A stretch of DNA of 64,000 nucleotides, from NCBI GenBank assembly GCA_021292165.1, contig CM037877.1, forward strand, positions 26,920,197-26,984,196. Direction: 5' to 3'. Made by a program: the position numbers and the translations under genes. The DNA comes from Shinisaurus crocodilurus. Lineage: Eukaryota > Chordata > Lepidosauria > Squamata > Shinisauridae. Below, piece after piece: positions 1-64,000 of this stretch (position 1 is the stretch's first letter; the number at the start of each line of letters is the position of its first letter). The notes below the pieces were generated by a model. That model was given only the letters and a program-made list of their open reading frames with translations. It made no database searches and had not been told where the DNA came from.

Positions 1-247
1 TGCTGCTCTTGCCAGTCGGCTCTGTAGCCAATTCCCCGTACCCATGATGGGGTCAGTTGCCTGGGTTCGGATGATACGACAACCCATTGCAGGTACAACA
101 ATCCCTACAACAGCCTATGGGTTGTTGGTGTGACTTGTTGCCTGCAAAAAAGTCACCCTGGATAAATCGGTCCAGGTTGACACGATATGACAACCCATCG
201 TGGGTAGCAAACCACGATGTGTTGTCGTGTCGTGCAAACCCAGTCAC
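1..247. mobile_element. Inverted-repeat DNA element, GGGTTC family, copy A (cut by window start)
   Basis: Ends resemble CTGGGTTCGGATGATACGAC at about 61 and its complement GTCGTGTCGTGCAAACCCAG at 243. Related copies lie at 11480-11948, 45600-45931 and 50340-51062. Internal sequence is rich in ACAACCCA/TGGGTTGT and has no coding capacity. Confidence 0.6.
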
Positions 248-288
248 CGAGTACATACATTTCCTCCCAATATTCTGCCATCTCTGAA

Positions 289-1120
289 CATAGAATCATA
301 GAATAGTAGAGTTGGAAGGGGTCTGTAAGGCCATCGAGTCCAACCCCCTGCTCAATGCAGGAACCCAAGTCAAAGCATCCCTGACAGATGGCTGTCCAGC
401 TGCACCTTGAACACCTCCAGTGTGGGAGAGCCCACTACCTCCCTAGGTGATTAGTTCTATTAGCATATTGCTCTAACAGTCAGGAAATTTTTTCCTGATG
501 TCCAGGCAAAATCTGGCTTCTTGTAACTTGAGCCCATTATTTTGTGTCCTGCTATCTGGGGTGATCGAGAAGAGATCCTGGCCCTCCTCTGTGTGACAAC
601 CCTTCAAGTACTGGAAGAATGCTATCATATCTCCCCTCAGTCTTCTCTTTTGGAGGCTAAACATGTCCAGTTCTTTCAGTCTCTCCTCATAGGGCTTTGT
701 TTCAAGTCCCCTAATCATCTTTGTTGCCCTCCTCTGAACCCTTTCCAGTTTGTCTATATCCTTCTTAAAGTGTGGTGCCCAGAACTGGACGCAGTACTCA
801 AGATGAGGCCTAACCAGTGCTGAGTAGAGGGGAACTACTTCCCGCAATTTGGAAGTTATACTTCTATTAATGCAGCCCAAAACAGCATTTGCCTTTTTTG
901 CAGCCACATCACATTGCTGGCTCAGATTCAGCTTGTGACCTACAACAATTCCAAGATCCTTCTCACTTGTAGTATTGTTCAGCCAAGTATCCCCCATCCT
1001 GTAACTGTGCATTTGTTTTCTTTTTCCTAGGTGCAGCACTTGGCATTTATCCCTATTAAATTTCACTTTGCTTTGGCCACACTTTGCACATTTATCATCA
1101 TTATTATTACAAGCGGGCAT
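289..1120 (-). mobile_element. CR1 LINE, 3' part with ORF2 C-terminus
   Basis: The minus-strand open frame from 1120 to 473 encodes the C-terminal part of a CR1 reverse transcriptase (KDLGIVVGHKLNLSQQC; then LRPHLEYCVQFW-like and RRATKMIRGLE motifs). The 3' end at 289 carries the octamer ATTCTATG in tandem, the CR1 hallmark. It is 5'-truncated, which is normal for CR1. Confidence 0.93.
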
Positions 1121-2109
1121 TTTAATGCACTTTGGGTCAGGCTGATCATCCCTTGCTGGTTTTCTTGCTTGAATAAAGCTCCTGTTCCTTTGGCCAGTGG
1201 ATGGGGCCAGAGCGTTCTTCCCCCTCTTCCTTCTGAAGTCCCAAAAGGCAACTGTCAGTTGGAGATGAGTGTTTCTGGCAGGGAGGGGAAAGCAAACTCC
1301 CTGCGGCAGCTCTTTCTCTGGCCAATGGATGGGCCAGGTTGGCCTCCCCCTTGGCTAGATGTCATTCCTGGGAAGCAGGGGGTCCAGGCTCCCCGTGGCC
1401 CTCCGTCCCCTGGCTGATGGCAGAAGCCAGAGTGTGCCTCCCTTCTGCTCCCCAGTCCCAGGGCCAGTTCATACCAGTACTTTAACAAGGCTTCTTCTGT
1501 TGCTGTGAAATGGTATATTGTGGTGTGTGTGTGTGTTTTAATGCTCAGCATGACAAATATCATGCATTCTCTGGTGTGATATTTCTAACACAGTCATATG
1601 GAAACAGACAAGGTTTTTTTAAAGGCCTGCAGCAGTTTCGTGCTCTGTGTGTTTCTGCACGGTGTAAACTGCATCGCTATTTTTGCTTCATGTTTGTCTC
1701 CAGGGGGAAATATCAAAGCTAATAGTAGGTGTTTCCTGAATCTAATTTAAACAGGTTTTTATTTCATTATAACAGGCATTTAGCCGTTATAATATTATAA
1801 AAGGCATTTCTGTTTCATCCTATTAAAAGGGCTTTCTGTTAGAATAAGTAAATGGCATTTGGCAGAAAACTGCTCATAAAAGAGAAATGAGTTCCTTGGC
1901 AGGGGAAATCATGTGAACTGGATTGTCTCAATGATTTTGTTAAATTACCTTTGATGTGTTCCTTATTTTCATTTCAATACACTTGCTGGTGCCTAACTGT
2001 GAAGATAAAATGGTTTTAGTACGCTTTTTTTTTTTTTTTTTAATTAGCATTGAATATGGTGATAATTAGAACTTGATGTGGGATGATGTGAAACCCACAG
2101 GAGGAATTC
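1121..2109. other. Unassigned intergenic DNA
   Basis: No coding exon recognised. It includes a loosely repeated GGCCA(G/A)TGGATGGG motif (about 1195 and 1320), a short (GT)n at 1522-1536, and a T-run at 2027-2041. Open frames here are short and lack known motifs. Confidence 0.5.
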
Positions 2110-2262
2110 CATTGGGGAAGGAGCATTGCTGTTTTGTATGCAGAAGGTCCCAGGTTCAATCTCCAGGTACAGCTGGGAAAAACTCCTATCTCGAACCCTA
2201 CAAAGCCACTGCTAGTCATTGTACACAACTGAACTGACTCGGTACAAAGCAGCTTCCTGTCC
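2110..2262 (+). mobile_element. tRNA-derived SINE (Sauria-like)
   Basis: A tRNA-like head with a B-box-like GGTTCAATCTCC is followed by a body ending GACTCGGTACAAAGCAGCTTCCTGT, the layout of reptile tRNA SINEs. The 5' A-box part is degenerate. Confidence 0.65.
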
Positions 2263-2458
2263 CCTCAATCTTCTTTTCTAGCCCGGAGCAGAGGATTTCT
2301 GCAGAGAATTTCACCCGCTCAAATCAAATGTCAGCCCTTTTTTTTGCTTATGGTGACAGCCCAGGGTCCTGTGGACAAGACACGGCTGGACTTAGGGATG
2401 GGTGAGCTGGCTGCTTGCCCTGGGTGCCGAACTGAGGAGGGCACTCGCTCAGTGGCTC

Positions 2459-2587
2459 AGGGCGCAATCCTATCAGCATGTTTAGACAGGAAAAGGCCCT
2501 ACAACTCCCAGCATGCCCCATGGCTAGCTGGGGCATGCTGGGAATTGTAGGACCTTTTTCGGTCTAAACATGCATAGGAATGCGCTG
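2459..2587. mobile_element. Palindromic MITE family 1, copy 1
   Basis: A near-perfect hairpin. The arms run GGGCGCAATCCTAT...TTTAGACAG and CAACTCCCAGCATGCCCC, then their complement. Other copies: 8176, 31569, 43109, 61628; half copies at 40057, 42140, 54990. Non-coding. Confidence 0.8.
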
Positions 2588-2689
2588 TCAGTGTTTGTTG
2601 AGTGTACAGTTTGCCATGAGATAAGGCTAAAAAAGCAGTAAGTGCCTCTCTAACCTTTTTCCCTCCATGTTGTGACTCTAACCTTTATT

Positions 2690-3115
2690 TCTCAATGTTT
2701 TTCCTCAATGTTTTTTCCTCGGCTGTTTTCTGGAGCTGCCTCTTTTCAGCATGCAATTCCTTTGCTGAAGGAACTGCACTGGCTACGTATTCGCTACCAG
2801 GCCAGGTTTAAGGTTCTGGTAGTAGTGCACAAATCCCGAAACAACTTGGGACCAGGATACCTGAGGGAGTGCCTTCTCCCTTACCATCCTGCCCGGTCAC
2901 TGAGGTCATCAGAGGACATTCTCCTGGTGGTTCCACATGGACTTATGGCCCAATTGGAATCCACCGGGAGAAGAGCCTTCAATGTGGTGGCTCCACTTCT
3001 ATGGAACTACCTGCCTCTGGAGGTCAGGCAGGCTCCGACACTGTGTTGCTTTCAGCGCCTGCTGGAGACATCCTTTTTCTGGGAAGCTTTCCTTGCTGAC
3101 CAGCCATGGTTTTAA
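2690..3115 (+). mobile_element. L2/CR1-type LINE, C-terminal end of ORF2
   Basis: The plus-strand frame encodes the conserved tail LKELHWLRIRYQARFKVLV, later RRAFNVVAPLLWNYLPLEVR. This is typical of the region after the reverse transcriptase in vertebrate L2-like LINEs. Most of the element is missing. Confidence 0.8.
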
Positions 3116-3154
3116 TGTTACCTTGTTTTTAACGCACTGTTTTTACTCTTTTAT

Positions 3155-5075
3155 CTGTTTTTTTAATATAAATTTTATTTACTTTTCAAAACAATATAAC
3201 AAAAAACAGTAATAACACAACAATTTAACTTAAACCACATAAATAAATCATAAAGTGCACACCCCCCACACCCCTCCTAGGGACCACTTTATATACTTCC
3301 ATCCCCTTGATCAAATGAATTCCAAATTCCAAAAATATAACATATCCTGACAAGGCATACTCCCCCTCTCCTTTATTAATACATAGTCTAATAATTGGTT
3401 CCATATATCCATAAAATTACTATTCTTTAACTGTCCTTTTTTGCATTTGATACTACAAGTTAGTTTATCATTTAGGGCTATATCCCAAACTTCCTTATAC
3501 CAATCAGTTATTAGGAAAACATGTTGTACTTTCCATTTTCTCGCTATCATTAGCCTAGCCGCAGTTAACAAGTTTACAATTAATTCCTTCGTATTTTGGT
3601 CACAAATAAGTTTCTCCGTTATTGATAACAATGCTAGTTTTGGACAGACCTCTAAGTTAATACCAATAATTTCCGATATTTCTGTAAAAACCTCTCGCCA
3701 AAAAACCAGTACATTTTTACAACTCCACCACATATGAGCATATGTCCCTTTTTCCTGACATCCTCTCCAACAAAATGCGGAGCAATTATTATCTATTCTA
3801 TTTAATCTTACTGGAGTTAAGTACCATCTCCAAATTAGTTTATAAAAATTCTCCTTTATCCTAGTTGACATAACTTTCACAATCCATCTATCCCATATGT
3901 TGTTCCAACCCACCTTCGAGGTCACCTCTTCAAATTCATTATCCCATACTGTCTTTAACTGGTCATCTTGTTCTTCCGCTTTTTGAATCACTCTATATAA
4001 ATCCCTTGTTATACCTCTTGTTGACTCATTGCCAAGTTGTAGGCCATCTCTAGATGTAACAATCTTTTCAAATTTAGTTAAATCTCTCTCATACTCAGTT
4101 TTCCTTTTCCACTTCTTCGACCACTGTTCTAACTGTAATAAATTTAACCACAACACTCTTCTTCTCCCAACAATTTTCAATATTTGGTCTCTAGTCCCCA
4201 TCTTTTCCACCCAATCAGATAATCTAATAACCCTTTCTTTTCTTAGTTTACCCTCCAAAACCAATCTTAAATTTTTGGGGAAATCATTTAGAGCCACCAC
4301 CGGAGTTAATGGAGAAATCCCTGGTATAAATATGGCCGGGTGACCGGCCAGATGGGCGATTGATAAATGTAATAAATAAAGAAATAAATATGTTCCTCAT
4401 AGTACTCCAAATCTCTAACAAACTTCTTTAAAAAGGGTTGTCTATGTTTTTTTATCAAGTTATTATTTTTTTTGAGAAAAAGAATATTCTCCAAAGAATT
4501 TCGTAATTCAGATGTTTCTAACTCCAACCACATTATTTCATTAGGCCATGCTATAATATCCACTGTATGTCACTCTTAATTGATTAGCTATATAATACCA
4601 TTTTAAATTTGGAAGACCCAAACCCCCAACTTTTTGTGCTTTATACCATCTTGTTTTGGTAATCCTAGACTTTTTCCCTCCATTACAATATGTGTTAATA
4701 ATTGTTTGCCATTCTTTAAGTTCCTTATCTGATATCGCACTTGGTATCATCCTAAATAAAAAAATTATCTTGGGCAGAATCTTCGTTTTAATCAAAGCAA
4801 TTCTACCAAACCAGGAAAGTCCAATTTTTTAATACTCCTCTATTTTATTCTTAACCTCATTCTTTAATTTCCTATAATTCTGTTCTCCCAATTTATCTAT
4901 ATCTTTTGGAATTACAATTCCTAAGTATTTAATTACATTATCAATCTTAACATTGCTTTTTTTCCTACACATTTCCATCTCTTCTCTTTTACTATAATTA
5001 AACAACAAAAACTTAGATTTGTCCCAATTAATCTGTAGCCCCATTACTGACCATGTGTTTATTGTCCATATTTTT
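3155..5075 (-). mobile_element. L1 LINE, 3' part of ORF2, 5'-truncated and disrupted
   Basis: The minus-strand frame 4300-3311 (329 codons) encodes an L1 ORF2 C-terminus: YKLIWRWYLTPVRL, then CWRGC...GTYAHMWWSC (the Cys-rich end). Upstream pieces 4563-4306, 4795-4541 and 5110-4829 are the same protein broken by stops or frameshifts. Its 3' end is the AT-rich stretch near 3155. About 65 bp at 4325-4392 (CCGGCCAGATGGGCGAT plus an AATAAA-like tail) look like a foreign repeat tail lodged in the ORF. Confidence 0.88.
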
Positions 5076-5076
5076 A

Positions 5077-5132
5077 TAGCCCCTGAAGAAGGTCCAGAAA
5101 TATATGCCACAGGACCAAAACGTGTTGGGCTA
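5077..5132 (+). ncRNA. Hammerhead-ribozyme-like motif (Penelope-like fragment)
   Basis: Folded by eye. Stem I TAGCCC (5077-5082) pairs with GGGCTA (5127-5132). The core CTGAAGA at 5083-5089 fits CUGANGA. Stem II GGTCC (5091-5095) pairs with GGACC (5112-5116). AAAA follows (GAAA expected, so G12 is changed), then the short ACGTGTT stem III and cleavage region. AATAAA follows at 5141. It probably derives from a Penelope-like element; loss of G12 should weaken cleavage. Confidence 0.55.
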
Positions 5133-5410
5133 CTTGGAAGAATAAAACTTTATTTTTCTACATCCCGAGACTTGTTCTCTCCTTTCCATTGACTTCTATA
5201 AGGCCAGCCAGTATGCTATTGGTTCTCCAGATCACCTGACAAATTGCAATACCCCTCTCTGGCCAGTATCTGGGTGGCGGTGTGGCATTACAACCAAACC
5301 AATAGCTCCCTTCAAGAGCTAGTCTGGTAGTGCAGGGAATATGGCTCTGGGGCCCTACCACCAGAGTCTCTGGTAGAAGGGCCATACCATAGATGTTTTA
5401 CCACATGTAT

Positions 5411-5635
5411 ATTTTAATTTATTAAAATTCTATCCCACCTTTCCTCCAAGTTGCTCAAGGCAGCGTGCATGGTTCTGACCCTTCTTTTATCCTCACAACA
5501 ACCCTGTGAAATAGGTTACGCTGAGCTGGTGACTGGCCTAAGGTTAGCCAGTGATTTTCATAGCTGAGTGAGGATTAAAAGCTGGGTCTCCCCAGTCCCA
5601 GCCCAACACTAGCCACTATTATTTTGTTTATTTAT
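5411..5635 (-). mobile_element. tRNA-derived/MIR-like SINE
   Basis: On the minus strand a degenerate tRNA head leads to the core (GCTATGAAAATCACTGGC-like, then CACAGGGTTGTTGTGAGGAT) and an AT-rich tail. It is older and more diverged than the SINEs at 10601 and 25141. Confidence 0.6.
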
Positions 5636-7109
5636 ACAGACATTTATATCCCACCCTACTAGTACCCATGCACCACTCAGAACAGCTCACAACAATTTAA
5701 AACCACAGCACAGTATAAAGCCACGCATTTAATTAAAAAATCATACAACAGAATTTAAAAAAAAACACAGAGGGCGACATCACACTGGCATAATCATAGC
5801 ATGATTAATCAGTTGCAGTGTATTATGCATTGTGTAGTCTTAAGGCCAAAAATGTATACCTGAAGTACTAAAGTATCACAAGGATGAAAACTCTAGAAAC
5901 TTGTGTTCAGATTCAATGGACAATTGAGGATTTTCAGCAAGTCTGACAGCAGTTTAAGAACATTGTTCCACAGCCCTTACATTTCTTCAAAGTGTTGATA
6001 GACGCGAGAGGATGCCTTCTACTTAGATCATACTAATGGTCTTTTTAGTCCACTACTGTCAACTCTGGCAGGAAGTGGAGTGGAGACATTTCCTCTGAAT
6101 TTTGAACAGTTTGCATCTGCCTTAGCAAATCCAGGTGTTCATAGCCAACGTTCAGTATACATCCATGGCAAACAAGAGGCTGAAAGTGTAGTGAGAAATT
6201 CAAGGGACACCCAAGCATTTTTTGACAGGCAATTGTAAATACTCCTTTGCCGGTCAGCATTAATTTAGGTAAATCAAGAGAAGATAAGTAATCTCTTTCA
6301 ATATCTTAAATAGTAACTGAAAGCCACTTCAGTGAATATGTGTCATGCTTTTCTCAGATGCCAATATACTTGGCATTCCTTCGCAGAATGTTGGCTCATT
6401 GCTTTAATAGTGATTCAGGGGTGGGTGGTGGGTGGATTCTGGACTTTTTTGCAAAAGCTGTGAATAAAACACCTCTCATCCAACTACTGACCTGACCCAA
6501 GCTTTAAAATCCAACAGCCCAGGCTGGGATTATTTTCTGCAAAAGTTATTTTCTTTCCCCAGACTACTTCACAAAGACTGCATTGTTCCAAGTGGCCTTT
6601 ACATAACTGCTTGCCTCATTATCTCCAAAATATTTTGGGAGAGAAGCTGGATAAAGTTGTGATGCAAGTTATTTTTTAATACTTTTTTTTTGTATGCAGA
6701 CTTTGTGGGAACAAAATGACACAGCATAATGTTTGAAAACGTCCTTACTTATTACCTTAAAGCAAGGAGGTTTCTCTGCCTGCTGAACACCTCAAGAAGA
6801 GTATCCTTTTCTTAAGGTTGTAAGGTACAACTTTCCTTAAATTGTTTTAAACATTTCCCACATCTGTAAATTAAATCAACCCCACCCCGATAAAACACCC
6901 TATATGGATGAGAATGCATAATCCATTATCAAATGGTTCCTACTCTGTAATAGATCAGCAATGTTTAGGAATGACTAAAGCTATTCTTGGTGTTTTGAGA
7001 AATAAAATGCATCAAGATTATTATTAATAATAATTTGTGTAGTACTTTTTGGAGTGCGGAGTGCTTTATGGCCCCTTACCAAGCCCCATACAACAACGGG
7101 CATCCTTAT
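5636..7109. other. Unassigned intergenic DNA
   Basis: 5640-5765 resembles a LINE 3' UTR in antisense (TTTATATCCCACCCT, AGCTCACAACAATTTAAAA). The rest is AT-rich with no recognised repeat. A 71-codon minus-strand frame at 6260-6045 has no known motif. Confidence 0.45.
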
Positions 7110-7122
7110 TTGGCTGATCAGG

Positions 7123-7575
7123 GCACAGTCCTATCGACTGTGCCCTCGATGCTCTTAAGCCGCTGAACTCGGAGGCTTACCAGCATCTGGTGCAGAGCGG
7201 GAGGAGCGGTGGAGGCAATCTCCGCCTCCCCACACCTCCCGCTCTGCATTTCAGCTAGACGGCCGATTTCGGCCATCTCGCTGAGGTGCTTTGGAGGAGG
7301 AGGGAAGGAGGCTGGAGCGCCTTCAGTATACCTCATATCCTGGTGGCCCCGGTTTCCTCCCTCCCCCTCCCCCCAGAACGCCCCCTTTACCCCCCTCTCC
7401 GAGGTCGATTTCCCAACCTCAGAGAGGCAGCTGGCGCTGTTCTTTCTGCGCCAGCTGTGAAGTGGTGGGGAGGGGGTCAGAGCACGCAAGGATCCCCTGT
7501 CTCCAACCTCAGATCTGGAAATCCAAATTATCCGATGGCCTCCTAGATGCTGTCTAGGGGCCATAGGATCACTCT
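7123..7575. mobile_element. Dispersed GC-rich repeat (GGGCACAGTCCTAT family), copy 1
   Basis: About 450 bp bounded by GGGCACAGTCCTATC and, inverted, GGCCATAGGATCACTCTCCC. A second similar copy lies at 60709-61165 and a third, rearranged, at 41127-41575. The overlapping open frames are Pro/Ser-rich by composition and are not believed. Confidence 0.6.
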
Positions 7576-8175
7576 CCCTATCACACACAGAAAACAGGGT
7601 TGGGGTAAAAATGTTTAGAGCAAAAGGGACATGGGGCTGGAGGGAACTGAACCCTCTCTGTAACCATGGCTTACCTCCCATAGCCCTATCTCCCTTAGGC
7701 TGCTTTCCTCCCAGCCTTTTTCACTTCTGGTATCAGAGCTCGGCAGAGGAGAAAGATACCTGAGCAGTCAGACTGTGGGTGGATGAAGTGCAGGGGGTAG
7801 AGGAGACCCATGTGCCCCTTTTGCTATAAAAACTAAACACACACACAAAACTATACACAGACCCCGCCACTGCCTTATATACAGACTCGGGCATAAGCAA
7901 ACAAATCTGCCGCTGTCACTTCTAGTTTGTCCCTAACATCATGCAGTGAGTACTACTACTCACTGAGGTAGGATTTGAGGCTGAATTCTCATCGGTTCAA
8001 AGTTCACAATATGCCAGCCCAACGTCACTCCTGATAGCAAACTTGGGTGGGGAATGTCAACAGGACTGCCACCAAACCAAAGCCACTGAGAAACAAGAGG
8101 GGCATGTTTAGGGGAAGCCCGATGTTTGTAGAAGTACAGCAGCAGCAACAAAACACTTTTTGAAAAAAATGAAGG
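7576..8175. other. Unassigned intergenic DNA
   Basis: No gene or classified repeat recognised. Confidence 0.4.
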
Positions 8176-8283
8176 ATACAATCCTATGCATATTTAGACA
8201 GAAAAAAGTCCCACAAGTCCCAGCATTAATATTGGGAGTTGTAGGGCTTTTTTCTGTCTAAATATGCATAGGATGATGCCCTA
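8176..8283. mobile_element. Palindromic MITE family 1, copy 2 (short)
   Basis: Arms ACAATCCTATGCATATTTAGACAG and complement; the central GCATGCCCC part is deleted compared with other copies. Confidence 0.75.
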
Positions 8284-8804
8284 AGGGGCCAAACCCCCAA
8301 CCCTGCCCCCACTAGCCCAATGATGTCTGGGCATGCGCAGTGGCTACAGAATATTAGTGCCAGTTGCAAAAGGAAAACAACATGGGGGTTTGGGAGAGAG
8401 GAATGCCCTGCTTGAAGGGAATAGCTACCTGGAACACTGGACAGGAGCACTCTTGCTAGGAAGGATGATATACCACTTCAGCATTTTGTTGTAGGTTCCC
8501 CTGCTTTATCCCTAAACCTATTCTAACAACTGAGACCTATCACCAAAGCTCTGTAATTGTTTAGAACCTGCTTCTCAATCCAGACCCATGGCCTACAAGT
8601 TGTTATAAGCATTTACTCTTTGCCCAACATTTTCTCCAGCAACCAAACCACAAGATTCCCACATTGCACTGGGCAGACAACCAAGTACAAGATGGTTATT
8701 GGGAAAACTAGTGTTCCAAATGCTAAAGCAAATATGGTAAATGTCTTGCGAGGGAGTGCTGCAATCTTGTCTGTCCCACCTGTGCTTGTGTGCAATTCAG
8801 TAAT
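8284..8804. other. Unassigned intergenic DNA
   Basis: No recognised gene or repeat. Confidence 0.4.
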
Positions 8805-8860
8805 GAGTGTGTGTGTGTGTGTGTGCGTGCGTGCACGCACACGCACACACACACACACAG
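8805..8860. repeat. Palindromic (TG)n-(CA)n tract
   Basis: (GT)n, then GCGTGCGTGCACGCACACGC, then (CA)n: one inverted alternating purine-pyrimidine run of about 54 bp, able to form a cruciform or Z-DNA. Confidence 0.9.
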
Positions 8861-10224
8861 GACTGGCCTTATGTTCCAACCTAGCCTCCTCTTACCATTC
8901 CAACTTTCTACCATGATCTTTCTGTTTGGATACACGCACAGATATCTTGTTGATACGCTGATGGGTTACAATCTGTTTTCAGCAGCTGACCCAGACATAA
9001 CATCATCATTTCCTGATTAGATTGATATGGGTTTCTATTATTTGCTTTTTTTACGCCTTGAGAAACAATTCTTTTTTGTTGTTGTACGGTAAACAGCATT
9101 GCAAGGCCCATATTAAATCATAATTATTTACCATGCTGTTCATGCACCTTTGTCCCCAAGGAGCATGGTGACGTGAATTTACAGGAAGATCGGGGTATTT
9201 CTCACCAACAGCTTCCTGTTATTGATATGCTTTTGTTTAGTTGTGATCTTTTTTTTAGCCTTTCAGATTCTCAAGGGAAAAATAAACCAGCACATTCCAT
9301 TAATCACAGTAATGGAGACCATAGTTGGGTGTCTTAACAAAATAGTTTTAATTCACTGGATTCCACACCAGGTTATGTCAAAGTTTAAAAATAAATTAGC
9401 AAGTGTTTTTTTTTAAATAACAATTCATAGTTGAACTATGCCTGGGGTAGTTCAACTGAAGTCATTGGGATTGCTTCAGAATAGAGTGACTTAAAAGTGC
9501 GTTCTTTGAAATTCTGTGACACATCCAAGTAAATGTGTCTAGAATCTACATGCATGTTTTTAAAATTGAAACTTGGCAGAGTTATCCTATGGTTCCAATT
9601 AGGAATGTACAGATTTTCTTAAATCTGTTCCGTCTATGTTTCACGGATTACCAGGAGCCTTTCATTCCATCGTCCACTCATTGACAGAATCTGATTTTAA
9701 AAAATAAATAAAAATTGAGGGATAGACAAGAATTTCATTCCTGTTTGCAAATGTGCATTTGTGCTAATGCAGACGTACATTTGTGCAAATCCCCCTCAAA
9801 AGTTAAAAAAATAGACTACAAGTCTGCGGAATCCATGTGACTCCGAAAAAGCCAGTCCGCAGCAGAATCCACAGGTCGGAGTCATAGAAATCCAAACTCG
9901 TTTTAATCTGTTGCAGATTTCTCCAACATTCTTAGTTTCAATACACCAGAACCAACACCAGTATACTGTAGTCACAACCATGCTCAAACAGCAGCAGAAT
10001 CAGCAGCACAGCAATAAGTGCAGAAGCACAACACCCTTGTGTGTCTCTAAAAACTGCTGCTGCGTGCCTGCCAATTATGCAACAACGGAGCCACCACGTT
10101 AGCTATGCATGGGAGGCACCAATCAATGCAGGGTGATGGCTGAACAACTCCCCCGATGTCACCCAACCCAACAGGCACACTCCTGCCACACACACACTAT
10201 ACAGCCTGGCACCTAGACATCTGT
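8861..10224. other. Unassigned intergenic DNA
   Basis: Includes an uncertain remnant near 9600-9795 that resembles the ends of short inverted-repeat elements (AGGAATGTACAG). No coding exon seen. Confidence 0.4.
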
Positions 10225-10380
10225 CAGAGCTTGTCTGAGCGTGGAAAGCTAAGCAGGGTCAAGCCTGGTTATTACTTGGATGGGAGACCCCTCCTCTAGT
10301 TTCCTGCATTGAGCAGGGGGTTGGACTCGATAGCCTTGTAGGCTCCTTCCAACTCTATGATCTATGAAATCTATGAAATC
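10225..10380 (+). mobile_element. 5S rRNA-CR1 chimeric SINE, copy 1
   Basis: 10228-10289 matches the middle of 5S rRNA: GGAAAGCTAAGCAGGGTC, GCCTGG, TACTTGGATGGGAGACC. These are box A, the intermediate element and box C of the internal Pol III promoter. It passes directly into a CR1 3' end (TGCATTGAGCAGGGGGTTGG, then TCTATGAAA repeats). The same junction occurs at 34949-35105. Confidence 0.82.
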
Positions 10381-10600
10381 ACTCTGCACAAACCTCCTTG
10401 GCCTTGTTCTGAGGGAAGGGGAGTTCTGAGAGGAGTCTTTACAGAAACGTTTGATTCTTACTGCAGGAACAATGCTTCCAGACAGTCTAGCAAAGGGAGT
10501 GTGTGTTTGTATGTGTAAAGCCAGGGCCCAGGGGCAGGGAGTTTGAACATTCCGCACATCCATCTCTTTTCTTGGAGAGTGTAGTGGGAAATTGTAGTGA

Positions 10601-10857
10601 GAGCCAGTGTGGCGTAGTGGTGAGAGTGTTGGACTGGGTGGGACTCGGGAGATCCGGGTTCTAGTCCCCGCTCGGCCATGAAACTCACTGGGTGACTTTG
10701 GGCCAGTCACTGACTCTCAGCCTAACCTACCTCACAGGGTTGTTGTGAGAATACAATGGAGAGGAGAAGGAGGAGGATTATGTAAGCCGCCTTGGGTTCC
10801 TTGAAGGAAAAGAAGGTGGGGTATAAATATAATAAATAAATAATAAATAAATAAATT
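10601..10857 (+). mobile_element. tRNA-derived SINE, full length
   Basis: Head GAGCCAGTGTGGCGTAGTGG (A-box region), GGTTCTAGTCCCC B box, conserved body CACTGGGTGACTTTGGGCCA and CTCACAGGGTTGTTGTGAG, then (AATAAAT)n tail. Sister copies at 25141, 25593 (antisense) and 39641. Confidence 0.88.
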
Positions 10858-11088
10858 GATGGAGGATGCTAGGAGTGATACTTGGAAGTATGGTCTCCAC
10901 CGCCCTGTTGAGTCCCTTCTCTGACTTAGTACCTGTGTGGTGTGCCTTGTCCTTGCAGCCTCCATTACAGAAATGGACAACTAGCTGTCAAAACACCGGT
11001 TCCTTTCAAAAGGGGATGGCTCACGTTTTTCCATGTTCTTGAGCACCTAGAGCCTTGGGAACCAGGGGGAACGTGCGGACATTCTTAG

Positions 11089-11117
11089 TATAAAAAAAAA
11101 GAAAGAAAGAAAAAAAG
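11089..11117. repeat. A-rich low-complexity tract
   Basis: A run of A with GAAA interruptions. Confidence 0.7.
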
Positions 11118-11354
11118 AGGATCTTGCCAGGAAGGGGGTGTAAATCACATCACCCCCTTTTCACGAGCATAGATCACTTGCACCATTGGTTTGGCTTGCC
11201 ATTTGACAGCTGTCAAACCAAACCATGGGGAGGGAAGGCAATTTGGAGCCTCTCTGGGTCAATGTCCAGGGTTAGTACCTCCCTGGTCATTGCCCAGGTG
11301 AGGCTGCCTATTTTCATACCTCTGTAAGTGCGCAGGTGTGCACTTGTGAAAGAC

Positions 11355-11381
11355 CATATATATATATATATATATATATAG
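11355..11381. repeat. (TA)n microsatellite
   Basis: About 12 uninterrupted TA units. Confidence 0.95.
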
Positions 11382-11479
11382 CACAAATATCTGCACACAT
11401 TACGGGGACCCCAAAAATAATTTTTAAAAATAGGTTGGCAACCATGGCTGTCAGTTGCTGTCAAAAACAGGGGTTGCAA

Positions 11480-11948
11480 AATCTGGCTGTCAAGCTGGAC
11501 TTCCCAATCTCCCCCACTCACCCAAAAATGGGGTAAAGGGACAAAAAGCCACTGCTAGCTGCAAACAGCTCGCAATCATGGCGGGGAGGGCTACAAGCCA
11601 GTGCCAGCTGCCCCCAAGTGCTGCTTGGGCACTTGTGGGGCAGCTGGCACCAGGAGGTGCCCAGGAAAGCTTGATAAGAGCAGCAAGGGGGTTCGCTGCT
11701 CTTGACAAGTGGGTCTCTAGCTGATTCCTGGTACCCACGTTGGGGTCTGTCACCCGGGTTTGGATGACACAACATCCCATCGTGGGTGCAACAAACCCTA
11801 CAACAACTCATGGATTGTCAGGGTGGCTTCTTGTTGCCCTCAAGCAAGCCACCCTGCGGGAATCGGTCTGGGTTCGTATAACACGGCAATCCGCCATGGC
11901 TTATCATCCACAATGGGCTGTCGTGTCATGCAAACCCAGTAAGTGTCT
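11480..11948. mobile_element. Inverted-repeat DNA element, GGGTTC family, copy B
   Basis: It shares with the copy at 1-247 the stretch from GCTGCTCTTG to CGTGTCATGCAAACCCAG, and with 50340-51062 the upstream CTTGACAAG region. Internal GCCACCCTG inverted repeats. Non-coding. Confidence 0.6.
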
Positions 11949-12654
11949 GGACTGCTGAGGCAAATATCTGTAAGAGTTCTGAGAAGAGGTGTGCTATTCA
12001 CCTGCCTTTTATTTCTTTCAAAACTCTTAACTTTTTGTTCTAATTTGGGTTATAATAACCCTTCCCTTTCTTTTACGTTGTTGTTGTAGTAGTTGTTGTC
12101 TTAATAAATTGTTGATATTACTAAAAATATATATTAAATAATTTCTTTTTGTTGTCCCCGGGTCTTCAGTGCTTTTTCCTCTATACAAAGTATTCCCTTT
12201 GTGCTAGGTATTCCATTACCAAAATTCCCGTTGCCAAGTTCACACTTGTGTGCTCTTAGACATGACAGCAGGGTGAAGTAACCCTCTTGCTGCACATCTT
12301 GATATATGAGATCTGTGTAACCTGGTCGGGCGAATATACCCCTGGTGTGCTATGACTGGCTGAAGAATTGGTCAGAATCCTGTCTTTTCACTATGGCTGT
12401 TGTTTGTGGCCCTCCATTGACTCCAATGAACATGTACTCATATACGCCACCTCTTTTGCAAGTGTGACATATACCATTGTCAGGAAGAGAACCATTGTCT
12501 GAGGATTCTACCTAACTTCCACTCCTTCCTCACCATGGCCCCAACTCTGCCTGGTTTTTTGCCTTGCATTGACAGAATCGCATGTAAAGGCACACTGGCT
12601 CACCCCAGTACAATAGCATTACCTCCACTGGGTGTAACTCAAAGAGAGAATCAC
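11949..12654. other. Unassigned intergenic DNA
   Basis: AT-rich at 12060-12150; no gene or classified repeat recognised. Confidence 0.4.
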
Positions 12655-12716
12655 TCTGATGCAGTGTAATGTCTACTCAGAAGCAAGTCCCATTGAAGTC
12701 AATGTGATGGATTACT
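12655..12716. repeat. Fragment of AAGTCCCATTGAA dispersed repeat
   Basis: TCTACTCAGAAGCAAGTCCC followed by ATTGAAGTCAATG, a short motif that recurs at 21484, 35465, 39515 and 60345. Confidence 0.6.
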
Positions 12717-12726
12717 CCCAACTACA

Positions 12727-13052
12727 GAGCTTTTCTACATGAGGCTGTTAATCCACCGTATCTACTTTCATTTTTGCTGCAGGATTGAGATCCGAGTACT
12801 ACATGAGGAGCGTTTCCTTTCCAGCTTTTCTGTTACATAACCTCTAGGTGCCACTGTGGTATATGGAATAGCACAATTATACAAGTGAAAAAAGTGTTTC
12901 TTTTCATTTTTACAAATAAATAGTGCATTTCCCTGGCTCTAAAAAAAGCTTGCCCAAAGTGCTGTTTAGACACAAAAGTGAAATCAGAGGGTCATGACAA
13001 TCGTGAGTAGGGGATGACGAGCACATGATAAAAGCCTGGTGTAGAAAAGCTC
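12727..13052. mobile_element. Inverted-repeat element, GAGCTTTTCTACA family, copy 1
   Basis: Left end GAGCTTTTCTACATGAGG; right end GGTGTAGAAAAGCTC. The body shares CACTGTGGTATA..AGCACAATTATACAAGTG-type sequence with the copy at 24060 (inverted). 326 bp, non-coding. No clear target-site duplication seen. Confidence 0.72.
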
Positions 13053-14639
13053 TAAGTGTGTACAGGATTGCAGGCCAAGTCTCTTAATTTAAATGAATGT
13101 ACATTTCTCCTCTGCTAATAGACAGGGTTCATGAAAGAGAAGTGTTGAAAAGCATAGTTTAATTATATTTATTATACATTTCAAGTTTTAATTGTTATTT
13201 TTGAATTTATTTTAAATGTTTGTATACTGCCCAATAATAAATGTTTTCTGGTTGGTAAACTATAAAATTAAAACCATAAAAAATAATACAACAAGCAAAA
13301 AAATCGAACAGAATAAAACCAAGCACAGTATAAAACTCAAATGAATAAAACCAGCTGCAGCAAAACACAAATATAGCAGAACTGAAAGCACTAAAACATC
13401 CTTTCCTAGGTTGGTTCCCTCCAGATGTTGCTGGACTACAGCTCCCATGATCCCTCAGCTAGAATGGCTGTATTGAAAGGTCTTTAGAATTACAATACCT
13501 GGGGAAATGCAAATAATAAAACATAAAATTAAAAAAAGGTTTTACCTGGCACCAAAAAGACTATAACATGGATGCCTTTCTGTGAGGGCATTTGTGAAGG
13601 ACCACCACTGGTCCTTTGTGTGAGTTCGGGAGTTAGCGGGTTAACCGGCATAAAAACTCCCCTTAAGCGGTTCAAGAGTGAGCTGAAGCCAACCGCATTG
13701 AAAGACACTGATGAGAGCTGAAGGCAGGCAGGCAAAGAGTTGTTTATAACACCTTTAATGGAGCGTAACTAATAGACTGATAAGGAATTTCACAGTCAAC
13801 ACAGAGCAGTCTATAAAACTTAATGAAGCGTAGCGCTCCAATACACATTCACCCTAAAGGAGGCTTGCAAAACGAGGCTTGCAGAAGGCCCAGATAGTAT
13901 TGACATTAAAGAACCTGAAACGTACTAGAAAGCATAGCACTACAGGTTGTTCTTTCTTGCAGCTGGTTACCGAGTCTTCTTCCACTCGGGGTTGTGAGGC
14001 TTTTGTCCCGACCGGAGTCAGAGACCAGTCCGTGCAGTCCTGCACCTTGCTTCCAACAACCACGGAGGGGGTTGGGTGTTCCTTTTTACCCCCTCCCTCG
14101 CCCCCTCCTTCCCCCCTTGATGGCAGACTGAACCGGTTCTGCCAGTAGGATTGTGGTGCCTCTGGGTGCTTGGGGGTACTTGGTAGCTCTTTGAGACTGT
14201 GCCCCTCGGATGTGCTTGTGGGTGTTTGTTTGGCAGCTCTTTGAGACTGCAGGAGGGCCATTTGGGGTAAATGCAGATGTGTGTCCCATTGGAGTAAATG
14301 CAAATGTAGCTATGCAAAAGGCCTGCTCGGAATTGTGTCTCCTTGCCTGGGGCAGGGATTATGCAGACAACGGAAAGAAAAATGTGTGAACGGCAGAAAG
14401 AAAAATGTGCTAGGTCAAGCTATGTGTGTCAGGTCAGGCTTTCTCTCCACAGCATTACACAGCCAGGGCACCACCACCAAAAAAGCCATCTTTCTGGTAG
14501 CCAGTCATTACACCTCATTTGGCAGAGGCCCCTGGAAAGGGGCCTGTGAAGATGAACTATAGAGACCAGGTAAGCATATGTGGAAGGAGGCAATCTTTCA
14601 GGTAACCTGGCCCCAAGAATTCTCAGGCATATGGATCTA
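13053..14639. other. Unassigned intergenic DNA
   Basis: 13140-13340 looks like an antisense LINE 3' UTR (TTGTATACTGCCCAATAATAAA). 13405-13470 is a fragment of the CAGCCTTCCCC element (CCAGATGTTGCTGGACTACA). The 149-codon minus-strand frame at 14303-13854 is low-complexity and unassigned. Confidence 0.45.
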
Positions 14640-14825
14640 TGGCCAAAGTCAATTTTTGTCATGATGGGCCACTTCAAGGCCCATCTCTCTCATGGTTCTT
14701 TATCTTTAAACTGGACTTGGGCTGGGCATCCCTTCACATAGAGGGAACCTTCAGACTAGAGGACAGTCCTCTGGCAGCCCTTCAAACAGAGGACTGTCCT
14801 CTGTGAATGAGGACACATGGCCAGA
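14640..14825 (+). repeat. Dispersed repeat family F, partial copy
   Basis: It shares TTCTTTATCTTTAAACTGGA, then CAAACAGAGGACTGTCCTCT and GAGGACACATGGCC, with copies at 16705, 18015, 30290 (inverted) and 53828. Confidence 0.7.
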
Positions 14826-15962
14826 GAGAGGGAGAACATAGTCCTATACTACAATCCCCATATCAAAGGACTGGGGTGAGGGTTAAAGGCTTGCCTAATG
14901 CTGCCGTCTAGTGTATGTGGCTGAAGGGAAATTGAAACTAGAGGCTTCCCAGCTAAAATGCACCAGATTCATCCAGATCAAACCCCATTATCCCAAATCC
15001 AGTACGAGTGACTTGTTTACTTGACCAGATGTCCTGCTGCTCTTAAAGGTTTATATTGCCAGACAGAAGGAGTAGTGAACAAGTAGGCAACGCTTATCAT
15101 TACTGCAAAAGTAAAATGTTATCGGTTACAGCCTCAGGTCACTCCATTTTCATGTCTAACCAATGCTACATCTGCCGTCTTCCTCACTTGGAAGGCTATT
15201 CATAGCACCTTTGGCTCCGTTCTATTTGAAGGTCACATTGTTTACGCCAGTTGTGGATAAGTTGTGCTTTTCCTGAATAGAACACATTAAAAAAGAAAAT
15301 ACTTCACCCTGCAGAACATCGTTGACAAATTACATATTATCGAACACAGCTAGGGTTCATAAGTTCATAAAAATAGAGAAATAGTGCATACATAGTGGAA
15401 ATGTTTAAAAAATGTCATCGTGGGTATGATTTGCCTTGACTTATACTGCTTCTGATTTCCTGCTTCTGGTTGTATTAATTGTTAGAATCATAGACTAGAA
15501 TAGACATCAAAGTCATCTAGTCCTCCTGTCCACTGCCAATGTGGGAGATTGCTGTTGTTGTTATTCTACATAATGTAAAATCTGGCCCTAGGCCCCAGTG
15601 AAATCAGTGCTACGTTACTGGACTCAGCTGTACACTCCAGCCACCATTGTCAAGTGTCACTGAAAGAAGGGATATATTCCAAACCTAAGGAAAGACTTCT
15701 CATACAATGTAGAATGTACAATTGGCCTCTAGACTCTACAGTGTAGACAGAAGTTCCCTGTTCACCAAAAGTGTATAGCTAGCTCCTTTTCTTTTTTAAG
15801 GCAGAAGGTGGCAGGGATGACATTGTCCTTATGCTTTTGGGGCAACTGTCAAAAACAAAACAGCCAAGTCACCATGTTGTTTTTCCTGGTTGGTTGGCAA
15901 ACCCAAAAGAGGGAGGGAGAAGAAAAGCATAATGCCTTGATTGCTAGTATGATGTAGTAGAC
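14826..15962. other. Unassigned intergenic DNA
   Basis: A short CR1-like end (AATCATAGACTAGAATAGA) occurs at about 15485. No gene recognised. Confidence 0.4.
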
Positions 15963-16262
15963 AAGGGGCCAGGCTATGCCCCCGCCGATTCCTTTACATC
16001 CTGCCGATTCCCTTCTGCAAGCGGTGGGTCCTGCCGATTCTGATGTGAAAGCGGGACCCACTGCTTACACAAGGGAGATTCAGTACTTCCTAGGGGAAGC
16101 TCCGAAATGAGAGGAAACACCCTTTTTTGGAAGGAGGCAGGTCGGTGGAGCTCCCTTAAGCAAGCTCCGCTGACCTGCCTCCTTCCAGAAATAAGGGTTT
16201 TCGTTTATTTCAGGTTGCCCGGAAGGGCTAAATTGCTGTTGTGCAAGCAACAGGGTTGTATA
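15963..16262. mobile_element. Palindromic MITE, copy related to 62512-62812
   Basis: Central hairpin: GGAGCTCCCTTAAGCAAGCTCC flanked by AGGCAGGTCGGTGG and its complement, then GAAACACCC/AAGGGTTTT arms. The same central layout occurs at 62600-62740. Confidence 0.6.
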
Positions 16263-16264
16263 AG

Positions 16265-16505
16265 AGAATCGGTGGGAGTGTAAGCACCCCGTTGAATTCT
16301 GCCCTGGCAATGGTGATGACCTGGGTTCAAATTCCATGCAGCCATGGAGCTCACTGGATAACCATTGAGTCAGTCACGCTCTCTCAGCCTCACCCAACTC
16401 ACAGGATCCTTGTGATGAAAAAATGAAACAGGCACCCTGTGTGCTGCCCTGAGCTCCTTAGAGCTAGGGTGATAAAATGTTAATAATAATAATTAATTAA
16501 TTGTA
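16265..16505 (+). mobile_element. tRNA-derived SINE, diverged
   Basis: GGGTTCAAATTCC B box, body with AGTCAGTCACGCTCTCTCAGCC and CTGCCCTGAGCTCCTTAGAG, tail (TAA)n. Confidence 0.65.
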
Positions 16506-16704
16506 ACTGGAGAGTGGCCTTCATTCAGAACACATTTTACAGCCACTCTGCATCTACAGGAAGAGGATGTGCAGCTATCTTGCAATGACCCATTGCTTTT
16601 AATGGGAGATGTTTAAGCATGCAGTCCCAGGCTGTGAGATAAGCGTACTGTGTAGGCTTGGCCTAAAAAGAAAAGGAGGAAAAGAAGAAGGCAACATTCT
16701 ACTT

Positions 16705-17032
16705 AGAGTGGCCATTTGCACATTGCCAACAGAGAGGGCACGGATTTGCACAAAATTTGCACATGCTTGTGTACAAGTATAGATGCAAATTTAGAAATAT
16801 TTATTACAATTTAAATAGAAATATAATACCTCTCACCATAGTGTGGATGATTGGGTCCAGGAGACCTCTGTACCTGCTCAACCTGCTGTCTAGGTGCCAA
16901 CTTTTGATGGGCTACTTCCCAACCCCTGCACTCTCTTTGTATGTTTCTTTCTCTTTAAAATGGACTTGAACTGAACAGCCCTTCAAATAGAGGACTATCG
17001 TCTGTAAAGTAGGACACATGGCCCCTCCAAAT
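16705..17032 (+). repeat. Dispersed repeat family F, copy 2
   Basis: It shares the A/T block AATTTAAATAGAAATA, the middle TGGATGATTGGGTCCAGGAG-like segment and the end TGTAAAGTAGGACACATGGCC with 18015-18375 and 53828-54240. Confidence 0.75.
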
Positions 17033-18014
17033 TCTAATACGGAATAGGAGTCTCTCTTGGGTATAATTTTAGCAGTATCCTTGTGAAGCTCTAATTCTAC
17101 TTGGAAAATCCAGATATTTTGTTGGTGCTGGCATCCAACTCTAAACTCCTCTGGTTTCTTCTACTGGAACGCTATCTATACAGTGTAGAATTTCAGGCAT
17201 GAATTGTCAATGTTCTCTAGGCCTCCTTATGGTTATAAAGCCATGAACATTAGAAAGCTGGAAAATATAAACAGATTTCCTAAATAGAATCGACCAAGGA
17301 TTTTAACTTTGCCAAGACAAACATGTACTCCTAAAGCTGGCAAAGAGTGCTTGGGTTTCCTCTGGAGGAAAGGAAAGAATGTTTGAAATGTATTCTATAA
17401 GGAAGAGCTATAAAGACGTTAGGGGAAGCGGCATGGGAAGCCAAGTGAAATCCAAAATAAAAATCAAGAAAAGAAAACTAAAAATAGCCTGGAGGAAAAT
17501 GTGTCACAGCTACAAGGACCCTCTTGCATTCTCCTTTTCCATTGTACTGCAGTTTCCAGGAACATGCTAATATTGTTTTTGGATTTCAATAGCTTTCCAG
17601 TTTGGTTTGTTGTTGTTGTTGTTGTTCCAAAATAGATCTTTATCACATGAGAGTACAGAATGCTTTGATATTAATTTCAGTCCATTTGTCCATTCTGAAA
17701 GTTCATTTCCTATGAGGCTGAAGAACACAGAGCTCTTCAAGAATTACATCGTTTTGAAAATAAAAAGGAAATCAAGGTTTATTTTCCTAATGGTCTTACT
17801 ATGTTAGTGTTGATTGTCAACGAAATGAAGAGGCTTCCATAGGTCCTATTAGAGGCTTCCATAGGTCCTGTTTATTTAATTAAGAATTCCCCATTGTTCC
17901 TGCACATAGCCTCTAAGGTGACTCACAACATTAAAACACTGTGAATAAAACAATTGACAAATAAATGATATTACACCTAAAAATTATTGGTGTACAACTC
18001 TCTGTGCAGCCTGG
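17033..18014. other. Unassigned intergenic DNA
   Basis: Contains a short (TTG)n at 17607-17627. No gene recognised. Confidence 0.4.
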
Positions 18015-18375
18015 GGGTTGGGGTTGGTGGTAAGGTGGCCGCTAATGAATTGCCAAACAAGAGGAAATGCATCACCAAAAGGAGGACACAAATTTGCATA
18101 TGCTAATCTATATGTGTACAGGCAAATTTAGAAATAATTATTAAAATTTAAATAGAAATACAGTAAATCTTCTTACCATAATGTGGAAGACTGTGACCAG
18201 GTGACCGGAGTGCCTGCCTGTTCGGTCTGCTCTCTAGGTGCTAACTATTGATGGGCGGCCATCCTTACAGCTCTTTATCTTTAAACTGGAATTGGATAGG
18301 ATAGTCCTTCAAATAGAAGATGCCTTCAAATAGAGAATGGTCCTGTGTAAAAGAGGACACCTGGCTACTCTGGCA
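18015..18375 (+). repeat. Dispersed repeat family F, copy 3
   Basis: A fuller copy: it starts GGTAAGGTGGCCGCTAATGA and ends AAAAGAGGACACCTGGC. The inverted copy is at 30290-30655. Confidence 0.78.
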
Positions 18376-18491
18376 TAGTCTCCAATTGCCCCCCAAATGC
18401 CGGGACCATCACAAAAACCCTTAAGCCATCAGGGCTTCTCACTTGCCATGCAGAGTCCCGAATTCCCCTGTTTCCCGGCAACTGCAAGCTT

Positions 18492-18570
18492 CTTAAAGGG
18501 GCCATGGGCAAAATTGCAGCTAAGCTTGCAGTTTTAGCTTAGTTGCAATTTTGCCCATGGCCCCTTTAAG
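18492..18570. repeat. Near-perfect 35-bp inverted repeat
   Basis: CTTAAAGGGGCCATGGGCAA followed by AATTGCAGCTAAGC, a short loop, then the complement ending GCCCCTTTAAG. Confidence 0.85.
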
Positions 18571-18639
18571 ATAGCTCTGCTTAGGCTCGAACAGCAGGGA
18601 GGGAATAGATGCTGCTAAGCTGGGAGGGCCAGGCAAGGA

Positions 18640-18683
18640 TGTGTGTGTGCGTGCATGCGTGCACACGCGTGCGCACGCATGCT
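18640..18683. repeat. Alternating purine-pyrimidine tract
   Basis: TGTGTGTGCGTGCATGCGTG then CACACGCGTGCGCACGCATGC; potential Z-DNA. Confidence 0.85.
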
Positions 18684-20229
18684 ATACCTGCTGCTTCTGC
18701 TGCATGTTGCTGTGGGAAAGGGATTAGCTGGGTGAAAGCCTGGACCAATGGAGAGGTGAATGAGGGAATTTATCACATGATTCCTATCTTTATATTGCCA
18801 ATGATTTTATTTCCTAACAGAGTTGACTCTGTGCCTCTAACAGGTGAGGTTACAGTGTCAGAAGGAAATGCAAGAAACTTCCCCTTCTCTCTGAAGCTCC
18901 ATGTTTGGGGGTGTGGGGTGGGTGGGTAAGTTTCACCTGTTGAATTTGTGCCAATCCTGACAATTTTCAAACAAAAAGAGATTGCCCTGCAAGCAAGCAC
19001 TGACAACCCCCCCCCCCGAAAAACACCAGATATCAACAATTAAGGGTTTAAGTAAGGTTTAAAAAGATTACAAAAGCCACTTATAAAATATTATGAAATA
19101 GTATATAATAATGTAATAATTATAATATATAAGATTTTGTGTGTTTCCTCTAATAACCTTTGTACTTGACCATGCCCTTTGGTTGCCTGGCCATACCCTT
19201 GGCCATGCATGCCCTCATGTTGCCTGGCCACACCCTCTTGATCACACCTTCATGTTGCTTAACCATACCTCTTACAAACTCTCATGTGTGTCCCTATTTT
19301 CATCTGTGAAATGTTGGAGGGTATGCTCTAGCTGGAGGGGCTGCAGTGAGGAGGAGGGGGCAGAGAGGTCCACTTCAGACAGCCTGCTTGCACTTTCTCT
19401 AGTGGAAAAGGAAGGAGGGAGGGAGAATCAGTGTGAGTTACATTTGTGTGAGTTGTGTGGTAGGTCGGTGGTTTGTATGAACAGGGTGTGAGGAAATGGG
19501 CAGGGCCATCCCAAGACATTTTTCTGCCTTGCTTGGGCAAAGAGCAAGATGGCGCCCCCCACATTCCATGTACAGAAGCCATCTAGCTGTCAGTTGAATC
19601 TTACTTCAAGACCGGCAATGTGTCAGCATCCTCCACCGCTCCTGAGGGCAGCAGGCTAGTTTAGGGTGTGCAGGGCAGGAAGGGCCGGCTCAGTTAGGGG
19701 TGGGCGAGTTGGGCGGTCACCCGGGGCACTGAGCTGAGGGGGGCGCCAAGCTGAGCTCAGTGGCTGTGTGTGTTTTTAATGTACGGTTGCAGTGAGCGAG
19801 GGTGGCAAAAAGCTGGTGTCTGTAACCTTTTTCTCAAGGTTCAACGTGCTTAGCTTTAAAGCACATTTCTTTCTCAATTTCCACGTTGATGTCATTTGCG
19901 CTAGGTAAAGATCTGTGGAGCCCAGCTTTACTTCGAGGCAATGTTACCGAGCACTTTGCGTTTCAGCCGTCAGCTGTAAGAGGTCAGCTGATGAATAATC
20001 CCCTTTTTATTTATACTTTTTCTTTATTATTTTTAAAGATAAAAATAATGGATGTTCTAAAATAAGGAATGCTTACCAAAAGATAGGAATTGCTACAAAA
20101 CAAAAACCAGTAAAAGTAAAGTAAAACCTGTGATAGTTCAGAATGTGGCTTTTGAGCTGCGGTTTGTGCAAACTGTAGCACAGTGACTGAGAATCAAGGT
20201 TTTAAGCAATGTCATTCTTGATGGATAGG
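18684..20229. other. Unassigned intergenic DNA
   Basis: 19160-19280 has three to four degenerate copies of a GTTGCCTGGCCATACCC unit. 19675-19760 is a fragment of an AGGGCCGGC repeat. No gene recognised. Confidence 0.45.
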
Positions 20230-20742
20230 ATAGCAATATTGATTGATTATTGATTGATTGATTTTGGTCACAGACCAGTAAAACACAACACAAAGGTAAT
20301 AAAACATAACAATAAAATACATAGAAACACCACATCAGTAAAAACAAATAATTAAAATACTTAAAATGCTTAAAATAGATAAAATCATCAAGTACACCAA
20401 GGGATCAAAGCCTAAAACTAAGTTATTGCTATTCATTGATACCCTCTAATCTCAATTTAGTATATTTATAGCAGCTGCACAGAAGCTTGCCACTTTTATC
20501 ATGACTTTTGGGTCATGATCTGACAATAAATGTGCTAGGTGTTGTTCATTCGCTCTCCCCGGGAACCATTGTATAATGGGGGTTATAACTGAGTGACACA
20601 AATCCTGATAGAAACTGCAATATAGCAAGACGTGCCCTGCTGTTTCCACTCCCCCCCCTCCCACAAGGGCATACCCGTTCCTGATACGGTCTCCCTCTAA
20701 ATCTGCCATCCAGTAAGGCAGAAGGCAATACATTCAATCTTA
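20230..20742 (-). mobile_element. LINE end: C-terminal CxC...HxxxxC region plus tail
   Basis: The minus-strand frames from 20737 read ALLDGRFRGRPYQERVCPCG, then (frameshifted) ETAGHVLLYCSFYQDLCHSV. This is a Cys/His end like those of several non-LTR retrotransposons. Then 3' UTR and an (ATCA)n-like tail near 20235. The clade is uncertain. It abuts the hAT pseudogene. Confidence 0.6.
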
Positions 20743-21245
20743 GGACAGCAAGTTATGTGAGCCTCACATCCACCATAGTAGATTGCAAGTACGTTTTGAT
20801 GAGAAGCTACACTTTTGAGAAGCTACGCTCACCGCTGGCAACTGTAACTGGAAGTGTCCGGAGAATTCGTAATGACATCAGTCATTTTGGTATCATGGAT
20901 GTACTGCAGGGCATCTCATGGTGAGCCTTTTCCAGGAGGTAGAATGCAACAGAGAAGGCCCAGCTCAACACAAAGATCTGCACCATCGATGTTGGAGTGG
21001 TTGCCATCGGTGAGGGCTCTGTGTAGATCCATACAGTTGATGGTAAGTGTCTCTTCTGGTAGCTTTTCAAGGTTGTACAAGAATCCCCATGTACTCCTGC
21101 GAGATTCAAGCTGCTCAAATCACTCTTCAGTTGAAACACAAGCAGTGTCAACAAGAGCATAGAAAAACTCCCATTTGAAGTTTTCTTCTGGACTACTGCA
21201 CTCCTCCTTGTGAATCTGACCCTCAAACTGCCTCTTCTTGCAGCA
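20743..21245 (-). pseudogene. hAT-superfamily transposase remnant (ZMYM/DUF4371-like)
   Basis: Read on the minus strand from about 21240. A frame gives CCKKRQFEGQIHKEECSS, then EEFYALVDTA-like sequence, RSTWGFLYNLEKLPEETLTI, MDLHRALTDG, IDGADLCVELGLL and DALQYIHDTK. A shifted frame continues TLPVTVASGERSFSKV, LLIKTYLQSTM and RLT..LAVL, the hATC dimerisation block that ends these proteins. Several stops and at least one frameshift show it is dead. Only the C-terminal third is present. The nearby LINE end abuts it. The 212-codon frame 21520-20882 is a different, spurious frame. Confidence 0.75.
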
Positions 21246-21483
21246 CTTATGGGGGAGGGGGCTCCTTGAAAGTGGCATCTGCCCCCTCCAGCATCAACCA
21301 CTTGTGATAGACACCTCAGTCTACCTAATGACATGGCCATGCCATTCCAAATCGGTATGCTTGTGTGGGGTGCACAAAGAGCAAATGCACAAGTGGCAGA
21401 ATGTAGGGGTTGTGACTTACTGTTGGGAAAGGTGCAGAGGACTGAGAAGGCAGCGCCATCACAAAAGTGATCCACAGTTAAAT

Positions 21484-21735
21484 GTGCAGCACAATTCTGT
21501 GCGCGATTACTCAAAAGCAAGTCCCGCTGTGTTCATTAAGGCCAGGTAAATGCACACAGGATTGCAACCTGACTAATATGGGTGTATAAATGGGGTATGT
21601 GATTGCTCTGTGTTGTGAGGGGTGTGTGTTATGAGAGTAACGGCACAATTCTATGCATGTCTACTTGGAAGTAAGTCCCCACTGTATTCAATGGCATTTA
21701 CTTCCTAGTGTGAGTGTGTTAGGATTGCAGACATA
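21484..21735. repeat. AAGTAAGTCCC dispersed repeat, two fragments
   Basis: Two pieces: 21484-21565 (GCACAATTCTGTGCG, AAGCAAGTCCC, inverse end CAGGATTGCAAC) and 21640-21733 (CAATTCTATGCATGTCTACT, GGAAGTAAGTCCC, GTGTTAGGATTGCAG). Each is a degenerate inverted repeat. Confidence 0.6.
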
Positions 21736-22402
21736 GAGAATGAAGAAATATAGAGTGTGCATGTGGTTTTCCTGTGTGAATGGTTAATGGGTACAAAGCA
21801 CTGCATATTTAAAAAAAAATGTGTTTGCATTGTTGCACACTTCCACTTGTAAGTATTTTTCATTATCCTAAAATTTTAAAATTAATATTTAGCATAATCA
21901 TGTCATTCAGTTACCATTTTGTTGCAACAGATCATTTAGTCGGAGGATCCGATGGTTTCATTTTGACATCCCATGGCAAACAAAAAACATTAATATAAAC
22001 ACCCAACTAACTGCAGGTCATCCAAGAGTCTGTCAAGGAACCAGTTTCAACTTGGAAAAATCCTGTTTTCTCCAGACACAATAAAAACAGGAAATATTTA
22101 CCAAATTCCCAGGTGTCAGGAAATACTTTCAAAACATAGTGGGGATCAAAACAGACCATTTAAAGAGATACTGATGCTGTGTGCAGGTGTTAATAATAGT
22201 ATTTTCATTCAAAATATATGCTTTGGCACCCATGGGATGGATTAATCCATCCATGCTCTTTAGCACCCTATAAAAGTGCTATTCATCATGCTGACCTTCT
22301 GATGACAGCAATAAACCTGTGAGCTTTTCATACTTGTTTCATGAACTTTAAGCTATTTGTATTCAGGTTGAACTACAGCTGCTATAATTTTTTAGCCTAA
22401 AA
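21736..22402. other. Unassigned intergenic DNA
   Basis: AT-rich; no gene or classified repeat recognised. Confidence 0.4.
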
Positions 22403-22409
22403 CTTCTTT

Positions 22410-23429
22410 TGTGGAGAAAGCCAACCTAAAACCCCTTTCTGACACACACACACTCACCAAGGAGGGGGGAAGGAGACCCAGGGGGCAGAGACAGCCAGTC
22501 TCCACAGAGACCAACAGGGACAAACAACATCTGCATAGAATCACCCCAGGGGGGAAGGCAGGAAGCATCCCCAGATTCGTCAATGCTCTCGTATATCAGC
22601 CCCATCTACATAAGACTTGAATACCTTGCCAGAGCAGACATTTCGGCACCCATAAGAAAGGGCCATTCAACACCACAGGATGGGACCATTAAGCAGGTGG
22701 CTTCAAGGGGACCCCACCTACCTGAGGAGGGTGGCAACCCACCTGATTGGCCGCCCACCTGAGGAGGGTGGCAACCCACCTGATTGGCCACCCACCTGAT
22801 TGCAGAGGGAGGGGCTACCTGAAACCCAAGGTATAAAACACCCTGCGCAAGGGAACTGAGTTGTTGGACCTGATCAGCAGTCTTGCCCCATGCTTGGGGT
22901 AAGGGAACGAAGGGATCGGCAACCCCGGGTAGCAGCACCCGGCGTGCTCCAGCTAGCTGAAATCACTGGCCGCTTGGGTTGACCGGACCCCCGGGAAACC
23001 AAGCTGAAATCACTGGCCGCTTGGGTTGACCGGACCCCCGGGCAACCAAGCTGAAATCACTCACTAGCCGCTTGGGTAGACCGGACCTCCGCCGGGAACC
23101 CAGCTAGCAGCATGCGGTTGACTGGGCCTCTGCTGGAGCCCGAGCTGAACTAACTAGCTCAGAGCCCTGAAATCACGGTGTCCTTGAGACTTCTTGCTTG
23201 CTACTTTGTGCTGTACTGATAAGCTGTATTGCTGGCGTGTGTCTGGGTTTGTGAAGGTCGTTTTGTAAATAAACTTGTTTTATAAAGGATACTTTTGTGG
23301 CTATAAGTTATCCCTTTGTTCTAGGCTAAGGGTGATAGTCGCTGGGGGGCCTCGGAGAAGGCCCGCCCCCAGGACTCGCTACCCCCTTAGTATTGAACCC
23401 GCGCAGAAGACCAGGTTGGCGGTCTTCCA
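22410..23429 (+). mobile_element. Probable solo LTR of an endogenous retrovirus-like element
   Basis: 1020 bp beginning TG and ending CA, flanked by a 7-bp direct repeat CTTCTTT (22403-22409 and 23430-23436). A TATA box GGTATAAAAC lies at about 22830 and a poly(A) signal AATAAA at about 23268, in the correct U3-R-U5 order. There is a 37-bp tandem duplication at 22720-22795 and three units of about 47 bp at 22956, 23003 and 23050. No internal retroviral genes flank it. The 7-bp duplication is longer than the usual 4-6, so boundaries are provisional. Confidence 0.58.
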
Positions 23430-23630
23430 CTTCTTTGGAGTAGCTTTTTAATACATTTTTATCCTTTCCTTCCTCCAAGCAAGACAATGTGTATACAACA
23501 TTCTTCTACCAGACAAGCATGCACAATAATCATGTACGCTAGGTTATGCTGAGAAATAGTGAGTAACCTAGGGTCATCCAGTAATTTCCATGGTTGACTG
23601 TCATCCAACATTTTAACCAAGTTTTCCCCA

Positions 23631-23743
23631 AACTGGTACTCTCTGGGTGTGTTGGACTACAACTCTCATCATCCCCCGCCAGCATGGCCAATGTAGTCCA
23701 ACACATCTGGAGGGCACCAGGTTGGGGAAGACTGCCATAACCA
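23631..23743. mobile_element. MITE, CAGCCTTCCCC family (hAT-like), copy 1
   Basis: Left arm TTTTCCCCAAACTGGTACTC; right arm GGCACCAGGTTGGGGAAGAC. The middle holds TTGGACTACAACTC/TAGTCCAACACATCTGG. Related copies at 36585, 44687, 59029 and 61466. Confidence 0.75.
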
Positions 23744-23744
23744 C

Positions 23745-24050
23745 TATAACACACTGAAGCAGTGGCAAGGTGTTGGACGGCACCCTTCTGCCCATGTTCC
23801 TCAGCAACTGATGTACATAGGCATACTGCTTCTGATAATGGAGGTAGCATATAGCCAATCAGGACTAGTAGCCATGGATAGTTTTCTCCTCCAGGAATTT
23901 GTCCAATCCCCTTTTAAATCTATCCAAACTGGTAGCCCTCACTACATCTTGTGGTAGTGAATTCCATAGTTTAACTATGCACTGTGTGAAGAGTACAGTA
24001 CTGGCTGCTACTGGAAGTCTTCCTAAGCTTATACCCCACCTATTACCCTA
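23745..24050 (-). mobile_element. CR1 LINE 3' fragment
   Basis: Antisense similarity to the CR1 at 26611: CATGTTCCTCAGCAACTGAT, TAATGGAGGTAGCATAT, TTTGTCCAATCCCCTTTTAA, ATCTTGTGGTAGTGAATTCC. Diverged. Confidence 0.7.
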
Positions 24051-24059
24051 GGAACTTAA

Positions 24060-24310
24060 GAGCTTTTCTACACAAGGTGTTTACTGTGTATTCATCAAGA
24101 AAAATGTGTTATTATTTAAAGAAAATGAAATAAAACACTTTTTCCACTTGTATAATTGCGCTATTCTACTATACCACAGTGCCACCTAGAGGTTTGCAGC
24201 AGAAAAGCAGGAAAGGAAACGCTGTTTGTGTAGTGCTCAGATCAGATCTCAATTTTGTGAGGAAACTGAAAGTCGATACAGTGCATTAACAGCCTCGTGT
24301 AGAAAAGCTC
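24060..24310. mobile_element. Inverted-repeat element, GAGCTTTTCTACA family, copy 2
   Basis: GAGCTTTTCTACACAAGG at the left; CGTGTAGAAAAGCTC at the right. 251 bp. The middle CTACTATACCACAGTGCCAC-type block is shared, inverted, with 12727-13052. Confidence 0.75.
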
Positions 24311-25140
24311 CCAAAGGCAGCAAACAGTTTTATGTGCAAAATATACTGAGGTACACTAGTACAGTACACTGGATTGGCTTATAATAGTGGGCTGGCAGTG
24401 GTCACTACTTATAATGTTTCACTAACACAGAAATCATCAGGAATCAGGCTGCTGTCCTTGCTACTGAGGCAATTCCTCAACAGTCTATCTTAAGTCTGAA
24501 AAACTTAGTACTGGGGTCCCCAACGTGGTGCCTAAGGTCATCTCCCTTGGTGCCCACCAGGCTCCCTGCCCCCTCCCTAATTTTTTAAACTTTAAAACGT
24601 TTTTTAAAATTATTAAATAAATATCTGGGAGGCTGACATGTTGCAAAGCAAAGTGCCAGTTTCCAAAGCGGCTTCATCGATATTTCCAAGAATAAAGAGC
24701 CCAGGAGGCATTCTTAGAAAATAATAATTCAAAAAATGTTGGGTGGCTGCAACCCTGTGCTTAGTTTTGAAGTGTCTCTTCCATGGAATAGGTGCTGGAG
24801 CACAAAACGGTGGGTTCAAAAGAATGGTTCAGAGAATGGTAGGTTCAAAAGAACCAACGTCTGCCTTGCACTCAGGTTCTTGGGCTTAAGTAAGTCTTGG
24901 TATGATGGCACTCCATCGACCTCCAGCGCTAAGCTTTCTATGGAGATCAAAGAAAAGGCTGTGATGGGGGAGCAGAGGCATGGCTGAGGCCTTGGGTTTT
25001 CTCTGAGCCCTGTATGGTATGGAGGAAGTGTCTGGGAAGAAGGCTGTGAGGGGGGAACCTGGGCAAGCAATAGGTTCTCCTGGAGCAGAGCCCCTCATGA
25101 AACTGGCACAAAAACTAAACAGGAAAGATAAGAAAGATGA
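24311..25140. other. Unassigned intergenic DNA with repeat fragments
   Basis: 24340-24440 resembles 28955-29040 (GTACACTAGTACAG, GGATTGGCTT, TTTCACTAACACAGAAATC). 24510-24570 is one end of a GGTGCCCACC-type element (GGGGTCCCCAACGTGGTGCC). The rest is unassigned. Confidence 0.45.
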
Positions 25141-25383
25141 GAGCCAGTGTGGCGTTATGGTGAGAGTGTTGGACTGGGACTTGGGAGACCTGGGTTCTAG
25201 TTCCCACTCGGTCATGAAACTCACTGGGTGACTTTGGGCCAGTCACTGACTCTCAGCCTAACCTACCTCACAGGGTTGTTGTGAGGATAAAATGGAGAGG
25301 AGGAGGAGGAGGAGGAGGATTATGTAAGCCACCTTGGATTCCTTGCAGGAAAAAAAGCGGGGTATAAATATAATTAATAAAAT
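25141..25383 (+). mobile_element. tRNA-derived SINE
   Basis: Starts GAGCCAGTGTGGCGTTATGG; B box GGTTCTAGTTCCC; body as at 10601; GGAGGA expansion; AATTAATAAAA tail. Confidence 0.88.
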
Positions 25384-25418
25384 ACAAAGGAAGGAAGGAA
25401 GGAAGGAAGGAAGGAAAA
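25384..25418. repeat. (GGAA)n microsatellite
   Basis: About seven GGAA units directly after the SINE tail. Confidence 0.92.
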
Positions 25419-25592
25419 GCTTCACTGTTCTAAGTGGGTTCCTCTCTTAAAGATTTGATTTTCAAGGGAGGGGCTTCCTAATACAAAAGGAGATAGATGA
25501 TGATAACGGGGTTTGATTTTCCCACTGTGAGTGTTGAGTGCAAACATGTGTAGGGTGAAAATGGGGAGTCATGTGAATCTTTGGGATGTAGT

Positions 25593-25797
25593 GTTTATTT
25601 ATTTATTATATTTATTATATTTATACCCTGCCTCTTTTCCTGCAAGGAACCCAAGGCGGCTTACATAATCCTCCTCCTCCTCTCCATTTTATCCTCACAA
25701 CAACCCTGTGAGGTAGGTTGGGCTGAGAGTCTGTGACTGGCCCAAAGTCACCCAGTGAGTTTCATGGTCGAGCAGGGACTAGAACCCGGATCTCTTA
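25593..25797 (-). mobile_element. tRNA-derived SINE, antisense, 5' truncated
   Basis: The complement of the 10601 family from the B box (CCGGGTTCTAGTCCCTGC) to the (AATAAATAAA) tail. Confidence 0.86.
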
Positions 25798-25919
25798 ATG
25801 GGCGAAGGGAAAGTCCCTGTATTGTTCTTATGGTAAAATTTGCTTGCTACCTCTTAGAACCCTCGTAGCCAAAATGGCAACAGCAGAACTGGCTTTCAGC
25901 AGCAACAGCCATCAGCACA

Positions 25920-26100
25920 GGTGTGGGACCAACCACCTCAACTGCGCATTTCACATAGCCTCTCCAGTTCAATCATTACTGGGGCAGAATAGGACCTAAC
26001 CTAAGTGGCAATCACACATTGCATGGTTTATGATGGTAAGAAATGAATCGGCCCTAAGAAAGAAGGGGGGGGAATTGAAACTTGATCCATAGTGCATTGC
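25920..26100 (+). repeat. Dispersed repeat pair with 31010-31250
   Basis: It shares GTGGGACCAA, AGTTCAATCATTACTGG, GAACCTAAC-like, AAGTGGCAATC, GTAAGAAATGAATCGGCC and GAAACTTGATC with the second copy in the same order and direction. Class unknown. Confidence 0.7.
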
Positions 26101-26295
26101 ATCCAACATCCCATCCCGTGTGTGAGCAACTATTTGCCACACCTCTGTGCCCAATGTGCAGTAAATTGCTCCTTGCCCCTTGGAAGTATGAAACAGATGA
26201 TCAAGCTACCCTTGGGGTGAGTAAACTCCACTTACTCTCTGGTTTTGTTTGCTCTGTGCTTGAGTGCTGTTCACTACTGCTTTGAAATAGAGGTA

Positions 26296-26544
26296 CAGTC
26301 ATGCCTTGGATTGAGAGCATAATTCGTTCCAGAAACGTGCTTGTAATCCAAAACACTCTTATATCAAAACGAATTCCCCCCAAAAAAATTTGTACAGAGA
26401 TTTTTAATTTAAGCCGTACTACAGTACTTGTATTGCAAGATGTCGCTTGTATATCAAGTTAAAAAAATTAAATAAATATTTAAAAATTTGCTTGTCTTGC
26501 AAAACGCTCTCAAACCAAGTTACTTGCAATCCAAGGTATTACTG
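26296..26544. mobile_element. Tigger/pogo-like MITE with TA duplication
   Basis: Ends CAGTCATGCCTTGGATTG and CAATCCAAGGTATTACTG, flanked by TA on both sides (26294-26295, 26545-26546). The GAGAGCATAATTCGTTCC segment resembles Tigger-type termini. 249 bp, non-coding. Confidence 0.78.
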
Positions 26545-26610
26545 TATTAAGATTTTAAACAGACCCTTTAAAATCCATTTACAGTTGTTTACTATTGCCT
26601 TCTCTTAAGG

Positions 26611-27210
26611 ACACAAGAAGAGCCCTGCTGGATCAGACCAAGAGTCCATCTAGTCCAGCATTCTGTTCACACAGTGGCCAACCAGATGCCCACAGAAAAC
26701 CCACAAGCAGGACATGAGTGCAACAGCACCCTCCCGCCCATGTTTCCCAGCACTGGTGGTATACATAGGCACACTGCTCTGATGCTGGAGGTAGCATATG
26801 ATAGCTTTCTGCTCCATGAATGTGTCCAATCCCCTTTTAAAACCGTCCAATTTTGTGGCCATCACTACATCTTGCAGAAGTGAATTCCATAATTTAACTA
26901 CGTGCTATGTGAAGAAGCACTTCCTTTTATCTGGCCTGAATCTCCCACAATTCAGCTTCATGGGATGACCCCTTTGGGTTCTAGTATTTTGAGAGAGGGA
27001 GAAAAATGTCTCCCTGTCCACTTTCTCCACACCATGTGTAATTTTGTACACCTCTATGACATTTCCCCAGCTCTTGCTCGCCTTTTTTCTAAGTTAAACA
27101 ATCCCAGATGTTGTAACTTTTCCTCATAAGGGAGTTGCTCCAGCCCCTTGATCATTTTAGTTGCTCCTTTCTGCACTTTTTCCATCTCTACAATATCCTT
27201 TTTTAGGATC
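26611..27210 (-). mobile_element. CR1 LINE, 3' part
   Basis: The antisense of a CR1 3' end: terminal block AAGAGCCCTGCTGGATCAGA at 26623, then ORF2-derived sequence (TGACATTTCCCCAGCTCTTG, TTTTCCTCATAAGGGAGTTG). The same 3' block recurs at 56826. Confidence 0.85.
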
Positions 27211-27455
27211 TTAAATAAGGATTTTTATCAGACTACTGTATATAGGATGTGGTTTTAGCTGTAATTTTTATATTGTTTTTATTGGGCTAAATGCTACCAG
27301 TTTTATTGTTATTGCTGCCTCTTGTTAATTATTAATCTTATTACTATGGTTTATGGTTTCAAAATTTACTGTTTATGTATTGTAAAATTCTATCTTGGAA
27401 GCCACCTAAAGGGCAGCCTGCAAACATTTTAAATAAATAGATAGATAAATATACA
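27211..27455 (+). mobile_element. LINE 3' UTR/tail fragment
   Basis: T/A-rich 3' UTR with CTTGGAAGCCACCTAAAGGG and an AAATAAATAGATAGATAAAT tail, as in L2-like LINE ends. Confidence 0.55.
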
Positions 27456-27809
27456 ATCATTTTGTTTCCCTTTCAGACATTTCTAGTAATCAGGATGTCT
27501 TGGGCTATACAAGATTACAGCTTTTTTTTTATAGCAACAAGTAGGTTAATCATGTTAGTCTTTTCTGGGAGGGAGAAATGCATAAAATATCTCATGTCTG
27601 ATTTTTGTAGTGATTTTTCTAGTAAGTGGACTCCCTCTCAGGAAGAATTTTGGTAGTTCTCTGAGTAAAGGAAAGAGGGAAGGAGGGAGGCCCAAGTGTC
27701 TTGAAATAGGAAGTCTGAGGAAACTGCAACTCATTTCAAAACAATATTGGCCACCCCACTTGCAGCTAGTCCTGCACATTTACTTACATGGCCCTCAATC
27801 CTTTGCATA
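27456..27809. other. Unassigned intergenic DNA
   Basis: No gene or classified repeat recognised. Confidence 0.4.
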
Positions 27810-27815
27810 GCACTA

Positions 27816-27870
<55 letters not shown>

Positions 27871-28325
27871 TTCATTTCTATACCACCCAATAGCTGAAGC
27901 TCTCTGGGCGGTTTACAACAGTTATAAAATTTTACAATAAAACACAATTTTACAATAAAATACAATATAAAAATACAAACAATAAAAACATTGAAAAATT
28001 TGCACTAGACATTTTAAAAACAATTTTAAAATTGCTTAAATAGCTAAGACAAGATTATAAAAATTAAACTAGATTTTAAAAAGGTGACATAAGCCACCAC
28101 CTTGTGTACTATTTGGAGCTGTTAAATGCCTCAGCATAGAGGGCAGTCTTAACCTGGCGCCGAAAAGATAGTAAAGTTGGCGACAGGCGGGCATCAGTGG
28201 GGAGCCTGTTCCACAGTTGTGGGGCTACCACAGAAAAGGCCCTCCCCCTTGTTGCCACCTTCCGAGCCTCCCTGGGGGGTGGCAGTCGGAGGAAGGCCCC
28301 AGATGCTGAGTGTAGTATCTGGGTT
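27810..28325 (-). mobile_element. L2-like LINE, 3' end with (ATT)n tail
   Basis: Minus-strand coding end (GRAFSVVAPQLWNRLPTDAR, then KTALYAEAF) from about 28320, 3' UTR with CCAATAGCTGAAGCTCTCTG in antisense, and a pure (ATT)n tract at 27811-27870 as the tail. Same protein family as 2690-3115. Confidence 0.85.
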
Positions 28326-28478
28326 GATATACTATATGATAGTATAGTAGTACATTCCTCTCCTCTGCTCCTGAAACTGTCTTCCTCGGAGGTCGTTCTT
28401 CCTGGACATTTATGAAAATGCAATGCCTGCATTTGCTTGTGTTCCTGTTCCCTCCACATCTCTTTTAGAGTGAAGTGG

Positions 28479-28479
<1 letters not shown>

Positions 28480-28509
<30 letters not shown>

Positions 28510-28510
28510 A
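28480..28510. repeat. (GT)n microsatellite
   Basis: About 14 GT units. Confidence 0.95.
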
Positions 28511-28699
28511 CACTTAAGCCTTTCCCCACCTGCCACTCCATGTTCCAAATCACATCTCGCAAGCAACTTTTCTCCTGCAGGATTCTAAATGCATGTATGT
28601 GAAGGAAAACACACAGTTGGAGGAAATCGAGTGGGGGAGCACAATTTGGAAAGAAGAAACAGCAAGCAGGAGAAGGCCTAAACTTTTCTGCCATCATAC

Positions 28700-28822
28700 C
28701 ACATGAGATAGTTAATGGTTTCCATCTTGTATTTTATTGGATTGTAAATCGCTCAGAGTGGCCGGATGTCTGGCCAGATGGGCGATTCATAAATATAATA
28801 AATAAATAAATAAATAAATAAT
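28700..28822 (+). mobile_element. LINE/SINE 3' tail fragment
   Basis: GGCCAGATGGGCGATTCATA followed by (AAATAAAT)n. The same tail is lodged inside the L1 at 4325-4392. Confidence 0.6.
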
Positions 28823-29136
28823 CAATATAAGGTTAGCTGAGCACCCATGTGTAGTTGCAAGGGCACAGTTTTATATTCTTATGGCGAGCTCTGCCCATTT
28901 CTGTGACTTATTACATTTTGCATGCTACATGGTGGCACAGTTGCTTAGTCGTAGAAGTGTACTAGTGCAGAACACCGGATTGGCTTGCAGCGCTGCTGGT
29001 GTTACCATTACTTACAATGCTTCACTAGCACAGAAATCCTTTCTCCGGGACCGGGTTCCTCTCTCTACATGGATGGCATTAGGTTCTAGACACATGAGAA
29101 CACATAGGGTTCCTCCCGCAGTTCCTACTTAGAGAT
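28823..29136. other. Unassigned DNA with a dispersed fragment
   Basis: 28955-29040 resembles 24340-24440. Otherwise unassigned. Confidence 0.4.
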
Positions 29137-30145
29137 GTGTGGCATATACTGTCATGTCAATTACACTTTGATCCATTTTCACATGCTAAATTGACCTCAT
29201 GGGGCAATCCAGATCTAAAAACTGCTGGTAAGAAAATGTTTTTCTGGGAATACTGGACAGATAAGGTGATTTTTACTTTGGATCAACTGGTGGGTGCTGG
29301 TGACGAGTTTTTGTCATTTTCTATCCTACGTGCCAAATATGACTTGCCAGCTGTGTCTGAATGGCAATACCTGCAATTGCAGCATTTGTTAGTATCTAAG
29401 TTTGGCCTGGCCTCTTTTACAGCATCAGAGTCTCCATCGTTATTGGAAGCACTTATTGAGGATGGTCAGATACAGCAACCCACAATCCATGTCTACAAAT
29501 ACCGTATTTTTCTGTGTATAAGATGCCCCCATATATAAGACGCCCCCCATTGGGCAGTTTCGCAACCACACGGTTCTCTCCTCGGCTTACTTCCATGTAT
29601 AAGACGACCCTCAATTTTTAGTCTAACGATTTTAGGAAAAAGTATAGTCTTATACATGGAAAAATACTGTACTTGTTATTGGCGAATAAATATGATATAC
29701 AGGGTTTTAAGCAGGAATGGAGCAGAGAATTGTGTCTTTTGGACACCACAATGTCCGTTTAATAAGGGAGTGTCTAATTCAGCTAATTGCCGGTGGTGCG
29801 ATGCAGTTAATGCTTCTTTCAAACATGTGTTTTGCCAGTGTCCAGTAGTTGCTTCTTTTGGGGAGGAGGTTATTAGATGGATAAATTTTGAACTGTAACA
29901 GTCTTTAATATTTATTGATGTACATGCTCTTTTAAATTATGGATTCTTTGCGCCCTCTTGACAGCTAAAAGACTAATATTACAACACTAGAAGAATAAAT
30001 GCTCACCTCCTATAATGCAATGGATTATAATAACCTTATAATGTTTTCAACCATTTGAACAGGTGGCATATAGACACCACCTTCAAATGGGTACTTATTT
30101 GAATATCTGGTCTGCTTTTGTTGAAGCCTATGTATAATTGCTAGT
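29137..30145 (+). mobile_element. L1/Tx1-type LINE C-terminal end, interrupted by a 168-bp MITE
   Basis: Plus-strand frames encode GKKMFFWEYWTDKVIFTLDQ, AKYDLPAVSEWQYLQLQHLL, and after the insertion CRWCDAVNASFKHVFCQCPV, the Cys/His end of L1/Tx1 ORF2. The frame is cut at 29500 by the element at 29502-29669 and resumes at 29672. The 3' UTR ends in AT-rich DNA near 30145. Confidence 0.8.
29502..29669. mobile_element. 168-bp MITE with TA duplication, copy 1
   Basis: Ends CCGTATTTTTCTGTGTATAAG and CTTATACATGGAAAAATACTG, flanked by TA (29500-29501, 29670-29671). A second 168-bp copy in the opposite orientation is at 43705-43872. TA duplication and terminal repeats suggest Tc1/mariner mobilisation. 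Confidence 0.85.
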
Positions 30146-30289
30146 AAGTTGTATTTTCATATATCTGCCTTTCATATGTATTCATTGCTAAGGGTATATA
30201 CAAATCCCTTTTATGTATATTTTAAAAACTCCCCCCCCCCAAGAAAAGAAAAGAAATCCTTTCTCCTAATTCTGCACATTTATGTTAGG

Positions 30290-30655
30290 GTGGGCCAGGT
30301 GTACTCTTTTAGAGAGGACAATCCTCTATTTGAAGGGCTGCCAGGAGACTGTTCTCTACTTGAACTTAGGCATATTTTGAAGGGCTGTCTAGCCAATGTC
30401 TGGTTTAAAGAAAATGAGCCATAAGCACTGTTGCCCATCCACAGTTAGTACCAGGACAGCAGGCTGAACAGGCAGGCAGGTACACAGGTCACAGCCTTCC
30501 ACAATATGGTAACATGTACTATATTTCTATTTAAGTTATAATAATTATTTCTAAATGTGCATATATACCTGTAGATTAGCATCTGCAAATGTTACGCAAA
30601 TCACTGTCCCCTTTTGTCCTCCTTTTTGGTGATTCATAAGTGGCCGCGCTAGTAC
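30290..30655 (-). repeat. Dispersed repeat family F, inverted copy
   Basis: Complement of 18015-18375: AGAGAGGACAATCCTCTATT, TGGTTTAAAGAAAATGAGCC, CTATTTAAGTTATAATAATT, TCCTCCTTTTTGGTGATTCA. Confidence 0.78.
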
Positions 30656-31009
30656 ATCTTGAAGGACTGGAAATCTTAGTAATGAGAAATGATAGGGTTG
30701 CATTTTAAGTCATCACTTTATTGGGTTGGAGCTAAAGACTCCTCCGCCCTCAAACTATTTGTATGTTTTACTTTCATTTTCCTATTTAATTCTATTTGCT
30801 CTTCTTTCAGTAAACAGCTTGCAATTCGCACCTCCAAAAATGAGTAGAATTCCGCTTTCTTTAAAAGTGAAATATAACAGAAGCAGTCATCTTTTCCATT
30901 TAAAAGCCAAGTTTTTGTGTTACTTGTCACTGCCATATCTGCATGGTCGACTCCTACTGTGCAAAGTTAGGCTTGAAATGGTGGGCAATATTGAGCAAGT
31001 GAATGAAGC
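30656..31009. other. Unassigned intergenic DNA
   Basis: The 111-codon plus-strand frame at 30726 has no recognised motif. Confidence 0.4.
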
Positions 31010-31250
31010 TATTACTCATGCTGGTGCCACATTTCCCTGTGCACTGGTATGGGACCAATGACTTCAACCATACATCACACATGGTTTCCCAGTTTCAATC
31101 ATTACTGGTGCATAGTAGAACCTAACCACACAGAAGTGGCAATCTGCATGGTTAATGTAAGAAATGAATTGGCCGTAAGAAACCATGACATGGGAGTTGG
31201 GCGAGGGGGGGGGTTGGAAACTTGATCTGTAGGGCACTGCATTCACTCTG
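31010..31250 (+). repeat. Dispersed repeat, second member of the 25920 pair
   Basis: GTATGGGACCAATGACTTCA, CAGTTTCAATCATTACTGG, AGAACCTAACCACACAGAAG, GTAAGAAATGAATTGGCC, GGAAACTTGATCTGTAG, in the same order as at 25920-26100. Confidence 0.7.
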
Positions 31251-31568
31251 CCCTGTTCTGAATTCCAGTAGAGCCCCCAGGAGACCTACATTTGCAATGA
31301 GGAAAGGAATGGAAACTATTAGGGGATATTTCCATTGGCTTACATGCATTTTTGGATGGTCTCTCATGTGTCCAGTGTCTGTATGACTCATAAAGGGAAG
31401 TACCCCAGAATGTAGAAATGTCTAACATGTTGAAAACATATGACACATCCAGTTTACAGAATTATAGTCATTCTTATTTTTCACTGTGAAGATGTTACGC
31501 AACTGAACTTCGTACTGGATTGGGTTGGGGAGAGTGTAAAGATCCTTGGATCCCACTACATTCAGTAA

Positions 31569-31692
31569 GGGCGCAATCCTATGCAAGTTTGGACAGAAAA
31601 AAAAGGCCTACAACTCCCAGCATGCCCCAGCCAGCATAGCTTTTTTTTGGTAGGCCTTTTTTTCAGTCTAAATTTGCATAGGATTGCACCTT
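31569..31692. mobile_element. Palindromic MITE family 1, copy 3
   Basis: GGGCGCAATCCTATGCAAG...CAACTCCCAGCATGCCCCAG, then a shortened complementary arm ending TTGCATAGGATTGCACC. Confidence 0.8.
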
Positions 31693-32062
31693 ATGAGTCC
31701 AAATAGGTTTCTTTCATTCACTCATTGCTGTCTCAATACAGACCTAAAAGATTGTCTGATCAATTAATTGCATAGTGGCACAAAAATGAGGGATAGCCCC
31801 ACAGCAATAAGGAATATGACAGAAGAATAAAGCTGCAGCTACTCTCGGGCATTACGTAAGTGCCTCACTTTTTGAGCACGGCTGTTCATCAGAAGCAAAA
31901 TCTTGCAGTTGTTCAATATTCTCCCCAAAGAAGTATCTTTCTATATCTGTTACGGGACTTTCTTACTTAGCTAGCTCTGTGCTTGCCCAAACAAATCTCT
32001 ATGTTTTCATGTTGGAAGTGCTGACTAGAAGGAGGGGCAGGTTGACAACAGCTGGACACTGG
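31693..32062. other. Unassigned intergenic DNA
   Basis: No gene or classified repeat recognised. Confidence 0.4.
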
Positions 32063-32354
32063 CAGGGCTGGCCCTACCATTAGGCAGAGTGAGGCAATTG
32101 CCTCAGGCAGCAGATGTGGAGGGGCAGAGATTGGTGGCAAGGTGGGGGGGGGTGTCAGAACTGTGTGTGCCATGCAGCCTGCCCCAGGCTCCCCAAGCTG
32201 GCCTGCTGCCCTCAGTTGCAGCGGACGATGCTGTCCCATTATCAGGGTCCAAGTAAGATTCAGCTGCCAGCCTGGTTGGTTTTTGTACATGGAATGGGGA
32301 GAGGCACCATTTTATCTTTGGCCCCAGGCAGCAAAATATTTTGGGCCAGCCCCG
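32063..32354. mobile_element. Inverted-repeat element, CAGGGCTGGCCC ends
   Basis: Left end CAGGGCTGGCCCTACCATTA; right end GGGCCAGCCCCG. The interior has AGTGAGGCAATTGCCTCAGG. Fragments of the same family: 41701-41760 and 42335-42365; 45962-46492 is a GC-rich relative. hAT-like ends, but no clean duplication. Confidence 0.6.
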
Positions 32355-33278
32355 TGGGGATAACACTGGACCAGTTCTTAAATGCAAATTGTGCTCATAG
32401 CATTTCTTCCCTTCCTCCAACCCTAAAGTAAAATGGGCCAGTCCTCTATAGCATTCCTTTATATAGTTAGCCCTGTAGTAGAAACCAGGACTGGTCTCCC
32501 TCCAGGGGCTGCTGCTGCTGCTGCTGCTGTTTAAGGTGAAAGTGTGTCCCCCAATAATGAGAAGCAGGGAGCTAAAAAAAAAAGGAAGGAAGGAACTGGT
32601 TTTCGAATGCATGTTATATCTTGTTTTTTAAAAATGCAATCGATAATCCTTCACTGTAGGAAAGGAACATCACTTAATGTTGGAGCATCTGCTTTTGCAT
32701 GCAGGAGGTTCCAGGTTCAGTCTGTGGTATTTCTAGTAGGGTTTTTAAAAAGGATTGTAGCAAATCGTGGCATCATATATTGCTAAGCAGAAGTCACAAT
32801 TATTTTAAGTCTGGTTCAAGCAGCACCTTTGACACTAACAGCAGCTTAGATCCAGAGAAATGTTGGCAGAAAGGGGCGACTTTCCCATCCTCTCCTCCCT
32901 TGGCAGCCCCCTGAGTCATCTCCAAAAGATTTCAATGAGGGTCGATTTTCAGAAGGGTCCGCTGTCCTTCTGAAGATGCTTATCGGAGACCTGCTGGGGA
33001 AAAGAGGGGGACAGGAAAGTCACCTTCCACCCACCCCTTCGGCCAGCTTTTCTCTGGATCCAAGTTGCTATATATGTTCATAGCTTTCAGTTTACTTCTA
33101 CATTCTGATTTTGGCATAGCCATCAAATATATATTTGCTGACTGTGCAAAAATCAGAATGTAGAAGGAAGCCGTACCTACAAAAGCATAAGTTGTTTGTA
33201 TGTTATATTAAATTTGATTATCTGAACAAAAAATAGGATGTAGAAGCAATATGTTTTATCTATTTTATTGAGCAATAA

Positions 33279-33282
<4 letters not shown>
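32355..33282. other. Unassigned intergenic DNA
   Basis: Includes a short (CTG)n at 32510-32528 and a tRNA-SINE head fragment at 32682-32722 (CTTTTGCATGCAGGAGGTTC). No gene recognised. Confidence 0.45.
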
Positions 33283-33314
<32 letters not shown>

Positions 33315-33316
33315 CT
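33283..33316. repeat. (AAT)n microsatellite
   Basis: About eleven AAT units. Confidence 0.95.
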
Positions 33317-34592
33317 CTTATAATAACAGTTAGTCTCTTACATGCACATTCAAGGATCCACCATAGTCATGAATATTTGGCAAAGAACAACAATGAAAGA
33401 GTTAAATTCATGTAAATATTCACAGCGCTATTTAAATAAACTCTCTCATCCTGCCTGCGCCAAACCACATGCCTTTTTATTCAACTCAAAATTTCTTGGA
33501 GGAGCATCAGATCTTACTTGCTGCTTTTAAATGATCCATTTACTTATAGAGCAATTGTTTGCACTTCTGTTATGTTGATTGTGTTGGCACTTTCATTGTG
33601 AACTCCAGTATTCAGATTCGCAGTTCAACCTTACAAATTCAAGCAAGCCTAAATTTTGGTCTACCGCAAGAGGGAAAAATAGGTTTAACACCAATAAATA
33701 CAGTATGAGACACAGGGCCACCCCTAATTAATGTTTACTCTTTAGTTACCTGCAAAGAGGAAAATGGGGGATATAATCCAGCTAAAACTAAACAATTTTA
33801 GCATTTAAATTTCATTGATTTCAACAGAAGAGAATTAATCCTCATGGTTGGCAATCCCAGAATTGTCACATGCTATGCAGAGACAAACAGGCATCCTCTG
33901 TGTATCTGCATAGGATTGACTGAATTAGGGCTGATTATTATTTGTGCCCTTTAGTATGTAAGAACTACCTACCTTCAAATGAGCTCAGCCTCTTGGTTTC
34001 TGCATTAGCCACTATTCTGGGCATGCCTCTTGATTGGAAGCAATCCCAGGACAGGAACTCATACAGAGCTGCAACACTCAGCCTCCTCTGAGAACTCTGT
34101 CTCTGCATCAAGAAGGAGTGAATGACCCAATCACATCCAAAACAGAGACAGCCCAAAATTTCCTATCACCAATGCAAAGCTAATTGAAAGGAGACAAAGC
34201 CAGGGACATTAATTAAAAGTTATTTTGGCCTTTGATTATGCAATTGATTGATTTCTTGCAGCACACACTTTGGAATGGATTTTCCCAGGAATATGTAGTA
34301 TTCCTTCTTGCAATGTAAAGTATTTTGGAGTGACTTGGTCTTGAATGGGCAGTAAAGACCTCTTAGCTTTACAAAATACCCGCTCCTTGCAGATGAAAAC
34401 GGCTAGAACTGGTTTGTAAATATGGATCAACACAGCTTCTGCAATTTTGGACTCTCCTTGTGCAGGGTGTGTGTGGGTGTGGCTATGAGTGCATGCACTT
34501 CAAAATGTACCACTACACCACTGGCAAAAAGGGCCATGTATTGCCCATGAGCTGCTATCCTCCACCCCCTTTTTTTCTTTTAACTTCTGTGT
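33317..34592. other. Unassigned intergenic DNA
   Basis: No gene, SINE or LINE recognised. Confidence 0.4.
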
Positions 34593-34600
34593 AGCTAGCG

Positions 34601-34736
34601 CAGGGCTCTCCTACCTTGGGTCCCCAGATGTTGCTGGACTACAGCTCCCAGAATCCCTTGCCATTAGCCATGCTGGCTGGGTATGCTGGGAGCTGTAGGC
34701 CAGCAACATCTGGGGACCCAAGGTAGGAGAGCCCTG
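34601..34736. mobile_element. hAT-type MITE with imperfect 8-bp duplication
   Basis: A hairpin with ends CAGGGCTCTCCTACCTTGGG and its complement. Flanks AGCTAGCG (34593-34600) and AGCTAGAA (34737-34744) agree at 6 of 8. Related to 49721 and 58150. Confidence 0.82.
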
Positions 34737-34948
34737 AGCTAGAACAATGATTCATTTCACAAAGTCCAACTACATGTTTGCGGTTGCACGAGCCATAAAA
34801 CAGATGGCATTAAGTTGCATTCCCCCACTCGTTATCTATGTACCGGTATGTCTTTACACTGTTGCTGCCATGATTTTCTCTTCAAGTCACTCAAGTCTCC
34901 TGCAAGAGTTCCTTTTAACTCCAGTTTCCTTCATTCTGCTCCCTTGGA

Positions 34949-35105
34949 TAGATTCATAGATTCATGGATCATAGAGTTGGAAGGGGATTACAAGGCCATC
35001 GAGTCCAACCCCCTGCTCAATGCAGGAAACTAGAGGAGGGGTCTTGCATCCAAGTAATAACAACCAGGCCTGACCCTGCTTAGCTTTCCATGCTCAGACA
35101 AGCTG
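34949..35105 (-). mobile_element. 5S rRNA-CR1 chimeric SINE, copy 2
   Basis: On the minus strand AGCTTGTCTGAGCATGGAAA, then GCTAAGCAGGGTC, GCCTGG, TACTTGGATG (5S promoter region), then the same CCTCCTCTAGTTTCCTGCAT junction and CR1 3' end with ATCTATGAATCTATGAATC. Confidence 0.82.
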
Positions 35106-35305
35106 AGCCAGCGTGAAGCATGTATTATTCACAGTGAGTGCTTGTTATACTGCTTCTACACAATCAGTAGCCGGTGCAAACCATTTTTGCATGAGAATCA
35201 CTCTTTACAAACCAGCTGCAATTCTACCTGTGTTTGTTACATTTGAGATAAGTATTATAAACTGTAGAAAGTTAGCTGATGGTGTTTTCTATATAAAGGA
35301 TACAT

Positions 35306-35335
35306 TTATTTATTTATTTATTTATTTATTTGAAA
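35306..35335 (-). other. (TTTA)n tract; possible ESM1 poly(A) signals
   Basis: The tract reads as overlapping AATAAA on the minus strand, 0.81-0.84 kb past the ESM1 stop. It is the first canonical hexamer cluster I see downstream; an ATTAAA also occurs near 35680. It may be only a microsatellite. Use as the cleavage signal is unproven. Confidence 0.3.
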
Positions 35336-35464
35336 AGCTTAACCGAAGTCTGAGGCTGCATTCCTGCACAATCCCTTGCTGGGATTTAAGTAGCCTAACT
35401 GTGGACAGGATTGCAGCTTTAGGCCACAATCTGATATCTTTTCAACTGGGTTAAGGCAGCTTAT

Positions 35465-35655
35465 ATCCACTTACCAGAGTAAGGTCCATTGAACATAGTA
35501 GCATTTACCTCCAAGTAAACATGCACAGTGTGTTTAGCTGTGTGTTGGATTGTTGCCATAGCAGCCTGCTATTGTGCATGCTTACACACAAGTAAATCCC
35601 ACTGAGTTAAATGGGACTTACTGCCAAGTAAATATGCATGGGACTGTAGTCTTCA
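35465..35655. repeat. AAGTAAGTCCC dispersed repeat, tandem fragments
   Basis: Repeated TTTACCTCCAAGTAAACATG and AAGTAAATCCCACTGAGTTA pieces. It lies in the putative ESM1 3' UTR. Confidence 0.55.
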
Positions 35656-36147
35656 TTTGCAAAGTTAAAAGAATAATTTAATTCCCTTATATTACACCCA
35701 TTGGTTCTGCATATTATTATAAATGCATTGCTGGAGTTAGCCGAGGATATCAGATATAAACTTTGTATTTCCTAACTCTAATCACTCTTATCATTTCCTC
35801 TTTTTAGGTGGATGAATATTTTATGTAGGACTTGCAGAATTGAGATGGCTAACTGTTTGCTTGAAAGTCTTGTATTCTTAAAAGTTCCAATAGTATTTTA
35901 CATTCAACAATTCATAACGCATTCAGTATTCAAAGGATTATCAAAACATGTTCCAAAAATCATGTACACTGTACACAGTCTCATACAGAAAGTTCACTCT
36001 TTTTCTGAAGGTACACAGACTGGATTTTTTTTTGCCCATTACCATTTCCTTTGCCGGAGATCTACTGTCTTTAAAGTGGGTTGTTGAACATTCATTATAA
36101 ATCTGAAGAAAGCATCCGTTTGAAAGTCCTATACATATAAGCTAGTA

Positions 36148-36248
36148 TCAGCGAGGATTTAGCCATTTCATTATTGGGGAGTGAATGGCTTTTTCTTTGA
36201 CAAAATCTTCTTTTACGGAATTACCATCACCGGATCCCATATAATTCT
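36148..36248 (-). CDS. ESM1: ESM1 coding exon 3 and stop codon
   Basis: The acceptor ctttcag/AG is followed by residues 154-186: ENYMGSGDGNSV, then an acidic/basic stretch and the C-terminal KWLNPR, then TGA at 36150-36148. Ser159-Gly160 matches the known glycosaminoglycan attachment serine. The exon lies immediately downstream (minus sense) of a 20-bp (CT)n tract that lengthens its polypyrimidine tract. Confidence 0.94.
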
Positions 36249-39200
36249 CTGAAAGTTTAAGAGAGAGAGAGAGAGAGAGATGTTCTTATTAAATGATTTC
36301 CCCCCATATTTGTATAACAGCCAACCTGGTGCCATCCAGATAGTTTGAACTTCAACGGCCATCAAACCAAACAAGCATGGCCAATGGTCAGGAATGCTGA
36401 GACAGCAAGCCAGATGGGCCTTTGGGCTCTGCTACATGGTGCTCCTCACTCAATCTTTTCCTGAAGAAATGGCTACCCTTCTGAACTGCGTCTGAGCCAA
36501 GGATCAGTACTGGAGCTTTTTTGTTTCGTTTTGTTTAAATGCTGGGACTCAGTCCTGGAGTGAGGTACATTGGTCATAGAACAGCCTTCCCCAGCCTGGT
36601 GCCCTCCAGATGTTTGGGACTTCAACTTTCATCAGCCCCCCATCCCAGCCAGCATGGCCAATGATCAGGAATGCTGGGAGTTGTAATCCAGTTGTAATCT
36701 GGAAGCCACCAGGTTGGGGAAGACTGGCCTATACATTATTTAAATACCATGGCCATGATCCACGGAACTCTAGTCCCACTATCCTCTCCTGGCCCATAAC
36801 TGGATGTGGGCTCTTTACGATGCACCTGGGCATTACCTGCTCCCAGAGGCCAATGTGTACCTACCATACGTAGATCTAACCAGTCTGCTCTTCAGCAAGG
36901 CCATACATGCAAGGTAATCCTACTCAGAGCATAAATAACCTGCATGTCCAACCCTAGCAGAGGTGCTGGGATGGCTGGATGTACATATGGCAGATACACA
37001 ATGTCTCCCTTATTGCAGGCAATGATGTGTGTTCCTGGGCACTTGCATACAGATGAAAGCTGGATAGAGGAAGAAAGGAAAAAGAGATTGACTGAGCCCT
37101 GTGGGGGATCCTGTTCTCCAAATGCAGCTGCATGCACAGGAGAATGGATCATGTCCCAGATTTGCAAGCACGCTTATATATCTGTTTTCCAAATAATTGC
37201 TATTTTGCTATTTGCTATTAGTTGAATGTTATTTCCACCAAATCCAATAGAAGTTAATGCATAACTAACTTGTCCTGTTGATTTCAGTAAGAATAAAGTC
37301 CAACTTACTTAGTCTGGATCCAACCTATAGTTGTAATAGATATAATTCGGTCTCTGTCAAAATCAGTAGATCAATTCAGAAACAACCGCTAGTTGGTCTT
37401 TTTCAATAGTCTAATCATTTAATTTGCAAAGTGGTTGTGTAGTGTGATGACTGATAATTATTGATTCCAGAGGGCTGATCATGTTGGTCTCTTCTGTGAC
37501 TAAAACAACAAAGAGTCCTGTGGCACCTTAAAGACCAACAAATTTATTCCGTCATCGTCATGAGGCTTTTATGAATTAAAGCCCACTTCATCAACATCAT
37601 TTCATGCATCCGATGAAATAGACTCTAGTCCATTAAACCGTGTGCCACAATAAATCTGTTAGCCGCAAGACTCTCTTGTCTTTAATGATGATTATCAGTC
37701 CTCAGGTGCTATATCTGGATGCTTCAGTGAAGAATTTAAATCATGTAAACAGGCACATAGGTGGTTCTTTGATTACAGTAACTATAATTACTCTTGCTAG
37801 TAAAGGAACAACACCATAGGTGACTACTGGTCTTCAGCACTCCTCTGTGTATACAGCAGGGATGTTGAAGAGTCCTTGGTCTCGAGTCACGAGTCGAGTC
37901 ACGAGTCTTTGGACCCGAGTCTCGAGTCCGAGTCTGAGTCCTTGGTCCAAAATGGTGACTCACGAGTCACGAGTCCTGAGTCACTCCCAAAACTGACTCC
38001 ACGAGTCCCTATTAAAATCAATGAGCTTTCCCCCCAACAAAATAAGGCTACTTCAGATGTGTGGCTTAAATAAATTCTAGGCACAAGTGTGCCTTTTTAT
38101 TTCAAAACTCTGCCACTGATTTTGGCAAGAACAGACCAGGCAGACAAATCCAAAATAACCAGGCAGGCAGAGGAGGCAGGGAACCCCAAACAGACAGGCA
38201 GAGGCAGCCAAACCCAAAATATCTGACCCTAACCCAAACCCCCCACAACAACACATCAATCAAAATAAATCTCAACACATCGTTGGGGCTGTGCTCCTGG
38301 TAGCTGTCCATAGTGGCCGAGCAGCGGCGCGCCTCGCTTCCATTCGCTCTTCACCGGTGATCGCGCTCCTTCTGGCACAGCCAGAAGACTCGTCAACAGC
38401 CCCAGGGATGTTGACGAGTCCTTGGTCTCGAGTCCCGAGTCGAGTCTCGAGTCCCATTAAAAATATTGGGACTCGAGTCCGAGTCGAGTCAGAGGGGGGA
38501 CTCAGTCCGACTCACGAGTCGAGTCCTCGAGTCCGAGTCCCCATCCCTGGTATACAGATCTAGTTTACAGCATGGTGTTACTAGTTCGAATGTCTGACTG
38601 CCATCTCCCAAAGCAGTTACTTTATTCCCAACTCAAGGATGGAAAGCAGAATATCGGTGGTCAATATAAGAGGTTTAAAGATGTTCATAAGGCTAATCTA
38701 AAAAAATGCAATATAAACATCGAAAACTGGGAAGCTCTGGCCCATGAATGATCTAAATGGAGGTTGGCCTCTCACAAAGGTTCCATGGACTTTGAAGAAG
38801 CCCGCGTGCAAGGCGAAAGGGAGAAATGTGCTAAGTGAAAAGCACGTCAAATGAATCCTTTACAGGGCCATCTTCCATCTGGTAACCTGTGTCCTCACTG
38901 TGGGAAGCTGTGTGGATCTAGAATTGGCCTCCACAGCCACTTACGGACCCATCGCTAGAGTCTACACAATTTTCTTTAGAATTTCCTCCTTTAAAATTTT
39001 TCTTTTGTAATTTTTTTACCCTGGAAGACAATGTTACTCTGTCACGAGTGATCGCCTGATGATGATGACTAGCTCAGTCAATAAAATATCTACTCAGATC
39101 AAATATCCTTCAAGTAAGACCCATGGCACAATCCATCAGAAAGTTACCCTGAGCAAATATAATAGCATTGTAATGCTCATGCGTCACTCCCATGCATTCA

Positions 39201-42200
39201 GTGCAGTGTGCACAGAATGTCCCAATGCATTGTGCATTTAGAAATTAACACTATCAGATTTACCTGTATGTGGAATTAATTTTCGCCTGTTGGGGGGCTT
39301 TGATGCAGCCAGTTGGAAAAATGAAAACTTTAAACACTTCCCAGTTATTCTGTCACATATGCCAGACTGGCAGTTGCATGTTCTTCGGCATTCTAATCCA
39401 TAGGTACCATATGGACACTCTACAAGACAACAAATGAAATAGCAATATATGTTATGAATGCAGTTCCAAGTACAGAAGTCTGATTATTCACATATAACTT
39501 ACTTAACTTAAGCTGCAATTCTATTTGCATGTACCTGGAAGTAAACCCCATTGAACACAGTGGGCCTTACCTCTGAGCAAACATGCATAGGATTGGATGG
39601 TTAATTAAAAGAAAAAAGAAAAATACAGGCAATCCTATCCATGTGGCGTAGTGGTATAGTGAGAGAGTTGGACTGGGACTCGGGAGATCCGGGTTCTAGT
39701 CCCCACTCGGCCATGAAACTCACTGGGTGACTTTGGGCCAGTCACTGACTCTCAACCTAACCTGCCTCACAGGGTTGTTGTGAGGATAAAATGGAGAGGA
39801 GGAGGAGGATTATGTAAGCCGCCTTGGGTTCCTTTCAGGAAAAAAGGTGGGGTATAAATATAATAAATAAATAAATGTCTACTCAGGTATTGGCCCCATT
39901 GGGTTCAGTGGGACTTATTCGCTGGTAAGTGAGTATAGGATTGTAACCTCAATGTCTGACGTCTTCCCAATAAAACAAATTGAAAGCCAATGATATTGGC
40001 ATCCATATGTATATTGTCATATATTTTCCATGGTTGCAAAGAAATTAAGAAACATTAATGCATGTTTAGACAGAAAAAAAATGTCCCACAACTCCCAGCA
40101 TTCCCCAGCCAGCATGGCTGCCTCAGGCATGCTGGGAATTGTAAGACTTCTTTCTTTGAAAAGATATTTCTAATCCTGCTGCTGTTTTAATCTCTATTCT
40201 TCTTCTTTTGGAATATTTTAAATATTTTGGCTGTTGCAATTTCATTTCCCACTCATGTTATAATGTTTGGTGGGTTTTGTTTTAAATTTTTAAGGATGTT
40301 TTTTATTGTTAAACTTATGATTTTTGTTGTTAGCTGCCTTGAGTGCTCAGGTGGGAGTATAAAGGTCTACATGTTTTAAAATTAAAATGAAATAAATATT
40401 TTCGTGTGTTCCCTTTCCCAGAAACTTACAGATAGCAGTCTTTTAAAATATAAAAGCAGGAGGAACCAAAAGTGTTGGCTAGGAATAAAAATTGCTGAGA
40501 TCCAGCATCCTCTTCATGATGAGGGGTGTAAAGATGAAGAATATCCAGGGTGCTTTATTTGTGCATAGTGATCTTTGTCAGATCAATTCAGTTAGGTACT
40601 GGACTTATTAGAGGTGAGCATAAAGGTCGGGGGGGGGGGATACACCAAGCTTGAAGCCAAAAGTATCTTTTCTTTGTTTTTAGATGACATGCACATGTGT
40701 CATTGCAGGCGTCACCTTAGAGGAGGGCATTATTCCCTCCTAGACTCAAAGAATCATGGACTTGGAAGGGATCTGAAAGGTCCTCTAGTCCAACCCCATG
40801 TTGCTGATGCGGGAAATCTACCACTACAGCATCCCTGACAGGGAAGGTGACCATCCAGCCTCTGCTTAAAAGCATCTAACGAAGGGGAGAATCAGTCTGT
40901 CCTGCCATCCGAACAGCTTGGACCATCAGGAAGTTCTTCCTAAGGTTTAGCTGAAATTCAGTGTGAGAGAAAAGGACAGTGCCTCTTTTAAGAAGGCACT
41001 GGCCATCTCTAATTTATTTTAAAGTGCTTGTGTTAAAACTGATAACTTGTTTAAAAGAATCTGCTGCCGGATTCATCAGGGACACCTTTTTAGTCAATAA
41101 AAAGGTTTTTTTAATCCATTAATCTAAGGGCGCAATCCTATGGCCACTAGACAGAGTCTAGGCGGCCATAGGAAAATTCAGAGTCCCAGCTCTCTGACCT
41201 CAGAAACGCGCTCCGAGCCGAGGTCGGTACTGGGACTCCAAATTCAGAGTGGCCTCTCGCTGCCTTCGCAGCTGGCACGGAAAGAACCACGATGGCTGCA
41301 GCTCTGAGGTCAGAAGATCGACTTCGGTGCCAGTGTGTGGTGGGCGTTCCAGGGGGTGGGGAGAGGAGGAGACAGGCTCCACCAGGATACGATGCATCCT
41401 GGCAGCGCCTTAGCCTGTCCTCCTCGCAAGCAGGGGCAAAAGACTTAGAGGGCCGAAATCAGCCCTCTAAGTCTTCTGCAGGGTGGGAGGAGAAGAGCAG
41501 AGGCAACCTTCTGCCCTCGATAGGATGCCAGTAATCCTCGGAGTTCAGAGAATTACTGGCAGCCACATTGGATCACGCTGCAACTCAATAATTTGTTAAA
41601 CTTTGGAGGCCTGTATGCAACATGACTTACAGCCCAACCCTGTGACATGTTGGGAGAGCTCAAAGCACTGGGTAAAGGGGTCCCCGTGAAAGCACTTTAC
41701 AGGGCCAGCCCTACCATTAGGCAAAGCGAGGGCGAGGCTATCAACACAGGCGGCTGATTTTAGGTGTCATGAAACGGCAACAACTGGTTAGTTGCTTAAT
41801 TCATTACTGTTGTATATTTCTGCTGCCAGGGAGAGGGAGAGACACTTGTGGGATTTTCTCCTTCAGGGCTAAACTACACATCGCATGCAACTGGTCCTCA
41901 CCATTTTGTTTACCTTAGTGTAAGCGTGCTGAGACCCAATCCACGCACAGGTAGGGGACTAAAAAAAAAAATCCTCCACCACCACGGGGACTAAAAGAAA
42001 AAGTAGTGGGGGGGGGGAACACTTTTGGTGACAGTGGAGGTTTTCTTCTTCTTTTTTCAGCCCCCATGAGGGGAGCGAATTTTGAGGGGAAAGGTGGTTT
42101 GGCAGGAAGTTTTAAAGCTCTCCTGGCCACACGTGGTGGAGCATTGCTGGCTGGGAGTTGTAAGCCTTTTTTCTGCCTAAACATGCGTAGGATTGCGCCT

Positions 42201-45200
42201 TAAATAAACAAAACGGTGAGGTTCAGCTGCATGCTATGTATTTAATGTAGCATGTAGTGTAGCCTTCATTTGCAAAAAATAACTTCGCCAGCCTTGAGTA
42301 CTATGCAGCTTGACTCGGGCACCATTTGCTCCTCCGCCTCTGGCAGCAAAATGTTTTGGGATGGTCGTGTTAAAGGCTTGTGCCCATCACCCAACAGATC
42401 ACAACTCCTGCAGCAGTGTTTGCTTCTCTGCAGTGTTTGCTTCTCTACACCTTGGACAGGTGGCTCTGGCAACAGCCTCTTCCCTGGCATTATCCTATGG
42501 TCCTTTGTGTTATTTCCACCTGTGCTTTTATTTTCCAAAGGCTTTTTAGGAATGCGAAATCGCAAGTCCAACAGAAGCGTACGGCTGTGTCCCATTTGCT
42601 AAGCAGGGTTGCAACATTTAAGCAGTAGGCTGAAGCTGAGTATTATGGGCACACTAGTTTGCTGTCCGAGGCTATTTGGTTCTGGGATGTGACCGAAATA
42701 GTAAATGAAAAAAACAAAGAGTAACGGTGGCATTTCCTTCTTACTGCAAATTCTGGCTTTTATTAAAATGCAAGTTATTTCACACTTTGCTCAATAGCTC
42801 AAAAAGGCACCTGTTTATTGATTATATTTGTATTCCACCCTTCTTTCAAGGAGCTCGAGACAGTCAGGTACATGGCAGAGGTCTCTGTGTGTCCCCCTCC
42901 TCCATTTTATCCTCACAACAACCCTCTGCGGTAGGATAGGGTGAGAGAAATAGTGAGTGGCCCAAGTTTACTCAGTGAGTTTCATAGCTGAGTAGAAACT
43001 GGAAACCAAATCACCGCAGCCATAGGCAGGCACTCTAACCACTACACCACACGTACAGAGTTTGCTAACATGGAAATTTACTAGGTTGCTGTCTAATTAA
43101 TCAACTATGGATGCAATCCTATGTATGTTTAGACAGAAAAAAGTCCTACAACTCCCAGCATGCCCCAACCAGCTATGCTGGCTGGGCATGCTGGGAGTTG
43201 GAGGCCATTTTTTTCTGTCTAAACATGCATAGGATTGCGGCTTTAAAAATTCAGCCCATTTGCAAGGTATCTGATGTTGCTTTTGATGCAGCAGTGCAAA
43301 AAAAATATATGTGTATGTGTTTCTGAAGTTCAAGCAAATTGTAAAGGACTGTTCACAGATGGGGCTTTAAAAGCCGATTTATATCAGTTTGTAATGCAAA
43401 TGTAAAACCTGCCTTGATCAAAATACCCATTTGAATTTTGAATGGCAGAAACCTCTCTTCCACTTACTATTCATTAGCAATGACCACACAATTGTGTAAA
43501 TCATGCCAGAGAGATGCAAAAGCAATTAAATCTTGCCTGTGAAACCACTCAGATGCCTTAATCCAGCTAGGAAGCCCTGTAGCTGCAGAGGCAGGCTTGT
43601 GTTGTATTATGTATCCTAGCTGGATGGGGACCTTCATAATTCCACAGCCCATTCTGGACCTGCTCACTGGTAGTTGTGTAAATAAACTATAATCTGACCA
43701 ATTACAGTATTTTTCCATGTATAAGACTATACTTTTTCCTAAAATTGTTAGACTAAAAATTGAGGGTCGTCTTATACATGGAAGTAAGCCGAGGAGAAAA
43801 CCACCCGGTTGCGAAACTGCCCAGTGGGGGGCGTCTTATACATGGGGGCGTCTTATAGACGGAAAAATACGGTAACTGTTTGGGAAGGAGGTGTGGAGAA
43901 CTGCATTTATACACACACATACACACACGCGCGCGCACACCTACCTCCCTGTCCCCTCCAAGACAGCTGATTAGCAGGATTGCAGCTCATTTTACAAGAC
44001 TGTTCATGTATACTGTTGGATAGCAACCAGCCTGCAATCCTATGCACACTAACTAGCAAGTAAACAAGTAGGACCTGCAACAAAATGTTGCAGTGTGGGA
44101 TGCTCCTCTTCAGGGTTCCAGCCACTCCATTCTAGCCACTCCACTTCCTCCCTCCCTGTTGTCACATGTCAACACTGCACGCACGCGCACGCACGCACGC
44201 ACGCACACAAACAGTTACTCAGCATTCTGTACCCAATGAGCTCTTTTTCCTAAATGGTTTTTGTTTGTTGTTTGCTTTTTACTTCTGCAATCTCTGGGGT
44301 TCCCTGAAGACTGCTGATGTGTCCCTTTTGTACATGGATGGTACCGTTTTGGCTCCCTACGGGTAGATTCCACTGGAAATAGTGGGACTTGCTCCCAAGT
44401 AAAAGTAATTAGGAATGGCATCTACGGTGTATAGGCAGTGCTTGATGATAATATAGGCAGTGCTTCTTTATACGCTAAGGAAAGCAAGCGTGTGAGGTGT
44501 GAACTCCTGTTCAAAATGATCCTAGGCATTTCAAAAAACATTAATAAATGCAGTGCTACTATGATGCCTCTGTAATAATGAGTGGAAGATGGAGAAATAC
44601 AAAATGCAACGCTGTCATATGCACATTTACTCAGAAGCAAATAACAGAATCATAGAGTTGGATAGGACCTTGGAAGACATCTAGAACAGCCTTCCCCAAC
44701 CTGGTGCGCTCCAGATGTGTTGGACTACAACCCCCATCATCAGGAGTTGTAGTCTAAGACATCTGGCGGGGCATCAGAATGGAGAAGGCTGGTTTAGAAC
44801 TAGTTGCTGAAGTGTCCATAGGACTGCAGCCTCAGACAGACGTTATGACCCAACACCTTCTACCAAGAGAGGCTGATCCCTCTTCAGTAAAGGTAGAGAT
44901 CCATCTGCTGCTATTTATGTGCAAGCTGGTTAGCCTGAACTCCAACTCAATTGGATCGTCAGGATCCCATGGATAATCATGCCTCTCTTGGTATCCAGTT
45001 CTGAAGAATCCAATCCTGTTTTCTTCTGCTGCCAGGAACAGTAAGGACACTCACAGTGTTGAATTTGAGGCACCTAAGGGCCTATGTACATGTCATGCAG
45101 AATAAGTTGGAAGTACTGTACCACTTTAGACTGCCGATGGGAGATTACCTTTTTGAATGCTTCTCTCACATACCCAAATAAATAAACAAATAAAGACCCT

Positions 45201-48200
45201 GCCTACTTGCAGCAAACTAGTTTATCAGAGAGAAAGGTTTAACATAGCCTATTACCTGGTGTTCTAATTTATTACATGCACGGGGGTGGGAGGGTTATGT
45301 GGAGCAGCATGACAAAATATGACACACACCCCACCTGCAGCCTGAAGTGATACAGCCTAGAATTCTACCACATTGGTCTGCCAGATTCTGCATAATATGT
45401 AAATAGCTTCTCACAACGCCAATGCTAATCAGGACTGACATCAGTACCAACATCTGTTAGGTGTTGTGGTTGAAGGTGAGAGCGAGGGGAATCTGATTCT
45501 GAAGTCTCACAACACCCATCATGATGGTGGTGGTGGTGGGAGAGGAGCTACTGAAGCTGCATCCCTGGGATAGCTTGCCTCATGCAAGAACACACTGACT
45601 AGGTTCAGATAACACAATAACCCACACTCCAGGGCTGAGTATGGGTTAAGCGTGGGTTGTCGTTGAATCATGGGTGATTGTGTTGCCTGAACCCAGATGA
45701 GATAACAAACCATGGTGAACAACCCACAGTTCACAACCCAACAACAAACCATGGGTTCTCTTCATGGGTTGTTTGTGGTTAACAAGCCATGGCTTGTTAG
45801 TGCAACTGGGTTCAGACAACACGATAACCCACATTTCAACAACAACCTATGGTTCAACAACAACCCACACTCAACCCATACTCGGTCCTTGAGTGTGGGT
45901 TATTGTGTTGTCTGAACCCAGTCACTGTCTGCACCACCAGATGTGTGGGGTTCTTTCCACCAGGCCGGCGCTACCGCTAGGCAGACCCAGGCGGCTGCCT
46001 AGGGCGCGTGGCGGAACAGGGCGCAGCGTTTCTGCGCCCCTTCCTCGTCTCCAGCGCGCTCCTGCCCCGCCTGCCGCCTCCGCTGCGCCTCCCCGCCCGC
46101 CTGCCAGCCGCTGCCGCCGCCGCCACTGCACCTCCCCCCCGCGCGCCCACGCGCCCGCCAGCCACCTACCTACCTTCCCGTCATTTCTGGAGCCCCGCCG
46201 GCGTTGTTTTGGCGGGAGGAGGAACCAGGGCAACAGGGCTTAAACAGCCCTGTTGCCCTGATTTCCCCAGCAAAAAAAATAAGCGTGGGGGTCCCGTCGC
46301 GTCGGAGGAGGAGGCGGCAGCGGCAGCAGCAGCAGCAGCCAGCAGCGGGGGCGGGGGGAAGGTAGGTGGTGGTGGGGCGGCGGCGGCGGCGCGGGGGGGG
46401 TTGCAGAGCAGGGCTGCTTTGCTCCGGAGCCCCCCCCACGGCACGAGAGGGGGGGCGCTAAATATAATTTGGCCTAGGGCGCCAAACAGCCCTGCACCGT
46501 TCCTGCTTTCCACACAAATCTATTGTACAGCTCTTCCCATTGTTGAATGCAGACTGCATCCTCTTGACCGAGGTAGATATCATAAGATTATCTATTACAG
46601 TGATGGCGAACCTATGGCATGGGTGGCACAGCTGGCATGCAGGAACCTCTCTGTGGGCACTCAAGCCATTGGTCACCAGATCGCAAAAAGACTGTCCCCT
46701 TCTGCAAAACACTAATTATTTTGTTCTTTCTCACAGTGTGGAACAGAATGATTTTATTCTAGAATTCCTGTTACAGAATTATTTTCTACATTGTTATCAC
46801 ATTTAAAAGATTTTGAAGAATGATGCACAGAGCATGGCTTGGATGTAAAGCCCTAACAGTTGACCTGAGTGCTGCATGTGTTGCTCTCAAACTAACGGAT
46901 TATGAGCCAAGGTTTGACAAATTATCAGCATGCATGCAATAGCAAAAATCACATTGATTGTGCAAAAGCATGCCCAATGCAAACTTTTACCTAATGCAGT
47001 GTTTGCAGTCCAAGACATAAAGTGTTTAAAATGTGTTAAGCACGTTTAGTTTTCTTGTTTATCTTGCTCATCCTAGTACAGGTTGACTTTTACTTTTACT
47101 AATCCAACACCTGTAGAAGCAGGGAAAGGACCCAGAGTAAAGCTTGCCCCATACAATTTCAGTCTGGCATATAATCATATTACAAGTTGAGAATCCCTTA
47201 TCCAAAAATACATGTGCCTAATTATTTTAAAAGTTTGTATCAATTCCCTTCAGGCTATGTGTACAATGTAGTACTATAATAATTTTTTTAGTTGATTTTT
47301 TTTCCAACAAAAAACTGTTTGTATCATTGAAAGCTCTGTTATTGTGTTTTTCTTTTAAGACAAAAGATGTTAATTAGTTCGGACTGTATGAGTTGTTTTT
47401 CTAAAACTAAAACCTCGGTATTCAGGTTTAATTGCAGTGTTGGCACTTTGAAATAAATAAGTTGGTTTTGTGTTGCAGTTTGGGCACTCGGGCTCAAAAA
47501 GGTTCGCCATCACTGATCTATTAGAACCCTGGTCAGAGATTTTAGCCTATGACCACCCTTCTGAGAATTCCCCAGGCACCTCCCTGTCAACAGCTATACA
47601 CCGTTTCTACATAAAGTGTCTTTTTCCATGTGGGTAAAGCAGAGGTGGTCTCCAGAAGATTCAGTGCTGGCAGAGTTAGGTTTAAACCCTTGGTTTGCTG
47701 GCAGCCTTGGCTGACCCTCTGTCAGCCCCATTTATCCAGTTGCAAAACATAAAAATTAGATCCTACCTTTAAAAATCGTGTAAATTTAAGGCACTATGCA
47801 TATTAATGATATAAATAATAATTTGTATTCCCCCCCGCCCCCATTTCAGAGGAGTTTTCACCATGCCAGGATGATTCATATGCTGAAGGAAGGGTGTCTA
47901 AAACAAGAAGTTCTAACCGTGTATTTCTGCCGGGAGCAATCCCCAACCACTCTACAAGGAGCATCACCATAATGGTCATGACAGCTATTCGATCCAGTGC
48001 CCATTTTTTTTACCTTTGCAGATACCAAACTCATCACCAAAATCATCCTCTTCGGAAAAAAACTGGCACTTCAGTCCGGGGCCACACTTGACACCGTCCA
48101 TACCGGCGACGGTCCGGTAGCAAGTCTCCCCCAAGGCTGCAGCGCAGACCCTGCAGCAGCCGCAGTCATCCAGCACCGTCCGCTTACAGTGCAGAGGGCT

Positions 48201-48317
48201 TTTGCATTCGCGGCTGTCGCAGGACTCTGGGCAGTCTACTGCATATTTGGTGCTCCAGGTAGCTCCAACAGCATGCACGGGTACCAGAAGTAGAGTGAAG
48301 ACCAGGAAACTCTCCAT
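36148..48317 (-). CDS. ESM1: ESM1 (endocan), complete three-exon coding region
   Basis: Spliced CDS: 48317-48014, 39419-39264, 36248-36148, 561 bp including TGA, giving 186 residues (human endocan has 184). Endocan is a secreted dermatan-sulfate proteoglycan made by endothelium. Visible in the sequence: a signal peptide at about residues 1-20; an IGFBP-like Cys-rich region with 18 cysteines, the family number, including CGCCRVCAA at 53-61 and KCGPGLKC at 77-84; a Phe-rich KFSFFQ patch at 131-136; and SGDG at 159-162, the Ser-Gly glycosaminoglycan site. The C-terminus ends KWLNPR, as in human. Both introns are GT-AG and phase 1, matching the human exon layout. The start is the first in-frame ATG, with G at -3 and +4; the upstream in-frame triplet at 48350 is TTG. 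No frame disruption was seen. I found no neighbouring host gene. Identity rests on recall of the human protein, not on a search. Confidence 0.96.
36261..36280. repeat. (GA)n tract inside the ESM1 exon 3 acceptor region
   Basis: Ten GA units; on the transcribed strand (CT)n ends 12 nt before the AG acceptor at 36250-36249. Confidence 0.9.
36585..36728. mobile_element. MITE, CAGCCTTCCCC family, copy 2
   Basis: CAGCCTTCCCCAGCCTGGTG at the left; CCACCAGGTTGGGGAAGACTG at the right. A decayed relative precedes it at 36312-36410. Lies in ESM1 intron 2. Confidence 0.78.
37440..37690. mobile_element. Penelope-like inverted pair with decayed hammerhead motifs
   Basis: Two head-to-head copies. Plus: CCGATGA at 37610-37616, stem AATAGACT/AGTCCATT, AAAC, then GTGC pairing with GCAT, then AATAAATCTG. 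Minus: TTGATGA at 37594-37588, then AATAAATTTG. The outer arms share GTGGCAC/GTGCCAC and AGAGTCCTG/AAGACTCT. Lies in ESM1 intron 2. Confidence 0.55.
37857..38549. mobile_element. hAT-type non-autonomous element with GAGTC arrays
   Basis: Ends CAGGGATG and CATCCCTG, flanked by a perfect 8-bp duplication GTATACAG (37849-37856, 38550-38557). Both subterminal regions consist of GAGTC/GACTC pentamers (CTCGAGTC, CACGAGTC). An internal junction at about 38385-38420 (GACTCGTCAACA/TGTTGACGAGTC) suggests a second element placed tail to head. Lies in ESM1 intron 2. Confidence 0.85.
38590..39010 (+). mobile_element. Non-LTR retrotransposon C-terminus with C2H2-like finger
   Basis: Reads CHLPKQLLYSQLKDGKQNIG, QYKRFKDVHKANLKKCNI, NWEALAHE, then LCPHCGKLCGSRIGLHSHLR and a final H: a Cys2-His2 finger at the protein end. 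Two in-frame stops. The fold is familiar from non-LTR elements; I cannot fix the clade. Lies in ESM1 intron 2. Confidence 0.7.
39264..39419 (-). CDS. ESM1: ESM1 coding exon 2
   Basis: 156 bp, phase 1 at both ends, so skipping it keeps the frame, as in the known human exon-2-less isoform. The acceptor reads ttgtcttgtag/AG and the donor CATACAG/gtaaat. It encodes residues 102-153, starting ECPYGTYGLECRRTC, with six cysteines and the FSFF patch. It is two codons longer than human exon 2. The last 13 or so residues (SKPPNRRKLIPHT) are more basic than I recall for human (SSNRFVSLT region). Confidence 0.94.
39515..39600. repeat. AAGTAAGTCCC dispersed repeat copy
   Basis: GCAATTCTATTTGCATGTAC, GGAAGTAAACCCCATTGAA, ACATGCATAGGATTGGATG. 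Lies in ESM1 intron 1. Confidence 0.65.
39641..39878 (+). mobile_element. tRNA-derived SINE
   Basis: GTGGCGTAGTGG head, GGGTTCTAGTCCCC B box, same body as 10601, AATAAATAAAT tail. Directly followed by an AAGTAAGTCCC fragment. Lies in ESM1 intron 1. Confidence 0.87.
40057..40152. mobile_element. Palindromic MITE family 1, partial copy
   Basis: ATGCATGTTTAGACAG...CAACTCCCAGCATTCCCC and a short complementary arm GCATGCTGGGAATTGTAAG. Confidence 0.75.
40153..40739. other. ESM1 intron 1 DNA, LINE 3' UTR-like then unassigned
   Basis: 40180-40400 reads like a LINE 3' UTR (TTAGCTGCCTTGAGTGCTCA, ATTAAAATGAAATAAAT). The rest is unassigned. Confidence 0.45.
40740..40960 (-). mobile_element. CR1 LINE 3' end fragment
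   Basis: Antisense CR1 end: AGAATCATGGACTTGGAAGG, CTAGTCCAACCCCATG, GGAAGTTCTTCCTAAGGTTT. Confidence 0.82.
41127..41575. mobile_element. Dispersed GC-rich repeat, copy 2 (rearranged)
   Basis: GGGCGCAATCCTATGGCCAC then GACAGAGTCTAGGCGGCCAT; the interior has CTCTGACCTCAGA..CTGAGGTCAGA inverted blocks like those at 7123 and 60709. Confidence 0.5.
41576..42139. other. ESM1 intron 1 DNA, unassigned
   Basis: Includes a CCAGCCCTACCATTAGGC fragment at 41705. A-run at 41960. No exon recognised. Confidence 0.4.
42140..42203. mobile_element. Palindromic MITE family 1, half copy
   Basis: One arm only: GGCTGGGAGTTGTAAGCC, CTGCCTAAACATGCGTAGG, ATTGCGCC. Confidence 0.7.
42204..42821. other. ESM1 intron 1 DNA, unassigned
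   Basis: The overlapping frames at 42270-42628 on both strands have no known motif; 42335-42365 is a repeat end. Confidence 0.4.
42822..43057 (-). mobile_element. tRNA-derived SINE, older type
   Basis: On the minus strand a tRNA-like head (GTGTAGTGGTTAGAGTGCC), TTTCTACTCAGCTATGAAAC, core CACAATTGTTGTGAGGAT-like, tail with AATATAATCAA. Confidence 0.7.
43109..43245. mobile_element. Palindromic MITE family 1, near-intact copy
   Basis: Two arms of about 65 bp: GGATGCAATCCTATGTATG...CCAACTATGC-type centre, then complement ending GCATAGGATTGCGGC. The best-preserved hairpin of the family here. Confidence 0.85.
43246..43704. other. ESM1 intron 1 DNA, unassigned
   Basis: No exon or classified repeat recognised. 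Confidence 0.4.
43705..43872. mobile_element. 168-bp MITE with TA duplication, copy 2
   Basis: CAGTATTTTTCCATGTATAAG at the left and TTATAGACGGAAAAATACGG at the right, TA on both sides (43703-43704, 43873-43874). Same length as 29502-29669, opposite orientation. Lies in ESM1 intron 1. Confidence 0.86.
43910..43941. repeat. (CA)n/(CG)n tract
   Basis: ACACACACATACACACACGC then GCGCGCACAC. Confidence 0.9.
44178..44212. repeat. (CACG)n microsatellite
   Basis: GCACGCACGCGCACGCACGC then ACGCACGCACACA. Confidence 0.92.
44213..44640. other. ESM1 intron 1 DNA, unassigned
   Basis: A fragment of the AAGTAAGTCCC repeat lies at 44365-44405 (GGGACTTGCTCCCAAGTAAA). Otherwise unassigned. Confidence 0.4.
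44687..44791. mobile_element. MITE, CAGCCTTCCCC family, inserted in a CR1 end
   Basis: CAGCCTTCCCCAACCTGGTG to GGAGAAGGCTG, 105 bp. Flanks ATCTAGAA and GTTTAGAA agree at 6 of 8. It sits in a CR1 3' piece (AATCATAGAGTTGGATAGG) at 44646-44686. Confidence 0.78.
44792..45599. other. ESM1 intron 1 DNA, unassigned
   Basis: Short (GGT)n near 45524-45538; no exon recognised. Confidence 0.4.
45600..45931. mobile_element. Inverted-repeat DNA element, GGGTTC family, copy D
   Basis: Ends AGGTTCAGATAACACAATAA and TTATTGTGTTGTCTGAACCC, with multiple internal AACCCAC/GTGGGTT and AACCATGG units and an internal copy of the terminus at 45810-45830. Lies in ESM1 intron 1. Confidence 0.72.
45962..46492. mobile_element. 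GC-rich CpG-dense repeat in ESM1 intron 1
   Basis: Starts GGCCGGCGCTACCGCTAGGC and ends CTAGGGCGCCAAACAGCCCTG, similar at its left end to the CAGGGCTGGCCCTACCATTAGGC element at 32063. The interior is CpG- and GCC/GCA-rich. Its long plus-strand frame is low-complexity and not believed. Confidence 0.6.
46598..47515. mobile_element. hAT-type non-autonomous element, 918 bp, perfect 8-bp duplication
   Basis: Ends CAGTGATGGCGAACCT and AGGTTCGCCATCACTG-type (AAAAGGTTCGCCATCACTG). The duplication ATCTATTA is perfect (46590-46597, 47516-47523). The interior is AT-rich without transposase. Lies in ESM1 intron 1. Confidence 0.9.
47524..48013. other. ESM1 intron 1, proximal part
   Basis: No repeat or exon recognised apart from the exon 1 donor at its upper edge. 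Confidence 0.4.
48014..48317 (-). CDS. ESM1: ESM1 coding exon 1
   Basis: Encodes residues 1-101 plus the first base of codon 102. It holds the signal peptide (hydrophobic LVFTLLLVPVHAV) and 12 cysteines of the IGFBP-like N-terminal module, ending GICK. The donor reads CAAAG/gtaaaa on the minus strand. Signal cleavage is probably just before Trp21 (human mature endocan starts WSNNY; here WSTKY). Confidence 0.96.
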
Positions 48318-48425
48318 GTCTCTCGGTGACAGAAGCACAATTCCACCCAAAGAGCAGGTTGCAAAATTCAGTCCTGAGGTCTTCTGCTCTGGGATGCAGC
48401 AGTGAAGAGCCCAAAGCAGTAGCTG
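48318..48425 (-). other. ESM1: Probable ESM1 5' UTR
   Basis: The transcript start is inferred at about 30 bp below the TATA box, giving a 5' UTR of about 108 nt. An in-frame open stretch of 11 codons before the ATG begins with TTG and is taken as untranslated. The exact cap site cannot be read from the sequence. Confidence 0.5.
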
Positions 48426-48449
48426 AAGATCAGTTTACAGATTTTTGAG

Positions 48450-48456
48450 CTTTATA
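48450..48456 (-). promoter_or_regulatory. ESM1: TATA box of ESM1
   Basis: On the minus strand the sequence is ggctgTATAAAGctc, 133 bp before the ATG. A GGGCAAT motif lies just upstream, and an ETS-like GAGGAAAT lies near 48490. ETS control of ESM1 is reported in mammals; its use here is inference. Confidence 0.7.
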
Positions 48457-49654
48457 CAGCCTATTGCCCACAAGGCCTGCCGTCGTCAATTTCCTCAACC
48501 TGTCCCCTTGCCAGCCTCCCTTGTTTTACTTTGCGAAATCCAGGATGAAGGTTGGATTAGCACGCTGCTGCCATCCAGGAATTGAAAAGCCTGAGCTGAT
48601 GTAATCTGTTATGTTTAGTTGGCTTGTTTTCCAATGAGGACAGAAAATTCTCTCACATCCGTCTCAAATGCTCAAGGACATCTGCCAGAAAAGTGCACCG
48701 GGGCGGGTGTGTGTGTGTGTGTGTGTGTGTGAGGGAAGAGATCAGTAGTAGGTTACATACCTTCCTTCAGGACTCTAAAGTTGGCGCTATCCCTTTGCAA
48801 ATCACAGTTTTACTCCCACAAAAGGAGCTCCTAAAGTCAGGAAGCGAGATCATATATCTAAATGTATAGCTGCTGCGTTCGTTCCATTTTTCTAAGCCTT
48901 GGTAATAAGGGAATGCATTGTTACTCTAAAGAGTGGGGGGAGATGGCAGCACAACTTTTAAAGTTAAAGGAAAGCATTATTTGAAACAAAAAGAATAATC
49001 CTGTCAATATTTAGTTAGGTAGATAACGGAGGTATTGCATTCGAAGAGAAATGCCAAAGACAATAGAGCGAGACAGATCTCAAGATCTTGTGGTTTCATC
49101 TTCAGATATCTCAGACAGTTATCAGTTCAGTATATTTCAGCTGACTTGCCCTTCCCAGAGAGAGAGGTAGAGGCCCAAATAACAATCCATGGCCATTGTT
49201 CTCTACCAAGGCTTGAAGAAATCTGAAGAGTCTTCCCTCAACTATACAAGTCGCAGTGAGACAACCTTCCTCAACAAGAAGGCAGTCGAGACACTTCCAG
49301 CCTTCTACTGGAGACAGAACCAAGGCTAAATGTTCACATTAGTCTCTGCTTGAACTGCATTCAAGCAGCCAAAGCCATTACAAGGAAGAGTCAATTGAGC
49401 AGCTGGACAAACTCAGGAAATAGAAGAGGGTTAGAGATGTTAGGAGTAATGTGCGGAGCATGGGCAGCACTGTTGGCACCACCCCAACACAGCATGCCTG
49501 GGAAAGCCCTTCCTCCCCCCCCCAACATCTGTGCATGGGCATGTGGATGTCTGTAAAGGAACTCATGTGTTAAAGTAGGAGTGGAGCCATGCTGTCATGT
49601 GCCCGGGGCAGCCCCAACACATTGAGCATGGACTTTGGGGCAAACCCTCCAAAC
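48457..49654. other. ESM1 upstream region
   Basis: Contains the (GT)n at 48708-48731. ETS-like AGGAA motifs are scattered. No further exon or classified repeat recognised. Confidence 0.4.
48708..48731. repeat. (GT)n microsatellite upstream of ESM1
   Basis: About twelve GT units, 0.25 kb upstream of the TATA box. Confidence 0.95.
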
Positions 49655-50000
49655 TTCACATATACGCTGGTGGGGTCTGAGCTGGTGCTGATTGATCAGG
49701 ATCTTGGGGTTGTGCTAGATCAGTGTTCTCCAACCTTGGGTCCCCAGATGTTTTTGGGTCCCCAGATGGGGCATGCTGGGAGTTGTAGGCCAAAAACATC
49801 TGGGGACCCAAGGTTGGAGAACACTGTGCTAGATAACTCAAGGGAAATGCTGATCCAGTGTGTGGCTGCTGTGACAAAGGCAAATTCCATGTTGGGGATC
49901 GTTAAGAGAGGAACTGAAAAGAAAACCGCCAATATCATAATGCATATACACAAGTATACAGTGCGGCCACAGTTGGAATACTGTGTACAGTTCTGGTCAT
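49655..50000 (+). mobile_element. CR1 LINE ORF2 fragment, interrupted
   Basis: Plus-strand frame: LVLIDQDLGVVLD, then after the MITE NSREMLIQCVAAVTKANSML and TVRPQLEYCVQFW, all CR1 ORF2 motifs. It is split by the element at 49721-49826. Opposite orientation to the CR1 at 289-1120. Confidence 0.82.
49721..49826. mobile_element. hAT-type MITE with perfect 8-bp duplication inside CR1
   Basis: A 106-bp hairpin, CAGTGTTCTCCAACCTTGGG and complement, flanked by TGCTAGAT (49713-49720, 49827-49834). Removing one duplication and the element restores CR1 order. Confidence 0.92.
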
Positions 50001-50339
50001 GTCTTGCTCTTGGTCTTCCCATTTGGGCATCTGGCTGGCCACTGTGGGAACGTCTGTAAAGGAACCTGATGCAGCATGTGTAAGGGGTTCCTTTTACAGA
50101 AGGGGGGCAGAGCTTCAGGCCTGGGGTCCAAATGCAATCCACCCAGAGTCCCAATCTGGCCTTCCAGGCTTTCCCAGATGGGCACACCCCCTTGCCCTTG
50201 CCCAACCCCCTTTCACCTGCCCACTGAGCGTGTGGTGGTTTCTTGGCTTTTGTGCAGTTTCCCCCCAATCTATATGGTTGAAATGCCTCTCCTAAGGCTT
50301 AGTTACTGGCAGTAAGAATTTTAAACTATTTGGCTATTC
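50001..50339. other. Unassigned DNA upstream of ESM1
   Basis: No gene recognised; possibly the far part of the GGGTTC-family element that follows. Confidence 0.4.
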
Positions 50340-50779
50340 GGAATTTTAACCTTTCAGCTGGCGGCTGCTGCAGCACCGGATAGGAGGAGCCCTTTCACGA
50401 AGGGGGGGAGCCTCTGACAGCCGTCCCCAAGTGCCGCTTTGATACTTTGGGGGTGGCTGTCATCGGTGCGCTCGCCCAGAGCCGCTTGACAAGAGCGGCA
50501 ACTGCAAGCCTTTTTGCTGCACTTGCCAAGCCACTCTTTGGAGGCTTGGGCTACCCCTGGGCTTGTGGTGTCATCTGGGTTCAGATGAGACACAGCAAGC
50601 CCAGGGGTGGCTACGAAACCCTACAACAAGCCATGGTCTGTCGGGGTGGCTTATATAAGCCACCCCAAAGAAGCCATGGCTGGTTCACATGACAGAAACA
50701 GGAGGAGATAAGCATCCAAATGCAATGGAAAAAAGGAGAGAACTAGGTTCTCAGGATGCAAAAATCTTTATTAAAGGAG

Positions 50780-50825
50780 CCCGACGCGTTTCGGCCTGTG
50801 TATTTTTCAAGGCCTTCCTCAAGGG
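50780..50825 (-). ncRNA. Hammerhead-ribozyme-like motif, minus copy
   Basis: Minus strand: CCC, core TTGAGGA (50822-50816), stem II GGCCT/AGGCC, GAAAC, GCGTC, then GGG pairing with CCC. Mirror of 50917-50963. Confidence 0.55.
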
Positions 50826-50916
50826 GTTGTAAAAGAGTCTGCAGATTACTTAAACAACTAATGTCTTTCACTGTTTCAGTGGCAGACTCTTTTACATCTG
50901 CAGACTCTTTTACAAC

Positions 50917-50963
50917 CCCTTGAGGAAGGCCTTGAAAAATACACAGGCCGAAACGCGTCGGGC
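50917..50963 (+). ncRNA. Hammerhead-ribozyme-like motif, plus copy
   Basis: Stem I CCC (50917-50919)/GGG (50960-50962); core TTGAGGA (CUGANGA with C3 changed) at 50920-50926; stem II GGCCT (50928-50932)/AGGCC (50945-50949); GAAA; then ACGCGT plus C as a minimal stem III and predicted cleavage after GTC at 50959. Confidence 0.58.
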
Positions 50964-51062
50964 TCCTTTAATAAAGATTTTTGCATCCTGAGAACCTAGT
51001 TCTCTCCTTTTTTCTGGTTCACATGACACAGCAAGCCCCCCTGGTGTGAACCCGGTCAATGT

Positions 51063-52526
51063 GTGGACATCAGGGAAGGAGCTTGACCAGGCATGTACCT
51101 AATTCTGGGGGAGAGCCAGCTGTGCAGCTGACACAAGGGTGCTCTACACATGCAAAACGTGCAAACAGGGTTATTATCTACCCCAGTGAGGAGGAACAAT
51201 TTCAGTCGCTACTAGAGATTCTTGACTTTAAGATTCTGCATTGTGGAGAAATTTGGCTGGAGGAACAAGTGGATTTTGGCATGTTATAGAGAGCTGCTTC
51301 TCTGCAAAGCTTCCACAAGAATGAATGACAGAGAGCTTAAGGGATGAGGAATATTCAAAGTCAAAAACATTTCAGAGCTCTGTGGGTAGTCATGATCAGG
51401 AGCCTGGGTATTTCTAGCATCTGCAGATTTCCTATGCGAGCACAAGAGCAGCTAACTGCTCCAGAATGTGGCAGCCTTAAAAGAAGAACACTCCGCTTTC
51501 TTTCTTTTTTTCAATTAAAAGTTATTACCCCATCATCATAGCTGCAAAGAAAACAGAAAGAACCTTGGAAATGTTTTGGAATGTTGGTGATGACTCAGAA
51601 AAACTAACTTGTTCTCCCCTCCCTGGGCTACTTTCCCCTGCCAATGCTTCAAGCCCACCCAGCCGCCACACCCTTCCTCTCCCTCTGTTCTTCTCTGCCA
51701 TGCATTTCCTTGCCAAAAGGTTCCAATAATACCTAAAAACCCAAATCATGTAATAAATGATGCCAAACTGAATATAAACCAAATAAGCTTTTGTTTATAT
51801 ACTTTATTCTGATTTCAGAAGGTGTACTTCTAGGTTGTAGAATCTGACTTTGCTTGGTGAAAAAAATGTATATGTTTTGGGGTTTACTGGAATCATTTTT
51901 AAGTGTCACATAGCTGATATAAAGTGCTATCACATAAAAATATGTCATGGTCCAGGACCCCAAGCTCTTGTCCTCAGAGGATGAGGCTATTGAGTTAACA
52001 GATCAAGGAGAGGGCTCAGTTACAGAAGGGCTTCATGAGATTCCCACCTCCTTAGAACCTACTTCTCCAGGAAGGCCCCAGGGACCAGCTCCCTGTCTCC
52101 TGAGGTGGTTGCATTACCCCCTTGGATTCTGAGGACTCTAGCCATGAAGAAACCACCATGCCACAGCCATTTCCATGTCATTGCAGACTGAGGCTGCTGT
52201 AACACACCAGGCCCCTTTAAGGGAGAAAGTCTCAGTCAATATGGAGGTGGGGCTAACCAGCCTAAAGAAAGCCAAAACCATACTTAAGGCTCACTCACAA
52301 TCTGCTGCTTGCTGGAGCTGTATACCGGTAAGTTTGTCTGGCATCTAGCCATAGCATCATTATAAGCTCTCCATGGTGCTGCTGCTCTATTACCTGTCTC
52401 ACTTGGAAATCTGACTCCTGCTTCGTCAAAATCCGCAGAACCTGACTTGCCCTATGTTCTTGGTGTGAACCGGACCTCATACTGCCCAGTGGTGCCAGGC
52501 CCTCACTGCAACAACAGGGCTTCCTG
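51063..52526. other. Unassigned DNA upstream of ESM1
   Basis: No gene or classified repeat recognised. The frames at 51525-51782 and 51947-52132 carry no known motif. Confidence 0.4.
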
Positions 52527-53135
52527 TAGGGATGTGTGCAGATCTTGATTGGGGGGTGGAAGGGGGGCAAACTCACCTCGCTTGCCCCCCCCCGAGCCCA
52601 GTGGGACTTACCTTTCCCCGGCTCGGCACATCTCCCCGGAGAGGAGCCGGGGAGAGGTACTTCCGGCTCCCCAGCACTGCATTTTTCACGTAAATACCAA
52701 AGAAAACCACCTTGAAACGCCCGCAATTTGCTATTCGCAGATGTTTTAAGGTGTTTTTCTATGGTGTTTACGTGAAAAACGCAGTGCCAGGGACCCGGAA
52801 GTGACGCAACAGGTCCCGGCGCTGTGCCAGGAAGTGAGGCGATGGGACTCCAGCACTGCATTTTTCATGTAAATACCATAGAAAACCACCTTAAAATGGC
52901 CGCAAATAGCAAATTGTGGCAGTTTTAAGGTGGTTTTCTATGGTATTTAAGTGAAAAATACAGCACTGGGGTCCCATCGCCTCACTTCCTAGCACAGCTC
53001 CGGGACCCATCGCATCACTTCTGGGTCCCCAGAAAGTCCACCGGGAGCCTCGTTGCCACCGCGAGAGGTATCACACAGCAGGGGTGCTCACCGAGCACCC
53101 GGCGAGCATCCAAAAGATATGAGTGTACATCCCTA
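52527..53135. mobile_element. Inverted-repeat element with two internal palindromes
   Basis: Ends TAGGGATGTGTGCA and TGTACATCCCTA. Palindrome 1 at 52674-52787 (GCACTGCATTTTTCACGTAA and complement). Palindrome 2 at 52791-53029, a near-copy extended by GGAAGTGAGGCGATGGG arms. No clear duplication at the ends. Confidence 0.7.
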
Positions 53136-53827
53136 GGACTCAACCAGAACAGTAAGGCATTTTAAGGACCACTTCACATGGTGAAAATTGGTTCCAGAGG
53201 ATGTGGGACCATCCCAAGCCATCATGCATATTCCCACAGACATGTAGAAAATAGCACAAGTATACAGCATCATGGATACAGCGTCAGTAATTTAGCAGGG
53301 ACTTCTGTGATCATGGCAGCACTTTTTAGCAATTACATCTTGGTTGTCAGGTCACTGTGACTATCACGGTGGATAGGCAGATTCACTTGCTATATTCTAT
53401 ATGTGAATGGTGTCCTCAGGACAGGTAAGTGACTTTGTGTGGAGGCGATTTCCACTGTGTAAGCCTCCCACAGGCAGCAGAAGTCCCATTCAAAGGACCA
53501 CCTTTCAAACAGCTCATGGTAGCACACACTTAAGTTGGCCCATATTTGCTTTCCACATTTGTGGAACTGCCATTGGTTTCTCAGTCAAGCCATGCTCACT
53601 TGGGTGGTACCATTGAATTGCCACCTCCAGGTGGGGGCTTTATGGAATTTGGCACCTTCTCATATCCATTGTATGCAGTCTGGTGACTGAAGATAACACC
53701 ATCTAAATCAAGAAAGTGGCACAGCCCCTGTGTGGAAACATCAGTTCACACAAATGGTGCCTTCATGTGAGCATGGCACAGCTGCAAGAGTAGTGGAGCT
53801 CAAGCATGCCCCAGATGTGCTCATGTG
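53136..53827. other. Unassigned intergenic DNA
   Basis: No gene or classified repeat recognised. Confidence 0.4.
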
Positions 53828-53944
53828 GGGTAAGGTGGACAGTTACTCATTACCCAAAAAGAGGAAATGCATCATGAAAAAGAGTACATAGATTCACATA
53901 AAATTTGCATATCCATCTATCTATCTATCTATCTATCTATATTT

Positions 53945-53975
<31 letters not shown>

Positions 53976-54240
53976 AATGCAGAGATAATTACTATAATTT
54001 AAATAGAAATACAAAACATCTCAGCATAGCAGTTGATACTCTGTGACCAGGTGACCTGTGCACCTGATCAGCCTGCTATCCAGGTGTTAACTGTTGATGG
54101 GAAACTTCATGGCTCCTGTTGCTCTCCCTTTTTATGGTTCTTTATCCGAAAACCAGACTTGGACCGGACAACTCTTCAAACAGAGGATACCTTCAAACAG
54201 AGGACTGTCCTCTGTAAAGTAGGACACATGGCCACCCTCA
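53828..54240 (+). repeat. Dispersed repeat family F, copy with microsatellites
   Basis: GGTAAGGTGGACAGTTACTC start, GAGGAAATGCATCATGAAAA, AATTTAAATAGAAATAC, CTGTAAAGTAGGACACATGG end. Expanded (ATCT)n at 53911-53940 and (GA)n at 53949-53974. Confidence 0.78.
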
Positions 54241-54341
54241 GATGCCAGCAATTGTGAGCCATCCACAGAGAGTATATATAGAAAGAAGGGTAAGGCAGTG
54301 TATAAAATGGCATAGAGATGTTAATATATTATTTATATGAA

Positions 54342-54367
54342 TATACACACACACACACACACACACA
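54342..54367. repeat. (CA)n microsatellite
   Basis: About 13 CA units. Confidence 0.94.
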
Positions 54368-54989
54368 TGAACATCTTTCTGTTATGCATAAGCGTTTTGT
54401 TCCAGCCCTCTTCTGTAAATATATTTAGGAAGTATTCATTGTGTAAATTACCAAACAATATTTGATGGGATGAAAGAGATTGCTGGAACTTCTGAGTTTC
54501 CTCAAGGAAAATAGCCTAACTGAGGTGATTAGAAACAGAAGTGTTAACACAGCCAAAAAAGAAGAAACCCTTAAAAAATTAAGATTAAAAAAACACACCA
54601 AATCCAGCAGCAAACTCATCTGGAAAAGCTCTAGCAATATTTAAAATGGACAGCTACCCATAATTCAGGTTTATAGATAGCCAGCAAAAGAAATATTATT
54701 CAGCACGCCACAAACTATGTTAAAGAAAAGCAGGATAAAATAATGTAAGATGTATAGTTAATTGATGAAATAATGGAGAAAGGGGGTACTCGTTAAAAAA
54801 TACCTTCAGTTTGAATTCACTTTTGTTCCAAACTGATATATGAACTTTCATCATTTGCACAACAGTCCACAGACTTTCTACAGCACTTTTTGTGCATGAA
54901 TCACATGAAGAGGCTTTTTTATTGTATATCAGGTGCAGATGTGTGGGGAATAGCTGTCTTTGTAGGCTCAAAGGAACATTTAGATAAGC
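54368..54989. other. Unassigned intergenic DNA
   Basis: No gene or classified repeat recognised. Confidence 0.4.
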
Positions 54990-55066
54990 TCCTTAGGGCC
55001 GACTGGGGAATGCTGGGAGTTGTCGGACTTTTTTCTGTCTAAACCAGCACAGGATTGTGCCCGTAT
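54990..55066. mobile_element. Palindromic MITE family 1, half copy
   Basis: GGGGAATGCTGGGAGTTGTC, TTTTTTCTGTCTAAACCAGC, AGGATTGTGCCCG. Confidence 0.7.
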
Positions 55067-55158
55067 TATGGAGTGGTATCCAACATGTTTGATAGTTTAC
55101 CCGATAACAAGATATAAATCACTGAAGATCCATGGTGAGTTTAAATAACAGTGCCATC

Positions 55159-55592
55159 CAGGGCCGGATTAAGGCCAGCTGATGCCCTAAGCACAGCCCA
55201 ATAATGGTGCCCCCTCGGCCCTTCCATTGCTTAGCTGGCAAGACATCAAGACTCAATAAGTGCTGAAGGTGAAATAAGACATTCAAAACTCAGTTTTCTT
55301 CAAGGCCATCCCCCACGCCAGAACACACAACTCTATTAAATATAAACTGTTTTTTATTATATTTATTTAACCCTAAATAGCAGCAAGCAATATAAGCCAA
55401 TTACTTACTTATAACTAGGGCAACAGAAATAAATACAAATTTTCATCACTGTTTTATACATTTTTTAATAAAACTGTTACGGGAGGGAAATGCAAATGCA
55501 AAAATTTGTGGTACTCTGGTACTCTGTGGTGCCCCCCTTCCCTTGGTGCCCTAAGCATGTACTTATATTGCTTAATGGTTAATCCAGGGCTG
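55159..55592. mobile_element. hAT-type non-autonomous element, 434 bp, perfect 8-bp duplication
   Basis: Ends CAGGGCCGGATTAAGG and GGTTAATCCAGGGCTG; duplication GTGCCATC at 55151-55158 and 55593-55600. Interior AT-rich, non-coding. Confidence 0.9.
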
Positions 55593-55746
55593 GTGCCATC
55601 CTAAGCATGTTCTCTCAAGAGTACTGTCCATAGAATTCAGTGGGCCTAGTAAGTGTGCTTTTAAAAGTGCAGCCTTCAAGTTTCAGCTAACTGAAAACAT
55701 TATACTCATTTCACCAGACCTGAGAAGATTAAATATTACTTTTGAA

Positions 55747-55892
55747 CAGGGCTTTTTTTCTGGTGGAACTCACAGGAACTGAGTTCCAGCACCTTTTCTT
55801 CTATTAATTGCATTACAATTTAATCGCCATCTACTCCCGAGGAAATGTAATCCAAGAGTTCCAGTACCTTTTTCTCCAGAAAAAAAGCACTG
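55747..55892. mobile_element. hAT-type MITE, 146 bp, perfect 8-bp duplication
   Basis: Ends CAGGGCTTTTTTTCTGG and CCAGAAAAAAAGCACTG; duplication CTTTTGAA at 55739-55746 and 55893-55900. Confidence 0.9.
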
Positions 55893-55900
55893 CTTTTGAA

Positions 55901-56825
55901 GCACATATGACCAAAGGAATATTTAATATTTATACCGCAGTGTTTACGCAGCACATTTAATATGCTTGCTATGTATTATAACTAAGGCATAAGTCATCCA
56001 TGTGGACATCTGAAAATCATATTAGTTGATTTCTAAACTTAGATATATTTGAAGAAACCATTCTTCACATTCCAGAACTAGCTAACCCTTCCTGTGGCTT
56101 CTTTCACACAAAGCTATAAGCACAATACTATATATAAGGAATAAGACCCCCGTACACTCTAAGGGAAGCTAGAATAGGAAACCAAGCTGTGAATTCCAGA
56201 ATAATATACCATGAATAGGAAGCTAAACAACCCAGGGAAATTACAACAACAACAACACTCCCCCTTTTGTATTATTTCTCTTCTTGTGTCTTTTCAATGA
56301 GTTATTATTTGTGCTTTGTTTCATATAACATTCTGGCTCTAGATTATTTGGTAAAAATAGATGTAAGAGGCAAAGAGGGCTTTACTTCCTCTTTAGACAT
56401 TAGATCTGACAAGCCTTATTAGTCACTGTGCTGTTATCACAATTACAAGTTTTAAGTTTTGGGGCAGAGGAGCAAAGATATTTCAAACTGGCAGAGGACA
56501 AAAATCCCAGTAATGTTCAAAGACCTTGTCTCTGATATTCTCAAGATTAAAATGCAAAAAAGGGCTGCATTTTGAGAGCATTTGTTGTGTTTTCTTTTTT
56601 AAACCCACATAATAACCAGAGAGTAACAGGTGGTCCTAAATATATAATTCAGATGTTGCCTGAAACATCGGAGATGGGGAGGCAGCTTCTCCCCTTACTC
56701 CCGAAAAGGTGGTGCTCCCAACTAAGATTTTTACACGGACCAATTTGAAGAAGTTTTGTTTGTTTGTTTACAACTAGTTAAATGGGGAAATGATGATATC
56801 CTTCATAATAATAATCCCAGTGCTC
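55901..56825. other. Unassigned intergenic DNA
   Basis: No gene or classified repeat recognised; (CAA)n-like bit at 56243-56257. Confidence 0.4.
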
Positions 56826-56975
56826 ATAAGAAGAGCTGTGCTGGATCAGACCAAGGGTCCATCTAGTCCAGCATTCTGTTCACACAGTGGCCAGCCAGCT
56901 GCCCACGGGAAACCCACAAGCAGGACGTGAGTGCAACAGCTCCTCCCGCCCATGTTCCCCATCTTATGTGACCAT
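56826..56975 (-). mobile_element. CR1 LINE 3' end fragment
   Basis: AAGAAGAGCTGTGCTGGATC, CAGCATTCTGTTCACACAGT, as at 26611, antisense. Confidence 0.83.
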
Positions 56976-56988
56976 CAACAATTTATTG

Positions 56989-57342
56989 CAGGGGCGGGGC
57001 ACATTTTGGGGCCATGAGCACACTTGGCAATTTGAGAAACTCTCCCGAGCACCACCACAACATGGCATGCCATGGGAGGCATGGCAAAGGACAAGTAACC
57101 TGCCCAAAAGATGGTACAAGACAGAGGTGGGGTCTGAGCCCCGACACACTAAACAACTCCTTTGAACCCACAGTTTTCAGCACCAACGGAAACCTATTTT
57201 GACAGCAATCCCAGCTGCCAGTAAGAACATGAGTTAATTTTAAAAAAATGAGTGGGAGGGGTAGGGACCTTGGCAGGCACCAAGAAAGGTGTCCCGGGGG
57301 CACCTTGCTTGATGCCCTCAGGCACCACGTTGCCTACCCCTG
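56989..57342. mobile_element. hAT-type non-autonomous element, 354 bp
   Basis: Ends CAGGGGCGGGGCACATTTT and CACCACGTTGCCTACCCCTG; flanks ATTTATTG (56981-56988) and GTTTCTTG (57343-57350) agree at 6 of 8. Confidence 0.75.
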
Positions 57343-57948
57343 GTTTCTTGAATCACATAGGAAAAGTCGTGTGGATGAGAAAAAAAATGAAGACAATCTA
57401 ATTGCTTAAGTGAGCAAACCTATGTCCCTTAGAGAGTGTTAGAGGGACCACAGGATGCAACAGATCTCCCACCCTGAAGCTGGAGACAGAGCTCCAAGAT
57501 TGGAGGAGGAAATCCAATCATTACTCTCTCCCGCCCGCAGCCCCTCACACGTGCTGTGGTAAACTCCGTGGCGGCTCCCTCTCCAACCTCAGGATGTGTT
57601 GGGGGCTGGGCCGGTGGGTGGGGATGGGAGAGGTCACTGGATCCACTGGATCCAATGGCCTTTCAGCCCCTATCCTTGCCCCGATAAAGTGAAAAATGCT
57701 TAAATGGAGGACAGAGAAACAAAAAGAGCCCCCATCGCTCTTCCTGCCCTGCTGGCAAGAGATTGGCAAGGCTTTGGATGGACAGAGGCCTCCGTCATTT
57801 GGGCTAGACACCCACAGGATCGCTCTCTAGTAGAAGGGCAGACCTTCTCCCTGAAAGGTTAGTTTTCTATATGCGAGGAGCTTTCCGATTTCTGATTCAA
57901 AGATGAGGTGGCACAATGGCTGCTTTTGAACCAAGCCTGGGTAACTAG
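57343..57948. other. Unassigned intergenic DNA
   Basis: 57430-57680 is G/C-rich and faintly resembles the 7123 repeat; not assigned. Confidence 0.35.
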
Positions 57949-58405
57949 GGATGCGTGTACAAGCAAAACACGAGTTCATCAAAGTTCTCCCAATTCCACA
58001 TCAAAGCTCATTCTGTCTCATGTCTGTATCACATTGCAGTCTGTTCTTTTTGTTTTTGCATGAGAATTCGTGTGGTTTCTGTGTGGATTTTCCCCAAATG
58101 TATGCATCAATTCTGCACATCTTTGAAATGAACACATTCTTCTCCATTGTCCCCAGATGTTTTTGGCCTACAACTCCCAGCATGCCCCAGCCAGCTATGC
58201 TGGCTGGGGCATGCTGAGAGTTGTAGGCCAAAAACATCTGGGGACCCAAGGTTGGAGAACACTGCTCTAAAGTATCTTTGTGCGCATTTCCCCAAATTAT
58301 GGCCATAGATTGCCTCCAAGTCCACATTCACTCCAGAAAGTGCAAACTGGGTAAATCTTGATTTAAAAAATGAACTGAAATGATGAATTTCTCATGCACA
58401 CCTAC
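57949..58405. mobile_element. Inverted-repeat element remnant with nested MITE
   Basis: AGGGATGCGTGTACAAG at the left and CTCATGCACACCTAC at the right are loosely inverted. It is interrupted by a 5'-truncated copy of the 49721-type MITE at 58150-58264 (TCCCCAGATGTTTTTGGCCT to GGTTGGAGAACACTG). Confidence 0.5.
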
Positions 58406-59028
58406 TTGTGGCCCTTTATTAAGCTAAACACAACCTACCAGCCAATCAGGGGCTCAGTAAAGATCTGGGTTTTGCTTTTGCCTGGGGCTACAAAAATAGG
58501 GGAAAGGTGTTGAAAAACTGATAGGCCACAATATATGACTGACATTTGGCAGCAGTGGGGTCTTTATTGTGCAGATCTTTCCTGAATGTGTAGCTCTGCA
58601 GTGGTTAAGAGAGTTAATAAGTTTCTTCTACTCTTCCAGAGAAAGAAGATGAAGGAATGATTTTATTCCATTCTAGATAAACAAAGCCAACATTTTTTTT
58701 TTTAAAAAAAAAAACAGCTTCATATAGGATTGCAAGAGTCCATCCAAGCTGAAAACTTTGGAGAAAATGTATTCTATTAAAACCCATGAACTCACCTACA
58801 CCGCACTGTAGCTGTACATTAAAATGGTATTTACACTGAGGCAAAATGGGCCCCCATTTCACCAACCATGTGCAGTCTGCAACATGGGGACCATTTCACC
58901 ATTTTTATTTGGGGGGGGAGTGACAGGCAAAGTTTTGGGGTGGAGGTGAACTCACCCACACCTGTGTTACACTGGGTCTGAGGACCACCATTTTATTTCA
59001 TCCATAAAGTCTCCAGTATCATGTAGAG
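58406..59028. other. Unassigned intergenic DNA
   Basis: T/A run at 58690-58713. No gene recognised. Confidence 0.4.
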
Positions 59029-59422
59029 CAGCCTTCCCCAACCTGGTGCCCTCCAGATCTTTTGAACTTCAGTTCCCATCAGTCTCAGCCAGCAATGGTC
59101 AAGAATGATGGGAGTTGTAGTCCAAAACATCTGGGATTGGATCTATGATCTGCCTTCTGCGAGCGGAAGTGGCCTTCAGTGACAGGAAGGGCTCCAGTCA
59201 CAGAAGGCCCCTCCACACAATTTTTGGGGATGCCTCCTCCCCACACACACCACAGCTCACCGCCCCATCCAGCAGGGTCTCCTGACTCTCTGTGTAGCAT
59301 TTTCAGGGGGCTGGAGGGGCTACGGTGGGAAGGAGGGGGTGGGAAGTCCACTCCCACCAGCACAGTTGATCCAGTGTAAATCTGGATCTAATGCATGGAA
59401 GGCACCAGACTGGGGAAGGCTG
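59029..59422. mobile_element. MITE, CAGCCTTCCCC family, split by about 265 bp
   Basis: CAGCCTTCCCCAACCTGGTG to CCAAAACATCTGG, then foreign sequence 59132-59396, then AAGGCACCAGACTGGGGAAG to GCTG. The inserted piece is unclassified and begins and ends with GGATCTA motifs. Confidence 0.65.
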
Positions 59423-59511
59423 ATGATGTAGAGTCATTCCGAGGGGTAACATGATCAAAGAGAAAAGGTGGCTGCAAGCCGGTGACTCGGGGGCCACCAC
59501 ACTTTTTATAT

Positions 59512-59577
59512 CCCCATAATGCACCTCAGAATGATGCTATGTGATGCTACAGCATCATTCAGAAGGCCATTATGGGG
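59512..59577. repeat. Short inverted repeat
   Basis: CCATAATGCACCTCAGAATG, ATGCT, short loop, AGCATCATTCAGAAGGCCAT and TATG. Confidence 0.7.
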
Positions 59578-60344
59578 GAAATTATGCCAATATCACCCCC
59601 CAAAAAACCCCTCAAAATTTACCCAAAGGTTCTCATGTGAGAAAGTTCAGCCTGCCTGTAGTGTTTACTCGTGACTAGTTGCTCTGGCATGGCGGGCAGG
59701 CTGGTCCCATCGAATGTACATTTGACTGAAAGCAATGAAGGGTGGACAGACAACATCCGTTTGTTCTCATGTGTGCATTCCAGTGTACACTTGGAATACT
59801 GATGGGCAGTCTACTCTCAGTTTGCTTTGGAATGGATCACTGATTATGAGTATTTTTAGAGAACCGCTTAGAGATATTGTTAAATATGTCAGCAGTATCT
59901 AATAAATAAATAAATAAATGCGGGGGGGGGCAAAATTTGCTTTCCCCAAGAGTTCTACATTGACCCAGCATTGGTTGCACTATTTGGCTTAAAATCACAT
60001 CTGTTTTTAGTTCAAGTACTGGACATGAATTTGTCACACAGAGCTAAGCAAACATCACCAAGGAGGATATTTAAGGCTCTTGGGACCACTGGGAAAAGAA
60101 GGAGTTGTGCAAACCCCAGTGTTTCGCGAGCCAAGCTCTGGGGAGTTTCCTAACCTAGGTCATAACATAACCAAAGGCTTTTTTGTTACACGCACTGCTA
60201 GCTATCCTACTAGCTATATTTTCTTGACCTCTTTAGCTTACGATGAGACTTTATGTAGAGGGGGAAGAGACCTTTTCCTAGATGCTTACCATTCAGTGCT
60301 GATGTTGCAATTTGTGGGCAGTGTCTGTAATAAAAAGCTGCAGG
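59578..60344. other. Unassigned intergenic DNA
   Basis: (AAAT)n at 59898-59919 with a LINE-like ATTTTTAGAGAACCGCTTAG. The 108-codon frame at 60080 has no known motif. Confidence 0.4.
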
Positions 60345-60625
60345 ATCCTAACAGTGCAATCCCACACATCTTTTTCTTCAGAAGCAAGTCCCACTGGGCT
60401 CAATAGTCTTACTGCCAGGTAAGTGTGCATAGGATTACACTGTGGCAGTACAATTCTACACATGTCTACTGAGAACTAAGCCCCAGTGAGTAGATCAGTG
60501 TGCATAGGATCCCATTTAAGACTGCAGTCCTATGCATACTTTACTGGGAGTCCATCTGATTGAACTCAATGGGGCTTACCTCTGAATAGGCATGCATAGC
60601 ATTGCAGTGTGTGTAGGACTGCAGC
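60345..60625. repeat. AAGTAAGTCCC dispersed repeat, three consecutive pieces
   Basis: AGAAGCAAGTCCCACTGGGC, GTGTGCATAGGATTACAC, CATGTCTACTGAGAACTAAG, TGCAGTCCTATGCATACTTT, GGCATGCATAGCATTGCAG. Confidence 0.65.
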
Positions 60626-60708
60626 CTAAATTTCACTTAGAGGAAGCTGGTTAGCTCTGTGCGACCTGCGGTTGGCGTCCAAAGCTTCGATTAAAACATA
60701 GACTTAGG

Positions 60709-61165
60709 GCACAATACTATCAAGATGAGCACGAGCCTCTGAACTTGGCGGCTCACTCTCATCCAATGCAGAGCAGGAGGAGAAGCAGAGGCGATCTTCA
60801 CCTGTCTGCTCCTTCCGCTCTGCATTTTCACTAGATGGCCATTTTTAGCTGTCTAGCAAAGGTGTCTCAAAGGAGAAGAGAAGGAAGGCTGGAGCAGCTT
60901 CAGGACACCTCGTATCCTGGTCTCCCCAGTCTCCTCCCCCCCCCTGCTCTCCGAAAGACCCCCTATAACCCCTATCCAGGGTTGCTTTCCCAACCTCAGA
61001 GAACAGAAGGTGTGGTTCTTCTTCCTGCACAGGCTGTGAGCAGGTGGGAGGGGGGATAGGGGCTCCAGTTCCCAGCTCCAAGGCCGGAGTGCTGTCTCCA
61101 ACCTTGGTTCTGGGAATCTGAACTATCCTATGACCCCTCAGACAATGTCATGGGGCCACAGGATT
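60709..61165. mobile_element. Dispersed GC-rich repeat, copy 3
   Basis: GGGCACAATACTATCAAGAT start; shared with 7123: GAGGCTGGAGCGCCTTCAG-like, ACCTCGTATCCTGGT, CCCAACCTCAGAGA, GGGGCCACAGGATTG end. Confidence 0.62.
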
Positions 61166-61465
61166 GTTCACTTAAGTTTGTTTTTTTAAAACAACAACAA
61201 CACTCTCTGCATGTGTGCACGATTGTGTTTTCCATTCCAAGCTGTCAAAGAAATCAAATGTTATTTCCCTTAAGGTTCTATTTCTTCTAAGCCTTACAAA
61301 CTAGGCAAATTCCTTTTGGAACAGGTACTTCACGAGTTTCAACAACGTTGCTAATTTGGACACGCACAGGGCTGCAGTCAGAGGGCACCTGTGAAGGCCT
61401 CTCAGGGATGTTCTAGGCCTTTTCTTTGACTTTTCAACTTCCATTTTAAGCCTCTAGCCGGGCCT
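61166..61465. other. Unassigned intergenic DNA
   Basis: No gene or classified repeat recognised. Confidence 0.4.
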
Positions 61466-61618
61466 CACACAACCTGGTGCCCTCGAGATGTGTTGGACTG
61501 CAATTCCCACAGTTTGCAGCCCCGCATGGACATGGGTGCGTATTGGCCACGTTGGCTGGGAATTATGAGATTTGCAGCCCAACACATCTCGAGGGCACCA
61601 GATTGAGGAAGGCTGATG
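61466..61618. mobile_element. MITE, CAGCCTTCCCC family, diverged hairpin
   Basis: CAACCTGGTGCCCTCGAGAT, GTGTTGGACTGCAATTCCCA and complementary GCAGCCCAACACATCTCGAG, GGAAGGCTG. Confidence 0.72.
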
Positions 61619-61627
61619 TAGCCTTTT

Positions 61628-61768
61628 AAAACACAATCCTACGCATGTTTAGATAGAAAGAAGTCCTACAACACCCAGCATTCCCCAGACAGCCATGTTG
61701 GCTGGGGAATTGCTGTACGTTGTAGGACTTATTTTCTGCCTAAACGTGCATAGGATTGCACCCTTACT
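61628..61768. mobile_element. Palindromic MITE family 1, copy 5
   Basis: ACACAATCCTACGCATGTTT, AACACCCAGCATTCCCCAGA and complement ending GTGCATAGGATTGCACCC. Confidence 0.8.
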
Positions 61769-62511
61769 TGTGGCGATATAAGGGAAAAGGATGCAGGCAG
61801 TACTCTACCCAGTTGCTTTGATTGCACTTAATGAATAGCTTTGTCCCTGTGAGAGAGAGGCAGAATCTGTTGCTTGAGTTCTTTTATACTGTGGTTTGTA
61901 TAGGGAGTCCAGAGACTGATTAGCCCTATTGAACCTACGAGGGCAAAAAGTGGGTAGGGGAGCTGGGGGCATGTGTGCTTGCCTCACCCCCAAGGTCCAG
62001 CCAGCCCCATCACTCCCAACCTTTGCTCATTCCACAGGGTGGTGCTCTGAAGGGAGATTCTTAGCATGTTTGGTTGTCAGGGTTCCCGACTGTGGGATGG
62101 CTTCTAAGTGTGTTCCGCTGACTGGAGGAGGCAAAGCCAGTGCACCTGAGGATGTTGGGGTTGGAGCCAGGGCACGGACCTGATCCCACTCACTCTTTGT
62201 GCCCTCATATGTTCAGGCTCAACACCTGAATAGGGCAGCAGATTCTCTCTTTATTAAAAAAAAAAAAAAAAAAACTGTACCCGGAGGGCTCACTGAAACT
62301 CTGGTATCTTCCTGTTTAGGTGAGGAGTGTTGAAAAAGTGGCTAAATTCTTTGTATCCTCAACACAAATTAGGAAGTCTTCCCTTTTGGCTTCTCTGTGG
62401 GCTTATTTGTATTCCCGTTATGAATTTATCCTGTTTGTATTCATCGGTCTGTGGCCACAATAAATTATTATCTACCTATCTACCCAACATTTTTAAATAT
62501 ATATATATATG
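61769..62511. other. Unassigned intergenic DNA
   Basis: Poly(A) run at 62255-62274; (AT)n at 62496-62511. No gene recognised. Confidence 0.4.
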
Positions 62512-62812
62512 GGGCAGTATCCTATGCTGCTGTTGCACTCCCACTGTTTCTTTTGCACCAGCAGAAGCAGCCACTTGCACAACAGGGATTTTGCATTTCT
62601 AAAAGTAACCCCAGAAATGAATGGAAATGCTCATTTCCAGTTTGGGACAGATCAGTGGAGCTCCCTTTTGTGAGCTCCGCTGACCTTCCTCATTCTGGAA
62701 ATGAGCATTTCCTCTCATTTCCAGGGTTACTTTTAGAACCACAAAATCTCTGTTGCACTCCATTGGTCACTCCCACACTGATGGACAGACACAATTGGAT
62801 ACTGCCCATTGA
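62512..62812. mobile_element. Palindromic MITE, GGGGCAGTATCC ends
   Basis: GGGGCAGTATCCTATGCTG and GGATACTGCCCATTG ends. Arms of about 70 bp: TTTCTAAAAGTAACCC, AAATGCTCATTTCCAG, GGAGCTCCC centre, then complements. The 15963-16262 copy shares the centre. Confidence 0.75.
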
Positions 62813-62825
62813 TACCTGGGTTTAT

Positions 62826-63192
62826 GAGCCTTTCTACACAAGGCATTTATTGTGTGCTCATGATTCCTCACTCAAGATAGTTTGTGGGTGCTTTACATGA
62901 TGTCATCATCCTCCAGGGCCTCTCCCATTCTTTGCAACCATTTCTGCACCTTTTTTTAGATCGAGGAAAGTCTGGTATTATCTGTGAATGGCGGAATGAA
63001 ACCCTGGTGTATTTGTGCAATTCCGCTAAACCACAGCACCACCTAGTGGTTGAGTAATGGAACATATAGAAAGACAGAGAAAGAAAAACCCCGGAAAAGC
63101 ATTTGTAAAGGAACCAATCTTAATCCTGCAAAGAATCCAGAAGTAGAAGCCTTGGTAAACGGACAGGTTAACAGCCTCATGTAGAAAAGCCC
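62826..63192. mobile_element. Inverted-repeat element, GAGCTTTTCTACA family, copy 3
   Basis: GAGCCTTTCTACACAAGGC and CCTCATGTAGAAAAGCCC ends; interior CTAAACCACAGCACCACCTAG matches 24060. 367 bp. Confidence 0.72.
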
Positions 63193-64000
63193 TCTGGCTG
63201 GCATTTGCGTAGATTCTCTCCCCACTCACACATACACTGATGTGCTCTGAGGGGGGGGGGCCTTACCACAGCATCTCTAGCTACAGCCCTGGTGGGTGCA
63301 CATCCAATCTTCACCCGCCCTTTTTGATCTTGAAAGTGCCACACATGTGGACGCCTCCTTCACCTGGACTGGCGCAACTGATTATGTAAACTTTGGGGCT
63401 ATTTCACACAGGACGTTGCTCCTGTATGTCAGCATTTCTGAACCATCCTTGGCTGCACGTGTGTATGTGAATTGCAAGGGAAAACGGGAAGTGTGGATGG
63501 AATGTTATGGCCTCTCTGAGTCTGAGCATGGCTACTGCTCACATGTAAAGGAAGAATTAAGTGCGAACTGGCCTAGACATCATGGCCAGACATAAGGAAG
63601 AAGGCAGTCCTATTGGTTCGACTGGTTAAAAGAAAAGAAAAAAGTCTGGAAGAGACACGGGAAAGATAAATGGTCCTAATAAAATGCTACTATTTCATTC
63701 CTGTCTGTTTTCTGGTCTGTTAAAAGATCTTTACAACTGTCACTTAAACTCCCTTTGTATGTCTTAGTGAAATCATGTTTAACCCCCTACCCAGCAATGT
63801 TTGTTCTTGAATCCCTGCTCTGTAAACATCTCTTACTATCTAACCTCAGATCACATTACCAAAGAGGAAGCATCCTTTGACAGTACTTTTAGATGGATAA
63901 ATTACCCTCACTTGGAAGATAAATGAAAGATTTATCCCAGCAATAGTGGACAGGATCCACTCTCAAAACATTGCTCTTCCAGGAAACAACATTTGAGGTC
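63193..64000. other. Unassigned intergenic DNA to window end
   Basis: The 99-codon plus-strand frame at 63296 has no recognised motif and is not called a gene. Confidence 0.4.

What the first reader, a model, noticed from the sequence alone, without database searches (positions are those of the whole stretch)
50695..51013. Inverted pair of hammerhead-like motifs in an insertion with a perfect 15-bp duplication
Seen: CTGGTTCACATGACA on both sides of 319 bp whose two arms are inverted copies, each with core, GGCCT/AGGCC stem II, GAAA, ACGCGT and GTC cleavage triplet. Stem II differs in sequence from the 5077 copy (GGTCC/GGACC) yet still pairs, which is compensatory change. The host DNA is itself a transposon, so the order of events is clear.
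Basis: partly seen in the sequence, partly recalled or inferred. Interest (0 to 1): 0.75.

Follow-up and report, generated by a model that had tools for sequence, protein, structure and literature searches.

The report
Inverted Penelope retrotransposon end pair
The insertion is one of many young copies in a lizard or snake genome in which a Penelope-like retrotransposon wrote its end sequence twice, head to head, into one break; this is a known kind of element, but the copies read here follow a one-tail rule that bears on how these elements insert.

Summary
In detail: a 319-nt insert (50695-51013) between perfect 15-bp repeats, with two identical 118-nt inverted arms, a 49-nt middle and a 34-nt tail on one side only. 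It is a Penelope-like element (PLE) insertion: two pseudo-LTRs head to head. In the window's own 2.19-Gb genome the arm is multicopy (51 places identical over 118 nt). Of 46 distinct loci read, 38 are head-to-head pairs; 36 of 38 have one tailed and one untailed arm plus a 10-21-bp duplication, and 31 of 36 junctions are distinct, so pairs form anew at each insertion. Best model: two-sided target-primed reverse transcription from two adjacent internal start sites, as published in vitro for an Anolis PLE. The family has an ORF-bearing copy and a PLE reverse transcriptase. The motifs are therefore probably inert, and any transcript would fold them into one long hairpin. A new member of a known kind.

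The parts
50680..50694 (+). left target-site duplication, CTGGTTCACATGACA
50695..50728 (-). 34-nt 'tail': the left unit beyond the place where the right arm ends (sense on - strand)
   Evidence: 'tail' as used in PMC11167929 and PMC3846280
50729..50846 (-). left pseudo-LTR arm, identical to the right arm
50780..50825 (-). left hammerhead-like motif (core TTGAGGA at 50822-50816 on the - strand; GAAACGCGTCGGGCTCC at 50792-50776)
50847..50889 (-). head (5') part of the left unit; holds the palindrome CACTGTTTCAGTG at 50869-50881
50890..50895 (.). 6-nt head-to-head junction between the two units
50896..51013 (+). right pseudo-LTR arm, without tail
50917..50962 (+). right hammerhead-like motif: stem I CCC/GGG (50917-50919, 50960-50962), core TTGAGGA (50920-50926, C3 is U), extra A 50927, stem II GGCCT/AGGCC (50928-50932, 50945-50949), GAAA 50950-50953, ACGCGT 50953-50958, C17 50959
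51014..51028 (+). right target-site duplication
5077..5188 (+). diverged related unit with its own hammerhead-like motif (core CTGAAGA 5083-5089, AAAA for GAAA); not part of this insertion

Best explanation
It is a short Penelope-like retrotransposon insertion: two pseudo-LTRs (pLTRs) head to head, without the ORF. Shown here: such pairs recur in the genome with mostly different junctions, a target-site duplication of mostly 14-15 bp, and one tail each. Inferred: the element's protein cut both strands about 15 nt apart; each 3' end primed cDNA synthesis on element RNA at one of two adjacent internal sites (one at the AAAAAA stretch, the other about 32-34 nt further on, which leaves the tail). 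Copying ran towards the RNA's 5' end, which lies only some 165-195 nt upstream, so only the pLTR was copied. The two cDNA ends were then joined. The hammerhead motif was carried along as template sequence; with C3 changed to U it is probably inactive here.
For: 36 of 38 pairs: one tailed plus one untailed arm and a duplication of 10-21 bp (13 at 14 bp, 8 at 15 bp), all 36 duplications different; 61 of 4600 random intervals give 10 bp or more. None of 8 single or tandem copies has one. In the 9 loci fetched only through the arm-only search (L054-L062), 6 of 6 duplicated pairs are mixed; in the 20 loci of that search for which letters are held, 16 of 16. 31 of 36 junctions distinct; in 34 of 36 one arm begins within 14 nt of the unit's 5' end. 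Outer ends cluster at two places. Mean difference between arms of one copy is below that of random pairings (2.67 against 4.49 per about 82 columns, 0 of 2000 permutations, 30 copies). ORF-bearing tandem copy L037; RT domain and PLE relatives. PMC11167929 (parts 1-3 of 4 read): the Anolis PLE protein cuts and extends both strands and starts at two internal sites that bound the tail.
Against: No enzyme or transcript of this family was tested. The GIY-YIG endonuclease was not seen in the letters held. PMC11167929 reports no difference in start site between the strands in vitro, which does not by itself predict a strict one-tail rule. 8 of 46 loci are not pairs, and 2 of 38 pairs are short foldbacks of the head without duplication. 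Two of the untailed arms (L019, L028) end about 12-20 nt short of the usual place. Three loci share one junction. The arm comparison is weak copy by copy: the own arm was strictly nearest in 1 of 30, tied in 14, and another copy's arm was nearer in 15, because the young copies are nearly identical; the mean leans on the older copies L051-L053. All loci are best-scoring ones (40 of 1380 and 40 of 1190 candidates).
Confidence: 0.7

Rival explanations
1. Self-priming: one cDNA (or antisense RNA) folds back at the palindrome CACTGAAACAGTG near the unit's 5' end and copies itself, giving two inverted arms from one priming event, as proposed for rotifer Penelope elements.
For: PMC3846280 (passages read) favours self-priming on an antisense template for palindromic head-to-head junctions. 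L041 and L043 have just a short copied-back head (s7-62, s31-59) next to a tailed arm and no duplication, as expected for it.
Against: It does not by itself explain why the second arm lacks the tail in 36 of 36, nor the 14-15-bp duplications. A rearrangement or deletion inside one arm only (L046, L050) fits separate synthesis, though it could also have come later.
Confidence: 0.2
2. A working ribozyme pair or retrozyme-like element: the two hammerheads cut a transcript out of the locus for circular RNA or regulation.
For: Stem II, GAAA, palindromic ACGCGT and GUC are kept.
Against: C3 is U. The motifs are inverted, not in direct tandem, so a transcript has one sense motif only, and the arms fold into one long hairpin (-239 kcal/mol predicted). 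Mutating the ribozyme did not affect insertion of the Anolis element in vitro (PMC11167929).
Confidence: 0.03
3. A foldback DNA transposon or MITE with long terminal inverted repeats, copied as a unit.
For: Long inverted repeats, duplications, many copies; three loci share a junction.
Against: 31 of 36 junctions differ, the ends are unequal (one tail), duplication length varies from 10 to 21, and the family has a PLE reverse transcriptase.
Confidence: 0.02
4. Assembly artefact or chance.
For: Perfect inverted repeats can be misassembled.
Against: 36 copies with 36 different duplications.
Confidence: 0.01

Closest known systems
Poseidon_Ac (PAc), Penelope-like element of Anolis carolinensis (PMC11167929, parts 1-3 of 4 read)
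   Same: pLTR with a small hammerhead (core CUGAGGA, one extra nucleotide, GAAA, self-complementary stem III string, H17 = C), an optional tail of 30-40 nt bounded by two start sites, tandem units.
   Different: Different family: outside the hammerhead the aligned part shows little similarity; here the amplified copies carry U at C3, and the likely ORF start lies beyond the tail instead of in stem II.
Penelope elements of the rotifer Adineta vaga (PMC3846280, passages read)
   Same: Inverted pLTRs, a 31-bp tail on one of the inverted pLTRs, duplications of 8-10 bp, palindrome at the pLTR 5' end, solo pLTRs.
   Different: In the passages read the inverted pairs enclose an ORF or its remains; here most sampled copies are only the two pLTRs, and duplications are mostly 14-15 bp.
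Small hammerhead variants of PLEs that cleave as dimers (Cervera and De la Pena 2014; Lunse et al. 2017; recalled, neither paper held; PMC6155905, passages, describes PLE motifs as minimal and lacking helix III)
   Same: Very short stem III with a self-complementary string (ACGCGT).
   Different: C3 replaced by U in the amplified copies; activity not tested.
Retrozymes (PMC4918200, search listing only; PMC7229834, passages)
   Same: Hammerhead motif in a non-autonomous retro-insertion.
   Different: Inverted, not direct, arrangement; belongs to a PLE family.

Membership tests
Penelope-like element (PLE) insertion | reverse transcriptase of PLE type encoded by the family | tested here: met
   The 585-codon frame of L063 overlaps and continues the N-terminal ORF P0001 of L037; RVT_1 E = 1.1e-8; relatives carry PF26215, PF28514 and some PF01541
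Penelope-like element (PLE) insertion | GIY-YIG endonuclease domain | tested here: inconclusive
   Not in the frame of L063 that is held, whose 3' end is missing; listed for some relatives; the family search did not complete
Penelope-like element (PLE) insertion | tandem pLTR-ORF-pLTR copy of the same family | tested here: met
   L037: two units in one direction with a 276-codon ORF piece between; only an N-terminal piece of the ORF is left there
Penelope-like element (PLE) insertion | inverted pLTRs with a tail of about 30-40 nt on one of them | tested here: met
   36 of 38 pairs
Penelope-like element (PLE) insertion | target-site duplication of variable length | tested here: met
   10-21 bp in 36 of 38 pairs
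Hammerhead ribozyme, small PLE variant | core CUGANGA ... GAAA (consensus recalled; PAc as printed in PMC11167929) | tested here: not met
   window arms have UUGAGGA; met in ORF-bearing L037
Hammerhead ribozyme, small PLE variant | stems I and II, short stem III, UH cleavage site | tested here: met
   3 bp, 5 bp and the palindrome ACGCGT, then C
Hammerhead ribozyme, small PLE variant | match to a curated Rfam hammerhead model | tested here: inconclusive
   no match, but the intact-core L037 is not matched either, so the models do not seem to cover this variant
Hammerhead ribozyme, small PLE variant | self-cleavage | not testable with these tools
   needs an RNA assay
Retrozyme | direct tandem hammerheads releasing a circular RNA | tested here: not met
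   motifs are inverted; circular RNA itself not testable here

The most novel reading that the evidence does not exclude
The one-tail rule (36 of 36 duplicated pairs; 6 of 6 among loci fetched through the arm-only search alone) means that a PLE insertion complex is built asymmetrically: the two cut strands are handed to two different adjacent start sites, never the same one, perhaps by a protein dimer on one RNA. In addition the burst of these pairs came from RNA with a disabled hammerhead (C3 to U), so ribozyme cleavage is dispensable for it, and its loss may even favour it by keeping the 5' pLTR joined to the start sites.
Probability: 0.37. Interest if true: 0.65.

Novelty: new member of a known kind. 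Interest (0 to 1): 0.5.

Why it matters
How Penelope-like elements insert is largely open; in the papers seen only one full-length PLE protein has been studied in vitro (PMC11167929). A young, abundant family whose insertions are reduced to two pLTRs is a clean natural record of the insertion step: both start sites, the stagger of the cut and the joining of the cDNA ends can be read from each copy. It also offers a test of what the conserved PLE hammerhead is for, since the amplified copies carry a core change that the ORF-bearing copy lacks.

Tried and rejected
Two arms from two different source RNAs: L046 and L050 first looked like it (19 and 18 differences between arms), but the differences are mainly a rearrangement and a deletion inside one arm; dropped. 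Replication of the foldback as a unit: rejected on 31 of 36 distinct junctions, though L008, L028 and L050 share one. A bias as to which arm is truncated: none seen (18 against 15, 3 ties, p = 0.23). Empty site in the paralogue at 11.6 kb: score 105 against a maximum of 103 in 200 shuffles and 107.5 in 200 random pieces, so not shown. Scan of viral contigs for the motif: 4 stretches, by my estimate no more than chance; not followed. Rfam gives no hammerhead, but the control L037 is not matched either. Genome-wide counts of C3 and U3 units, of tails and of GIY-YIG, and the search for an empty site, could not be run because the genome search gave only three answers.

Rows dropped before counts: L036 and L045 (segmental duplicates of L035 and L044), and ten loci that are the reverse-strand match of a place already held (L014, L015, L020, L023, L026, L027, L030-L032, L034). 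L001-L004 (viral contigs) were not used. Of the 40 loci scored, letters are held for 20. One search printed 35 of the 36 duplicated pairs (L011 left out).

Full report
What is there. The insert runs from 50695 to 51013, between two perfect 15-bp copies of CTGGTTCACATGACA at 50680-50694 and 51014-51028. The right arm (50896-51013) is repeated as an exact reverse complement at 50729-50846, 118 of 118. Left of the left arm lie 34 nt that the right side lacks (the 'tail'), and between the arms 49 nt, 43 of which continue the left unit to its head (5') end. The sense unit, numbered s1-s195, is the reverse complement of 50889-50695.

The hammerhead-like motif. In each arm: stem I CCC/GGG, core TTGAGGA, one extra A, stem II GGCCT/AGGCC, GAAA, palindromic ACGCGT, cleavage triplet GTC. 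Consensus cores read CUGANGA (recalled); the Anolis element printed in PMC11167929 reads CUGAGGA with one extra U. So C3 is U here. PMC11167929 reports that C3G and G8C each abolish cleavage of the Anolis motif; I saw nothing on C3U in parts 1-3 of 4. The 5077 copy has CTGAAGA but AAAA for GAAA. Rfam finds no hammerhead in the window at E up to 10 (and in the two stretches alone), but it also misses the intact-core copy L037, so this says little against the motif. The whole insert folds into one long hairpin (-239 kcal/mol): a transcript from either strand carries one sense motif paired with its own antisense.

The genome. The window lies in a 2.19-Gb assembly. Its ESM1 exon has its best E-value with Varanus komodoensis (90% identity) and its highest identity among the top hits with Candoia aspera (95%), so the host is a squamate. 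The tool scored 40 of 1380 candidates for the insert (82 matches) and 40 of 1190 for the arm (65 matches, 51 of them identical over all 118 nt), so all counts are of the best-matching, youngest copies. I examined 48 places, 46 after removing two segmental duplicates. 38 are head-to-head pairs, 8 are single or tandem.

The rule. Of the 38 pairs, 36 have one arm that reaches the tail end and one that does not, and all 36 are flanked by a direct repeat of 10-21 bp, 13 of them 14 bp and 8 of them 15 bp, all different. The other 2 pairs (L041, L043) have only a short inverted copy of the head and no duplication. None of the 8 single or tandem copies has a duplication of 10 bp or more. Random intervals in the same loci gave 10 bp or more in 61 of 4600. 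In the 35 pairs printed the tailed ends lie within some 15 nt of each other, and 33 of 35 untailed ends lie at or within a few nt of the AAAAAA stretch; L019 and L028 end shorter. The insert query contained one tail and may favour mixed pairs; the arm-only query does not. Of the 20 loci for which I hold letters, 16 are duplicated pairs and 16 of 16 are mixed; the others are L043, L054, L056 and L058. Eleven of those 20 were held because, so the clean subset is the 9 loci L054-L062: 6 duplicated pairs, 6 of 6 mixed. With equal and independent use of the two sites, mixed pairs would be about half.

Junctions and templates. 31 of 36 left/right head positions are distinct; in 34 of 36 at least one arm begins within 14 nt of the unit's 5' end, in 5 both do; overlaps (15), short extra stretches (20) and one flush joint occur. 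Either arm may be the shorter (18 against 15, 3 ties, p = 0.23). So most pairs were made separately; L008, L028 and L050 share a junction. On average, arms of one insertion resemble each other more than arms paired at random (2.67 against 4.49 differences in about 82 columns; 0 of 2000 permutations, 30 copies). Copy by copy this is weak: the own arm was strictly nearest in 1 of 30, tied in 14, and an arm of another copy was nearer in 15, because most copies are nearly identical. The mean leans on an older subfamily (L051-L053), where both arms carry that subfamily's marks at most of the marked positions. This fits one kind of template per insertion but does not prove it.

The element behind it. 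L037 holds two units in the same direction about 1.1 kb apart, and one continues through the tail into an ORF (276 codons read, P0001). P0001 has 138 matches in the genome, many of them distant. At one of them an open frame of 585 codons (L063), which overlaps the end of P0001, matches RVT_1 (E = 1.1e-8) and 996 proteins at E up to 0.001 (120 listed); among the best that bear a species name are newt, axolotl and Anolis proteins, with the domains PF26215 and PF28514 in nearly all those listed and PF01541 (GIY-YIG) in some. The 3' end, where a GIY-YIG domain would lie, was not read.

C3. In the 30 pairs aligned, C3 is U in 58 of 60 arms, C in 1, missing in 1. A looser scan of the loci held gives U in 63 and C in 3 of the 66 motifs that matched the pattern, duplicates included; the three C are both units of L037 and one arm of L051. 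Since the copies are young and nearly alike, this may be one mutation in one source, and the C3 side rests on one ORF-bearing copy. It suggests that the source RNA did not need an intact core, in line with PMC11167929, where ribozyme mutants still inserted in vitro.

How it works. PMC11167929 shows for the Anolis PLE that the protein cuts and extends both strands and starts copying at two internal RNA sites, and that the stretch between them is the tail. Here the two ends of each insertion look like those two sites. I therefore read each pair as one insertion in which both cut strands primed, one at each site, both cDNAs ran towards the RNA 5' end and were joined. Because the sites lie within about 200 nt of the presumed RNA 5' end, a transcript copied from its first unit yields only pLTR, which would explain the short product. 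Shown: anatomy, recurrence, ends, duplications, family. Inferred: two-sided priming, the position of the RNA 5' end, joining. PMC3846280 (passages) described inverted pLTRs with a tail on one of them in a rotifer and proposed self-priming; that explains L041 and L043 better than the main class.

What is not settled. Whether two-tail or no-tail pairs exist elsewhere in the genome, whether C3-type units also form pairs, the endonuclease, and any activity. I found no paper that states the one-tail rule as a count; the searches were in an open-licence library, of whose hits I read only some passages, and which lacks Cervera and De la Pena 2014, Lunse 2017 and Craig 2021, so it may well be in print.

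Noticed in passing
window 50400-50694 and 11596-11851: The host of the insert is a repeat with nested hairpins (50550-50611, 50625-50685); a 67% paralogue over 273 aligned columns lies at 11596-11851. Its class was not determined.
   Followed up: partly
window 5077-5188: Second, diverged hammerhead-bearing unit, without a clear duplication (only two 7-nt repeats found). The neighbouring ORF at 3311-4396 looks L1-like (recalled; no Pfam match).
   Followed up: partly
window 58155-58239, 34609-34728, 43133-43218, 59055-59132, 61486-61589: Palindromic stretches scoring below threshold as mir-5408/mir-3160; probably hairpin MITEs (recalled), not microRNAs.
   Followed up: no
window 47988-48314 (-): Exon of ESM1 (endocan) with IGFBP domain; nearest named proteins are squamate.
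   Followed up: yes
L041 4812-5054, L043 4911-5136: Tailed arm next to a short copied-back head and no duplication: possibly self-primed by-products.
   Followed up: partly
L046 2137-2324: One arm has its hammerhead core replaced by a palindromic patch that resembles the head sequence, as if the reverse transcriptase switched template.
   Followed up: no
G000:C3:69584557-69584655: A P0001 match to residues 1-36 lies beside a unit, which suggests a tail that runs past the usual site and beyond the likely start codon; letters not held.
   Followed up: no
L008, L028, L050: Three loci with different duplications share the same head junction (s33/s10, 8-nt overlap): a microhomology hot spot, or copying of a pair as a unit.
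   Followed up: no
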